Positions 1-54,709 of a stretch of DNA of 54,709 nt are shown here, in pieces. Where the stretch lies: NCBI GenBank assembly GCA_018814445.1, contig JAHIZV010000004.1, positions 1 through 54,709 of the forward strand. The letters run 5' to 3'. The translations under genes were made by a program, and so were the position numbers. Below the pieces are notes generated by a model. It ran no database searches and was not told the DNA's origin. It worked only from the letters and a program-made list of their open reading frames with translations. Each line of letters starts with the position of its first letter. Positions within the stretch are counted from its first letter, which is position 1. Source of the stretch: Verrucomicrobiota bacterium. Its GTDB lineage: Bacteria; Verrucomicrobiota; Kiritimatiellia; JAHIZV01.

Positions 1-141
1 ATGAGCGGAACCCTCGTGTTTTCGATGAGGACGGTCTGCTTTTCCGAGTGGGCATGTCGCGTAGACCTGTCCCGAAGGAAAAGCGGGCCGTACTCGCGAA
101 AAGCCGACGGCTCCGCGGCGCAGTTTGATGAAATATGCAGG

Positions 142-3100
142 TTAGAACCCGACTTCAAGGACGGCGACCTCATCAGCGAAGACGCCGGCTTCGCGATATC
201 TTTCCGCCATCGTAGAGACTTCGTACGACGCGCCGTCACTGGAGATGAATACGGCCATGTCCGAATCCGTGTTGAGGCATCTTCCCTCGCCGAGTCGGTC
301 GCTGAAGAACGCGGCGGTATGTTCGAACACTTTCAAAGCATCTCGTGACGTGTGGCCGAGCGCGGGTCTTGGATTGCCGAATTCAAAAATGGACCATTCG
401 GGACTGACTGCTTTGAGCAGGGGATCAAAGGAGGTGCTCATGGCTCTTGCGACAGAGCCTTTCAGGTCCGTGCGGTAATGTTCAGGTAACGCCGCGCCAT
501 GGGCCGGAACGATCAGTATGTCAGCGGCAATCCGGCCGGGATCAAGCCCCTCTGTCATGGCGGTCACTTCAGAGTAATCGAGATCCGAGGGAAGCAGTAT
601 CGCGAAGTTCCCGTATACCACGCGCAGTACGACAGACCCGGAGTCCGGTGCTATTTCCACTACCTCGAACTTCAGTTTCTTCCCGCCGATCTCTTCTTCA
701 AAAAGCACCTGTCCCGGCTCTGCCTGAATGGACTCTGTATCCCATCGCGCCCACCGGTTCATAAGGGATGGATTCCGGGCATCGAGCACGGCGTGTATTG
801 CGCGGATCCACTTGTTCTCCTGATCTGAGCCGGGCGGCAGAACGCACTGATCTACCCGGCAGTGTTTCAGGATATAGCTGATGCCCGCCGCGCGTTCGGG
901 CCGCGGGGAAGTCAGAACCAGGTAATCGAAATGCCGGATTCCCCGGTATGAGAGGAACGGGAGCACTGTTCGCAACGCGCTGTTGTGCCGCCCGCGGACC
1001 TCCTCAACGAATCCCGCATCGACGAGAACGTTCTTTCCCGCCGGCGTCTCAATGAGGATAGAACTGCCGTAACCGACAGAAAGAACGGTGATCTTCAAAT
1101 CCTTGTCCCGTTGGGCAGAAGGCGTGAAAGCAAGAGGAGCGAGGCTGAGCAGCGCCGCGGCAACAACAATCACCGTCGCGCCCTTAGGTCCCTTGAGTCT
1201 TCTTGGTCCCTTCACCTCGCACCACTGTCGGACGCCGCTCCAAAGCGGCTTATGCCAGATGAAAGCCGCACACCATATATAGTAGACGATGAGAAAAGTG
1301 ATCGAGGGCCGACTGACAAACGGATACGGAAAAATCTCTGTGCAGACGTGAGATATCCACAGGAAGAACGCCGAGAAGACCGCGTTTGAAGCGTTCAGCA
1401 CGAGCGCGATGGGGAGCCCGATCACGGGTATAAACCCGATCAGTCCGGCCATAACGCCCAGTTGAACGACCACTCCGATCAGAGGAATCGCAATGAGGTT
1501 GGCATAGGCGCCGGCGAACGGCCATCGCGAGAAGTAGTAGGCGGACAGCGGGAGCATCATCCCTATCTGGATCCCGAATTGCGCCGCCACGAAGGCGCCG
1601 GCGGATGCAGGAACGTCGGAATAACTGATATGGCCAAAGAATCGGACACCTTTATCAGTTAATCGACGGGCGGCCGCGAACAGAAGAGCGGACAGAAGAA
1701 CAAAGGGGATCCAGAATGCCGGAGTTACGAGCAGTGACCACCGGTATATGCCCACGCCGGTCGCGATGGTGACGACCATAATGAACGCGAGAAACGAGTT
1801 TCCCTTCAGGCGGCTCAGGATTTCGTAGAAAGGATCGGTGAGAAGAGCAAGGGAAAGGATCGCGCCGAAAGAAAGCGTGAAAGAGGCATCCACGATCATC
1901 ATCGGGTTCTGCAGGAGAATCAGAAACGCGGCGACAGGAACACCCAGCAGGGCGGAGGAGCGCAGGCCCTGGTCAAGATACGCCCACGTCAGCAGAAAAA
2001 GGCTGTTCATAATGACCGCGCGAAGGGTGGATGGCCGGGCGCCCGTAATGATCGCGAAAACAATGAGGATGAGAATAATCGCGGGAACATACACGCGGCG
2101 CGAGATTCTCATCAGAGAGAAGATGCCCATGAACATGACTGTTATGATCGTCACGTGAAGACCTGAAACAGCCAGCACATGGTTTACGCCCGCGTAACGG
2201 AACTCATCGGTGATCAGATTAGGTGCGCTGTCCTGCCCGGCCCGCGAGAAACCAAAACCGCGCCACGGATACACCGTACTCTGCAGGCCGTAGCGAAGCC
2301 CGAGCGTGACGGCGCCCAGAAAAGCGGACTGTGGATAAGGCATCGTCATCTTGAATACCCGCAGCATTCGGTCGCGTAAGTTGAGCGAGAATTCAACGAG
2401 CGGAATGCCTGAGCGCGGCGCGCCCTGCGGAGGGGAGACAATGTCTATCGGGGCCGGGCCGCCGGGAGCTTCAAAGAGGGAAATGGAGCCGTACACGTTG
2501 TGATTGCGCAGAAACTCGCGCTGGTCGAAACCTCCGGGGTTGGGCGCGGGCCGCGCCGAAGACGCTGATCCGTGGACAACGACATCGTAACCGTAGGCGT
2601 CACTGCGGGCGAAGCGGTCATATCCGCTCATGCCCGGTTTGAGCGTGGCTCGCACTTCTCCGCCCTCCACGCGATAGAACGGCCCGTCGGTCCGGTACTG
2701 AACATAGAGAGGAGTGATCGAGAGGACTGTCTTGAAATCGAATACAACCGGATCGGCAGTGATTCTCCCCAGGATGGTAAGAGGGGTGGAGTCGCGTCCC
2801 GGTCGGATGAATGAGGCTATGTGGTTGGACACCCGGTACAGCGCGACGTTTGCGGAAGAGGGCCCGCCGAGAATCTCTATCTTCTTTACACGGGTGAAGG
2901 GCTGGGGGACGAGGTAGTCCGTTCCCGGGGCATCGTTCTTCGCGAGTGTGATGACCTGGCTTTCCTGTTCCAACCTCACCAGCCGGAACTTCCATCGCCC
3001 CGCTTCGTCTATCTGCGGAACGCCGTCTGCAGACAGCACGGGCACGCGCGCATCAAGCTCCCCTTTCACGACGATCCGCAGATCGTCATCGAGAGCCGCC

Positions 3101-3453
3101 AGGGAGCGGAAACGAATCCGGGACGTATCCGGCAGAGAGACTTCCGGAACATACGACAACAGTCCTTCTCTCATTTGAATCACGCCCAGCCGGGTGTCTT
3201 CGACCGTATTCTCGCTGGTGTAACGGGAATAGCCGAGAAAAAGGGCAGGCAGTATGAGAAGCACCATCGCGAGGGAAGCGGAAGTGGACTTCCGCGAGAA
3301 GAAAGGTCTGATCAGATAGCCGATGAACAAAAGGCCGGCGAGTCCCGTCATACTGTTCAGAATCGGGATATACGCGGGATCAACACGAAGGACTTTGGCG
3401 AGAACGATTCCCACAATGTAGGCGTAGCAGAAGAGAATAACTCTACTTTGCAC
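142..3453 (-). CDS. comEC: ComEC/Rec2-family DNA uptake channel with degenerate MBL domain
   Basis: This is an inner-membrane protein of about 1103 residues with the ComEC layout: N-terminal membrane segments, a soluble DUF4131-like part, a polytopic competence domain (roughly residues 400-720, containing the family-typical NHVLAVSGLHVTII) and a C-terminal metallo-beta-lactamase-like domain from about residue 785. In the family it carries single-stranded DNA across the inner membrane during transformation. The start is taken as GTG at 3453 because AGGAGGAGG lies about 7 nt upstream; this overlaps the preceding small gene by 11 nt. The metal-binding signature is lost: where the family has THPHADH this protein reads TSPRPER (892-912), and the DVGQGD-like motif reads SVGYGS (1060-1080). 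It is the last gene of a nucleic-acid-handling operon. ComEC identity is secure; activity of the C-terminal domain is doubtful. Confidence 0.93.
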   Translation of the reverse strand: MQSRVILFCYAYIVGIVLAKVLRVDPAYIPILNSMTGLAGLLFIGYLIRPFFSRKSTSASLAMVLLILPALFLGYSRYTSENTVEDTRLGVIQMREGLLSYVPEVSLPDTSRIRFRSLAALDDDLRIVVKGELDARVPVLSADGVPQIDEAGRWKFRLVRLEQESQVITLAKNDAPGTDYLVPQPFTRVKKIEILGGPSSANVALYRVSNHIASFIRPGRDSTPLTILGRITADPVVFDFKTVLSITPLYVQYRTDGPFYRVEGGEVRATLKPGMSGYDRFARSDAYGYDVVVHGSASSARPAPNPGGFDQREFLRNHNVYGSISLFEAPGGPAPIDIVSPPQGAPRSGIPLVEFSLNLRDRMLRVFKMTMPYPQSAFLGAVTLGLRYGLQSTVYPWRGFGFSRAGQDSAPNLITDEFRYAGVNHVLAVSGLHVTIITVMFMGIFSLMRISRRVYVPAIILILIVFAIITGARPSTLRAVIMNSLFLLTWAYLDQGLRSSALLGVPVAAFLILLQNPMMIVDASFTLSFGAILSLALLTDPFYEILSRLKGNSFLAFIMVVTIATGVGIYRWSLLVTPAFWIPFVLLSALLFAAARRLTDKGVRFFGHISYSDVPASAGAFVAAQFGIQIGMMLPLSAYYFSRWPFAGAYANLIAIPLIGVVVQLGVMAGLIGFIPVIGLPIALVLNASNAVFSAFFLWISHVCTEIFPYPFVSRPSITFLIVYYIWCAAFIWHKPLWSGVRQWCEVKGPRRLKGPKGATVIVVAAALLSLAPLAFTPSAQRDKDLKITVLSVGYGSSILIETPAGKNVLVDAGFVEEVRGRHNSALRTVLPFLSYRGIRHFDYLVLTSPRPERAAGISYILKHCRVDQCVLPPGSDQENKWIRAIHAVLDARNPSLMNRWARWDTESIQAEPGQVLFEEEIGGKKLKFEVVEIAPDSGSVVLRVVYGNFAILLPSDLDYSEVTAMTEGLDPGRIAADILIVPAHGAALPEHYRTDLKGSVARAMSTSFDPLLKAVSPEWSIFEFGNPRPALGHTSRDALKVFEHTAAFFSDRLGEGRCLNTDSDMAVFISSDGASYEVSTMAERYREAGVFADEVAVLEVGF

Positions 3454-3652
3454 GTGAGTCCTCCTCCTGTTTCTCAAGTCCGACGTTCGGGTAGTAATCC
3501 GTATTTGATTTCCAAATGGGAGAATCTTCCGGCGTCGACTTCAGATGGGCGGCGAACGCGCCTCGATATGCGGGATTGAAGATCATAATCAACGTGCCGA
3601 GGATCACGGCAACGGCCAGAATCACAACGACAGCTTTTGCGCCTCTCTCCAT
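3443..3652 (-). CDS. Small single-pass membrane protein
   Basis: This 69-residue protein has one hydrophobic segment at about residues 7-25 (VVVILAVAVILGTLIMIF) and then a polar, acidic tail rich in Glu, Lys and Asp. I do not recognise the family. It sits between another small membrane protein and comEC. The comEC ribosome-binding site and GTG start lie inside its last codons, so the two are probably translationally coupled. The ATG at 3652 follows GGGGAAAC. Because it is wedged into the operon without gaps it is likely real; its role is unknown, and a small accessory subunit of the neighbouring membrane proteins is only a guess. Confidence 0.6.
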   Translation of the reverse strand: MERGAKAVVVILAVAVILGTLIMIFNPAYRGAFAAHLKSTPEDSPIWKSNTDYYPNVGLEKQEEDSRAK

Positions 3653-3660
3653 GTTTCCCC

Positions 3661-3879
3661 CTATTCCTTCTTGTCCGGATCCTCGTCGCCGTGACTCCGC
3701 AGGCGTTGCATCAGATACAGATAGACGAAGAAGAAGGGCAGGCAGGGAAGGAGGTATAATACGCCTTCCTGCGTGTAGAAAATCTCTCCCGATGCGAATA
3801 CGAGCCAGGCAAGGTATCCGACGAAGCCGATCGTGTTGATCGTCAGAATCGCAATGTCTGTTGTGGTCGCAGGTTTCAT
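3661..3879 (-). CDS. Small two-pass membrane protein
   Basis: This 72-residue protein has two hydrophobic segments (about residues 8-28 and 38-56) and a charged C-terminus ending DEDPDKKE. The family is not recognised. The start at 3879 overlaps the stop of the upstream NERD gene as ATGA, a classic coupling arrangement, which is why I prefer it to the in-frame ATG four codons earlier. The next gene begins 8 nt after its stop. Its membrane location follows from hydrophobicity; no catalytic motif is visible. Confidence 0.6.
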   Translation of the reverse strand: MKPATTTDIAILTINTIGFVGYLAWLVFASGEIFYTQEGVLYLLPCLPFFFVYLYLMQRLRSHGDEDPDKKE

Positions 3880-4631
3880 GCGGGTTCGCAAAGCACAGCA
3901 ATGATTCGGTCTATTTCCTGGTCGGAAAGAATGTTCGGCTGTTCAAAGTGGGCCATGTATTGGATCGCATCCGCGATATTGAGAACCGGAACGGTCCGGT
4001 CTTCAATTGTCCATGTTGCAGAGGGGGAACCCATGACGATGACCGAGTAGATTCTCTCTTCCTGAATTCCATGCAAAGAGAGGAATCCCTTCAGAACTTC
4101 CATATGCCGGTCGTTCTGCAGTATCGGGTTGGACAGACTGACAGGTTTTCCTCCCGCGTCTTTGACCTGCAACCATCTCTCGCCCCGCTCACTTCCGCTG
4201 AGATGCCCTCGCCAGTTCTTCGTTTCCAGTACGAAGATCCCGGCAGGAGACACGACAAGATGGTCGATCTGTGCTTTGTGCCTTCGATGCGCAACAGAGA
4301 CGTCGTTCAGCAGATACGTATCATTTCCGAATGCGTCATTGAGCATTCTCGTGACTTTGAGTTCTCCACTTCGGCCGGCGCCCACCATTCCTCGCTCCCT
4401 CGTTCCTTCTCTGATGCGGAGCATGTGCCCGATGAAGACAAATGCCGCAAAGCCCCCGATCCAGAGGAGCGCGGGCGATGATGAGGTGAAGAAAACCGCG
4501 ATCCCGGCAAGCAGTAGCACTGCGGCGAGCGCCGCCTCGACGTACAGGATACGGCTGAGGACCCGCTCTTCCTTCACAAGAGCTTTCTGTTTCTTATCGA
4601 GTGAAGTCTCGTCAGTCAGAATGCGCGCCAT
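3876..4631 (-). CDS. Membrane-anchored NERD-domain protein
   Basis: This 251-residue protein starts with a charged N-terminus, then two adjacent hydrophobic segments (about residues 30-50 and 54-71), then a nuclease-related NERD domain at about residues 85-200. The domain shows the family pattern: GELKV near the start, YLLNDV, then QIDHLVVSPAGIFVLETKNW, where the Asp and the E-x-K triad correspond to the predicted restriction-endonuclease-like active site. NERD domains are predicted nucleases and few have been tested. The gene is 16 nt downstream of the triple-TRAM gene and overlaps the next small gene by 4 nt. The domain call is firm; nuclease activity and substrate are inferred from the fold. 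Confidence 0.85.
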   Translation of the reverse strand: MARILTDETSLDKKQKALVKEERVLSRILYVEAALAAVLLLAGIAVFFTSSSPALLWIGGFAAFVFIGHMLRIREGTRERGMVGAGRSGELKVTRMLNDAFGNDTYLLNDVSVAHRRHKAQIDHLVVSPAGIFVLETKNWRGHLSGSERGERWLQVKDAGGKPVSLSNPILQNDRHMEVLKGFLSLHGIQEERIYSVIVMGSPSATWTIEDRTVPVLNIADAIQYMAHFEQPNILSDQEIDRIIAVLCEPA

Positions 4632-4647
4632 GAGTTTACGCCCTCGA

Positions 4648-5547
4648 CTACAGATCGGTCCTTTCCGCCCGCGCGAAGCGATCCCGACGCTCGGTGATTA
4701 CAATCGAACACCGGTCGCCCGGCTGAGAATTCGGCACAAAGACCACCAGTCCGTCGATGCGCGCGACACCGTCCGTGTCCGGCTTCTTCCTGTCCTTCTC
4801 CGTGATTTCCACGTCGAACCGTGCGCCGGCCTTCACCTCGGACGATGAATCCGGGACGGCCTCAAGAAGAGGTGTTTCCGTGAAAGGCTCGGACTCGGTG
4901 GACTGATCGTAGAACGTGACCACTTCGCCGCGGGCGAACTTCGGCAGGTCTTCGACAACCCGAAAAGAGACATCTTCTCCCACCTGAACGCCCGGAACGA
5001 AGACGACCTTTCCGCCAACGTGAACGATCCCGTCGCCCTTCTTTCCAATATCGCCTACTCGCCCGCGGTATGTCTTTCCGACTTCGACAGGAGAGGGGCG
5101 GGATCCCTCCCGCTCCCTCTTCGGCATTTCAGCGGGATCGACTCTGGAAACGTGCTCAACGACCGCGGCCTCGGCCGAAGACTTCTTCTTCCGCGTCACC
5201 TCGATAATCACGACTTCACCTGGCTCAGCGCCCGACACGAAGGTGATCAGGCCGCCGATCTTCGCGATACCCGCGGTTCCTTCCGTGGCCGCATCTTCGA
5301 TGAGAACTTTGTAGCGATGCCCCTCTTCTACTTCGAAGTGTCCGCCTCCTGTCGCATCAATGATCTCTCCTTTATAGACATCGACCGCCCCGGGCTCACT
5401 GTCCGTAACCCGCTCGATAATAACCTCAGGCGCGCGGGCACGAGGTCTGAGAATCAGGGCGGCGACGAGAGCCGTAGCCAGAACTGCGATCGCTATCACC
5501 AGGAACGGTGAAATACGGGCAAAGGATGGTTTCTTATCTTCTGTCAT
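4648..5547 (-). CDS. Membrane-anchored protein with three TRAM-like domains
   Basis: This 299-residue protein has one N-terminal membrane anchor (about residues 13-33) followed by three repeats of a beta-rich module at roughly residues 55-120, 152-205 and 235-290. Each repeat has the TRAM signature, a short GxA/GxV strand, then I/V-x-G-L/K-V-x-FVP and a PGE/VGE/PGD turn (VSGAEPGEVV, VPGVQVGEDV, VPNSQPGDRC). TRAM domains are small OB-like RNA-binding modules normally fused to tRNA-modifying enzymes such as MiaB and TrmA/RumA; no such catalytic domain is present. The topology suggests that the three modules lie on one side of the membrane. The ATG at 5547 is preceded by GGGGAGAAAC. It may be a nucleic-acid-holding component of this nuclease/uptake operon, which is inference from context. 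Confidence 0.75.
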   Translation of the reverse strand: MTEDKKPSFARISPFLVIAIAVLATALVAALILRPRARAPEVIIERVTDSEPGAVDVYKGEIIDATGGGHFEVEEGHRYKVLIEDAATEGTAGIAKIGGLITFVSGAEPGEVVIIEVTRKKKSSAEAAVVEHVSRVDPAEMPKREREGSRPSPVEVGKTYRGRVGDIGKKGDGIVHVGGKVVFVPGVQVGEDVSFRVVEDLPKFARGEVVTFYDQSTESEPFTETPLLEAVPDSSSEVKAGARFDVEITEKDRKKPDTDGVARIDGLVVFVPNSQPGDRCSIVITERRDRFARAERTDL

Positions 5548-5576
5548 CAGGTTTCTCCCCGGTTAATCGACACCTG

Positions 5577-6392
5577 TTATTGAATGCCAAGATCGGTACG
5601 GCGGCACTGTGCTTCATAGAATCGGTCTCCCGTAGTTGATTCGAAGCGAACACGAACCATAGAAGGATCTGTTCCTTCTCCGCGAAGTCCGACGTGTTCT
5701 CCTTTTCTCAGGAAGCGAACCTGTTTGGTCGGATCTATAAGAGAGAAGATGGGAATGGTGTCAGGAGAAGATATCACATCGCCGCCAAGCTCGCTGGAGT
5801 ACTTCGGTTTCGCCGGGGTGTCGGGAAGCGCGAGCTTTCCGCCCCACGCGCCCCGCTTGTGTTTCTTTGCCTTTCTTTCCAACTCTACCAGGTGCTGGAA
5901 CACGGCATTCGCGTCTTTTCCGTCGGGTCGGGGAGCGCGGGCTCCGTACACTCTCGCGAGGCCCGCCTCGACGATCATGTCGCTGAGATAGCCTTCGTCC
6001 GTCTCGACAAAGGCGAAGTTACGCTTGTAACGACTGGCTCCCTGCGCATCCACCCAGCGTGTATGCACTGTGAACGATTTGCCCTTGAGTTTGTCGGCAA
6101 GAAAGCGGGCGGCGTCTTTGCCGTAGCGGGGGATATCGCTTTCGCGAATGCCCCAGTATGCAGCCTGATTCTTGATCCGCTCGTCGAGAGTGGTGTCGGT
6201 TTCAGGCGTATCCACAAAATAGAGCCGGAAGATGTACTTCTTGCCTTTATGGAGTGCATGAAAGCTGTCCCCGTCATAGTACTCCGACTGAAGAAAGCGA
6301 CAGTTTTCCAGGGACTCCGTCTCTCTGTCGGCGAGCGCGCCGACCACGCCGAACGCGAGAAACAGCGAGCTGATCACCAAAACCCTGAACAT
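5577..6392 (-). CDS. Exported thermonuclease (SNase-like) family protein
   Basis: This is a protein of about 271 residues with a signal peptide (MFRVLVISSLFLAFGVVGALA) and a staphylococcal-nuclease-like domain. The catalytic pattern matches the family: DGDS near residue 40, FRLYFVDTPET (equivalents of Arg35, Asp40 and Glu43 of micrococcal nuclease) and a later Arg in RYKRNFAFV (Arg87 equivalent). About 80 residues follow the nuclease core and end in an SH3-like beta segment. The start at 6392 is chosen because it gives the signal peptide and follows GGGGGAAGATA. Family members are secreted Ca2+-dependent nucleases acting on DNA and RNA. The gene lies 17 nt from xth and 29 nt from the TRAM gene, in the same direction as comEC, so it may cut extracellular or periplasmic DNA before uptake. 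Confidence 0.85.
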   Translation of the reverse strand: MFRVLVISSLFLAFGVVGALADRETESLENCRFLQSEYYDGDSFHALHKGKKYIFRLYFVDTPETDTTLDERIKNQAAYWGIRESDIPRYGKDAARFLADKLKGKSFTVHTRWVDAQGASRYKRNFAFVETDEGYLSDMIVEAGLARVYGARAPRPDGKDANAVFQHLVELERKAKKHKRGAWGGKLALPDTPAKPKYSSELGGDVISSPDTIPIFSLIDPTKQVRFLRKGEHVGLRGEGTDPSMVRVRFESTTGDRFYEAQCRRTDLGIQ

Positions 6393-6409
6393 TATCTTCC
6401 CCCTATGAT

Positions 6410-7186
6410 CTACAAGTCGAACTCGGCCACCAGAAACGTGTGATCTGATGGTTTCTCCAGCAGGCGCGGCTCTACGTCGATGACAGCATCCGTGCATTTT
6501 TCGGTCAGTGCCGGAGTAGTGAATATGTAGTCGATTCTCCATCCGAGCCCGCGCTTGGCCGCGTTGGGCGTGCGGTAATCAAAGAAAGTAAACTGTCCCG
6601 GCTCTGGATGGTGTTTCCGCAGAACGTCCTCAAATCCCCAGGCGATGCAGCTCTCAAAAGCCTTGCGGGCATCCGCGTGAAAGCAAACGTGCAATTCCCG
6701 CTCGGATGGATTGTGGACATCGTCAGGCGTGCGCGCGACGTTCATATCGCCCGTCCACAGCAGGAGATCATCCTTCTCGAAGCCCTGGGTGAAATAGTTG
6801 GTGAGCCGTTCGAACCAGCGGAGTTTGTATTGAAACATCTCATGGTCCACCTCGCGCCCCTGCGGCACGTATGTGTTGACGATGTGCAACGGGCCGAAGG
6901 ATGCATGCATCAGGCGCGTGTCATCGACCGGACCTGCATCGAGAAAACCGCATTGAACGGAATCCGGAATGTCCTTCGAAATAATCGCTACCCCGTTGTA
7001 AGCCTTCTGCCCCCTGAATGAAACGTGATAGCCGGCGTCTTCATAGGGCGCCATGGGGAAATCCTGATCCTGCACTTTTGTTTCCTGGATACACAGAATG
7101 TCCGGATCATGCCGGCGCATCCAATCCAGTATGATGCCTTCGCGCGACCGGATTGAATTGGCATTGAACGTGGCGATTTTCTTCAT
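6410..7186 (-). CDS. xth: Exodeoxyribonuclease III (AP endonuclease)
   Basis: This 258-residue protein belongs to the exonuclease III / endonuclease-exonuclease-phosphatase superfamily, which acts in the cytoplasm as AP endonuclease and 3'-5' exonuclease in base excision repair. It starts MKKIATFNANSIRSR and shows LCIQETKVQD (metal-binding Glu), YNGVAIIS, LWTGDMNVA (Asp and Asn of the active site), WRIDYIFTT and the terminal SDHTFLVAEF with the catalytic Asp-His. The start at 7186 is the family-typical one; 44 upstream codons in frame look non-coding. It is the first gene of the run that ends in comEC, and no other gene is nearby upstream, so the operon promoter should lie just above 7190. 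Confidence 0.95.
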   Translation of the reverse strand: MKKIATFNANSIRSREGIILDWMRRHDPDILCIQETKVQDQDFPMAPYEDAGYHVSFRGQKAYNGVAIISKDIPDSVQCGFLDAGPVDDTRLMHASFGPLHIVNTYVPQGREVDHEMFQYKLRWFERLTNYFTQGFEKDDLLLWTGDMNVARTPDDVHNPSERELHVCFHADARKAFESCIAWGFEDVLRKHHPEPGQFTFFDYRTPNAAKRGLGWRIDYIFTTPALTEKCTDAVIDVEPRLLEKPSDHTFLVAEFDL

Positions 7187-7611
7187 AGCAAATAAGCAGA
7201 TGGCCCGAGCTGTAAAGACGTACAGCAGGCTACAGAAACAGGCGTCACTAGACCAGTCTCTTTGTGCCCGCCCGGGGCTGTGTGCGGAATGTTCCGCAAA
7301 TTCTAAGTCCAGAATCACCGTGAAGGGGGGCGAGTAAGCAGGTCGTTTAAGTGAATCCGTTTAAGAAGGCGAGTAAGAATCCGTTTAACTGTGCGCTACG
7401 TGCTTCTGCACACTTAAACCCCTTCTTAAACGGCCCACTTACTCCACCTGCATACTCGTCTCCGTGCATACGTCGATCCCTCAGTCCGCGTGAGAGAAAC
7501 AAAGTGAAATTGCAGAAGACTCGGGACATGATCCGCGATGCGAGGTGGCGACACGTTCAGGACTGAGTGATGGTTCAACGATCTCGCGGAAGCCAGCCGA
7601 TTGTTGGGTGC
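7187..7611. other. Non-coding stretch with short palindrome and repeats
   Basis: I see no credible gene here. It should hold the promoter of the xth-comEC operon on the minus strand. It contains a near-perfect palindrome (TGCGGAA, 2-nt spacer, TTCCGCA at 7283-7298) and the repeat cluster described separately. Short open frames are composed of the repeats and have no family resemblance. Confidence 0.5.
7331..7445. repeat. Nested direct and inverted repeats (CGAGTAAG / CCGTTTAAGAAGG)
   Basis: CGAGTAAG occurs at 7331 and 7370, and CGTTTAA occurs three times (from 7344, 7358 and 7382). CCGTTTAAGAAGG at 7357-7369 is exactly inverted at 7421-7433, with 51 bp between the arms. The inverted copy is followed by CCACTTACT, which resembles the complement of AGTAAGTGG. 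The block could fold into a large stem-loop or be the remnant of a small mobile or recombination site. No function is known to me. Confidence 0.5.
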
Positions 7612-7968
7612 TCATTCTAATTGCTCTGCCTCCATGCTGACGCCGTAGTCCTTGGGCTCCTGACCGATCAGCAGGTCAGCAAGGTAGTCTACGACTGCCT
7701 CCCATGAGCCCACTTTGTACGGCTCTGGCAGCTCCTACTCGGTCTGCTGTCGCCGTCGCAAGAATACTGCTCGATTAAGGTTGTATAGCGCGTGCTGGCA
7801 CACGCGACTAAGCCCGAACAGTATGTCGGCATCGTTTGGTTTCTTCTCAAGGATGTCTCGATACTGCTCGTCAATCTGATGCAGCACATTGCAGAAAACG
7901 CGAACGGTCCATTTCTCCTTCGGCGGCGTAAACCGGGGTTCAATCTGTACCTCCCGCAACCAGCTCAT
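7612..7968 (-). pseudogene. ORF downstream of the antitoxin, interrupted by one in-frame TAG
   Basis: Reading from ATG at 7968 gives 77 codons (start MSWLREVQIEPRF), then a TAG at 7735-7737. The same frame then continues for another 40 codons (ELPEPYKVGSWEAVVDY..., ending MEAEQLE) to a TGA at 7612-7614. The part after the amber looks as protein-like as the part before it, so I read this as one ~118-codon gene broken by a point mutation, or less likely a suppressed stop or sequencing error. It begins 13 nt after the antitoxin stop, in the same direction, so it belongs to that operon. The family is not recognised; the sequence is soluble and mixed-charge. Confidence 0.5.
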
Positions 7969-7981
7969 TCGGGGACGCCCG

Positions 7982-8362
7982 CTATATTCCTATATTACTT
8001 CCGTATTTCAGATGCTCCTCCTTGACTTTCAAGGTCTTGCTCAAGCGCTTGGCCATGGCGTCGGAATATGTGCGACGTCCGCGTTCGTAGTCACTGACCA
8101 TGTTTTGGCGGATGCCCAGTTCTTCTGCAAGCTGAGCTTGGGTGAGCCCTGCCTTCAGGCGAGCACCTGCAAGGAGATTGCCGACACGGTTTTTCTCCAT
8201 CTCACTCCAGTATTCTGTACTTTCGATGGATACAAACTGCTCGTCGGGCTCTTCCGCCAAAATGGCGACATCGTATTTCTTCCGGATCCAAGCAACCAGT
8301 TCCGCAACATGATCGCCATGAATCGAAAGCTCAATATGGGGCTTTTTCACGAGAGCCAACAT
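7982..8362 (-). CDS. XRE-type helix-turn-helix antitoxin
   Basis: This 126-residue protein has a C-terminal helix-turn-helix of the XRE/HigA type at about residues 63-118 (AGLTQAQLAEELGIRQ followed by MVSDYERGRR) and an N-terminal segment of about 60 residues that probably contacts the toxin. It follows the toxin gene with a 32-nt overlap. In such modules the antitoxin neutralises the toxin and represses the shared promoter; a 12-bp palindrome inside that promoter (8613-8624) is a fitting operator. The start at 8362 is the first ATG; a GTG three codons later is also possible. The assignment rests on the HTH and the gene order. Confidence 0.8.
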   Translation of the reverse strand: MLALVKKPHIELSIHGDHVAELVAWIRKKYDVAILAEEPDEQFVSIESTEYWSEMEKNRVGNLLAGARLKAGLTQAQLAEELGIRQNMVSDYERGRRTYSDAMAKRLSKTLKVKEEHLKYGSNIGI

Positions 8363-8597
8363 AATACACCTCGATAACTATCTCGTCTTTTCGACATGTC
8401 CAGCATGCCACATACCGGTAATTCAAATGGCAGTGATACCGATCCTGCCCCAGTGGCGAGAAATTTCGCCATGTCTTCTGAATGGGGCCGTCTGCGTGAA
8501 GATCCGCGATAAGTAAGAAGAGAAGCTTCTGAACATCGGAAGGCAGCTTCCGCAGCCCTCGCTCAACCTTCTTCCTGATCCGGACCTCACACTTCAT
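8331..8597 (-). CDS. RelE/HigB-like toxin of a type II toxin-antitoxin module
   Basis: This 88-residue basic protein has the size and feel of RelE/ParE-superfamily toxins: a helical start with KKVERGLRKLPSDVQ, a central strand region, then YRYVACWTCRKDEIVIEVYYVGSREKAPY, matching the terminal beta-sheet and the family's conserved basic residues. Such toxins usually cleave ribosome-bound mRNA, although ParE relatives inhibit gyrase; the sequence alone does not decide. The gene precedes and overlaps its antitoxin, the HigBA-type order. A promoter with -10 at 8607-8612 leaves almost no 5' untranslated region. Confidence 0.8.
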   Translation of the reverse strand: MKCEVRIRKKVERGLRKLPSDVQKLLFLLIADLHADGPIQKTWRNFSPLGQDRYHCHLNYRYVACWTCRKDEIVIEVYYVGSREKAPY

Positions 8598-8606
8598 GAT
8601 GATGAT

Positions 8607-8635
8607 AATATAACCTGTACAGGTCGACGGCGCAA
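8607..8635 (-). promoter_or_regulatory. Putative promoter of the toxin-antitoxin operon
   Basis: On the minus strand TTGCGC (8630-8635) is followed by a 17-nt spacer and TATATT (8607-8612). The toxin ATG begins at 8597, so transcription from this promoter would start about 3 nt before the start codon. Confidence 0.55.
8613..8624. promoter_or_regulatory. 12-bp palindromic putative operator
   Basis: ACCTGTACAGGT is a perfect palindrome that abuts the -10 element inside the promoter spacer, the usual place for autoregulation by the antitoxin. A second palindrome, ATACGT-CAG-ACGTAT, lies further upstream at 8665-8679 and could be an additional site. Confidence 0.5.
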
Positions 8636-9096
8636 GTTATATCTCCCGAAGCGAACATAGTACTATACGTCAGACGTATATCATGCCTTTTCACGCAAAG
8701 CGTCACTCCAACCCCGTTGACTTCTAAGCTTCTTGCTCGCGGAGTGATGTATATTGTATTGACGCATAGCATCCATATATATCTTGGACTGCCTGATAGA
8801 CGCGTATAGCACATTCCTGGCGGTCAGCCAAGAGTGCGGACTTTCAAGTCGGAAGAATGGCGGCCAAGGACCTCAGAGCTTCGGAACTTCTGCTTACTCG
8901 TCTCCCTGAGCATATCGTTCACTGGGTCCACCTGGAAGAAGGCGATTCTTGCGCCGGCATGACGCGGCTACAGGTCGGACTTTCGAGCGCAGTCGCGCTC
9001 GCAATGATAAGATCGCGAAGTGGAGTCTGACGAAATCATACCGCGCCAAAATCCGCCACCTTGATTAAGCCGGGGAAAGGGATAGGCTTACAAATC
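8636..9096. other. Stretch without a recognisable gene
   Basis: Apart from the ATACGT-CAG-ACGTAT palindrome (8665-8679) and two loosely similar short segments (CGGACTTTCAAG near 8840 and CGGACTTTCGAG near 8974), I see nothing that supports a gene, tRNA or mobile element. The right end must carry the promoter of the ABC exporter operon. Confidence 0.4.
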
Positions 9097-10851
9097 ATGT
9101 CTTCAGAATCCAGAAGAGCACGTCTGCTGGTTTATGTCCGGCGGCATGTTTGGATTATCGCCGCCGGGATGATGCTTGTCACGGTCGGCGTGGCTATCGG
9201 TATTGGCGTGCTCCCTTTTGTTCTGTGTCACGCGATAGACGGTCTTGCTTCGGGTGAATTCACGCTTCCGCATATAGGCGGCCTTGCCGCCGCCTACGTG
9301 CTGGGCGCTGTGGCCGCAAGTCTGCTCTCCTTGTTCACTCGTCGACTGATGCTTGGACTGGGGCACAGGATTGAACGTGAGATTCGGGATGACATTTTCA
9401 GGCGTCTGACGGAATTGGATCTTCTGTTTTACAGCCGCGAGCGCACAGGCGACATCATGACTCGAATGACGTCGGATCTGGGCTCGGTGCGGGAGTGTCT
9501 GGGTCCGGGCCTTCTGCAAAGCTCGCGCACGGTCATCGGTTTCGTCATGGCCTTCGGCGTGATGTTTGTCATGAACATCCGCATGGCCGTCGTGATGCTT
9601 CTTCTTCTGCCGGTCACCAGCGGGATCTTCTTCGGCCTGCTCCGCCTGATAAGAAAGCGCTATGAGCTTGTTCAGGAACAGTCCTCGCATCTGTCAAACT
9701 TCACGCAGGAGTCTTTTGCGGGAATCCGGACGTTGAAGGGATTCGCTGCCGAGCAACGTCAGACAGACCGTTTCCAGCAAGTCAGCGATACGTTCATGTC
9801 GCGGAACCTCGCACTCAGCCGGATCGATCGACCGATCTGGCCTTTAATGGGGCTCATCTTTTCGCTTGGGAGTGTCGCGTTACTGGTGGTGGGCGGCAGA
9901 CTGGTTATTCAGGAGAAGCTCACCATCGGACAGTTTGTCCAGTTCAACCAGTACCTGGTTCTGCTGCAGTGGCCGATGCTCGCGCTGGGATGGCTCGCGA
10001 ACATAGTTCAGCGCGGCATCGCGAGCTGGGGGCGGATATGCACCATTCTCGAGTCGGAGCCGGCGATCAGAGACGCGGCGAGGACGGATCGCAGTCTGAC
10101 TTCCATCTCAGGAAGAATCACGTTCGAGAACGTGAGCCTGTCGCTCTCCGGCCGACAACTGCTTCACGATATCAACCTTGAAGTTCCCGTCGGAACTACG
10201 GTCGGCATTACCGGGCCGACCGGAAGCGGGAAGTCCCTGCTTGGGTATCTAATGGCCCGCCTTATCGATCCTGACAGCGGGCGGGTTCTTGTCGACGGCC
10301 GAGACATCCGCGAGTTTCCTGTCCGGATCATTCGCGGTCATGTCGGTGTAGCTCCGCAGGAGCCGTTTCTGTTTTCGGACACACTGGCGAGCAACATTGC
10401 CTTCGGTCTGCCTGAAGAGCATGAAGAGAGAATTATATGGGCGGCGGAAGTGGCGCAGCTTCGAGAGGAGATAGACCTTTTTCCCGAAGGCTTCCAGACC
10501 GTGCTGGGAGAACGGGGTGTGACGCTTTCCGGGGGTCAGCGCCAGCGAACTGCGATCAGCCGCGCCATAGCCAAGGACCCGCAGATACTGATTCTTGACG
10601 ATGTCTTCTCGGCGATCGACACGCATACGGAGTCGCGTCTTCTACAAGAACTGCTTCCCGTTCTCAGGGGACGGACCTCCGTTATCATCGGTCATCGAGT
10701 ATCGACCCTTCGCCATGCAGACGTTGTTTTTGTTGTTGAGCAGGGGCGCCTCACTCAGTGCGGTTCGCACAATGAACTCATCAGGCAGGACGGGTACTAC
10801 AGGGAACTCGACGAAGTACAACGTCTGGAAGCGAGGCTGGAATCAGCATGA
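9097..10851 (+). CDS. ABC exporter half-transporter, subunit with degenerate Walker B
   Basis: This protein of about 584 residues has an N-terminal six-helix membrane domain (about residues 1-310) and a C-terminal ATPase domain. Walker A is GPTGSGKS (about residue 372), the signature is LSGGQ (about 477) and Walker B is ILILDD (about 497-502). The position normally held by the catalytic Glu is Asp, as in the non-catalytic site of heterodimeric exporters such as TM287/288, BmrCD and LmrCD. The start at 9097 fits the family; a TTG 12 codons upstream lacks a ribosome-binding site. The stop overlaps the next subunit as ATGA, so the two are coupled and almost surely form a heterodimer exporting drugs, lipids or peptides. 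The substrate cannot be read from sequence. Confidence 0.92.
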   Translation: MSSESRRARLLVYVRRHVWIIAAGMMLVTVGVAIGIGVLPFVLCHAIDGLASGEFTLPHIGGLAAAYVLGAVAASLLSLFTRRLMLGLGHRIEREIRDDIFRRLTELDLLFYSRERTGDIMTRMTSDLGSVRECLGPGLLQSSRTVIGFVMAFGVMFVMNIRMAVVMLLLLPVTSGIFFGLLRLIRKRYELVQEQSSHLSNFTQESFAGIRTLKGFAAEQRQTDRFQQVSDTFMSRNLALSRIDRPIWPLMGLIFSLGSVALLVVGGRLVIQEKLTIGQFVQFNQYLVLLQWPMLALGWLANIVQRGIASWGRICTILESEPAIRDAARTDRSLTSISGRITFENVSLSLSGRQLLHDINLEVPVGTTVGITGPTGSGKSLLGYLMARLIDPDSGRVLVDGRDIREFPVRIIRGHVGVAPQEPFLFSDTLASNIAFGLPEEHEERIIWAAEVAQLREEIDLFPEGFQTVLGERGVTLSGGQRQRTAISRAIAKDPQILILDDVFSAIDTHTESRLLQELLPVLRGRTSVIIGHRVSTLRHADVVFVVEQGRLTQCGSHNELIRQDGYYRELDEVQRLEARLESA

Positions 10852-12659
10852 GAAAGCACCTCGCAGATGACAGCACCGGGCCGATCCTCGATCCCCATTT
10901 GGCCCGCAAGCTCCTCGCGTACGCGAAGCCATATCGTGTGCCGATCGCATGGTCGGTCTTCACGCTTCTTCTGATGGCGATGATTCAGGGATATCTGCCT
11001 GTCCTCATCAAGAAGGCGATTGATGACTACATCACCGCGACGTCCGCGGAGATAAATGCATCGATCCGCATTCAGGGCATAACGCATGTGGCCTGGATCT
11101 TCATCAGCCTGTCTGGAGCAGTCTTTCTTCTGCGCTCCGGGCAGGGATACCTGATGTCGTGGATCGGACAGCGAATCATTGCCGACCTCAGAATGGATCT
11201 GTTCCGGAAGTTGATGCGCATGCCGTTGAAGTTCATGGACCGCACGCCTGTGGGCCGCCTCATGACGCGTATGAGCTCAGACATCGAGGCGATGGAGCGG
11301 GCGGTATCCGACGGGCTGATCGGGTTGATCGCCGACCTCTTCACGCTGCTTGGCGTCATGGGGTTCATGCTTTTCCTGAGTTGGCGCCTGGCCTTGATAC
11401 TGTTTCTGCTGCTGCCATTCCTGTTCGTCGGGATCGTGCTTCTCAATACGCAGATCCGCAGTGCGCACAGAAACGTCCGAAAGCAGCAGTCGACATTGAA
11501 CACACTGCTGCAGGAAGCAATCACCGGCATGCTCACGATCCAGCTCTTCAGTCGCGAAGAGAATATGCATGCGCGTTTCGGCGAGCATAACCACACTCTG
11601 AAGGACGCCTGGATTCGATCCGTCTACTGGTTCAGCTGCTTCTTCCCGACGATGGAGGTATTTCGAGCTCTCTCTTTCTCTCTCCTCCTGATCGCGGGAG
11701 GCGCGGCCATTGGATTTGGCATCAAAGGTGTGTCTATAGGTGTGTTGATAGCCTTCTTCGCTTATGTGCGCGAATTCTATCGACCTCTCGAAGACTTGTC
11801 TGACAAATCCAATATTCTTCAGTCCGCGATGGCGTCATCAGAACGCATTTTCGGTTTGCTGGAAACCCCCGAGGAAATTGAAGATCCTGTGAGTCCAAAG
11901 GAGCTGGACCACTTCAAAGGCCTCATCGAATTCGAGAATGTGACCTTCGCATATGAAGGCGAAGACTGGGTCCTGCGCGATCTGTCATTTGTGATCAAGC
12001 CGGGCGAAGCCGTGGCGCTCGTCGGCGCCACGGGCGCAGGCAAGAGTTCCGTCGCGAGCCTGATCGCGCGCTTCTATGATGTGCAGAAGGGGCGCGTGAA
12101 AGTTGATGGAGTCGACGTAAGAGACTATCGGCAGGCGGATCTACGACAGCGCGTAGGAATTGTCCTGCAGGATCCCTTCATTTTCTCGGGATCAGTTGCT
12201 TCGAATATCAGCATGAACGATCCGGATATTTCGCGGGAGCGAGTCATTGAGTCTGCAAAATACGTAAACGCGGATTCATTTATCAGGGAGTTGCCGGAGG
12301 GCTATGACACCGAACTGTCGGAGCGGGGAGCGACTATTTCGACCGGGCAGAAACAGCTTCTTGCCCTCGCACGGGCTCTTGCTCAGAACCCGGACATTCT
12401 GCTGATTCTTGACGAGGCGACAGCAAGTGTGGACACGGAGACTGAGCTGTTGATTCAGGATGCACTCAAGAAGTTGATGAAGAGCAGAACGAGCATTCTG
12501 ATTGCCCACAGGCTCTCGACTATACGAGATGTCGGACGTATTTTCGTTATGCGCCGGGGGAAGATCATCGAGGAAGGCACGCACGCCGAGTTGATTCAGA
12601 AGGAAGGCTACTACAAGACACTCTACGAGCTTCTCGGATCAGACCGGAATATCACTTAG
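10848..12659 (+). CDS. ABC exporter half-transporter, subunit with intact Walker B and altered signature
   Basis: This 603-residue half-transporter has six membrane helices (about residues 20-340) and an ATPase domain. Walker A is GATGAGKS (about residue 393). The signature reads ISTGQK instead of LSGGQ (about 497-502). Walker B is LLILDEATASVD with the catalytic Glu (about 523). In the head-to-tail dimer its altered signature would face the partner's degenerate Walker B, giving one dead and one active ATP site, the expected asymmetric design. It overlaps the upstream subunit by 4 nt. A hairpin at 12677-12694 follows the stop. Confidence 0.92.
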   Translation: MRKHLADDSTGPILDPHLARKLLAYAKPYRVPIAWSVFTLLLMAMIQGYLPVLIKKAIDDYITATSAEINASIRIQGITHVAWIFISLSGAVFLLRSGQGYLMSWIGQRIIADLRMDLFRKLMRMPLKFMDRTPVGRLMTRMSSDIEAMERAVSDGLIGLIADLFTLLGVMGFMLFLSWRLALILFLLLPFLFVGIVLLNTQIRSAHRNVRKQQSTLNTLLQEAITGMLTIQLFSREENMHARFGEHNHTLKDAWIRSVYWFSCFFPTMEVFRALSFSLLLIAGGAAIGFGIKGVSIGVLIAFFAYVREFYRPLEDLSDKSNILQSAMASSERIFGLLETPEEIEDPVSPKELDHFKGLIEFENVTFAYEGEDWVLRDLSFVIKPGEAVALVGATGAGKSSVASLIARFYDVQKGRVKVDGVDVRDYRQADLRQRVGIVLQDPFIFSGSVASNISMNDPDISRERVIESAKYVNADSFIRELPEGYDTELSERGATISTGQKQLLALARALAQNPDILLILDEATASVDTETELLIQDALKKLMKSRTSILIAHRLSTIRDVGRIFVMRRGKIIEEGTHAELIQKEGYYKTLYELLGSDRNIT

Positions 12660-12676
12660 ATAAGCCGCACACGCCT

Positions 12677-12694
12677 GACGGCGTCCACGCCGTC
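12677..12694. terminator. Hairpin between convergent operons
   Basis: GACGGCGT, a 2-nt loop and ACGCCGTC form a perfect 8-bp stem between two genes that converge (ABC exporter on plus, GH20 on minus). A second palindrome, CCGCGGCCGCGG, begins within its last two bases (12694-12705). There is no T-tract, so it may be a weak or factor-dependent stop. Confidence 0.35.
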
Positions 12695-12744
12695 CGCGGC
12701 CGCGGTGTAACGCGGCCCTCCAGAGAAAACAGCTATGACATGGT

Positions 12745-14628
12745 TTAATATACTCCAGCCGATTGCTTCAAGAGGATCAGGTTGTCACGGAGGCGGGAGG
12801 GGCGATTGCCTCTCCTCCAAATGAGTTCGAAGTTCGCAATCAGATCGTTCATGTCTTCCGACAGCCGCAGCCGCCTGCGCGAACGGACGGAGGAACCTGC
12901 GCGATGCAGCTTTCCTATTATGCCCCGTCTCGCTGCGAGAATTTCCATTTGCGCCGCGAGTTCCAACTCCTGAAGACACAGACTCTGAAACTCCGAAGTG
13001 CCCTTTCGCGGGGAGGGCCAACGGAGCGCAGAGAGCCGTTCGATGACATTGTTCATGCCGGCAACCGAAGCGATGTCGATGCGGCTGTACCGATGCTTCT
13101 TCGGAAAGTAGACAGGAGAACCGACGCTGACCTTTCTGTAGAAATCCTTGGCCGGGTCCAGCGGCTCAACGAGAATGTGGTATCCATCAGAGCTTCGCGA
13201 TCCGTCTCCTCCGAATGTTTTGTAGCTGAGTCCGAGCGTCCTGATTGACGAGGCGAGTGAAGAGTGATCACGGCCGAGAAGGTCGCGACAGAACAGAGGT
13301 GTAAACGTTCTGTCATCCACGGCCTGGCCATTCCAACTGTGAGCGGCGCCGTGCGCGAAACCGTGAAGGCTCACCGCCAGCGTGTTACGATGCCCCCAAT
13401 CGCCCCAGTTGGTATTTAGAATCCCGGAAACGCCATACTTCCGCGCAGTAGAGGCGAACCGGGTGATATTTGCCATTGAAACATCGAGGCGTGAACCATG
13501 CGTCGCCCATGCGTTGACACTGGGACAGGCGAGACAGTCGTGACCGGACTTCACAATGTCCTTTGTACGGGGGATGCGCGATCCTTCGGGCCAGTAATCC
13601 CAGTTGAGCATTACAACGTCCTTTGGCAGCTCATTAAGGAGTTCGGGGTACTGCAGAACGATATCGGCCCAGGCATTCATGCGTTTTCCATGCTTGTCGC
13701 ACAGGCGGTGTATCTTCTTCAGGAAGTCCACGTAGATTCTGCCGACGCCGGTCCGTGAAGCTCTTCCTTTGCTGCGCCCTTTGCCGAGTTCCCACGTCTC
13801 ATCACAGCAAACGTTGAAATCGTCTGAGTCAAAGAGAGGAAGGAAGTCGCTGTAGAGATCGGAAATGAGTTCTATGGATTTCCTGTCGGAAGGGAAGAGC
13901 GTTGTTCCTCCCGGCCGGTCGCAGTAGCCGGGCATTTCTCCGAGATGCCGGTACTGCGGGAGGGCAAGTATGGTCTCCATGTGACCAAAGCTGGCAAGTG
14001 AAGGGACGAAGCGAACATGATGTGCTTTGCAGTGTTCCTGCAGTCGCAGCATATCGTCAGGCGTGAACGGGCTGAAACCTCTGCCTATCGCCGGATGACT
14101 GGCAAAGGTGAAAACGTTCTCTATATACAATTGCAGTTCGTTGATCTTCCAGTGCGCCAGCGTTTCGATCAGAGAGAATAGCGTCTCAAGCTTCGGCACT
14201 TTCCCGCGTGAGCAGTCATGGTAGACGCCCCGCCGTGAGAAATCAGGAGAGTCACTGACTAAACAGCATGGAAGAGATGCTCCCTGTTGGCGGACAAGCT
14301 CCCTCAGTGTCTGCAGGCCATAGTATGCACCGGCGTCCGAGGCAGAGAGAACGCGGACTCCTGTATGGGAAATCTCCAGTCGGTATCCTTCCTGATGGCG
14401 GATTCTCCCGTCTCGCGACACGCGGATATCCGCAGACGGGGATCCAACGGCGAGAAGACGGGCTTCGACCGCGCAGGAAATGCGAAGATCCTGCACCAAC
14501 TGGAGCAGGGGTACTTCGTCACATGCAGTGTGAGGAGCCAGCGTGACGTGCCGGGGTATTCTGAAGCGGCCGGGGGTCTTTCGATACCGCCGAACCGGAA
14601 TCAACAGACCTCCGGAAGATGCGCTCAT
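12745..14628 (-). CDS. Glycoside hydrolase family 20-like (beta-N-acetylhexosaminidase-type)
   Basis: This 627-residue protein has a GH20b-like alpha/beta domain (about residues 1-125) leading into a TIM barrel that opens with RRGVYHDCSRGKVP. The Asp-Glu pair of GH20 is present in NVCCDETWELG (D276-E277): the Glu is the acid and the Asp positions the substrate acetamido group. The family removes terminal GlcNAc/GalNAc residues. There is no signal peptide, so it probably acts in the cytoplasm on imported glycans. Its ATG overlaps the upstream exported-protein gene as ATGA. The C-terminal ~140 residues are helical and Arg-rich and lie outside the core fold. Confidence 0.82.
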   Translation of the reverse strand: MSASSGGLLIPVRRYRKTPGRFRIPRHVTLAPHTACDEVPLLQLVQDLRISCAVEARLLAVGSPSADIRVSRDGRIRHQEGYRLEISHTGVRVLSASDAGAYYGLQTLRELVRQQGASLPCCLVSDSPDFSRRGVYHDCSRGKVPKLETLFSLIETLAHWKINELQLYIENVFTFASHPAIGRGFSPFTPDDMLRLQEHCKAHHVRFVPSLASFGHMETILALPQYRHLGEMPGYCDRPGGTTLFPSDRKSIELISDLYSDFLPLFDSDDFNVCCDETWELGKGRSKGRASRTGVGRIYVDFLKKIHRLCDKHGKRMNAWADIVLQYPELLNELPKDVVMLNWDYWPEGSRIPRTKDIVKSGHDCLACPSVNAWATHGSRLDVSMANITRFASTARKYGVSGILNTNWGDWGHRNTLAVSLHGFAHGAAHSWNGQAVDDRTFTPLFCRDLLGRDHSSLASSIRTLGLSYKTFGGDGSRSSDGYHILVEPLDPAKDFYRKVSVGSPVYFPKKHRYSRIDIASVAGMNNVIERLSALRWPSPRKGTSEFQSLCLQELELAAQMEILAARRGIIGKLHRAGSSVRSRRRLRLSEDMNDLIANFELIWRRGNRPSRLRDNLILLKQSAGVY

Positions 14629-16037
14629 TTCGAGCTCTCCGCCTCTTCATCTGAGAAAACATATATAGTCGGCACGGATGGAATTATGGGCCGCAGAAAC
14701 GACATCAGCTCTCCGTAGGTGATGTGCTCCGACGCAAACACGAGAAGAACCCGGTATTTCATTCCTACCTTCTGCAGGATGCCAAGAACAGCTTCTCCGT
14801 TGGCGACGTCGTAATCAACGGCTTCGAGCTCGGGTCTTAGCTGGTCATCCCGCCAATGCTCAGCGATCCGGGTCAATATCGCGGATGTTTCACCTCTATG
14901 GCCGCCAATATGGAGTTCCCACGGCTGAGATGGGCGGCTGCTTCGTTCCCTCCATTTGTCATCGGGCAGGAAAGCCTGAAAGAAGAGATTCTCGGCAGGA
15001 GGAGGTTCCACGCGAATCAACTCTTCCTGTCCTAAATCGAGGAGGGTCCGGGCGGCGCGTTGAATTGCGCTGATCGTCAGCGTCGGATCGTAGCGGATGG
15101 AGGCATAAACGTCTTTGCCTTCCCGGCGAAGTCGCTCAAGTATCGATTTCAGAGACCTGCCGGAGCGCGGATTCCCGACGGGTCGAGCCCGATCGTCAGA
15201 CAGTTGATAGCGGGGATGTCCCCGGGAGCCGGATTTCACTTCGAGATAATAGTCGGCAACGCGTCGGCTTCCGTTTGTGAATTCGGGAGTCAACACGATG
15301 CGAACAAGTTGAGATCGCGGCAGGATCCGCTCTGGATTGGGGCGTTGGTAGCCGTACACGTCGTGGTCCGCGGCCTTGCGCGGGACATCAAGAACCGTAC
15401 CGGGCTCGTTGTAGTCTGAAGCGATACTGTGAGGGCTGTAAATATCCGCCGCATAATCAAGTTCATCTGATTGACCGTCAGACTGGACCCAGCGCGAACC
15501 CACGAACACAAAACCCGCGCGCGGCAGGCGTTGGCCGGTCCGTGAATCGACCAGGAGATCTTCCGCGGCAATCCTCTGCGCCGCATTGGTCTTTTCGGAC
15601 CACTCGACGTTCATAAACACTCTTTCGCCCTTAGGCCAGAAGCGGGGAAGGAGGTAGTCCACCGGACTTCCCGGACGCATGCCGATGTACGTCAAGGCGC
15701 GATGCACGGCGCTCGCTCTGCAGAATGCAACCACCAGCGCCTCGTAGTCGTGACCGCTGTCTTCGGAGACTACGAAGAATTCCGCGGGGTCATGCGGTTT
15801 CAATCCCGTCGCTTCGCCCCAGATGTAGACGGTTTGGCTTTCACGGTCGGCAATGACGCCCGGTTGTATCAGTAGACGGCTCTCATCCAGTTGCCCGACC
15901 AGGACAGACATCCGGGCGCTCATCAGTTGCCTGTTGACCTCCCGGCTGTTCTCAGCATTTGCGGTTGATGCACAACTGAAAGAACAGGCGAGGACGACGC
16001 AGGCTAGAAGCCTTCTAATGGCGATGTTCGTCTGCAT
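14625..16037 (-). CDS. Exported protein of unknown function, coupled to GH20
   Basis: This protein of about 470 residues has a clear signal sequence (RRLLACVVLACSFSCASTANA); the Cys residues leave open a lipoprotein. The mature part is soluble and mixed alpha/beta. I do not recognise the family. The last ~60 residues (NGEAVLGILQKV ... ITYGELMSFLRP) faintly recall the ExbD/TolR periplasmic fold, too weak to call. The ATG at 16037 is used; a GTG two codons earlier also exists. Its stop overlaps the GH20 start, so the pair is co-translated, which argues for a shared pathway, possibly glycan processing in the envelope. Confidence 0.7.
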   Translation of the reverse strand: MQTNIAIRRLLACVVLACSFSCASTANAENSREVNRQLMSARMSVLVGQLDESRLLIQPGVIADRESQTVYIWGEATGLKPHDPAEFFVVSEDSGHDYEALVVAFCRASAVHRALTYIGMRPGSPVDYLLPRFWPKGERVFMNVEWSEKTNAAQRIAAEDLLVDSRTGQRLPRAGFVFVGSRWVQSDGQSDELDYAADIYSPHSIASDYNEPGTVLDVPRKAADHDVYGYQRPNPERILPRSQLVRIVLTPEFTNGSRRVADYYLEVKSGSRGHPRYQLSDDRARPVGNPRSGRSLKSILERLRREGKDVYASIRYDPTLTISAIQRAARTLLDLGQEELIRVEPPPAENLFFQAFLPDDKWRERSSRPSQPWELHIGGHRGETSAILTRIAEHWRDDQLRPELEAVDYDVANGEAVLGILQKVGMKYRVLLVFASEHITYGELMSFLRPIIPSVPTIYVFSDEEAESSK

Positions 16038-16173
16038 ATTCACCCGGATATTAAATCGTCACCGTTGTCTGCTGTCGATTTCCGAATGTTGTTCCATCTG
16101 ACCAGCCGATGATTATTGTCGAACGGAGAGAGCTGGTCTATGCTTCGACCGTTCACCTGGAGCCGTTACACGC

Positions 16174-17298
16174 ATGGGCGTACTTCACAACTACATTTCT
16201 CGTGATTTCCTGATCACATTCGGGATGTCCGTTCTCATTCTGACCTTCGTCATGTGCGTAGGGGCGGGAGTGCAGGCGATCGACTTGTTGGCCCGCGGCG
16301 TTTCCGCAGGAACCATTCTGCTCTTCTTTCTCCACAATATCCCCTTCATGCTGATGTTCACGCTGCCGATGAGCGTGCTGGTGGGGGTGCTGCTGCTGTT
16401 CAGCCGTCTATCGCTGGACGGTGAGATCACCGCGATGAAGTCTTGCGGGGTCAGCCTCTGGCAGATCGTTTCGCCTCTGATAATGATCTCGATCGCGCTT
16501 TGCTTCCTTTGCTTCTACATCAGCGGATGGGTTGCCCCGCATCAAAGCTATGCCCGCCGCACGCTGCTCGCCCGCATAGGTATCGAAGACCCCACGGACC
16601 TGCTTGAAGAGGGGCGCTTCACGAGAGAGTTTCCGGGGATGATGGTCTACGTCGGGAAGAAAGATAAAGACAAGGTCAGCGACATCGTCGTCTACGAGAT
16701 GACGGATGACGGAAAGGTTGCCTTGAACATCAGGGCAAAGAGGGGGGTATTGCGTCCGGCTGAGGAAGAAGCTCTTCTGCACATCGACCTGTATGATGTG
16801 CGCATCGATCGGCCGGATGAACAGGATCCGCTGGACCCGGCCAAATCGCAGTCCGTGATCGCGGAGCACTATCCCGTAACGCTCGACTTCTCAAAGCTGA
16901 CGAGCAAGGGATTCGTGAAGAAAAAGGCGAAGGACATGACGCTTCCGGAGCTTATTCAAGGGATCCGGAATGTTCGCGCTCTCTATCCTGAACTGGCGGA
17001 GCTGGATATGGTTAAACATCGCACGCGCATGCTGGTCGCGGCAAACAAAAGACTGACGCTCTCCCTCTCCTGCTTCGCGTTTACACTCTTCGGAATACCG
17101 CTGGGTCTGAGATCCAGGCGGAAAGAGTCTTCGGTGGGGATAGCGATCAGCCTGCTGATCGTTTTCTTCTACTACTTGTTCACTATTGCCGCAGACTCGA
17201 TGGTAGAGCATCCTGATTGGCGGCCGGATCTGATACTCTGGTTTCCCGTAATTGCCATGGAGGTGGTCGGATTCTATCTCCTCTTCCGGAATCGTTGA
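16174..17298 (+). CDS. LptF/LptG (YjgP/YjgQ) family permease
   Basis: This 374-residue inner-membrane protein has membrane helices at about residues 12-35, 45-75, 95-120 and three near the C-terminus, flanking a periplasmic beta-jellyroll domain (about 130-270). This is the LptF/G layout. It starts with the family-typical short N-terminus and YISRDFLITF, and has TLPMSVLVGVLLLFSRLS followed by DGEITAMKSCGVS. LptF and LptG form the membrane part of the lipopolysaccharide transporter LptB2FG. Only one of the two is here, so whether it is LptF or LptG is undecided. It implies an LPS-type outer membrane. queG follows 36 nt later on the same strand. Confidence 0.88.
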   Translation: MGVLHNYISRDFLITFGMSVLILTFVMCVGAGVQAIDLLARGVSAGTILLFFLHNIPFMLMFTLPMSVLVGVLLLFSRLSLDGEITAMKSCGVSLWQIVSPLIMISIALCFLCFYISGWVAPHQSYARRTLLARIGIEDPTDLLEEGRFTREFPGMMVYVGKKDKDKVSDIVVYEMTDDGKVALNIRAKRGVLRPAEEEALLHIDLYDVRIDRPDEQDPLDPAKSQSVIAEHYPVTLDFSKLTSKGFVKKKAKDMTLPELIQGIRNVRALYPELAELDMVKHRTRMLVAANKRLTLSLSCFAFTLFGIPLGLRSRRKESSVGIAISLLIVFFYYLFTIAADSMVEHPDWRPDLILWFPVIAMEVVGFYLLFRNR

Positions 17299-17334
17299 TC
17301 GATTTGTCTCCAGCCTTGCGATGGCGATCAAGAA

Positions 17335-18417
17335 ATGACTCTATCGGAAAGGATCAAGAATAAGGCGCTGTCCCTGGGTTTCGATCTGATCGGAATCGCT
17401 CCTGCCCGGGAAGCCCGGCACAAGACAGCATTTCTGTCCTGGCTCGATCAGAATCTTCACGCCGACATGAAGTGGATCGAACGCAATCCCGACCGACGTG
17501 CGGACCCGCGTCTTGTTGTTGATGACGCACGCTCCGTTATCGCTGTAGGTGTCTCCTACTTTGTCTGCAATCCGCCGCCCGGCATCTGGAACGATCCCTC
17601 GCGCGGCCGCATCGCCCGTTATGCCTGGGTTTCCGACTATCACAAGGTAATAGAACACAGACTCAAAGAGTTGAGTGCTTTCCTGCAAAACGAAGCGGGG
17701 AGCGAAACGAAGACGCGGTACTACGTTGACACCGGACCGATTCTGGAGCGCGACAACGCCAGTCTGGCGGGTCTCGGCTTCATCGGGCGCAACAGTATGC
17801 TGATAAGCCCGTCGCTGGGTTCGTATGTGTTTCTAGGAGAGATTATCGCGAGCGTTGAACTTGAATACGACGAGCCAACTGACGATGAAGGGTTGAACAT
17901 GAAAGTGGAGTCCGGGGGGAAGCCAAAGGCTTCTTGTGGCAAATGCAGGCGCTGCCTTGACGTATGCCCGACACACGCTCTGCCTGCGCCCTATGTTGTA
18001 GATTCAAGCCGCTGCATTTCCTATCTCACCATTGAATGCCGGGACGCGATACCTCCCGAGTTGAGACCGAAAATGGGCAACTGGATATTCGGTTGCGACG
18101 AGTGTCAGCAAATCTGTCCATGGGTTCACCGCTATTCAGAACCGAAAGAGAGCCCTTTCCTTTCCTACGATCCTGAACGCGTTGCGCCCCGGTTGGTCGA
18201 ACTCATGTCGATGGAGGAACAGGCCTTTAGAGAGCGTTTCGCGGGAAGTCCGGTGATGAGGGCAAAGTATCGCGGCCTGATGAGAAACGCAGCCGTAGCC
18301 ATGGGGAATTGGGGAAGCGAGGAGGCTCTTCCTGTCTTGAATAGGGCCGCACGCCACGATGATGTGCTTATACGAGAACATGCGACGTGGGCGATTCAGA
18401 GGATCTCCGCGGGTTGA
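17335..18417 (+). CDS. queG: Epoxyqueuosine reductase
   Basis: This 360-residue cobalamin- and iron-sulfur-dependent enzyme catalyses the last step of queuosine synthesis on tRNA, reducing epoxyqueuosine. The N-terminal DUF1730/catalytic part runs to about residue 190. The two 4Fe-4S motifs follow: CGKCRRCLDVCP (C201, C204, C207, C211) and FGCDECQQICPW (C254, C257, C261), with a further Cys in SSRCISY. The C-terminal tail (EEALPVLNRAARHDD...) is a HEAT-like repeat as in characterised QueG. It lies directly downstream of the LptF/G permease gene, with no functional link evident. Confidence 0.95.
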   Translation: MTLSERIKNKALSLGFDLIGIAPAREARHKTAFLSWLDQNLHADMKWIERNPDRRADPRLVVDDARSVIAVGVSYFVCNPPPGIWNDPSRGRIARYAWVSDYHKVIEHRLKELSAFLQNEAGSETKTRYYVDTGPILERDNASLAGLGFIGRNSMLISPSLGSYVFLGEIIASVELEYDEPTDDEGLNMKVESGGKPKASCGKCRRCLDVCPTHALPAPYVVDSSRCISYLTIECRDAIPPELRPKMGNWIFGCDECQQICPWVHRYSEPKESPFLSYDPERVAPRLVELMSMEEQAFRERFAGSPVMRAKYRGLMRNAAVAMGNWGSEEALPVLNRAARHDDVLIREHATWAIQRISAG

Positions 18418-18438
18418 GCGGGAGGAAATCCGGTATTG

Positions 18439-19368
18439 CTAGGACTTGAGATACTCGCGGATGCCGGCGACGTCCGACGCAATCCGGTCTTTCAGCTCCT
18501 GCTCAGAGAAGAAGCGGCGATCATCGCGTATGAATTTGATGAAGAAAACTTCAACATCACGGTCGTAGAGGTCAACGTAGGCATCCAGAACGTGCACCTC
18601 AACAACCTGTGCAAGAGAGCCCGCGGGAACGGCTGAATGGTGTCCTATGTAAGCGGCGCCATCCATTATCCGATCATCCACGCGCAGGCGTACCGCATAG
18701 ATGCCGAACGGGGGATACACTTCGCTTTCCGGCAGGACATTGGCCGTGGGAAAACCGATCGTTGTTCCGTAGCGCCGCCCGCGGATTACTTTGCCGACGA
18801 CGCTGTAAGGCCTTCCCAACATGGCTTCCGCGTCCTCAAGCCGCCCCGCAAAGACGGCGTCTCTGATCCGAGTGCTTGAAACGGGTGCCCCTTCGTGGAG
18901 CACGGGCGCCACAACGGTCACTTCAAATTTCTTCCCGGCGGCAAGCGACCTGAGTAGTCCGGGATTACCGCGCGCGCCTTTTCCGAAAGTCCAGTTGGAG
19001 CCGACGACGACTTCCTTCAAGCCGGGCAGCGCCGCCTGAAGTTCTTCAACGAACACTTCGGCCTCGAGATTCGCCAGCTCGAGAGTGAACGGAAGCATGA
19101 TCGTCCCGGTCATGCCCAGCGATCCAAGCAGGTCCAGTTTCTGAGCGGTCGATGTCATGAGCGGTTTCGCATGCTCGGGCCGCAGTATCTTCGATGGATG
19201 AGGATCGAACGTCAGCACCCACGATTCGGCATTCAATTCTGCAGCGTGTTCGCGCGCGGTAGAGAGGAGGGCCTGGTGTCCGCGATGGACGCCGTCAAAG
19301 AAACCGGTCACAAGAACGACAGGAGGCGAGAGAGTTTCGAGGTCACTGAGATGCCGGACTACTTTCAT
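18439..19368 (-). CDS. ribF: Bifunctional riboflavin kinase / FAD synthetase
   Basis: This 309-residue enzyme converts riboflavin to FMN and FAD. The N-terminal nucleotidyltransferase domain shows TGFFDGVHRGHQAL (HxGH-like motif) and ISSTRIR-like VSSTRIRDA. The C-terminal flavokinase domain begins near YSVVGKVIRGRRYGTTIGFPTANV, where GFPTAN is the kinase signature. It overlaps truB by 4 nt (ATGA) and is the last gene of the nusA operon, the common bacterial order truB-ribF. rpsO, often next, is elsewhere (48128). Confidence 0.95.
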   Translation of the reverse strand: MKVVRHLSDLETLSPPVVLVTGFFDGVHRGHQALLSTAREHAAELNAESWVLTFDPHPSKILRPEHAKPLMTSTAQKLDLLGSLGMTGTIMLPFTLELANLEAEVFVEELQAALPGLKEVVVGSNWTFGKGARGNPGLLRSLAAGKKFEVTVVAPVLHEGAPVSSTRIRDAVFAGRLEDAEAMLGRPYSVVGKVIRGRRYGTTIGFPTANVLPESEVYPPFGIYAVRLRVDDRIMDGAAYIGHHSAVPAGSLAQVVEVHVLDAYVDLYDRDVEVFFIKFIRDDRRFFSEQELKDRIASDVAGIREYLKS

Positions 19369-20141
19369 TCGATTGACGATTCCTGCTGTTGAACGACACG
19401 AGGCGATATAACGTACTCCTCGAGCGCGTCCACTTCAAGGGGGAGGAGTTCTTCGAGTGTGTGTGCCTGATCGATAGTGAAACCTCCTGACTGCGTTCGC
19501 CGGAGTTCCTTGAGATGCGCGCCGCAGCCCAACGCATCGCCGATGTCAGAGCACAGAGTACGAACATAGGTGCCCTTGGTGCACTTGAGGCGGAAGGAGA
19601 TTTCCGGCGGAGAAAACTCCAGCAGAGTAAAGTGATAAAGATGGATCAGCCTTGGTTTCCGCTCAACGGTCTGACCTTTTCGCGCGAGTTTATACAGCGG
19701 AACGCCATCACGTTTTACCGCCGAAACCATAGGCGGAGTCTGCATGATATCGCCTGTCCTGGCGTTCATTTCTCTCTCCACGTCATCTTTCGTCACATAT
19801 GAGAAGTCCTTCTCCGATATGATCTTCCCATCTCGATCCTGGGTGTCCGTGGCGGCTCCCAATTGCATTACGCCTTCGTATGTTTTGTCGGAGCCCATAA
19901 CAAGCTGTGAGAGTTTCGTTCCCCGTCCGATCAGGAGTATGAGTAATCCGGTTGCCATGGGGTCGAGGGTGCCGCCGTGCCCGACTTTGCGAAAGCGGAA
20001 ATGGTTGCGCACTTTCGCGACTACGTCGTGCGACGTCCAGTCAGAAGGCTTGTCCACGAGAAGGGCGCCGTCGAACGGATCCTGGCGGCTTCGCTGGGGA
20101 CTGGCGGGACCTGTTCTATTCGGATTCGGCCCCGTCGTCAT
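19365..20141 (-). CDS. truB: tRNA pseudouridine-55 synthase
   Basis: This 258-residue TruB makes pseudouridine 55 in the T-loop of tRNAs. The family motifs are present: GALLVDKPSDWTSHDVV, then GHGGTLDPMATGLL with the catalytic Asp, and a Tyr/Lys-rich core with KCTKGTYVRTLCSDIG. The length is that of the short TruB class without a full PUA domain. The ATG at 20141 lies inside the end of rbfA (26-nt overlap) and is preceded by GAGGAGG at good spacing, so the start is well supported. Confidence 0.95.
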   Translation of the reverse strand: MTTGPNPNRTGPASPQRSRQDPFDGALLVDKPSDWTSHDVVAKVRNHFRFRKVGHGGTLDPMATGLLILLIGRGTKLSQLVMGSDKTYEGVMQLGAATDTQDRDGKIISEKDFSYVTKDDVEREMNARTGDIMQTPPMVSAVKRDGVPLYKLARKGQTVERKPRLIHLYHFTLLEFSPPEISFRLKCTKGTYVRTLCSDIGDALGCGAHLKELRRTQSGGFTIDQAHTLEELLPLEVDALEEYVISPRVVQQQESSIE

Positions 20142-20499
20142 CGGTTTCCTCCTCGTGTTCTATCTGGGAGATTAGATCGAGAACGCGGTCTCCTTCCGCG
20201 ATGGATTCATCAATCTCGAATGAGAGGCGGGGCGTATACTTGATATGCAGATGCTTTCGGATGGCTTGCTGAAGGTCTTTTCTGTGGCGGCTGAGCTGAT
20301 TCAGGATATGTTGCCTATCGTCTTCATGCTCCCGTATGGAAACCAGAATGCGCGCGTGGCGGAGGTCGGGGCTCGTGACTACGTGGGTTACGGTGACGGC
20401 GGCAAAATCGAAGCCCTTGTCATTTACGATCTTGTACAGACCCTCCGCAATTTCTCTGCGCAACAACTCATTAATCCGTGTCATGCGGTCCGTGCTCAT
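20116..20499 (-). CDS. rbfA: 30S ribosome-binding factor A
   Basis: This 127-residue cold-shock assembly factor binds the free 30S subunit near the 16S rRNA 5' helix. It starts with the typical helix (RMTRINELLRREIAEGLYKI) and has the KH-like core (THVVTSPDLRHARILVSI, LRKAI-like LQQAIRKHL, TPRLSFEIDESI). An acidic tail (EEETDDDGAESE) extends beyond the fold, and truB starts within it. The ribosome-binding site is AGGTGAGG. Located between infB and truB as in many bacteria. Confidence 0.95.
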   Translation of the reverse strand: MSTDRMTRINELLRREIAEGLYKIVNDKGFDFAAVTVTHVVTSPDLRHARILVSIREHEDDRQHILNQLSRHRKDLQQAIRKHLHIKYTPRLSFEIDESIAEGDRVLDLISQIEHEEETDDDGAESE

Positions 20500-20573
20500 G
20501 ATTCCTCACCTTTGGAAGGAGGCGATACCGTGGCGGGCCGGTCAGGCGGCTTCGGAGAACGAAATCGAAGGAA

Positions 20574-22610
20574 TTAAAGCTGCTGGGCGACTTTCTCGAG
20601 CTGATAGAACTCTATAATGTCGCCTTCTTCGATGTCGTAGAAATTCTTCAGGCCAATACCACATTCCTGACCGTCACGCACTTCAGCGGCATCGTTCTGG
20701 AAGCGCTTGAGTGACTCCAGAACTCCTTCGAAGACCACGCCGCCGTCACGCAGTAAGCGGACCTTATCCTTAGCCGTTATGCGTCCATCGACCACCATAC
20801 ATCCGGCAATCTTACCTCTCTTACTGATATCGAAAACCTGTCTCACTTCGGCATGTCCGACAACATTCTCTTTGAACTCAGGTTCGAGAAGTCCGGTCAT
20901 GGCCTGTCGCACATCGTCGAGAAGCTCATAAATCACGCTGTAAAGGCGGATCTCGACGCCTTCACGTTTCGCCTCGGGATTCACACCGCTCTCTGTTCCT
21001 ACGTGAAAACCAAGAATGATGGCATTAGACGCACTGGCCAGAAGAACGTCGTTTTCGGTGATGTTTCCGACTCCGCCCAGGATGACGTTCAGCCGGATCT
21101 TATCGCTCGTGATCTGGGAAAGCGACTGCTGGATAGCTTCGAGCGTTCCCTGCACGTCCGTTTTGAGAATAACGGCCAATTCCAGAACATCGAGCGCTTC
21201 CGTTGCCGCGAAGAGGTCATCGAGAGAGACTTTGACGTGGCTGGGCGGTCCGCCGAGGGTCTCGGTGCGTTTCTCGGCAAGGCGCTTCTCTGATACCGCC
21301 TTTGCCTGCCGGTCGTTCGGATAGACCTCAAATTCCGCGCCGGCATCGGGTACGCTCGTGAGGCCCAGACACCTTACCGCGCTGGACGGTCCGGCCGTTC
21401 GAACTTTGACACCGTGATCGTTTATAAGAGCTTTCACGCGCCCCCAGTACGGGCCGCAAACGACGGCATCGCCGACTTTAAGAGTGCCCTTCTGGACGAG
21501 CAGCGTGGCCGTCGGTCCCATGCCGGGCTCGAGAAGAGCTTCGACCACGTGGCCTTCCGCGCGCCTGTCAGGATTTGCCTTGAGTTCGAGCATTTCGGCT
21601 TGAAGGAGGATCATCTCCAGCAGGTGGTCTATGCCTTCTCCCGTCTGGGCGCTGACCGGACAACAGATAGTCTGGCCTCCCCACTCTTCGGGACTGAGTC
21701 CCTGTTCCTGAAGCTGTTGCATGACCCGCGTCGGATCGGATGCCGGAAGATCGATCTTATTGATTGCCACCATCAGGGCGACGTTTGCCGCCTGTGCGTG
21801 CTGGATGGCCTCCTTGGTCTGGGGCTGAATTCCGGCATCGGCGGCAATGATGATAACTGCGATGTCCGTCAGATTGGCTCCACGAGCTCTCATCGCTGTA
21901 AACGCCGCATGACCAGGAGTATCAATGAATGTGATCTTGTGATCATGGAATTCGACTGTGTAAGCACCGATGTGCTGGGTGATTCCGCCGTCCTCGCCCT
22001 GGGCGACTTTCGAACTGCGGATCTTGTCCAACAGCGAAGTTTTCCCGTGATCGACATGACCGAGAAAGGTGACGACGGGCGGCCGGAAGCTCAGATCCTC
22101 CGGGTTGTCCTTGACTGGTTCGGGAGCCTGCTCGATCGGTTTCGGCTGAGGTTTGCGCTCGGCGCTTTTCTTTTCGTGTTCAAAAATAAAATCGTGTTTT
22201 TCCGCCAGGCGCTGTGCAATTTTCAGCTCAAGCCGTTCGTTGATCGACGCAAAGACGTTCATGGACATCAGTTCAGCAATCAACTGATTAGGTTTCAATC
22301 CGAGCTGTTCGGCAAACTCCTTCACGATAACGGGGCCGCGCACGGTAATGACTTTGCTGCCTTCGGCCTCGTCATCCTCATCGCCTTCAGCGGCTTCCGC
22401 CGCTCCGGATGTCCCGGATTCGGGAATCTCTTCCTGCTTCGGGGCTTTTTCAACGGCGGGCGCTTTGCTCAATGATGAGCGAATCGTTGCAACGGCATCT
22501 TCCTCGAGAGCAGTCATGTGGCTCTTCGCCTCGATGCCAAGTTCGCCGAGCATCTCGAGCAAGTCTTTGCTGGAAAGCTCCAGCTCTTTAGCTAATTCGT
22601 GTACTCTCAT
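20574..22610 (-). CDS. infB: Translation initiation factor IF-2
   Basis: This 678-residue GTPase brings initiator tRNA to the 30S subunit and promotes subunit joining. It has an N-terminal IF2N helix module (VHELAKELELSSKDLL), an acidic linker, a second IF2N-like module (VIVKEFAEQLGL), then the G domain with GHVDHGKT (about residue 184), DTPGHAAF and NKID, followed by domains II, III (GVGNITENDV) and IV (VRQVFDISKRGKIAGCMV). The N-terminal part is much shorter than in E. coli IF-2 (890 residues). Its start overlaps the nusA stop as ATGA. Confidence 0.97.
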   Translation of the reverse strand: MRVHELAKELELSSKDLLEMLGELGIEAKSHMTALEEDAVATIRSSLSKAPAVEKAPKQEEIPESGTSGAAEAAEGDEDDEAEGSKVITVRGPVIVKEFAEQLGLKPNQLIAELMSMNVFASINERLELKIAQRLAEKHDFIFEHEKKSAERKPQPKPIEQAPEPVKDNPEDLSFRPPVVTFLGHVDHGKTSLLDKIRSSKVAQGEDGGITQHIGAYTVEFHDHKITFIDTPGHAAFTAMRARGANLTDIAVIIIAADAGIQPQTKEAIQHAQAANVALMVAINKIDLPASDPTRVMQQLQEQGLSPEEWGGQTICCPVSAQTGEGIDHLLEMILLQAEMLELKANPDRRAEGHVVEALLEPGMGPTATLLVQKGTLKVGDAVVCGPYWGRVKALINDHGVKVRTAGPSSAVRCLGLTSVPDAGAEFEVYPNDRQAKAVSEKRLAEKRTETLGGPPSHVKVSLDDLFAATEALDVLELAVILKTDVQGTLEAIQQSLSQITSDKIRLNVILGGVGNITENDVLLASASNAIILGFHVGTESGVNPEAKREGVEIRLYSVIYELLDDVRQAMTGLLEPEFKENVVGHAEVRQVFDISKRGKIAGCMVVDGRITAKDKVRLLRDGGVVFEGVLESLKRFQNDAAEVRDGQECGIGLKNFYDIEEGDIIEFYQLEKVAQQL

Positions 22611-23872
22611 TCTTCTATCTTACCATGCTTCGCCTCGTAGGCGGTTTCCGCGGCGGAGCGGATCTGCTCGGCGGCCTCAGCAGTCATTCCCTCTATGGCC
22701 TCCAGGTCAGACGCGTCGGCAGCAAGGATACCTTCCAATGTGAGAAAACCGATTTGAACAAGTTTCTCGGCCCACTCCTCACCGATCCCCTCGATCTGGG
22801 CGAGATCAGCGATAGCCAGAGCGACTTTCTCCTCAAAGCCCATTTCCTCTTCTTCCTTCTGGATATCGATCTTCCAGCCCGTCAATTTCGCGGTAAGCCG
22901 GGCGTTCTGGCCCTTCTTTCCGATAGCCAGCGAGAGTTGATCGGCGTCAACGACTACGCGGACGACGTGGGTGTCCTCCATGACTTCCACGCGAATCAGT
23001 TTGGCCGGAGCGAGGGCATTCGTAACATAAGTCTTCACATCGTCATGCCAGCGGACGATATCAATCTTTTCGCCGGAGAGTTCGCGGACGATATTCTTGA
23101 CGCGGATTCCGCGCATTCCGACGCAGGCGCCGACCGGGTCAACTTTCTCATCGTGCGAAACCACGGCAATTTTGCTACGGAAGCCGGCTTCACGGGCAAT
23201 CCCCTTGATTTCCACTGTGCCGTCCGCGATTTCGGAGACTTCCACCTCGAAAAGCCGGCGCACGAAATCCGGATGGCTTCTTGACAGGACTATTTCCGGC
23301 CCCTGCGATTTGCTGTCAATCATCACGATAAGAGCGCGGACGCGGTCACCGATCTGATACTCCTCGATGGGAACCCGTTCACGAACCGGCATAATGCCTT
23401 CAGCGCGGCCGATGTCTATGACCACATCGCTGCGATCAAAGCGTCGAACTGTCCCGCTGACGATATCACCCGAGCGATCTTTGAATTCTTCAAAAACACG
23501 GTCCTTCTCTGCCTGCCGGATCTTCTGGAGGATGCCCTGCTTGGCAGTCTGAGCGGCGATGCGGCCGAAGTTCTTCGGAGTGACCTCCAGATCAATGAAG
23601 TCGCCAAGAACAGCGTCCGCCTTGATCTTCCTCGCCTTCAGAAGAGAAATCTCATCATGAGGCTCCTTGACGCTCTCGACGACCAGAACACGCGCAATGG
23701 CCTTGATTTCGTATGAGTCGCGGTCGATTTCTATGCGGATATCCTTGGCGGGGCTGATGCTCTTCTTGGATGCGCTCATCAGGGCTGATTCCACTGCTTC
23801 GATTACAGTTTCCCTGTCGATCCCGCGTTCCCGCTGGAAATACTCCAATAAAGCAGCCATCTCGTTATTCAT
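22607..23872 (-). CDS. nusA: Transcription termination/antitermination protein NusA
   Basis: This protein of about 421 residues has the NusA order: N-terminal RNA-polymerase-binding domain (about residues 1-125), S1 domain (SGTVRRFDRSDVVIDIGRAEG), two KH domains (EKVDPVGACVGMRGIRV and LSLAIGKKGQNARLTAKLTGW) and C-terminal helix-hairpin-helix repeats ending in an acidic segment. It tunes pausing, termination and antitermination. The start MNNEMAALLEY at 23872 has GGAAGAGG about 8 nt upstream; an ATG two codons earlier sits too close to it. rimP, usually directly upstream of nusA, is absent here. A terminator-like hairpin lies 54 nt upstream. Confidence 0.96.
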   Translation of the reverse strand: MNNEMAALLEYFQRERGIDRETVIEAVESALMSASKKSISPAKDIRIEIDRDSYEIKAIARVLVVESVKEPHDEISLLKARKIKADAVLGDFIDLEVTPKNFGRIAAQTAKQGILQKIRQAEKDRVFEEFKDRSGDIVSGTVRRFDRSDVVIDIGRAEGIMPVRERVPIEEYQIGDRVRALIVMIDSKSQGPEIVLSRSHPDFVRRLFEVEVSEIADGTVEIKGIAREAGFRSKIAVVSHDEKVDPVGACVGMRGIRVKNIVRELSGEKIDIVRWHDDVKTYVTNALAPAKLIRVEVMEDTHVVRVVVDADQLSLAIGKKGQNARLTAKLTGWKIDIQKEEEEMGFEEKVALAIADLAQIEGIGEEWAEKLVQIGFLTLEGILAADASDLEAIEGMTAEAAEQIRSAAETAYEAKHGKIEE

Positions 23873-23925
23873 CGCCATACCTCTTCCGGGGTCATCGCCC
23901 CACCAACAAACCCCTTTACGCAAAA

Positions 23926-23945
23926 GAGTGGGTCGTAACCCACTC
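23926..23945 (-). terminator. Terminator-like hairpin upstream of nusA
   Basis: GAGTGGGT, a 4-nt loop and ACCCACTC form a perfect 8-bp stem. On the minus strand it is followed by TTTTGCG. It can end transcripts from the MBL-fold gene (stop at 24047). With only ~53 nt left before nusA, it could also be a leader attenuator through which nusA transcription must pass. Confidence 0.55.
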
Positions 23946-24046
23946 CTTCATCAGGAATTCAGATTTAGGGTAGGACTCACTCTATTTGCGGGGGGGCAAA
24001 CGTCAAGTAGGAAACGAGTTGAAAAGGTCAGCCGCCGGCCCGGCAG

Positions 24047-24883
24047 TCAACTTTTTGCACGCTCAGAAACGGTGGTCGTCTCTAACTGCGGGTCTATGCC
24101 GTCGTATTCCCATAGTTCACTGATATGGTCAGGGAAGGTGAGGCTGACGCTCACGCCGGACCTCCCGGTCCTTGCCAGGCCCGCGTGGGTTTCGGAAAGC
24201 GCCAGTTCCCCGGTGTTGCACTGGTTGCTCAAATGGGCCAGGAAGACCTTTTCCAACAAAGGAGACGCGATTTCGGCCAGAAACTCCGCGGCATGTCTGT
24301 TCGAGAGGTGTCCCTGTCGTCCGCTGATCCGCTGCTTCAGGTACCAGGGCCGGGGGGCGTCTTTGAGCATATTCTCATCATGGTTGGCTTCGAGAACAAC
24401 GGCATGACAGTTTCTCAGGCGCTCCCGGACAACATTTGTTACCATTCCAATATCAGTGACAATACCCACGCACACGTGGTCGCAGGAGATGACAAAACCG
24501 ACGGGATCATATGCATCGTGCGGCACGGAGAATGGTTCGACAGTGAGGTTGCCGACTTGAAAAGAGTATCCCGTCGAGAAAACCTGCCAGGGCAGTCCCG
24601 CAAGTTTAGGATCACGTCGAAGACCTTCGATCGTCCCGGTATTGGCGTAAACGGGGATGGCGTGTTTGTTGTGAAGGACTCGTATGCCTTGAATGTGGTC
24701 ATTGTGTTCATGGCTGATGCAGATACCCCCGACCGAGGAGACGTCCACGTCTATTTCGGCAAGTCTTCGCGTTGTCTCTCTGGCGCTGAGGCCCGCGTCG
24801 ATAAGCAGTGCGGTGGTTCTGGAAGCCACATACGTGCAGTTTCCGGAACTTCCGCTGGCTAGAACACAGACTCTAAGAGACAT
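24047..24883 (-). CDS. MBL-fold metallohydrolase, YycJ/WalJ-like
   Basis: This protein of about 278 residues opens with VCVLASGSSGNCTYV, the hallmark of the YycJ/WalJ branch of metallo-beta-lactamase-fold enzymes, and has the intact metal motif CISHEHNDHIQGI (HxHxDH). Further ligands appear in NRHAAEFLAE-like and VFLAHLSNQCNT segments. Members of this branch are phosphodiesterase or exonuclease-type hydrolases; WalJ itself is described as a DNA exonuclease linked to replication. The start at 24883 is chosen because it gives the family N-terminus and follows AGGGAATCCT. The gene is divergent from rpoN and precedes nusA on the same strand. Confidence 0.85.
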   Translation of the reverse strand: MSLRVCVLASGSSGNCTYVASRTTALLIDAGLSARETTRRLAEIDVDVSSVGGICISHEHNDHIQGIRVLHNKHAIPVYANTGTIEGLRRDPKLAGLPWQVFSTGYSFQVGNLTVEPFSVPHDAYDPVGFVISCDHVCVGIVTDIGMVTNVVRERLRNCHAVVLEANHDENMLKDAPRPWYLKQRISGRQGHLSNRHAAEFLAEIASPLLEKVFLAHLSNQCNTGELALSETHAGLARTGRSGVSVSLTFPDHISELWEYDGIDPQLETTTVSERAKS

Positions 24884-24992
24884 AGGATTCCCTGGCCGAA
24901 CATCATGACGGTTGCTTTCTTCTCGTATGTTCCAGCAACCGGACGGCCGGGTCAAGGCAACAGGATCGCGGGCCTGACTTCAGCCGGGATTT

Positions 24993-25030
24993 GTTTCATT
25001 TACCGCCACGATCGTGGCGGTAAATGAAAC
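24993..25030. repeat. Perfect 38-bp palindrome between divergent genes
   Basis: Nineteen bases (GTTTCATTTACCGCCACGA) are followed directly by their exact reverse complement, with no loop base and no mismatch. It lies 109 bp from the MBL-fold gene start and 124 bp from the rpoN start, in a region that must hold both promoters. It could be a REP-like or MITE-like extragenic palindrome, or a very large operator. It lacks a T-tract beyond the arms. Confidence 0.85.
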
Positions 25031-25154
25031 GCGAGGAATCTCAGTTCCGGTGTCTCAGGGAAAGAGTCACGCGACTTCTGCCGTGCAATTCGTCTCAGTG
25101 CGTTGCTGTCAATTGTCTTGAGAAACGAGCCGATGCGAACTACTTTGGAGGCGT

Positions 25155-26588
25155 ATGGCTCAGCAATTCCTGTCACAAACTCAAGAGCAGAGACTCCAGA
25201 TGGTTCTGGCGCCCCAGTTGCGTCAATCGTTGGAGTTTCTCCAGGTGCCGGTCCTTGAATTGCGCACGCTCATACAGCAGGAGTTAGAGAAAAATCCCAC
25301 GCTCGAAGAGACGCCTTCTGAAGATGAGAACCTCGAAGTCGAGCCGGGCAGCAGTGAACCGGAAGACAACAAGGAGTTGGATTTCTCCGAAGAGTTTGAG
25401 GTGCTTGCCCGCCTTGACGATGAGTGGCGTGAGTACTTTCACCAAGTGAGCTCGGCGAAACCGTACACATCGGACGACGAAGCGCGCCGGCAGTTCTTCC
25501 TCGATTCCATTTCACAGACAGAGTCTCTGCAGGAACACCTAATGGGTCAGATATCGCTGACTGAACTGGGTGATGAGGACCGGCGTCTGGGTGAGATGCT
25601 CATAGGAAGCATCAACGATGACGGCTATCTGACTTCAAGCCTGGAGGAACTTGCGGAAAGCGCGGGCTATGAGACAGAGCATCTGAACGACGTCCTTCAG
25701 ATCATTAAGGAATTCGATCCGATCGGTGTGGGGGCCCGTGATCTGAGCGAGTGCCTGCTTCTGCAGATGGAAAGGCTCGGTGTAGGCGATTCGCTGGCCG
25801 CAAAGATCGTCGACCAGCACCTTGATGCGCTTGGAAACAGGAGACACCCGGAAATTGCCCGCGCCCTGGGCATTTCTGTTGAAGAAGTGGAGAAAACGGC
25901 CGGATTCATAGCCACTCTGGAACCCAAACCGGGCCGGCTCTACACGTCCGAATCGGCCAGTTATGTGCTCGCGGAAGTACTCGTGCAGAAAGTGAACGGG
26001 AAGTACCTGGTGATTCTGAATGACGACCAGATTCCGCACATGCGCATAAGCAAGAACTACAAACGCCTGATGGGTGACCCGACAACAACGCGGGAAGTGA
26101 AGGACTACATCCGGGACAAGATTCACGCCGGAGCGTTTCTGATCAAGAGCATCAATCAACGGCAGCAGACGATCCGAAACATCTCCGAAGAAATAGTACG
26201 TGTGCAGTCGGGATTTCTGGACAACGGCATCTCGGAACTGAGACCTCTGACGATGGCCGAGGTGGCGAAAGTATGTGATATCCACGAAACGACGGTCAGC
26301 AGGGCTATCGCAAACAAGTACATGCAGACGCCGCGAGGAACATTTGAGATGAAGTACTTCTTCACTCCGGGCCTGAAGACCGATGACGGAAGTTCCGTAT
26401 CAAACAAGACGATCAAGGACACGCTCGAAAGACTCGTCGCCGATGAAGATCCGAAGAAACCTCTGTCCGACCAGGCGATGGTGGAGAAGCTTAAAGAGAA
26501 GGGCATTCAAGTCGCCCGCCGCACGATAGCAAAATACCGCGAGGAACTCAAAATCCTCCCCTCGCACATGCGCAAGTCCTTCAGGTAG
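25155..26588 (+). CDS. rpoN: RNA polymerase sigma-54 factor
   Basis: This 477-residue sigma-54 directs RNA polymerase to -24/-12 promoters that need AAA+ activators. Region I is Gln/Leu-rich (LQMVLAPQLRQSLEFLQVPV), an acidic region II follows (about residues 50-85), then the core-binding domain, the helix-turn-helix (VAKVCDIHETTVSRAIANKY) and the RpoN box ARRTIAKYRE at about residues 454-463. Length and all landmarks are normal. It implies enhancer-dependent transcription in this organism; no sigma-54 activator gene is in the window. Confidence 0.97.
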   Translation: MAQQFLSQTQEQRLQMVLAPQLRQSLEFLQVPVLELRTLIQQELEKNPTLEETPSEDENLEVEPGSSEPEDNKELDFSEEFEVLARLDDEWREYFHQVSSAKPYTSDDEARRQFFLDSISQTESLQEHLMGQISLTELGDEDRRLGEMLIGSINDDGYLTSSLEELAESAGYETEHLNDVLQIIKEFDPIGVGARDLSECLLLQMERLGVGDSLAAKIVDQHLDALGNRRHPEIARALGISVEEVEKTAGFIATLEPKPGRLYTSESASYVLAEVLVQKVNGKYLVILNDDQIPHMRISKNYKRLMGDPTTTREVKDYIRDKIHAGAFLIKSINQRQQTIRNISEEIVRVQSGFLDNGISELRPLTMAEVAKVCDIHETTVSRAIANKYMQTPRGTFEMKYFFTPGLKTDDGSSVSNKTIKDTLERLVADEDPKKPLSDQAMVEKLKEKGIQVARRTIAKYREELKILPSHMRKSFR

Positions 26589-26636
26589 CTTCGGCGATTC
26601 TTGTTCACCACGAAGGGCGCGGTCGAAGGGGCGCCG

Positions 26637-27332
26637 TTACGGTTGGAATACCGTCACACTCGCGGAATCACCACCGGAAGTCACATTGACTCCGTTATCT
26701 CCCGCCGCCGAGCGCGTGTACGTTACGCTGGTGCCCGAGCTGCTGCTCAGGGAGCCATTGCCGTTATCCACGGACCACGCGTAGGAACCGGAGCCGCCGC
26801 TTGCCGAAAATGCCACAGTGGCTCCGTTATTCGTCAGGGATGCCGAGGAGGGTGAAATCGAGACATTCACGGAATTCGAAGGACTGGACGGCACCGAGGC
26901 TTGACCGTACACCGTGGAGAAGAGGCTCGGTTCGACCCAGGTGCCCTGCAGTTCCGCATCGGTGGATTCCGCGGAACCTTTGCTTATTGTGCCGGCTATG
27001 GTGCCCTTATTTCCCGCAGTTGTTACGCCGGTGAGTGTGATGCTGGCGGATGTTGAGTCGGCCTGGCCTATAGTTCCCTTGAAGATGATTCCGTTGTTGT
27101 CGATTCCCTCGAGGTGGTCGCCGGTCTGGAGGAGATTCATGGTCGAGATCGGGGAGCCCGTGTTCTGTTGAACGATATCCCCGTTTGGATTGCTGTAGAA
27201 GCCGGCAACGATGATCGCGACCTGCCGGATGGCTGAATCGCCGGAATCGCCTTCACATCCGATGAAAGTGAGTGAAATGGAGCTCAAGACGAGCGCGGTC
27301 AGGACTGCAAACCCAAGTGTTCTCTTCTTCAC
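26637..27332 (-). CDS. Lipoprotein with C-terminal Ig-like domain
   Basis: This protein of about 231 residues starts at GTG (27332), preceded by GGAAGGA, and has a lipoprotein signal ending TFIGC, so it is probably lipid-anchored. The middle (about residues 30-130) is beta-rich with repeated Gly/Thr turns. The last ~75 residues form an Ig-like/BIG-type module (VNVSISPSSASLTNNG, then GSGSYAWSVDNGNG). Low-complexity Gly-Ser-Asn composition marks it as a surface protein. Similar repeat style is common in Verrucomicrobiota/Kiritimatiellota proteins (recollection, not searched). Function unknown. A TATAAT lies at 27412-27417 upstream. Confidence 0.75.
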   Translation of the reverse strand: MKKRTLGFAVLTALVLSSISLTFIGCEGDSGDSAIRQVAIIVAGFYSNPNGDIVQQNTGSPISTMNLLQTGDHLEGIDNNGIIFKGTIGQADSTSASITLTGVTTAGNKGTIAGTISKGSAESTDAELQGTWVEPSLFSTVYGQASVPSSPSNSVNVSISPSSASLTNNGATVAFSASGGSGSYAWSVDNGNGSLSSSSGTSVTYTRSAAGDNGVNVTSGGDSASVTVFQP

Positions 27333-27411
27333 GGACGTCTTCCTTCCTGCTGCAAACTCATTGATCAGATGGATAATGCGCAAAATAGGCGATAAACGCG
27401 GCTCGTACAAG

Positions 27412-27417
27412 ATTATA
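27412..27417 (-). promoter_or_regulatory. Putative -10 element for the lipoprotein gene
   Basis: A perfect TATAAT on the minus strand lies about 80 nt before the GTG start. The best -35 candidate (TTGAGC) is at a long 20-nt spacing, so the promoter is plausible rather than certain. Confidence 0.35.
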
Positions 27418-27602
27418 GACAGCGGGCTCGACGAAACGCTCAACACGCAACAAACAACAGCCAACTCGAAATCAGGACTGGACCGCAGAATCCGGAGATC
27501 TTCTATCCGAATCCCTGGACAACTGACTTTCCCCCTATAAATCACTTGTCTCGCACGGGCTGACGTGCGATTTTCTCCGCCCAGTAAGCAGGAGACAAAT
27601 TC

Positions 27603-28568
27603 TTGAACCAAAGCAATAAGACTTCAGTTTCAGTGGTGACCGGCGGGGCGGGCTTCCTGGGGTCGCATCTTTGCGACAAGCTTCTTTCTGAAGGGCACCG
27701 CGTCATTTGCATGGACAATCTGATTACGGGCAATGTCGCCAATATCGAACATCTTGCAGGTAACGAGAACTTCAAGTTCATCAAGCACGATGTTACGGAG
27801 TACATCTTCCTTCCGGAGGAGATCGACTACATCTTTCACTTTGCGTCACCGGCCAGCCCGATCGACTACCTTGAGCTTCCTATCCAGACGCTGAAAGTGG
27901 GAGCTCTCGGCACTCACAAGGCGCTGGGTCTTGCGCGCGCGAAGAAGGCGCGTCTTCTACTTGCGTCGACGTCTGAGGTCTACGGGGACCCACTCGTTCA
28001 TCCTCAACAGGAGGACTACTGGGGCAACGTGAATCCAATCGGGCCTCGCGGTGTATACGATGAAGCCAAACGCTTTGCGGAGGCTATAACGATGGCCTAT
28101 CAGCGTTTTCACGGGGTGGAGACGCGAATTGTCCGCATCTTCAACACCTACGGCCCGCGTATGCGTCCGCACGACGGGCGGGTAGTTCCTGCATTATGTG
28201 TGCAAGCCTTGAAAGGTGATCCGCTGACCGTGTTCGGAGACGGAAGCCAGACGAGAAGCTTCTGTTTTGTATCGGACCTGATAGACGGCATTTACAAGCT
28301 GATGATGAGCGAAGAAGCAAATCCGGTGAATATCGGCAATCCTCATGAAATGAGTGTTCTGGCATTTGCGGAGCGCATCAAGGCACTCTGCCGGAGCGAT
28401 TCAGAGATCGTCTTCAAACCCCTTCCGGTAGATGATCCGAAAGTGAGGCAGCCGGACATCGGCAAAGCGAAGAGAATTCTGAACTGGGAGCCCCGGAAGG
28501 GATTGGATGAGGGTTTGCAGGAAACGATCGCGTACTTCAAGTCCCTGATTGACCAAAAAGCAGTCTAG
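27603..28568 (+). CDS. UDP-glucuronate decarboxylase (UDP-xylose synthase) family SDR
   Basis: This 321-residue extended short-chain dehydrogenase has the NAD-binding [12 protein letters not shown], the substrate loop [13 protein letters not shown], the catalytic Thr/Ser segment [12 protein letters not shown] and YDEAKRFAE with the YxxxK pair. HFASPASP, and the later [12 protein letters not shown], are typical of UDP-xylose synthases rather than of GalE-type epimerases. The enzyme would turn UDP-glucuronate into UDP-xylose for surface glycans. Translation is taken from TTG at 27603, with AGGAGA about 8 nt upstream. A different UDP-sugar epimerase is the main alternative. Confidence 0.85.
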
Positions 28569-28623
28569 CCCTTCGCCGCCGAGTCACCTATACTCTCGTT
28601 CTGTCAGCTGTGGAGGCCGAATC

Positions 28624-29022
28624 ATGAAACTGCGATACACAGATGTGGATGGCGTTCTGAAAGAGATTCCTCTTGAAGAAACGACTCTTACAATTGGACG
28701 AAGCAGTGACGCCGATGTGGTCATACGCGACGAAAAAGCCTCCAGAATCCATTGCGGAATACGTTTCGAGGACGGCGCCTTCTTCGTCAAGGATCTCAAG
28801 TCCAAGAACGGCATCTACGTGAACGGTCAGCGCATCGAGTCGGCTCGCCTTTCTCCGGGAGATCAAATACGCGTATGCTCCATAACATTCATCGTGGAAG
28901 CCAGCGGTCCCAAGGGAACCGAAACCCTTATGCATGAAGTCCAGGAAGAGATGCAGGAGGGGAAGGGCTACACGACGATGTTGAAGGAAATCGTTGACGA
29001 TACCGGCAAGAACAAGAAGTGA
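28624..29022 (+). CDS. Stand-alone FHA-domain protein
   Basis: This 132-residue protein is almost entirely a forkhead-associated domain: LTIGRSSDADVVI, ASRIHCGI and the DLKSKNGIYVNG loop are the conserved phosphothreonine-binding elements (Gly-Arg, Ser-x-x-His and Asn). About 35 residues follow, rich in Glu and Lys. FHA domains bind phosphothreonine peptides and usually serve Ser/Thr kinase signalling; no kinase is nearby. The ATG at 28624 follows GGAGG. It lies 55 nt after the decarboxylase gene and converges with gyrA. Confidence 0.9.
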   Translation: MKLRYTDVDGVLKEIPLEETTLTIGRSSDADVVIRDEKASRIHCGIRFEDGAFFVKDLKSKNGIYVNGQRIESARLSPGDQIRVCSITFIVEASGPKGTETLMHEVQEEMQEGKGYTTMLKEIVDDTGKNKK

Positions 29023-29051
29023 AGTAACCGCATCCCGGCGCCAGCAGGCTT

Positions 29052-31544
29052 TCAACTCTCACTTGTGTTATCCGCGCCTTCTTCGGCGGCTTCGCCTTCA
29101 ACTTCCGCATCCTCGTTTTCCTCGGGCTCAACAGGCGTCGCGGATATCAGGCGGTCTCCTTCCGAAAGATTGATTAGCCGGACGCCTTGCGTGTTCCGTC
29201 CGATGGTCCGCAGGTCGCTTACAGGCATCCTTATCATCTGCCCGCCTTCTGTGACCAGCATGAGGGCGTCGTTATCATGAACCGCATGGGCTCCGACGAC
29301 CATGCCGTTGCGCGCGGTGGTCCGAATAGTGATCACGCCTTTTCCGCCGCGTTTCTGAATGGGGTACTCATCAAACGATGTCCGCTTTCCGTATCCGTGT
29401 TCCGTGATCGCCAGCAGCGTCTCGTTCTCCTGAACGATCTCAATACTGTCGACACGGTCATTTTCTTTGCCCAGCGTAACGCCCTTCACACCGCGAGTGG
29501 CGCGGCCCTGGTCGCGAAGCTGTTCTTCATTAAAGCGAATGCTCATGCCCTTGTGCGTAACGAGCATTACATCGTCCTGACCGTTGGTCATTTTCACGCC
29601 GATAAGCTTGTCGTCGCTGTCGATGTTAATGGCGATGATGCCACCCATGCGAGGATTGCTGTATGCGGTAAGGTTAGTCTTCTTAACGATGCCCTTCTCG
29701 GTGGCCATCACGAGGTGCTTGTCGTCGGTGAAATCCCTGACCCGGATCATGGCGGCGATCGTCTCGTCGTTGCTGATTTCCAGAAGATTCACGATGGCTT
29801 TTCCTCGGCCGGTACGTCCGCCTTCCGGAATCTCATAGACTTTCTTCCAGTGCACGCGGCCGGATTCCGTGAAGAAGAGGATGTAATCGTGAGTGGAGGC
29901 CGTGAACACATGTTCGACGTAGTCCTCGTCCTTGGTGGACATGCCGATTACGCCTTTCCCGCCCCTGCGCTGCTGCCTGTATGTTCCGACCGGGACGCGT
30001 TTGACGTAGCCGGTATTCGTGATCGTGATAACGCAGCTCGCATCCGCGATAAGGTCCTCGATGCTGATTTCGCTGTCATCGGGAACAATCTCCGTGCGCC
30101 GCTCGTCGCCATACGTCTTCCGCACTTCGAGCAGGTCGTCCTTGATGACTCCAAAGAGTTTGGATTCGTTTGCGAGAAGATCTTTCAGGTAATTGATGGT
30201 CTTGATGATCTCCAGGTATTCAGCGTCAATCTTGTCCCGCTCCAGGCCGGTCAACTGGTACAGCCTCATGTCGAGAATCGCGTTAGCCTGGACCTCGGAG
30301 AGTTTGAACTTCTTCATCAACTGCGTGCGCGCCGTATCCCGGTTGTTTGACTCCCGGATCGTTTTTACGACGGCGTCCAGGTTGTCGAGAGCGATCTTCA
30401 GGCCCTCGAGGATGTGCGCGCGCGCCTCGGCTTTCTCCAGATCGAACTTGCAGCGTCTTGTGATGACCTCGAACCGGTGGTCGATGAAACAGGTCATCAG
30501 CTCTTTCAGATTCATCACACGAGGCCGCCCGTGGTCGATCGCCAGCATGATAGCGCCGAACGTCGTGGCGAGCTGAGTGTGCTTATAGATGTTGTTCAGA
30601 ATCACTTTCGAAAGGGCGCTCTTCTTCACGTCGATGACGATCCGTATGCCGTCCTTGTCCGACTCGTCACGAATATCCGAAATGCCCTCCAGCTTCTTGT
30701 TCTGAACGAGACTGGCGATCTTCTCGATCAGATTGGACTTGTTGACCGTGTAGGGAATTTCCGTGATGATGATGCTCTCTTTGCCGTGGGCGCCTTCTTC
30801 AATTACGGCGCGGCCGCGGACCTTTATGTGGCCGCGTCCCGTTTCGAACATACTTTTGATAGGCTGCGTTCCGTAGATAATGCCGCCGGTGGGGAAGTCC
30901 GGTCCTTTCACGAACTGCGTCAGATCCGTGACTGTCGCGTCAGGATTATCGATGAGATGGACGATGCCATCGACGAGTTCGGTCAGATTATGCGGCGGGA
31001 TATTCGTGGCCATGCCGACGGCTATGCCGGTGCTTCCGTTGGCCAGCAGGGCGGGGACGCGCGCGGGAAGAACCGAGGGTTCCATCAGCGTTTCGTCGAA
31101 GTTCGGGCGCATATCGACGGTGTTCTTATCGATATCTGCGAGCACTTCTTCCGCGAGCCTGTCCAGGCGGCATTCCGTGTAACGGTAAGCGGCGGGCGGG
31201 TCGCCGTCGATACTGCCGAAGTTGCCCTGGCCGTTGATCAGCATGTAGCGCATCGAAAAATCCTGCGCCATACGCACGAGCGTGTCATATACAGCCTGAT
31301 CGCCGTGAGGGTGATAGTTACCGATGACTTCGCCGACGACTTTCGCGCATTTCACGAAAGCCTTACTGCGCGTCCATCCTCTTTCGCGCATAGCGTAAAG
31401 AATACGTCTGTTGCCCGGCTTCAAGCCGTCCCTCGCGTCAGGCAGGGCCCGGCCGATGATCACGCTCATCGAGTAATCGATGTACGCGCGCTGCATCTCG
31501 TCTTCGATGTTTACAAATCCAATTCGTTCGTTTTCGGTATACAT
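29052..31544 (-). CDS. gyrA: DNA gyrase subunit A
   Basis: This 830-residue subunit cleaves and rejoins DNA during supercoiling. The catalytic tyrosine is Y122 in AAYRYTECR. The GyrA box QRRGGKG is present in the C-terminal beta-pinwheel, which marks gyrase rather than topoisomerase IV. The tail is acidic (EEGADNTSES). In the quinolone region the sequence is HPHGDQAVYDT, so position 83 (Ser in E. coli) is Gln, while 87 keeps Asp. It starts 14 nt after gyrB, so both are co-transcribed. Confidence 0.97.
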   Translation of the reverse strand: MYTENERIGFVNIEDEMQRAYIDYSMSVIIGRALPDARDGLKPGNRRILYAMRERGWTRSKAFVKCAKVVGEVIGNYHPHGDQAVYDTLVRMAQDFSMRYMLINGQGNFGSIDGDPPAAYRYTECRLDRLAEEVLADIDKNTVDMRPNFDETLMEPSVLPARVPALLANGSTGIAVGMATNIPPHNLTELVDGIVHLIDNPDATVTDLTQFVKGPDFPTGGIIYGTQPIKSMFETGRGHIKVRGRAVIEEGAHGKESIIITEIPYTVNKSNLIEKIASLVQNKKLEGISDIRDESDKDGIRIVIDVKKSALSKVILNNIYKHTQLATTFGAIMLAIDHGRPRVMNLKELMTCFIDHRFEVITRRCKFDLEKAEARAHILEGLKIALDNLDAVVKTIRESNNRDTARTQLMKKFKLSEVQANAILDMRLYQLTGLERDKIDAEYLEIIKTINYLKDLLANESKLFGVIKDDLLEVRKTYGDERRTEIVPDDSEISIEDLIADASCVITITNTGYVKRVPVGTYRQQRRGGKGVIGMSTKDEDYVEHVFTASTHDYILFFTESGRVHWKKVYEIPEGGRTGRGKAIVNLLEISNDETIAAMIRVRDFTDDKHLVMATEKGIVKKTNLTAYSNPRMGGIIAINIDSDDKLIGVKMTNGQDDVMLVTHKGMSIRFNEEQLRDQGRATRGVKGVTLGKENDRVDSIEIVQENETLLAITEHGYGKRTSFDEYPIQKRGGKGVITIRTTARNGMVVGAHAVHDNDALMLVTEGGQMIRMPVSDLRTIGRNTQGVRLINLSEGDRLISATPVEPEENEDAEVEGEAAEEGADNTSES

Positions 31545-31558
31545 GGTTGCTCAGTAGG

Positions 31559-34117
<2,559 letters not shown>

Positions 34118-34147
34118 TCAAAAGCGGCCCCCGGTAAAGGAGATAAG

Positions 34148-34177
34148 ACTATAGCAAAAACAGTTCCCGAATAGCAA
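34148..34177 (-). promoter_or_regulatory. Putative gyrB promoter
   Basis: On the minus strand TTGCTA (34172-34177), an 18-nt spacer and TATAGT (34148-34153) resemble a sigma-70 promoter and leave a leader of about 115 nt to the gyrB ATG. An inverted repeat (GGCGATAAA at 34186-34194, TTTATCGCC at 34214-34222) lies just upstream. Confidence 0.45.
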
Positions 34178-34301
34178 CGCAGATAGGCGATAAAAAGGAG
34201 AAAAAAACGCCGATTTATCGCCCGATTTGTCAAGAAATACTGTGTTTTGTCCGGAGGGGTAAAATCCGCGCCTAACGGGGCCGAATCCGGAGTGCCGGAA
34301 C

Positions 34302-35177
34302 TCAGATCATACCGCCGACGCCGATGCGGAAATAGACCGTGTCATCGACATCAAAATCGCCATTCAAACCCTCAAATTCGATCGAGCGGTCCATGATCCT
34401 GCCGAACTGGCACATCACCCGGGTGCTTTCATCGACCGACCACTCGGCTTCGATATACAGGCGATCCTGATCAATCATGATCCTGTCCCGATCGTCGCTC
34501 TTGTCCAGTTGATACTCACTGGTCTTATCGATCGTGAGGCCGAGGCTGACGCTCCAGTCCGTCGACGGCTGAAAGGTGATCCGGGAAGCAGGATAGAAAA
34601 GGTCAAGAACCCACTCTTCGCCCGGGATCCACCGAAGACCTATAAGCGGATCGAGTTGCTGATCGAAGTCAGGATATACGGCTACGCCGGCAAGACCTGA
34701 CAGATTTGGCTGAAATGCATAGATAGCCTCAAGGCTGAACGGAAAGAAGAAGCTGTCGGAGGACAGTCCCTCGGCCTCTGCGTAGAGACCCGGCTTGAAA
34801 CCCGCGCGCAGAGACGTCGTGTCGTCCACTCTCGTCACCCAGTCAGCATCGAGATTCAGTGCAAGCAGATCATCAGGAAGGCCGATGCCGCCATCGTCCA
34901 TGAAGTGGGCCAGATCAAGATCCGCCCTGATATCGACAACGCCTGAACTTGTGCGAAAGAACGCCAGTCCTCCGGAAGCGCCGAATTCCGCCATGCTGAA
35001 ATCCTCCGCCCCAGGCGCATCGATGTCCGTTTCCGTAAGGAGTGCGCCGTAAATCAGCCAGGCGGGATCGTTGATTCGGTCCAGGATGCAGCAATAGCCG
35101 GGCTGCTGTGCCTTTATCCGCGGGCATAGAATTGTAAGTGCCAGAAGTGCGGCCAACAGCAGAATGCGAGTTTTCAT
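34302..35177 (-). CDS. Exported outer-membrane-like (beta-barrel) protein
   Basis: This 291-residue protein has a signal peptide (KTRILLLAALLALTILCP...KAQ) and then alternating hydrophobic/polar strands with many aromatic residues, the look of an 8-12 strand outer-membrane barrel. No catalytic motif or named family is recognised. The last residues (RIGVGGMI) do not end in the usual aromatic. It follows the secretin-like gene by 20 nt on the same strand, so the two are likely co-expressed with the beta-helix gene upstream. Confidence 0.65.
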   Translation of the reverse strand: MKTRILLLAALLALTILCPRIKAQQPGYCCILDRINDPAWLIYGALLTETDIDAPGAEDFSMAEFGASGGLAFFRTSSGVVDIRADLDLAHFMDDGGIGLPDDLLALNLDADWVTRVDDTTSLRAGFKPGLYAEAEGLSSDSFFFPFSLEAIYAFQPNLSGLAGVAVYPDFDQQLDPLIGLRWIPGEEWVLDLFYPASRITFQPSTDWSVSLGLTIDKTSEYQLDKSDDRDRIMIDQDRLYIEAEWSVDESTRVMCQFGRIMDRSIEFEGLNGDFDVDDTVYFRIGVGGMI

Positions 35178-35197
35178 AACGGGTCTCCTCCTCGCGC

Positions 35198-36100
35198 CTA
35201 TCGTGCGCTGGGCTTGATTATATGAGGCGTCAGTAGAATATCCAAGGCTTTCTGCCGCGAACTCGCGTCGACGCCGACAAGAAACCGCGAGTAGAATTCT
35301 CTGTTCTCGGCTGACCCTCCGATCCGCAGGGATTCGCCATCGTTTACAACTACTTCAGTGGCCACCTTCGAGTAACTGACACGGTACGGATTGCCGTCAA
35401 CAAGGCCCTTCAGCTCGGGCGTCAGTCTGATTCGAATCATGGGGCCATCGCCGAGGACAAGGGGTTCAACGACCAGGTATGACCCGACGTTCTCCCACAT
35501 GATCCGCTCACTGTAATAGCCGCCGTGATAGCCGTAATCGACCAGCCAGTCGATGTAGGGCACGCGTTCCCCGACCTGCAGAAAACCCTGCCTTCCGCTC
35601 ATAACCATCAACTGCTGGCCGACATTCTCGGTCAATGTCGTCTTTCTGGATTCGAGTTCCGGCTTCAGAACGAAACTGGAATTCACTTTGCCGTTCCGGA
35701 CGATGACGCTTCCGCCTCCGGACACGCCCGCTGCGTCCCGCGAAGAAGATGAAGAGCCGAGAAACTGAACGTCGATACGGACATTGACAGGACGAACCGT
35801 GAGCTTGTCGACAAGGTCGGCAACCTTCGCATGATCCTGGTCCGTGCCGATGACCATCAGCCGTCCCGTGCGGTCAACGATGACATCAGCCCCATCGCCC
35901 AGCATGGCCTCAACCGCCTCTTTCGCGGATTCCGCGTCACCTGTTCCAAGGGAGTAGACTTCGAGCCGGGAAGCGGGATCAGCGCCAGAAGAAGACAGCA
36001 CGGCAACGAGCGTGACACATGCCGCAAGGTATCCTGATAGCGCCCGTTTCATGGAGCGGAGTATAGCCCGGCGAGGGACGCGCCGCGAGGGATTTGTCAT
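35198..36100 (-). CDS. Exported secretin-like protein
   Basis: This is a protein of about 300 residues. After the signal peptide, VYSLGTGDAESAKEAVEAML and IVDRTGRLMVIGT match a NolW/N-domain of secretins. The rest (about residues 115-300, with IRIRLTPELKGLV, VNDGESLRIGG and LLTPHII) resembles the secretin C-terminal beta domain, and LLTPHII is close to the LIIITPHIV ending of type II/III secretins. It is far shorter than pore-forming secretins (usually over 450 residues) and stands without other secretion genes. The start at 36100 couples by ATGA to the upstream gene; ATG at 36052 gives the cleaner signal peptide (MKRALSGYLAACVTLVAVL). Confidence 0.65.
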   Translation of the reverse strand: MTNPSRRVPRRAILRSMKRALSGYLAACVTLVAVLSSSGADPASRLEVYSLGTGDAESAKEAVEAMLGDGADVIVDRTGRLMVIGTDQDHAKVADLVDKLTVRPVNVRIDVQFLGSSSSSRDAAGVSGGGSVIVRNGKVNSSFVLKPELESRKTTLTENVGQQLMVMSGRQGFLQVGERVPYIDWLVDYGYHGGYYSERIMWENVGSYLVVEPLVLGDGPMIRIRLTPELKGLVDGNPYRVSYSKVATEVVVNDGESLRIGGSAENREFYSRFLVGVDASSRQKALDILLTPHIIKPSAR

Positions 36101-37896
36101 TCGCTGATGCCGACCCTGTAGACGCCGGCAACAGCGGATGCGGCATCTGACAGCGTATATGCATCGTCATTCAGTGCCACGGCCGACGGCCCCGCCCGGT
36201 TCGACCACGCACCGGTGGGATCGGACGCCTTCTCGATGGAATACAGGCGTTGTGTGCGGACGGGAAAAACCAGATCAACGTGTGTCGGCTGATCGCCACG
36301 CTTTATCCCTATGCGGAAAACGCTGCCGGAACTGGTTGCCGAAGTGCCGGAAATCATCTCGAGGTAATTCGGTCCATGGTCGCCGTCGTAATCGCCTTGG
36401 GGACTGTAGACGACCGCCCCGCTGTTGGTCTGGAAGTCGGGAATTCCGCCGAAGACCAGCTGCTGCCATTTCCAGTAGTGGCTGACTTCATCAGATCCCG
36501 TATCGACGATGCCGCCCATGACGCGCGACTGGCCATCCATGTCCTTCACGGTCGAGGAGAAAGCCAGCGAGGGATTCCCGGCGTCCACGGCCGGAGAGGT
36601 GTTGGCAATGTGGAAGTTGGTCGCGGCGGCATCGACGAACTGAGGATCGGTCCATTTCGAGTGAGCGTCCTGGCCGGTCCCGGAGCGATAGGTCTGGAAT
36701 CCGTTATGCTCGGTACCGTTCCAGACGAACGTCGCGTCATTGGAGTCGCCGGAAGCTGAGAAGTACAGATTGTAGTCGAGGCTGTTGTTCGAGTTGCCTT
36801 CCCAGGAAACAACGATCCAATCCTGTGGCCCGCAGAAGAAGATGTTGTTCTCAACGATGTTGTTCGAGGCGAACTGGATCCACAGTTCGCCGTTCCCGTC
36901 CTGTAGCGTATCGTTCTTATAACAAACGTTATTCTCGAAGCGGCAGCCGCGGACCCGGCCAACCGCCTGTTCAAAGCCGCCGAACACGATGCCCACCTTG
37001 TCGTTGTTGAATACCCGGTTCGATCGGACGACGATGCCCGTCGAGTCGAACCCGCTGTTCTCGGCGCCGATCTCGATCCCCAGATCACACTCATGGACCA
37101 TGTTGTCCTCAATCAGTATGTTCTGCGCGCCATCCACGTATATGCCTCCCGCGTAGCCGCCGCCATACGCGGACCGGGCTTTGTAGACATGATTTCCGCG
37201 GCACACGCCGTTTCTGCAGATTCCATACGGGCTGATATCGGTTTCACCGCCTATGAAATCGATGCCTATATTGTTCACGTCGTGAACCAGGTTCCCAGAC
37301 ACTTCGAAACCGTTGATGTTTCCGTTCAGAACGATGGCCTCGCTGGTCGCGGGGTCGCAATGGTGTACGTGATTGCCCTGAACGAGAATATCTGACGCCG
37401 GGGTGCTGTTCGTCCCGTACAAGGTAATGCCCATCGCGTTGGATCCTCTCATCTCGTGGATCTCGTTGGAAACGATCTGAATGTGCTGGCAGGCGCCGAG
37501 AAGCCGTATGCCCGAGCCGTCGGTAACGCCGGAGTTGTTGCGGATCTCAAATCCCTCGATTCTGATGTAGTCGTGTTCCTGGATTACAACCATGCTCTGC
37601 CCGGCGACCCCGGTGCCGTCGAGTACGGGATGCTCGCCGTCATACGCCCGCAGGGAAACGTATCCGCCTCCGGCCGATCCGCCGGAGGAAAACACGACTT
37701 TCTCATAGTAGACGCCATCGCGGACACGCACCGTATCGCCCGGCGCAGCCTGATCGATAGCCTGCTGAATACTCGTGAAATCACCGCCCGAAGGAGCAAC
37801 GATCGCGTCGGCCCCGATGCATCGGCCGGCCTGCAGGAAAAGAATGCCTGCGGATGCCGCAAGGACCGTGCCGGCGCTGAGTTTGAAGGTCTGCAT
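36097..37896 (-). CDS. Exported right-handed parallel beta-helix protein
   Basis: This protein of about 599 residues has a signal peptide (starting [17 protein letters not shown]) and then [30 protein letters not shown], the standard opening of pectate-lyase-like NosD/PbH1 helices. Many short repeats of the x-V/I-x-x-N-x-I/V type follow ([49 protein letters not shown]). The last ~120 residues form a separate, non-repetitive C-terminal module. Such proteins bind or cleave polysaccharides at the surface; no catalytic residues can be named. The start is set at 37896 because upstream in-frame codons overlap gcvP and its promoter. It overlaps the secretin-like gene by 4 nt at its stop. Confidence 0.82.
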
Positions 37897-37978
37897 GGGC
37901 CGAGGATACCGGCAAAATGGTCGCTTGTGAACCCTTCGCTTGCAATCAATCTTCCGGGGGGTAGACTGCGTGGATTCT

Positions 37979-37997
37979 GCCGCCGGGAGCCGGCGGC
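37979..37997. promoter_or_regulatory. GC-rich hairpin in the leader of gcvP
   Basis: GCCGCCGG, a 3-nt loop and CCGGCGGC form a strong 8-bp stem 37 nt before the gcvP start and about 80 nt upstream of the divergent beta-helix gene. It could affect gcvP mRNA. The surrounding sequence lacks the conserved core of a glycine riboswitch. Confidence 0.35.
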
Positions 37998-38034
37998 TCT
38001 GCGACGGCAAACACGCGAACAGAGACGGGCAATC

Positions 38035-40917
38035 ATGACGCTTAGCGGACAAAACGAATTCCTGGGGCGGCACATCGGGCCGCGGGGAAATGATGTTGAA
38101 GAGATGCTTCAGGTAGTCGGAGTGTCTTCGCTGGACCAACTGATCGAGGAGACAGTTCCTCGATCCATCCGGCGACCGGACGGTCTTCAACTGCCCGCCG
38201 CCGAGAGCGAGAGCGGCTATCTCAAGCGTCTCAAATCGATCGCCGCGAAAAACAGGATTCTCCGCTCGTACATAGGCCTCGGCTACTACGGAACGTTGAC
38301 GCCCAGCGTGATCCTGCGGACCATCTTTGAGAACCCGAGCTGGTACACCCCTTACACGCCGTATCAGGCCGAGATCGCTCAGGGCCGTCTCGAAGCACTC
38401 CTCAACTTCCAGACCGTTGTCGAGGATCTGACGGGTATGCCGGTAGCCAACGCATCACTTCTGGACGAGGCCACGGCCGCCGCCGAGGCCATGACGATGC
38501 TGCACAGGGCCCAGGCGCGGGCAAAGAAGTCAGCGAACGTCTTCCTCGTCTCGGATAAGTGCTTTGCGCAGACCCTTGCGGTCTTGAGATCGCGCGCGGA
38601 ACCACTGGGAATCGAATTGCGGTCTGCCGCTCCGGACGAGTGGACTTTCGCTGAAGATGTCTTCGGAGCGCTCATCCAGATGCCCGATGATGACGGCCGG
38701 GTCTTCGACATGAGTGAACTGATTTCGCGCGCTCACGAAGCCCATGTTCTGATCGCCGTCGCGACAGACCTCCTTGCGCTGACGCTGATCAAGCCGCCGG
38801 GGGAGATGGGCGCGGATGCCGTTGTCGGCAACTCACAGAGATTCGGAGTGCCGATGGGCTTCGGTGGGCCTCACGCGGCGTTTTTCGCCGCCAGGGAAGA
38901 ACATGTGCGACAGATCCCGGGAAGAATCATCGGCGTCTCGGTGGACGCTCACGGCAATACAGCCTATCGCATGGCCTTGCAGACCCGCGAACAGCATATC
39001 CGTCGTGAGAAGGCGACATCCAATATCTGCACTGCTCAGGCTTTGCTCGCGACGATGGCTGGAATGTACGCGGTTTATCATGGACCTGAAGGTCTGAAAG
39101 AGATCGCTCGGCGTGTTCATAATCAGACTGCGACACTCGCCGGCGCCTTGAAAGAACTTGGATTCGAACAGGTGAATCACGGATTCTTCGACACCCTTAA
39201 AATCGCGGCGAGTCCGGAAGAGTCCGCTGCGGTCAGGAAAGCCGCTCTTGAGGCGGGGATCAACTTCAGATATTTCGACGATGGATACATCGGCATTTCA
39301 CTTGATGAAACCGTGACGGATGGAGACGTCGGCGATATTGCGCAGGTATTTGCATCTGTCGCCGGTCGTAGCGATTTCAGATTTAATCCCGATGGACTGG
39401 TGGGCAACGCGCACTACTCTGAAGAGCTTGAGCGTTCGTCCGCTTTTCTGGCGCACCCCGTATTCCACGCGCACCGGTCCGAGCTTGAGATGATGCGTTA
39501 CATCAAGAAGCTTGAGCGTAAGGACGTCGGCCTGGACACTTCAATGATCCCGCTTGGCTCGTGCACGATGAAACTTACGGCGGCGACGGAAATGATTCCG
39601 GTATCCTGGCCTGAGTTCGGGGCGATTCATCCGTTCGCCCCCGCGGATCAGGTTCAAGGCTACCAGCAGGTCTTTGATGAGTTGAATCGGGCGCTGTGCG
39701 AAATCACCGGTTTTGCGGGCGTATCCCTCCAGCCTAATTCCGGCGCCCAGGGAGAGTTCGCGGGACTCATGGTAATCCGCGCCTACCATCAGCATCGCGG
39801 CGAGGGACACAGGAACACCGTCCTGATTCCATCCTCGGCCCACGGAACCAATCCCGCGAGCGCCGTGATGGCCGGCATGAAAGTGGTGGTCGTGGCCTGT
39901 GATGACGACGGGAATGTCGACGTTGCGGACTTGAGAAGCAAAGCCGGTCAACACGCTGAAAATCTGTCGGCCCTGATGATCACCTATCCCTCGACGCACG
40001 GCGTGTTTGAGGAGGCAATACGCGAGATCTGCGAAATCATCCACGCGAAGGGCGGACAGGTTTACATGGACGGCGCGAATCTCAACGCGCAGGTTGGATT
40101 AACAAGCCCGGCCCTGATTGGAGCCGATGTCTGCCACATGAATCTTCACAAGACTTTTGCGATACCGCACGGGGGTGGGGGGCCGGGAATGGGGCCTATC
40201 GCGGTCGCCGAACACCTCGTTGAATTCTTGCCGGGGCATCCGCTGGCTGACGTGGGCGGAGAACATGCGATGCCCGCCGTGTCCGCGGCTCCGCGGGGGA
40301 GCGCGAGTGTGACACTCATCTCGCACGCGTATATCTGCATGCTCGGAGCTGACGGCCTTAGAGAGGCAACGAGGTATGCCATTCTGAACGCAAATTACTT
40401 GCGCGCGCGGTTGTCCGAACACTACGGCGTGTTGTATGCGAATGACAAAGGGCGTGTTGCCCACGAAGCTATTTTCGATCTCCGCGAGTTCAAGACATCC
40501 GGCGTCACGGAAGAGGATGTGGCCAAGCGGCTGATGGACTACGGCTTTCACGCGCCGACCGTGTCGTGGCCCGTGGTGGGAACGATGATGATTGAGCCGA
40601 CCGAGAGTGAGCCGAAACAGGAACTCGACCGATTCTGCGAAGCGCTGGTAGCCATTCGCGCAGAGATACAGGAGATCGTCGACGGCAAAGCTGATCCAGT
40701 GGACAACGTGCTGAAGAATGCACCGCACACCCAGTTTTCGGTAGCGTCGGACGAATGGAAGCATCCCTACAGTCGCCAGAAAGCCGCTTATCCGCTGTCC
40801 TTTGTCAGAGAATCCAAGTTCTGGCCCAGCATAGGCCGGGTAGACAACCCCCACGGCGACCGCAACCTCTTCTGCTCCTGCCCCCCCCATCCCGGGGATC
40901 CCGGGGTCAGACACTGA
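38035..40917 (+). CDS. gcvP: Glycine dehydrogenase (decarboxylating), P protein
   Basis: This protein of about 960 residues is the fused, full-length P protein of the glycine cleavage system. It decarboxylates glycine with PLP and passes the methylamine group to lipoyl GcvH. It starts [23 protein letters not shown] and has the PLP-lysine motif [21 protein letters not shown] near residue 705. The terminal [11 protein letters not shown] is the conserved family end, but the next codons and the TGA (40915-40917) come from the GC-rich flank and a 48-bp palindrome (40904-40951), so the native last few residues have been replaced. gcvT and gcvH are not adjacent. Confidence 0.96.
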
Positions 40918-40951
40918 ATAATTGAATATTCAATTATTCAGTGTCTGACCC
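40904..40951. repeat. Perfect 48-bp palindrome across the gcvP stop
   Basis: The 24-nt arm that begins GGGTCAGACACTGAATAATT is followed directly by its exact reverse complement. It begins inside gcvP (last residues GVRH and the TGA lie in the left arm) and ends 33 bp before the stop of the minus-strand gene. GGGTCAGAC-type hairpins are known to me from REP-like elements linked to RAYT/IS200-like Y1 transposases; no transposase is present here, so this would be a non-autonomous copy. It may also act as a bidirectional terminator between the convergent genes. Confidence 0.85.
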
Positions 40952-40983
40952 TGCTGATATCAGAAGAACTTCGGGAATCCTCT

Positions 40984-41358
40984 TCACCGTTGCTCCGCCT
41001 TGCTTCGGGACGTTCGCCGCAGCGCCCTGAGATTCAACGGCCATGCGAGCAGGGAGCCGATAGTCAGGAGGGCGATGAGAGCATAGAAAGCGGGAAGTCC
41101 AATGCGAATTCGTGTCGATCCTTCACTCAAGAGCAGATTGCTTCCTGCCAGATCGAGAGCCCAGAAGGTGAGGGGCACGAAGAGAAACCAGGTGAGCGCG
41201 AGAATCTGCAGGCACCAGTGCCGTGAGAACCTTTTCTCACCTGTCAAACGTACCTCAAGAAGAAGAAGCAATCCGAATACGACACCGAGCATGAGACATG
41301 GAAAAGGATTCGATGCCAGCAACACAAAGAATGAGTACGTCTTCTGGAGTGCGATCAT
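40984..41358 (-). CDS. Small integral membrane protein, unknown family
   Basis: This 124-residue protein has three strong hydrophobic segments (about residues 9-34, 47-70 and 88-108) and an Arg/Lys-rich C-terminus, consistent with a three-helix inner-membrane protein whose tail is cytoplasmic. No family is recognised. A TATAGA-like -10 lies only about 10 nt before the ATG, so the transcript may be nearly leaderless. It converges with gcvP, whose 3' palindrome lies 32 bp away. Confidence 0.55.
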   Translation of the reverse strand: MIALQKTYSFFVLLASNPFPCLMLGVVFGLLLLLEVRLTGEKRFSRHWCLQILALTWFLFVPLTFWALDLAGSNLLLSEGSTRIRIGLPAFYALIALLTIGSLLAWPLNLRALRRTSRSKAEQR

Positions 41359-41423
41359 GCAGACATTCTATAGCACAGATCGCCGGAAGGAAAAACTCCC
41401 AGGGCTTGGAAAAAAGGCGGCGA

Positions 41424-41446
41424 AAACTTCCAAGGTTCGGAAGTTT
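41424..41446 (-). terminator. Hairpin terminator after the redoxin lipoprotein gene
   Basis: On the minus strand AAACTTCC, a 7-nt loop and GGAAGTTT form an 8-bp stem directly after the stop codon at 41448, followed by TTTCG. A second, looser GGAA/TTCC-type pair (CCCAGGGCTTGG, then an A-run) lies next to it at about 41398-41415. Confidence 0.5.
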
Positions 41447-41447
41447 C

Positions 41448-42053
41448 TCAATTCGCATATTTCACAGAGCAGCCGTAGGGCTGTGTTGTGTGATTGACTA
41501 TCGGCTGTCCCATGAGCGCAGCGTCCAATGCCTGGGCAACGAAGTTGTCGGCCTTCGGAATGTCATCCGTGTCGGTTGACCGGATGCTGTCGATCGCGCC
41601 CTGGTAGATCAGTTTTCCTTGCGGGTCGATGATGAAGATATGGGGCGTGGTTTTCGCGCCGTAGAGATTCCCGACTTCACCGCTCTCATCGATCAGGACA
41701 GCCGTCGGCGAGGCGCCCTTCTGCTCTATCAAAGCATTCCACTCATCGGGTGAGTAGTGGCCCTGTTTCCCGGGCGCGGAAGAGCAGATCGACAGCCAGA
41801 CGACTTCATCTTTGGATGTGTACTTCTTTTGAAGGGACTGCATGTTCCCGCTGGAGTAGTGCTTCACCACGAACGGGCATCCATGATTGATCCATTCCAG
41901 TACGACGAACTTCCCTTCAAAGTCGGAAAGGCTATGTGTGTTTCCATGTGTATCGGTCAACGTGAAGCCCGGCGCGGTTCCGCCGGTGACAAGTTCACCG
42001 CAGGCGGTGAGACAAACTGTTGAGATCAGGGCTGTGACTACCAGGTTTCGCAT
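41448..42053 (-). CDS. Thioredoxin-fold redoxin lipoprotein (AhpC/TSA-like)
   Basis: This protein of about 201 residues has a lipoprotein signal (VVTALISTVCLTAC), so it is anchored in the envelope. The redoxin fold shows APGFTLTDTHGNTHSLSDFEGKFVVLEWINHGCPFVVKHY. Only the single Cys of GCPF is present where classical thioredoxins have CxxC, so it resembles the group of peroxiredoxin-like proteins with WxNxxCPFVxKHY. The start at 42053 follows GGAGGAG. It lies 83 nt downstream of the DsbD gene on the same strand, so DsbD may keep its Cys reduced. Confidence 0.85.
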   Translation of the reverse strand: MRNLVVTALISTVCLTACGELVTGGTAPGFTLTDTHGNTHSLSDFEGKFVVLEWINHGCPFVVKHYSSGNMQSLQKKYTSKDEVVWLSICSSAPGKQGHYSPDEWNALIEQKGASPTAVLIDESGEVGNLYGAKTTPHIFIIDPQGKLIYQGAIDSIRSTDTDDIPKADNFVAQALDAALMGQPIVNHTTQPYGCSVKYAN

Positions 42054-42136
42054 CAGGACTCCTCCGGCTGTTTTTCGTTCTTGGGAACATACGTCAGAAA
42101 GGTCGTTTTTCAAGCGACGAACGCGATTCAGACGAT

Positions 42137-44263
42137 CTACAAATCGGCAAAGGCGTTCAGGACAATCTGCGGCGTGATGATTTCAGGAAGAAGGACCGGA
42201 TCAGAATCGGTGCCCGCGGCATACAGTACATAGAGCGGCACGCTGTTGCGGCCGTATGATGCCAGCGCCTTGGTCACCGTCTCGTCGCGCTGAGTCCAGT
42301 CGGCTTTGAGCGCGGCGACGTTGAGGTCTTCAAACTTCTTCTGGACTTCCCGGGATGAGAAGGCGACCCGCTCGTTGACCTGGCAGCTCAGACACCAGGC
42401 CGCAGTGAAATCGATAAACACAGGACGATTCTCGGCCCGCACTTCCGCGAATCGTTCGGGGGTGTATTTCTCCCATCGAATGCCCTCGCCTTCCACTTCA
42501 AGTCCTGCCGCGGCCGGGCGCGCGTTACGGGCGGCGAGCACAGCGAAAGAAGCACCCAGGAGAATGAGGGCCAAACCGAAGACATATCCCGCGGTCCGGA
42601 CTTTCTTCATACGATGGATTGCGCCCCATCGCCCCAGTATCCACGCGCCGACTGCTATCATCAGCAGTCCGCCGAGGACCGCGATCAGCGCGCCGGCTCC
42701 AGTCTGCAGGCCCAAGACCCAGAGCAGCCAGATCACGGTGGCCATCAGAATGAACCCCATCACCTGCTTCAGAGTTTCCATCCATGGGCCGGGTTTCGGG
42801 AGGAAGCGGAGATAGCGCGGATGGCTCGTCAGGATCACGTAAGGCAGGGCCATGCCCGCGCCGAGAGCCGTGAAGACAAGCATCGACATCCATGCGGGCT
42901 GGGTCAGCGCAAAGCCCAGCGCGGCGCCCATGAAAGGCGCGGTGCAGGGCGTTGCAACGACGGTCGCAAGGATGCCGCTGAAGAACGATCCAGCGGCATC
43001 GGTCCGGGCGCTGACGCCGGATCCGACCGACGTAAGCGACAGTCCGATCTCGAAAATGCCGAACAGGCTCAGGCCGAGAGCAAAGAGAACAGACGCCAGG
43101 ATGGTCAGAATGGCGGGGGACTGCAGTTGAAAACCCCAGCCGATATGTTCGCCGCCGGCCCTTAGAAGAAGAAGTGTGCCCGCGAGAACCCAGAATGACA
43201 CCAGCACTCCCATCGCAAAAATCCAGCCGTGCTTGCGCGCATGATCCGCCTCCGAGCCGGACTGGTTGACAAGCCCGAGAATCTTGATGGACAGAACGGG
43301 AAAAACGCATGGCATGAGATTCAGGATCATTCCTCCGAGGAAGGCGAACGCGATCGCGAGAAAGGGGTTGATGTCTTCGCCCCCGCCATCCTGGGCGGAT
43401 GTGCCGGCCGGCGCGGAGAGCCCTTGCCTGATCGGCGCGTCGATTTCGAGGGCGAGTTGACCGGGGGAAAGCGACGAATCCATAACAAGGACTCCAGTGA
43501 GTCGCTCCGGCAGTTCAGAGGCCTGGGCGGATCGCTTTACGCGCAGCAGATATCCTTCGTCGATGCGCGCCCACTCTTGCGGTGCGGCGTTTACGATGAG
43601 TCCCTCCTCAAACGGGAAGAAGGCAGCTGCTTCCATATCCGTGCCGCCGAGTTGTTCTGTTTTCGCATATATAAGGAATGCTGTTTCATCGGCGGCCGCT
43701 TCAATGGACCATGACGGAGATTTCACGGGCAGCGAGGCGCGAGCTTCCGCGAGCTTCTGTGCCCACTTCCTGTCCGGTTCGGGCCGGGAGGAAGAAACTG
43801 GAAGCGTCAGTTCAAGTTTCACTTTTGCGGGGAGGCAGATCTCTTTGCACTCAAGCCATTTTACCGCGGCCCTGAGCGTTACCGAGTCATTGACGATCGA
43901 AGCCGTCGCGGTGATCTCGGTCAACAGGAACACTTCATCTTCGTAGCCGAAATTCACGAGCGGATCGAGCGCGATACGTTCAGGCGGAGGCCATCTGATC
44001 TCCGAGGCTTCGAATCCCGCAGGCAGATCCCAGTCGATGGAAGTGGCCAGTCCTGCGTCGCCCGGATTCTTCCAGTACGTGTGCCAGTGCGGATCCATCT
44101 TGAGCCGGACGGCGACGAGAAAGGATTCGCCGGGCTGGACGGATGTCACGGCGGAGACAAGTTCCGCTTCGACATGCTCTGACTTCACCGGCGCGGAGTA
44201 TCCGGACTGGACCAGTACGCTGAACGCGAGGAGCAGAATGAATATACGGGATGTGATTTTCAT
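42137..44263 (-). CDS. dsbD: Protein-disulfide reductase, DsbD/ScsB-like
   Basis: This 708-residue inner-membrane protein carries electrons from cytoplasmic thioredoxin to periplasmic thiol proteins. It has a signal peptide, an N-terminal DsbD-alpha-like Ig domain (PHWHTYWKNPGDAG), an eight-helix membrane core with the two redox cysteines in LNLMPCVFPVLSIK and VVATPCTAPFMGAALG, and a C-terminal thioredoxin domain with AWCLSCQV (C624, C627). All electron-relay cysteines of the membrane and gamma domains are present. The downstream redoxin lipoprotein is the probable client. Confidence 0.93.
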   Translation of the reverse strand: MKITSRIFILLLAFSVLVQSGYSAPVKSEHVEAELVSAVTSVQPGESFLVAVRLKMDPHWHTYWKNPGDAGLATSIDWDLPAGFEASEIRWPPPERIALDPLVNFGYEDEVFLLTEITATASIVNDSVTLRAAVKWLECKEICLPAKVKLELTLPVSSSRPEPDRKWAQKLAEARASLPVKSPSWSIEAAADETAFLIYAKTEQLGGTDMEAAAFFPFEEGLIVNAAPQEWARIDEGYLLRVKRSAQASELPERLTGVLVMDSSLSPGQLALEIDAPIRQGLSAPAGTSAQDGGGEDINPFLAIAFAFLGGMILNLMPCVFPVLSIKILGLVNQSGSEADHARKHGWIFAMGVLVSFWVLAGTLLLLRAGGEHIGWGFQLQSPAILTILASVLFALGLSLFGIFEIGLSLTSVGSGVSARTDAAGSFFSGILATVVATPCTAPFMGAALGFALTQPAWMSMLVFTALGAGMALPYVILTSHPRYLRFLPKPGPWMETLKQVMGFILMATVIWLLWVLGLQTGAGALIAVLGGLLMIAVGAWILGRWGAIHRMKKVRTAGYVFGLALILLGASFAVLAARNARPAAAGLEVEGEGIRWEKYTPERFAEVRAENRPVFIDFTAAWCLSCQVNERVAFSSREVQKKFEDLNVAALKADWTQRDETVTKALASYGRNSVPLYVLYAAGTDSDPVLLPEIITPQIVLNAFADL

Positions 44264-44322
44264 AGACTGCTTAGACAGTACAATGGCGGTTCTGCTTACA
44301 CAAATTCCTTAAGAATAAAAAA

Positions 44323-44343
44323 GACCCCGCACGCGGCGGGGCC
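44323..44343. terminator. Bidirectional rho-independent terminator
   Basis: GACCCCGC, a 5-nt loop and GCGGGGCC form an 8-bp stem with one G-T pair. It is followed by TTTTTTATTC on the minus strand and by TTTTCCTCTT on the plus strand. It lies 24 nt after the stop of the phosphofructokinase gene and serves it on the minus strand. Confidence 0.85.
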
Positions 44344-44367
44344 TTTTCCTCTTTAACAGGTGAGCGG

Positions 44368-45585
44368 CTATTTCACTTTCTTAACAGCGCGGCCTTTGAA
44401 GCGCCCGATCTTCGGCAGTTTTCCGACGATGGGGGCGGCGTAGTCGATGAACGCCTTTGTCACGTCATTGCCTGCCTTGTTGATATATTCTTTCGGCATA
44501 TGCCGGGTTTCCTTCGCAACGTTCTTAAGCGGGACGCGCTTGAAGAACACCTGGTACTTCCTGCCCGGCTTGCGGCGGATTGCCACGCTTCCGCTCTTGT
44601 GTTTCTTAACTGAATAGCGAACGGCCAGCGTTCCGACCGCGCGGGCCTCTTTCGCGTCGTTCTCGGACGCGATGGCCGGGAACGAACGCTGGAGGTAGCC
44701 GAACGTATCTGCGCGTACGCGCTTGATATCCGTCTTCGCCTTGATCTCCGATGCGAGCAGGTCGCCGAGAGCGCCCGTGCCGCTCAGCTGCACATTGCCG
44801 TGTGAGTCCACTTCCTTGCTGAACTTCGCGGCGATAGCCGTGCCGTCTTTATCGGAGATGCCTTCCGAAACGGCTACGACGCAGCGGCCGTATTTCTTAT
44901 ACGTCTTCTGCACGTCCTTCGCGAACCTGTCCGTGTCGAACGGGCGTTCGGGAAGATAGATCAGGTGCGGGCCATCACCGTCGTGAACGCGCGCGAGCGC
45001 AGATGCAGCGGTCAGGAATCCGGCATGCCTTCCCATGATGATGTTGATCTTCACGCCGGGAAGAGCGCGGTTGTCGAGGTTGTCGCCCATGAAGGCCATT
45101 GCGACGAATTTCGCGGCGCTGCCGAATCCGGGCGTATGATCGTTCTCGAGAAGATCGTTATCGACCGTCTTGCAGATATGGAAACAGCGAAAGTCGTAGT
45201 TCGCCTTCTTCGCTTCCTCGTTGATGATGTGCGTTGTTTCTGCCGAGTCGTTTCCGCCGATGTAGAAGAAGTAGCGGACGTTGTACTTCTGCAGAACGGA
45301 GAAGATCGCCTGGCAGTCTTCCGGCGTCGGTTTCTTGCGAACGGAACCAAGCGCGGAGGACGGTGTGTTGGCCACATCTTCCAACGTGCCTTTGCTCTCG
45401 CGGCCCAGATTGATGAACTCCTCGTTAAGAATCCCCTGGATGCCGTGCAGTGAACCGTAGATATTCCGGATCTCTTTGTGTTTCTTCGCCTCGATGACGG
45501 CGCCGACGAGGCTCTGGTTGATAACCGCGGTGGGTCCGCCGCTCTGTGCGATCAGCATATTTCCAACAAGTGTTTTCTTCGCCAT
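44368..45585 (-). CDS. Pyrophosphate-dependent 6-phosphofructokinase
   Basis: This protein of about 405 residues phosphorylates fructose-6-phosphate, probably with PPi, a reversible glycolytic step. The PFK-family motifs are AQSGGPTAVINQSL, FYIGGNDSAET (the GGND type; the Asp after GG favours PPi over ATP), CKTVDNDL with the Lys typical of PPi enzymes, TPGFGSAAKF and MGRHAGFL. It has a Lys-rich C-terminus. The start at 45585 is chosen because GGGAGAGAG is suitably spaced and upstream codons are non-coding in character. Donor specificity is inferred from motifs. Confidence 0.88.
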   Translation of the reverse strand: MAKKTLVGNMLIAQSGGPTAVINQSLVGAVIEAKKHKEIRNIYGSLHGIQGILNEEFINLGRESKGTLEDVANTPSSALGSVRKKPTPEDCQAIFSVLQKYNVRYFFYIGGNDSAETTHIINEEAKKANYDFRCFHICKTVDNDLLENDHTPGFGSAAKFVAMAFMGDNLDNRALPGVKINIIMGRHAGFLTAASALARVHDGDGPHLIYLPERPFDTDRFAKDVQKTYKKYGRCVVAVSEGISDKDGTAIAAKFSKEVDSHGNVQLSGTGALGDLLASEIKAKTDIKRVRADTFGYLQRSFPAIASENDAKEARAVGTLAVRYSVKKHKSGSVAIRRKPGRKYQVFFKRVPLKNVAKETRHMPKEYINKAGNDVTKAFIDYAAPIVGKLPKIGRFKGRAVKKVK

Positions 45586-45871
45586 GACTCTCTCCCTGCG
45601 CATGAACGCGCTTCGTTCTGTCCTAAAAAAGAGGGGCTCAATTAGCAGGTTCGGGGCGCGGATGCAAGTTCGGAAGCGTGAAGCATGGGGCGTGGGAGAA
45701 TGGGAGAGAAGGGAACTCTCAACTATCAACAAACAACTCGAAACTCCCAATTGCGGAAGGTCAGAACGCAGATAAGCTTTATTCGAAATCCGAAACCCGA
45801 GCGGACGCGCAATGCGGCAAACCCGAAGTTTGAACTGTGACAGCCGCCGCAGAAACAGTATTCATCTTCTC

Positions 45872-46330
45872 ATGAATGAAGCTTCCGGCAGTTTTGGCGG
45901 CAACATCACGTTATGGTGCGCGGCTCTGGCGTGGTGCGTTGCCCAGACCCTCAAGATGGTGAATCACTTTATCACCGCGCGGAAAGTCGATTTCTGGGTT
46001 CTGGTCAGTCTGGGCGGGATGCCGAGTGCGCACTCTGCTATGGTGTCTGCTCTGGCTGCATCCGTGGGTCTCAGGGCAGGATTTGATTCGCCGCTCTTCG
46101 CCGCCACGGCCGTGTTCGCGCTCGTGGTGATGTTCGATGCTCAAAGCGTGCGTAGAGCCGCCGGCAAGCAGGCGCGGCTTCTCAACCAGATGGTTGAAGA
46201 ACTTCTCAAAGAACACCATCTTTCCGAGCACAAACTGGTCGAACTTCTCGGGCACACACCGCTCGAAGTCTTTTTCGGGTGCCTCCTCGGAATCTTCATG
46301 ACTCTCTGCCTGCACGGCTACTGGGGTTGA
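45872..46330 (+). CDS. DivPAP (DUF212) divergent PAP2-family membrane protein
   Basis: This 152-residue protein has four to five membrane helices and the divergent PAP2 motif GGMPSAHSAMVSAL (catalytic Ser-x-His). It also has VVMFDAQSVRRAAGKQARLLNQM, typical of DUF212/YuiD proteins, and HTPLEVFFGCLLG. The family are putative lipid phosphatases; the substrate is unknown. The start at 45872 gives the normal family length. A small hairpin (CGGATG/CATCCG, 46362-46379) follows the gene. Confidence 0.88.
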   Translation: MNEASGSFGGNITLWCAALAWCVAQTLKMVNHFITARKVDFWVLVSLGGMPSAHSAMVSALAASVGLRAGFDSPLFAATAVFALVVMFDAQSVRRAAGKQARLLNQMVEELLKEHHLSEHKLVELLGHTPLEVFFGCLLGIFMTLCLHGYWG

Positions 46331-46555
46331 AGAGGCAGAATGCGGGTACCGGATGCAGAAACGGATGTCGCTCCATCCGGCATCGGGTGACTGGCATCAG
46401 GTATCAGGCCTCCGCAAAACCGACCGATCTTTTCTTGCTCTGAACCCCCTTGTTTTATTGCCTTTTGGACGCAACCAGCTATTTTCTGTGCACGTTAAAC
46501 GGGGAAAGTGGCTGCGGGGTCAGGCAGTCGAACAAATCAGCAGGAGAAGTTACGT

Positions 46556-46846
46556 ATGGCAAAGCCCATGACGAAGACGCAGATTGTTGCCGCGATTGCG
46601 GAAAAATCTGATATCACGAAGAAGCAGGCAGTGATCGCGCTGGAGACAGTTGTCGCACTCTCTTACAAGGGCGCGAAAGACGGCTTCACGATTCCCGGTC
46701 TCGGCAAACTTGTAGTCGTGAATCGCAAGAAGCGCAAAGGCCGCAATCCGGCCACCGGAGAGTCGATCGTGATTCCCGCGAAGAAGGTGCTTAAGTTCCG
46801 CATCGCGAAAGCGGCCAAAGACGCGATCGTCCCGGCAAAGAAATAA
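46556..46846 (+). CDS. HU-family DNA-binding protein
   Basis: This 96-residue nucleoid protein bends and packages DNA. It has the HU pattern: TKTQIVAAIAEKSDITKKQA, then GFTIPGLGKLVVVNRKKRKGRNPATGESI (the beta-arm with the conserved NPATGE) and VLKFRIAKAAKDAI. The N-terminus MAKPMTKT is slightly longer than in E. coli HU. The ATG at 46556 follows GGAGAAG. A perfect terminator hairpin lies 20 nt downstream, so it is monocistronic. Confidence 0.95.
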   Translation: MAKPMTKTQIVAAIAEKSDITKKQAVIALETVVALSYKGAKDGFTIPGLGKLVVVNRKKRKGRNPATGESIVIPAKKVLKFRIAKAAKDAIVPAKK

Positions 46847-46866
46847 TTTTCAAGCCGATGACTCTG

Positions 46867-46895
46867 AAAGGCGCGGTCAACTTGACCGCGCCTTT
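46867..46895 (+). terminator. Rho-independent terminator of the HU gene
   Basis: A perfect 14-bp stem (arm AAAGGCGCGGTCAA) has a 1-nt spacer and ends in TTTCTCT on the plus strand. It is the clearest terminator in the window. Confidence 0.9.
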
Positions 46896-47051
46896 CTCTA
46901 TGTCAGACTTCGTCAGGCGCAGTTCAAAGTGCGGCCGTGCAAAGCTCTGGAGCGTCGCGCGGAAAACCCGTCCGCGACTCATCTCATCGCAAGGTGACAA
47001 ACCGGAGCCGTCGTTATATAGTGTTGAGCCCATTCGGAAGCACAGATTCAA

Positions 47052-47954
47052 ATGACTGATGCAAGGATTATAGATCTGCTTGGAGACAGGAGTCGTCAGC
47101 CGCTTCTTTCTTTTGAATTCTTTCCGCCGAAGGACGACGAAGGTGTCGAACAGCTGAAAGAGGTCGCTCATCAGTTGAAGGCGGCGAGGCCTGATTTCGT
47201 CACCGTCACATACGGTGCGGGCGGCTCTACTCGCGAGCGGACGTTTGAGGTCTGCGCTATTTTGCGAGACATGGGATTCGGACCGGTGATGCCGCATCTC
47301 ACCTGCATCGCTTCAACCAGAAGTGATCTCGAACGTATCTCCGACACGATTTACGCTGAAGGATATCGAAACGTGATGACGCTTCGCGGCGACCCGCCAA
47401 AAGGACGGCGCGTGTTTGAAGCCGCCGAGGGCGGTCTTTCCCATGCGTCGGAGTTGGTCCGCCTTCTTAAACAAAGGTATCCGGAGTTGTGCTGTGGAGT
47501 GGCCGGATATCCGGAGGTTCATCCGGAAGCCGAATCCGCGGAAAAGGATATACAGTTTCTGAAAGAGAAGGTGGATGCGGGAGGTTCGTTTGTCACGACA
47601 CAGTTGTTCTACGACAATGCGGACTATTTCCGGTTTGTCGAGGACTGCCGGAAGAAGGGAATCGATGCTCCGATCATTCCGGGGCTTCTTCCCGTATCGT
47701 CTCTCAAGCAGGCCCGGCGCATGACGACGATGTGCGGATCCCGCTTCCCCGATCGGCTCTCCCAGGCCCTTGAGAGCGCGGGAGGAGAAGGCGAGGAGGC
47801 CGAGGCGGCGGGCATTCAGTGGGCGGTGCAGCAGATAAGAGAGTTGCTCGAACATGACGTTCCGGGCATTCATCTCTACATACTTAACAAGGCGCGCTCG
47901 GGACTTGATCCTACACTTCACGAATGTATGAAGCAGAGGAATCTACCTCTGTAA
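47052..47954 (+). CDS. metF: Methylenetetrahydrofolate reductase
   Basis: This 300-residue flavoprotein reduces 5,10-methylene-THF to 5-methyl-THF for methionine synthesis. It has the TIM-barrel landmarks FEFFPPKDDEGVEQL (catalytic Glu), FVTVTYGAGGSTRERT, MPHLTCIAS, NVMTLRGDPP and GGSFVTTQLFYDN, and ends with HLYILNK as in the family. Length is that of bacterial MetF. No other methionine or folate gene is adjacent. Confidence 0.95.
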   Translation: MTDARIIDLLGDRSRQPLLSFEFFPPKDDEGVEQLKEVAHQLKAARPDFVTVTYGAGGSTRERTFEVCAILRDMGFGPVMPHLTCIASTRSDLERISDTIYAEGYRNVMTLRGDPPKGRRVFEAAEGGLSHASELVRLLKQRYPELCCGVAGYPEVHPEAESAEKDIQFLKEKVDAGGSFVTTQLFYDNADYFRFVEDCRKKGIDAPIIPGLLPVSSLKQARRMTTMCGSRFPDRLSQALESAGGEGEEAEAAGIQWAVQQIRELLEHDVPGIHLYILNKARSGLDPTLHECMKQRNLPL

Positions 47955-47974
47955 CTCCGGGAGAATTACGCGTC

Positions 47975-47989
47975 AAAAGCTGCGCTTTT
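47975..47989 (+). terminator. Weak hairpin after metF
   Basis: AAAAGC, a 3-nt loop and GCTTTT form a short stem ending in a run of four T. It is 20 nt after the metF stop and 51 nt before the rpsO promoter. Confidence 0.35.
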
Positions 47990-48039
47990 CCGCCTGAAAT
48001 GTGCGGGAAATGACCGCGCCAAAAAAAACCTGTTATCGC

Positions 48040-48068
48040 TTTACAAGTCATAGGTCGATGGATATAGT
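48040..48068 (+). promoter_or_regulatory. Sigma-70-type promoter of rpsO-pnp
   Basis: TTTACA (48040-48045), a 17-nt spacer and TATAGT (48063-48068) are close to consensus. The leader to the rpsO start is about 53 nt. Confidence 0.7.
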
Positions 48069-48127
48069 CGCCCCCCAAGATAAAGAAAAGAGAGAGAAAA
48101 ACGAGAAGGAGAGGTCTGGAAAGGGTT

Positions 48128-48391
48128 ATGGATAGCGCAGGAAAAGCAGCTATTAAGGAAGAATACAAGTTGCACGAACGGGATACGGGTTCCGTTGAGG
48201 TGCAGGTAGCCCTTCTATCCAGCCGCATCAAGGAATTGACGGAGCATCTCCGTTTTCATCGTAAGGATCACAGCTCTCGCCGTGGCCTTATCATGATGGT
48301 GAGTAAACGCCGCCGCTTGCTGGATTATGTTTTCGGCAAGGACCGGGCGCGTTATCAGCGGCTGATTGAGCGGCTTGGTCTGCGTCGCTAG
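48128..48391 (+). CDS. rpsO: 30S ribosomal protein S15
   Basis: This 87-residue protein binds 16S rRNA helices early in 30S assembly. It shows the family pattern: [49 protein letters not shown] and [12 protein letters not shown]. The ATG at 48128 follows AAAGGG. pnp lies 170 nt downstream, as in most bacteria. S15 often represses its own mRNA; whether this short leader can do so cannot be told by eye. Confidence 0.97.
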
Positions 48392-48561
48392 ATTCCTTTC
48401 TGCGCGTCTGCGCATCCGAAAACATCCTGTATCCAACGTGCATGGGGCACATAGCCAACGTATTCTGTTTACGTATCCTGGCGGACAACAGGGGCCGATC
48501 AAACCGCAACTGAAGTAACCCGCGCGGAAGAACCGGCATTCAGACTCTCAGAAAGGTAAGC

Positions 48562-50667
48562 ATGAAGAACACGAAAAAAATCGAAGTAGAAGTAGGCAGT
48601 AAGACACTCACATTTGAATCAGGCGCACTGGCACAGCAAGCCGGAGGCGCTGTCACGGTCCAGTTGGGGGAGACGATCGTTTTCTCCGCGGTGACCGCCG
48701 CAAAGAAGCCCCGTGAGGGCATGGATTACTTTCCTTTACAGGTCGAATACCGCGAGAAATTCTACGCGGCCGGCCGTTTCCCCGGAGGTTACTTCAAGCG
48801 GGAAGCCCGTCCTTCGGAGAAAGAGATTCTGATCTCCCGCGCCACCGACCGTCCCATCCGCCCGTTGTTCCCCAAGGGGTATTTCAACGAGGTCCAGATC
48901 ATCAACTCGTTGATGAGCGCAGACGGCGAGAATGAGGCGGAAGCATTGAATATCAACGTGGCAAGCGCCGCGCTGACCATTTCGGATATCCCTTTTCAGG
49001 GTCCTATCGCCGCTGTGAAAGTCGGCAGAATCGATGGACAGTTCGTCGTGAACCCGACGCATGCTGAAATGGCGAAAAGCGACATCAATCTGCTGTACGT
49101 CAGCACCAGCGAGCTTCCTGTCATGATTGAGGGCGACGCGAAAGAAGTCCCCGAAGCAGACATGGTTGCCGCGATGAAGTTCGGCCACGAGTATACGGTC
49201 AAGATTATTGACGCTCAGCTCAAACTGCGCGCGGAACTCGGACTTCCGAAGAAGACAGTGGAAGTGCCGGAAGAGGATCACGCGCTTGTCGACAGGATGC
49301 GCGATCTGATCGGCGGGGAAATAGCTGAAGCCCTGACGATAAGCGGCAAGCAGGAACGCCATGACAAGGTCAACGAGCTTAAGGAGAAGGCGAAAGCCGC
49401 TCTTCTCGAAGCAGATCCTGAGATGGCGGAGAACGATTTCTTCCACGCGTTCGACGATCTGGAGATCGAAGTGGTGCGGAACAATATTCTTGATAAGGGC
49501 GTGCGCATTGACGGACGGGGTTTTGACGAACTTCGCTCGCTCGATGCGGAAGTGGGTCTGTTCCCGCGGACGCACGGATCGGCTGTATTCAGCCGCGGTG
49601 AAACTCAGGCGCTGGCCACGATCACTCTGGGAACCATATCGGATGCGCAGTCGATGGACGCCGTAAGCGGCGGCGCCGACGAGAAACGGTTCATGCTGCA
49701 CTACAACTTCCCCCCGTATTCAGTCGGTGAAACCGGGCGTATCGGTTTCACGGGACGCCGGGAAATCGGTCACGGAAATCTCGCCGAGCGCTCGCTTGCG
49801 CCGGTGCTTCCTGATGAGTATCCCTACACGGTCCGTATCGTATCCGAAATCATGGGCTCGAACGGTTCCAGCTCGATGGCAAGTATCTGCGTCGGCACAC
49901 TCGCGCTTATGGATGCCGGAGTGAAGATCAAGAAGCCTGTGGCGGGAATCTCGATCGGCCTGGTGACTGGTGGCGACAAGGCCGTGCTGATCACGGATAT
50001 TCTCGGAGCGGAAGACCATTGCGGCGATATGGACTTCAAAGTCGCAGGAACGCGTGACGGTGTCACGGGCTTCCAGGTGGACCTGAAGCTGACGGGACTC
50101 CGTTGGGATCTGGTAGAGGGCGCGTTCGAGAAGTCCCGTGTTGCTCGCGGCAAAATCCTGGACTTCATGGCGACCGTGCTGGCTGATGCCCGCGAAGAGT
50201 TGTCCAGGCATGCACCGCGAATCGAAACGCTCAAGATCAATCCGGACAAGATAGGCGCGCTGATTGGGCCGGGCGGCAAGAACATCCGCCGCATCACGGA
50301 CACACACAACGTTCAGATCGATATCGAAGATGACGGGACGGTAAATATCTTCAGTACCGATGGCGAGTCCATGGCCGCGGCCGTCGCCGAGGTGGCGATG
50401 ATTTCCGCCGAGGCTGAAGAAGGCAAGATTTACAACGGCCGCGTGACGGGAGTGAAGGATTTCGGCGCTTTTGTTGAGATCCTGCCGGGTAAAGAAGGTC
50501 TCGTCCACATCAGCGAACTTGCGGACTTCAGAGTAAAAACGGTTGAAGACATCTGCAAGGTCGGCGACCAGATGTGGGTCAAGTGTCTGAGTGTCGAAGA
50601 CAACGGCAAGATCCGGTTAAGCCGCAGAGCTGCGCTCGCTGAAAAAGATGCGGAATCCCAGGAGTAG
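48562..50667 (+). CDS. pnp: Polynucleotide phosphorylase
   Basis: This 701-residue 3'-5' exoribonuclease (phosphorolytic) has two RNase PH domains (about residues 1-230 and 310-540; [16 protein letters not shown] and [13 protein letters not shown]), then a KH domain ([13 protein letters not shown]) and an S1 domain ([28 protein letters not shown]). It acts in RNA decay, often with RNase E. The ATG has AAAGG 6 nt upstream. The 170-nt gap after rpsO contains a TGCGC/GCGCA hairpin that could be part of autoregulation. Confidence 0.97.
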
Positions 50668-50693
50668 ATCCGGTCTGCGGCACAGCGTCGGAC

Positions 50694-51359
50694 ATGGGTT
50701 CTTCACCTTCCATCAGGATCACGAAGCAGCTTAGACAGCGGCAGTCGCGGATACTCGAGCTTCTGAGCGCGGAGTATCCCGATGCCGGTTGTGAACTCGA
50801 TTTCACGACGGTTCTTGAATTGACGGTCGCGACGATTCTCTCTGCCCAGTGCACAGACAAGCGGGTCAACATGGTGACGCCCTCCCTTTTCCGGAAGTAC
50901 AGGTCCGCGTCCGACTGGGCGGTTGTACCACAGGACGTGTTAGAGAAGGAAATCCGGTCCACCGGCTTCTTCAGAAACAAAGCCCGCAACATCCGGGCGT
51001 TGGCCGCGAGGCTCGATAAGGACTTTGGAGGGCAGGTCCCGGATGATCTGGACACGCTGGTGAAGTTGCCGGGAATAGGCCGGAAGACGGCGAATCTCAT
51101 TCTGGCCGTCGGCTATGGCAGACCGGGCATAGTTGTCGACACCCATTTTAAACGGGTTTCCACCCGCCTTGGTTTCACAAATCACTCGAATCCCGATAGA
51201 ATCGAGTTCGACCTCAAGACATTGGTCCCGGAAGAAGAGTGGAGTCAGTGGTCGCACTGCATGGTCTTTCACGGTCGCAGGTGTTGCTCCGCACGGAAAC
51301 CGGACTGCGGTAGATGCCCCGTTGCGACGCTTTGTCCGTCGTGCGTTGCAAAGAGTTGA
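50694..51359 (+). CDS. nth: Endonuclease III
   Basis: This 221-residue DNA glycosylase/AP lyase removes oxidised pyrimidines. The HhH-GPD core has [15 protein letters not shown] with the catalytic Lys and VVDTHFKRV with the catalytic Asp. The C-terminal 4Fe-4S loop is C-x6-C-x2-C-x5-C ([18 protein letters not shown]). It starts 26 nt after pnp on the same strand and may share its transcript. Confidence 0.95.
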
Positions 51360-51378
51360 ACGTGTGTCTGTAGTGGCG

Positions 51379-51405
51379 GATTGCTAACAGGCGGGAAAGC
51401 GTATA
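51379..51405 (+). promoter_or_regulatory. Putative promoter of the charged-tail exported protein gene
   Basis: A perfect TATAAT (51400-51405) is preceded by TTGCTA (51379-51384) at a short 15-nt spacing. It lies 62 nt before the ATG. Confidence 0.45.
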
Positions 51406-51467
51406 ATGTGTAATCTGCCTCTTTGCTTGAAGATAGAAAGCGCTGTTGAGCCCGGAGGAGGGATCTC

Positions 51468-52709
51468 ATGCGAATGAAACGAATAGTTTGGGCTTTGATT
51501 CTTATCACCGGCTGGGCGATGCAGTGGGCGCCGGCGGCAAGTTCCGCTGACCGCGAGCGCTACGTTGAGGTGGAGGCGGAAGACGTTCTCAGAAGCCCGC
51601 AGAGCTTCTGGTTGATCGGGATCGTCTTCAGCGACACGCTGTTATCCCCACCGTCGGACCGACTGACGAAGATCAACGACTCGCGCTACGCCGAATTTTC
51701 CACAAAGATTATCGGTAAGTGCTACGCAAGCACGGAACTCCTTCCCGATCTTAAGGACGCCGAACCAGGGCAGGAATTTATCTTTACGGGAACCGTCATC
51801 TCGACGCCCGGCTCTTTCTTCGGGGGAAAAGCCGGCTACGAGGTAGTTGTCAGCAAGGCGGTTCCCTCGATTGCCGCCTCCGATGAGAAGGCCGCGGATA
51901 TTTTCGCGGGTCTGACCGATGATACGGTTGTGCCGGAAGGTCAGCCTCTTGAGGAGATGCTATCGATCCTTACCCGGACCAAGGCGAATCTGGTCGGCTA
52001 CGTTCTGGAGAACGACCTCGATCTCACCGAAGTATTTGAATCTGAATCAAAGCACTCGACCGAAATTCGCGACATCATCAGGCAGATCGTCCGCTCCGAG
52101 GAAAATGAGCGCAAGACGACCAGTTCCGAAATCCTCACGCGCTTTATCTATGCGCTCATAAAGCAGGACGCACTCGGGAGCGAGAGCGAAGAGTCCGAGA
52201 TGGGAGAGCCGGCCGTCGAAGCGACAGAGGAACCTGACGCGAAGCCGTTGTCCAAACGCGAACTCAAGCGCTTGGCGAAGGAACGGAAAAAGGCCGAAGA
52301 AGAAGCCGACAAAGCCCGCATAGTCGCTGAGAAGAAGCTTGCGGCCAAACGCGCGGAAGCTGAGAAGCAGCGGGAAAAAGATGAGGCGATGAGGCAGAAA
52401 AAAGAGGAACGAGCCTCTGATGCGAAGGTCGGACAGTCGGGGAAGAGGCGGTTCTTCGGACTTCTCGGGCCGAAGAAGACAGCCGAGCAAATAGCTGAAG
52501 AGCAAAGACTTGAACAAGAGAAGCGTGCGGACGAAGCTGCAGAGCGTGAAGCCGCCGAAGCTCAGAAGTTGCGGGAGAAGGAAGAGACGCGCCGGGCAAA
52601 AGAGGACGCAAAGAGGAAGAAACAGCAGGAGAAATCCCGGAAGAAAGCGGCAACGGAACAGGAAGAACCCGCAGATAACGGTGACATTTACGCCCCCATC
52701 GGGCGGTAG
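51468..52709 (+). CDS. Exported protein with long charged coiled-coil tail
   Basis: This 413-residue protein has a signal peptide (MKRIVWALILITGW...SSA), then a soluble domain of about 110 residues (VEVEAEDVLRSPQSFW ... FTGTVISTPGSFFGG) that may be OB/beta-rich. A helical middle follows, and from about residue 255 a tail made almost only of Lys, Glu, Arg, Ala and Gln (REAAEAQKLREKEETRRAKE), interrupted by KRRFFGLLGPKKTAEQ at about residue 325. The tail should form a long helix or coiled coil. No family is recognised. It has its own TATAAT box and precedes tRNA-Thr. Confidence 0.75.
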   Translation: MRMKRIVWALILITGWAMQWAPAASSADRERYVEVEAEDVLRSPQSFWLIGIVFSDTLLSPPSDRLTKINDSRYAEFSTKIIGKCYASTELLPDLKDAEPGQEFIFTGTVISTPGSFFGGKAGYEVVVSKAVPSIAASDEKAADIFAGLTDDTVVPEGQPLEEMLSILTRTKANLVGYVLENDLDLTEVFESESKHSTEIRDIIRQIVRSEENERKTTSSEILTRFIYALIKQDALGSESEESEMGEPAVEATEEPDAKPLSKRELKRLAKERKKAEEEADKARIVAEKKLAAKRAEAEKQREKDEAMRQKKEERASDAKVGQSGKRRFFGLLGPKKTAEQIAEEQRLEQEKRADEAAEREAAEAQKLREKEETRRAKEDAKRKKQQEKSRKKAATEQEEPADNGDIYAPIGR

Positions 52710-52820
52710 AACCGATGTCCAGAAGTTGCTTGAACGCGCGCGATCCAGCCCTATAGTCTTCCCCGTCTGATTCTGCGGAGTGCAGCAGTCTCCTCTTCAA
52801 CATGACAGATCTATTATTGG

Positions 52821-52896
52821 GCCAGCTTAGCTCAGTTGGTAGAGCAGCTGATTTGTAATCAGCAGGTCGTCGGTTCGAGCCCGACAGCTGGCTCCA
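52821..52896 (+). tRNA. tRNA-Thr (anticodon TGT)
   Basis: The cloverleaf is complete: acceptor GCCAGCT/AGCTGGC, D-stem GCTC/GAGC, anticodon stem GCTGA/TCAGC around loop TTTGTAA (anticodon TGT, threonine ACA), variable loop AGGTC, T-stem GTCGG/CCGAC with TTCGAGC, discriminator T and encoded CCA. A stem (CCAGTTTT/AAAACTGG, 52894-52917) starts at the encoded CCA. Confidence 0.97.
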
Positions 52897-52915
52897 GTTT
52901 TTTCCTAAGAAAACT

Positions 52916-52928
52916 GGGCAAAAAGCCC
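52916..52928 (+). terminator. Hairpin after tRNA-Thr
   Basis: GGGC, a 5-nt A loop and GCCC form a small stem followed by TTATTT, about 20 nt past the tRNA end. Confidence 0.45.
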
Positions 52929-53146
52929 TTATTTATGCGCCTTTTCTGCCTTTCCTCTGTTCCCTTCCGTTCTCAACTATACCCATGTTTTCCTAGGGGT
53001 GTTCCCCGACTTAGACAACCATAAGCAACCACTTGGCCTCTATGACGCCGAATCTGGCAGACCACACAAGGAGTTATGTCGGGCGGTGTTCAGCGTTTCT
53101 GGGGTGTTAGAAAGCGCAAAGAAGTGCTTCTGGCGTTTTGAATGCG

Positions 53147-53260
53147 GCGTGTGTCGGCAATATACCCCACCCCCGCGCCCCCTCGTTGTATATCTATATA
53201 CCCATAGATCAAACTTGGAGCTCACTCCGCCGACTATTCTTTGTGCTGTTCAGCAGAGAC
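53147..53260. repeat. Diverged ~100-bp repeat, copy 1
   Basis: This copy shares with 54028-54125 the order GTGTC-GC, TACCCC-CCCC, GCGCCCCC, ATATA, ATCA-AC, GAGC-CACTCCG, TGTTCAGC, at roughly 70% identity by eye. It overlaps the 3' end of the zinc-ribbon gene (stop at 53234). It contains the palindromic AT-rich core TATATCTATATA. Confidence 0.6.
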
Positions 53261-53704
53261 GCCCTCTGCATCTAGGTGGCCGCGGGACTTCTTAGTTATC
53301 CAGACGAATCCGTAGAAAAGCAGTAGAGCATATGAGGTCATTATGATGGCTGGGGATAGTGGGCCGAAGTAGGGCAAGAGCGACACTCTTAGAGAGTTGA
53401 CGCTCGATAGGAAGAATAACCAACAGGCAGGCCATAGGAGATAAAGGACGATCCTGCGACCCCAGAATACTACCTGCAAACTTTCCTGTTGATCGATGGC
53501 CGGGGGGGATTCCTGAGTCAATACCTGGGGTGCGGGCTCCAGTCTTTGAGTGTCGCCTGCTCTCTTCCTTGAATCCGGCGCACCACCACTTGCTGACACA
53601 TGTTCGTCTCTAGCTGTCACGCGAAGCTTCTTGCCACAACTGGGGCAGAAGTTGCTTTCGGGGGGACATGCACATTCACAAAACGGGCATTCTATCTGAG
53701 ACAT
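53234..53704 (-). CDS. Zinc-ribbon membrane protein
   Basis: This 156-residue protein begins with a zinc ribbon (CPFCECACPPESNFCPSCGKK; two CxxC pairs), followed by a polar linker of about 55 residues and two hydrophobic segments (about residues 84-102 and 112-135), then a charged tail. This layout recurs in bacterial proteins of unknown function. The gene lies alone between the two copies of a diverged repeat, in a region of low coding density, and may be a mobile or recently acquired cassette. No function can be assigned. Confidence 0.7.
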   Translation of the reverse strand: MSQIECPFCECACPPESNFCPSCGKKLRVTARDEHVSASGGAPDSRKRAGDTQRLEPAPQVLTQESPPAIDQQESLQVVFWGRRIVLYLLWPACWLFFLSSVNSLRVSLLPYFGPLSPAIIMTSYALLLFYGFVWITKKSRGHLDAEGVSAEQHKE

Positions 53705-54192
53705 ATAGCACCTCCATTCATAGAATCCTACCGCACCACAGGGCCTCTATCACGTTGAATCTAAGGGATCAAACTCTTGACTAAGCCGATACGGAAATCA
53801 GCATAACGCCGCCGTCAATATCCCTGCTCGAAAGATCATGCCGCTTAGAATGCCCCTTCCCGCTTCAACGTAAGGCCCAAATCGTGACGAACGGGGGTAG
53901 ATTCGATGTTGGAGACGTATAAGGTAGATCGTGGCTTCTAGGCCGAATGCGGAAGAGAATTGCAGCGTTGTGGACAGGACGCACCTCTCGTTGACAACAG
54001 ATAGTGTGGGGACATGACTCTTGCCGTGGGTGTCAGCGAGTACCCCGCCCCCTGCGCCCCCTTCTTCATATACTAGTATCCGTTCGTCACACTGCGAGCG
54101 CACTCCGTCAGCCTTGTTCAGCTGCCCTGTTCGCATAGCGATTCACCACCTGTACGATTCGCTCGGCCGAAGGAGTTCAGCAGCGTTGAATA
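53705..54192. other. Gap without a supported gene; contains repeat copy 2
   Basis: No reading frame here looks like a protein: a 112-codon minus-strand frame (53798-54136) has no recognisable domain and runs across the repeat. The segment holds the second repeat copy and three further short GTTCAGC/GTTGAAT-like motifs near its right end. Confidence 0.4.
54028..54125. repeat. Diverged ~100-bp repeat, copy 2
   Basis: This is the direct-repeat partner of 53147-53260 in the same orientation, with a shorter GAGCGCACTCCG-to-TGTTCAGC interval. With copy 1 it brackets a unit of about 880 bp that holds the zinc-ribbon gene. Confidence 0.6.
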
Positions 54193-54240
54193 ATGGACGG
54201 TCAGATGCTAGAAACGAATGAATATAGGGGGATGTGTCTG

Positions 54241-54709
54241 ATGTTCCATAATAGATTCCACTCTAGGGCTGCCGTTGCAGTGCTCGTCTTTGGGGTTGTT
54301 CTTCAATGCGTAGATTCAGGAGGCGCGGAAGGGCCGAGGGTAAATCCCAGTGTGATTGCAGGGGACTCAATTTGGGTAGATGCTCTAAAGGCCTTGCGGG
54401 TTCAAGCCGGGGGCGACTGTCGTAGTGCGATGAGCAAACTCTATGGAATAGCTCACTACTATCATGCAGATTCAAGCAACTACGATCTACCATCCGCCCT
54501 CAAGAACGTACAGCTGCTCATTCGGAAGTATCCGAACAATGCTCAACCGTATATTCTTTACGCTTACATTGCGCATTACTCGACTCTCGCGAATGAAGCA
54601 GAGCGTGCGCTCGATCACGCGCGGACCCTCGATCCTTCAAATGCGGATGTGTGGATCGCACTTGCAGATTTCGAGCATGGTCGAGCCGTTGAGAAGTCAA
54701 CTGAAGAAA
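54241..54709 (+). CDS. Exported TPR-like protein, 3' end outside the window
   Basis: This open frame runs to the end of the window (156 codons seen, no stop). It starts MFHNRFHSRAAVAVLVFGVV, a signal sequence ending near CVDSGGA (a lipoprotein reading is possible but the residue before Cys is atypical). The visible mature part is helical with TPR-like spacing: LIRKYPNNAQPYILYAYIAH and ALDHARTLDPSNADVWIALA. AGGGGG sits 9 nt before this ATG; in-frame ATGs at 54193, 54205 and 54232 exist but give no better start. Function unknown. Confidence 0.7.
   Translation, partial: MFHNRFHSRAAVAVLVFGVVLQCVDSGGAEGPRVNPSVIAGDSIWVDALKALRVQAGGDCRSAMSKLYGIAHYYHADSSNYDLPSALKNVQLLIRKYPNNAQPYILYAYIAHYSTLANEAERALDHARTLDPSNADVWIALADFEHGRAVEKSTEE

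Follow-up and report, generated by a model that had tools for sequence, protein, structure and literature searches.

The window is a whole contig of 54,709 nucleotides (C235) from a 4.06 Mb, 95% complete genome of a bacterium of the class Kiritimatiellia. Seven genes lie closely packed on its minus strand, and the comEC stop codon falls 141 bp from the contig end (Table 1). A first-pass annotation had described a seven-gene nuclease and uptake operon here, and our re-examination recovered the same genes in the same order and positions. The close packing was borne out, with gaps of 17, 29, 16, -4, 8 and -11 nt from xth to comEC, and Pfam and NCBIfam searches confirmed the domains that had been recognised (xth, SNase, TRAM, NERD and Competence). 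Promoter-like and terminator-like sites were not above shuffled expectation.

Table 1. Genes of the cluster, listed from xth to comEC, with the evidence for each assignment.
Gene or product	Position	Strand	Evidence
xth, exodeoxyribonuclease III	6410..7186	-	TIGR00195 (NCBIfam ExoIII), 279.7 bits vs cut-off 182.6
Secreted SNase-like nuclease	5577..6392	-	Pfam SNase, 4.1e-10; hydrophobic N-terminus; D..R..DTPE..R residues present
Membrane-anchored triple-TRAM protein, putatively nucleic-acid-binding	4648..5547	-	Pfam TRAM x3; N-terminal TM; NCBIfam PyTRAM, 125.9 bits vs cut-off 85; alignment
NERD nuclease-related protein	3876..4631	-	Pfam NERD (PF08378), 3.6e-25; alignment; topology by charge
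sm1, 72 aa, two-TM	3661..3879	-	Conserved NTxG..W..GVLYLLPCLPFFFV (alignment); 4-nt overlap with NERD
sm2, 69 aa, single-TM	3443..3652	-	Conserved SPIWxSNxxYYP (alignment); 11-nt overlap with comEC
comEC (ComEC2), GTG start at 3453	142..3453	-	OB-like, Competence channel and MBL-fold domain with degenerate metal site

Placement of the genes in related genomes, nearly all of which are MAGs, was determined by tblastn and HMM searches. The order TRAM-NERD-sm1-sm2-ComEC was identical in approximately 18 named Kiritimatiellia loci from public MAGs that carry all five genes. These loci span at least six families, including that of the present genome, with protein identities of approximately 30-50%. 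By tblastn the core was found in fetched loci of families f5, f8, f9, f12 and f21, the last of which has additional TRAM and NERD copies. The 4-nt overlap between the NERD gene and sm1 is common among the relatives' loci, where sm1 HMM matches had E-values of 1e-25 to 1e-32. Among 57 genomes searched, TRAM lies approximately 1.2 kb from a long ComEC (1100-1200 aa) in most carriers; a search of genome contigs with TRAM as query returned no matches. A short-profile search for sm2 across 346 genomes of the class gave strong matches in families f1, f5, f8, f9, f12, f21 and f26 and a weaker match in f38. Family f26 differs: its sm1 and sm2 genes are separated by a cation-efflux gene (PF01545) rather than by NERD, and the single f26 genome examined carries TRAM and two NERD genes on a separate contig. 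Judged from these comparisons, the retention of five-gene order and spacing in many families exceeds chance.

The first two genes of the cluster are not part of this conserved order. Inspection of 77 named loci and of the further loci fetched from relatives' genomes placed neither xth nor the SNase gene beside the core; they adjoin it in the present genome only. Of 55 genomes, 21 encode SNase homologues, despite their absence from the relatives' cassettes. The expectation that the neighbours of comEC would be conserved in relatives thus held for the five-gene core and failed for xth and SNase, and we rejected the seven-gene operon as a conserved unit: because these two genes are not beside the relatives' cores, the cluster is better described as a five-gene core with two local genes. 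No conserved gene was found 3' of comEC in relatives, as the recurrent matches there were antisense frames of comEC itself.

The term competence operon also needs revision, since the comEC gene of the cluster (ComEC2) is a second, divergent copy with a degenerate metallo-beta-lactamase (MBL) domain, and an ordinary comEC is located elsewhere in the same genome (contig C38). Phylogenetic analysis of the channel region grouped three sets of sequences in a single clade with support of 100/99-100, separate from the ordinary ComEC encoded in these genomes: the cassette ComEC (L), its sister paralog in Kiritimatiellia (X) and relatives in other phyla (R). This clade is long-branched, with a stem of approximately 1.8-2.9 changes per site; the ordinary copies are long-branched as well and the branching order among them is unsure. 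An ordinary ComEC was also present in 10 of the 12 genomes tested that have a member of the ComEC2 clade. The channel domain of ComEC2 is well above the Pfam threshold (Competence, PF03772; 126.1 bits vs cut-off 23), and the protein scores below the cut-offs of the TIGR00361 equivalog (105.5 bits vs 190.05) and of the N-terminal OB family (DUF4131, 25.4 bits vs 31.6). A 124-aa ComEC chain in the PDB (9iew) matches positions 225-335 of the ComEC2 profile (5e-6), and the AlphaFold2 (AF2) model has a strand-rich domain at approximately 87-340. From the sequence we infer that ComEC2 may transport DNA.

The AF2 model of ComEC2 (pLDDT 82) has the MBL domain of Moorella ComEC (9ic4) as its best fold match in the PDB, and according to the model and alignment the MBL fold is kept and its metal ligands are lost. 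In the present genome TSPRPER replaces THPDADH, and an HMM alignment to the PDB ComEC places H598, D600, D602 and H603 at S, R, E and R of this segment. Among 87 ComEC2 sequences (excluding X), the H598 position is histidine in one, serine in 64 and gapped in two, the D602 position is glutamate in 72, and the HxHxDH motif is absent from all. Alanine substitutions at H598, D602, H603 and D700 nearly eliminate the activity of the ComEC MBL enzyme, and equivalent substitutions in Legionella largely abolish transformation (PMC12455585). The conservation of S..PER suggests a retained non-catalytic role. The MBL domain of ordinary Kiritimatiellia ComEC looks degenerate too, so loss of the motif is not unique to ComEC2.

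The small protein sm2 (approximately 69 aa) has one transmembrane segment and an S-N-x-x-Y-Y segment that is invariant in the alignment. A profile built only from Kiritimatiellia sequences matched ORFs of approximately 50-110 aa that immediately precede the ComEC2 gene in other phyla, with E-values down to 2e-10 (Riflebacteria, CSSED10-310, Elusimicrobia, Mcinerneyibacteriota and a record labelled Methylomirabilis). It also matched the C-terminal part of a 630-aa protein encoded directly upstream of ComEC-X in the seven genes examined. A widened profile gave no matches in 21 ordinary comEC loci; it was built partly from the matches above, so its E-values are not independent.

Several candidate nucleases accompany this ComEC clade. 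The NERD protein of the core has intact active-site residues (QIDH...ETKNW) and two predicted transmembrane helices near its N-terminus; across the alignment D123 is invariant and E136 and K138 are nearly so. For the 630-aa partner of ComEC-X, Pfam and NCBIfam searches gave no DHH match and a profile search against PDB sequences gave no match. Its alignment contains a conserved GGD-x-DT...FEDHHP...DGGH pattern, and the best eight fold matches of its model all belong to the DHH superfamily (RecJ, NrnA and family II pyrophosphatase), with RecJ/NrnA probabilities of 0.85-0.99, yet a best E-value of 7e-3 and a pLDDT of 64, which is modest confidence. Together the motif pattern and fold matches indicate a DHH enzyme, probably RecJ/NrnA-like. 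Outside Kiritimatiellia, ComEC2 is followed at 12 loci by a ComEA-like HhH protein and a separate MBL protein with intact HxHxDH, an arrangement found in Riflebacteria and CSSED10-310. At one Elusimicrobia locus it is followed by a protein with a transmembrane segment and a PD-(D/E)XK (Cas4-like) domain.

Charge balance predicts that the catalytic domains of NERD and the DHH protein are cytoplasmic and that the DHH tail is outside; the signal is weak for TRAM and sm2. With this predicted orientation neither enzyme could simply take over from a periplasmic MBL, whose task is to degrade the non-transported strand; this weakens the idea of NERD as such a replacement. The genome encodes PilT-like ATPases and DprA. 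No HHH_3 match indicative of ComEA was found in this 95% complete genome, in which a missing contig could hide one. HHH_3 matches in three relatives (G011, G016 and G017) were rejected as plain ComEA as they adjoin an SNase domain in frames of approximately 300 aa.

Compared with ComEC/Rec2 of Bacillus subtilis, Legionella pneumophila and Moorella, ComEC2 has Competence, putative OB-like and MBL-fold regions in matching order, and a PDB ComEC (30bt) matches its family profile at 2e-51. It is unlike them in lacking HxHxDH, in being a second copy of approximately 1100 aa and in residing in a TRAM-NERD-sm1-sm2 cassette. By sequence the cassette resembles a ComEC uptake system yet lacks hallmarks of ComEC/Rec2, namely a catalytic MBL, a score above the TIGR00361 cut-off and the status of ordinary copy. 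Ligands are altered in the MBL domain of pneumococcal ComEC as well (PMC8579336), and Streptococcus pneumoniae encodes its strand-degrading nuclease, EndA, away from ComEC. EndA is an unrelated extracellular endonuclease, whereas the NERD, DHH or separate MBL protein of ComEC2 is encoded in the putative comEC operon. The cassette NERD shares the D...ExK residues and membrane anchoring of other NERD-domain proteins (PF08378) but lacks a kinase or helicase fusion and has a fixed place before sm1-sm2-ComEC2. Similarly, the TRAM domains exceed the NCBIfam cut-off for TRAM RNA chaperones (PyTRAM, NF053605), but here three repeats lie behind a transmembrane helix within a comEC cassette. The ComEC-X partner has DHH and GGH motifs and is closest in fold to RecJ/NrnA phosphoesterases, from which it differs by a C-terminal transmembrane segment and sm2-type tail and by its place directly upstream of ComEC-X. 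Our search of the open-access literature for comEC with NERD, second comEC genes and small ComEC partners found no such system described.

Our best guess is that the cassette serves DNA uptake or scavenging, a reading helped by the occurrence of the same ComEC clade beside ComEA and an intact MBL across phyla. We put at an even chance the proposal that the five genes form a DNA-import module around ComEC2, with its nuclease supplied in trans. ComEC2 would form the inner-membrane channel for one DNA strand, with its MBL domain, stripped of the metal site, staying on as a structural or guiding domain. The sm2 protein would sit in the membrane as a small partner, docking on ComEC2 through its periplasmic SN..YYP segment. 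Lineages would differ in the trans nuclease they use. In Riflebacteria and CSSED10-310 it would be a separate periplasmic MBL, accompanied by ComEA as receptor; paralog X would rely on a DHH (RecJ/NrnA-like) protein bearing the sm2 tail, and the cassette of the present genome on the membrane-anchored NERD. The TRAM repeats may bind nucleic acid and, as a guess, stand in for ComEA. With NERD facing the cytoplasm, as predicted, incoming DNA would be cut as soon as it reaches the cytoplasmic side, which favours its destruction or scavenging over transformation. Given the secreted SNase and ExoIII as well, scavenging of extracellular DNA would be a coherent reading for this genome. Counting against the proposal are the better-known association of TRAM domains with RNA, the gene swap in f26 and the modest DHH model.

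A broader version of this proposal, which we regard as tentative and on the doubtful side, is that second ComECs without a nuclease of their own occur across phyla and use swappable trans nucleases (a separate MBL, NERD, a DHH/RecJ-like protein and perhaps a Cas4-like PD-(D/E)XK protein). The near-universal docking subunit would be sm2, a transmembrane protein of 50-70 residues. In Kiritimatiellia the system would be a nutritional importer that degrades DNA on the inner side of the membrane, with TRAM replacing ComEA.

The cassette could instead be a true transformation machine, in which ComEC2 imports a strand for recombination through DprA/RecA and NERD or DHH trims or degrades nothing but the discarded strand or excess DNA. 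The ComEA and intact MBL genes beside the same clade in other phyla, and the DprA and PilT-like ATPases of this genome, speak for this reading. DprA and PilT are, however, widespread and unlinked to the cassette, an ordinary ComEC is also present in the genome, and a cytoplasm-facing nuclease at the channel exit would attack the strand as it enters; we therefore consider transformation rather unlikely. Another proposal is a barrier in which ComEC2 and NERD destroy phage or plasmid DNA crossing the envelope, and the NERD profile does also resemble the PglW and MADS6 kinases of defence systems. These matches cover the NERD domain alone and score well short of the family cut-offs, and PADLOC gave no match for TRAM, sm1, sm2 or ComEC2 and only partial domain matches for NERD and SNase. 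Defence islands are usually patchy in distribution, but in families such as f26 and f12 the majority of listed members have sm2, and a defence role is improbable. We likewise give little credence to ComEC2 moving a non-DNA substrate, or exporting, with the nucleic-acid genes as bystanders: its lost active site, divergent channel and lack of a known substrate would fit, but its recurrent cross-phylum partners (ComEA, MBL, NERD, PD-(D/E)XK, DHH and TRAM) are all nucleic-acid proteins. That this is an ordinary comEC locus with chance neighbours, as the non-conserved xth and SNase might suggest, is highly improbable and largely refuted by synteny, as the core is kept across families at approximately 30-50% identity and the gene is a second paralog.

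On the preferred reading of ComEC2 as a DNA importer, the loci bear on a wider question. The known MBL nuclease domain is missing from nearly half of ComEC proteins, and degradation of the non-transported strand in these cases is described as an open question (PMC8579336). The ComEC2 loci provide concrete candidate nucleases encoded beside the channel, and sm2 is a tiny conserved partner that we did not find in the open-access papers searched. Finally, a single ComEC-like gene has been reported in 96% of genomes (PMC6299819). The genomes described here run against this one-per-genome picture and suggest that many have two ComEC channels, possibly one for food and one for genes.

At 12 loci, operons of ComEC2, the divergent ComEC clade with a degenerate metallo-beta-lactamase (MBL) domain, also encode an HhH protein resembling ComEA, together with an intact MBL as a separate protein, and the majority of operons with this gene content carry sm2, the tiny single-TM protein. 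One of these loci, L187, is labelled Methylomirabilis in its record but clusters with Riflebacteria, and may be misbinned. In the Elusimicrobia locus, the separate MBL is degenerate and lies farther downstream of the gene for a Cas4-like protein. The HxHxDH motif is absent from the ordinary, non-ComEC2 ComEC of Kiritimatiellia too. Weak matches to sm2 (E 3e-5 to 7e-4) were found outside the class, within the same phylum, in genomes G427, G435, G522, G529, G547, and G578.

Coordinates and loci of features in the window, in genomes (G) and contigs (C), and at fetched loci (L)
Feature	Location	Remark
Small ORF overlapping HTH regulator gene	window 7982-8597	upstream of xth; HTH by Pfam
Short repeats, gtttaagaagg and complement	window 7340-7440	between xth and HTH gene
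ComEC2 with ComEA-like HhH and intact MBL	L178-L181, L183, L185-L187, L192, L196, L175, L167
TM and PD-(D/E)XK (Cas4-like) protein	L173:10844-11434	Elusimicrobia; 3' of ComEC2
Ordinary ComEC lacking HxHxDH	L083:8468-10846 (G000:C38), L062-L064
Cation-efflux (CDF) gene between sm1 and sm2	L136:6863-7741; likewise L143, L152, L159	family f26
SNase-HhH frame	G011:C8:227033-227827, G016:C216, G017:C194
ComEC-X	L082, L084, L086-L091, L193, L194, L198, L199

The small ORF and HTH gene in the window resemble a HigBA/RelBE-type toxin-antitoxin pair, the toxin being recognised by eye only. Three genomes have a single open frame of ~300 aa with adjoining SNase and HhH domains, an EndA/ComEA-like fusion. 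The cassette is enlarged in L071 (G022) and L157, with the order NERD-TRAM-NERD-sm1-sm2-ComEC2-TRAM.

Kiritimatiellia have a second ComEC paralog, X, of ~930 aa. Immediately 5' of its gene lies that of a DHH-type protein, the C-terminus of which consists of a TM segment and an sm2-like tail.
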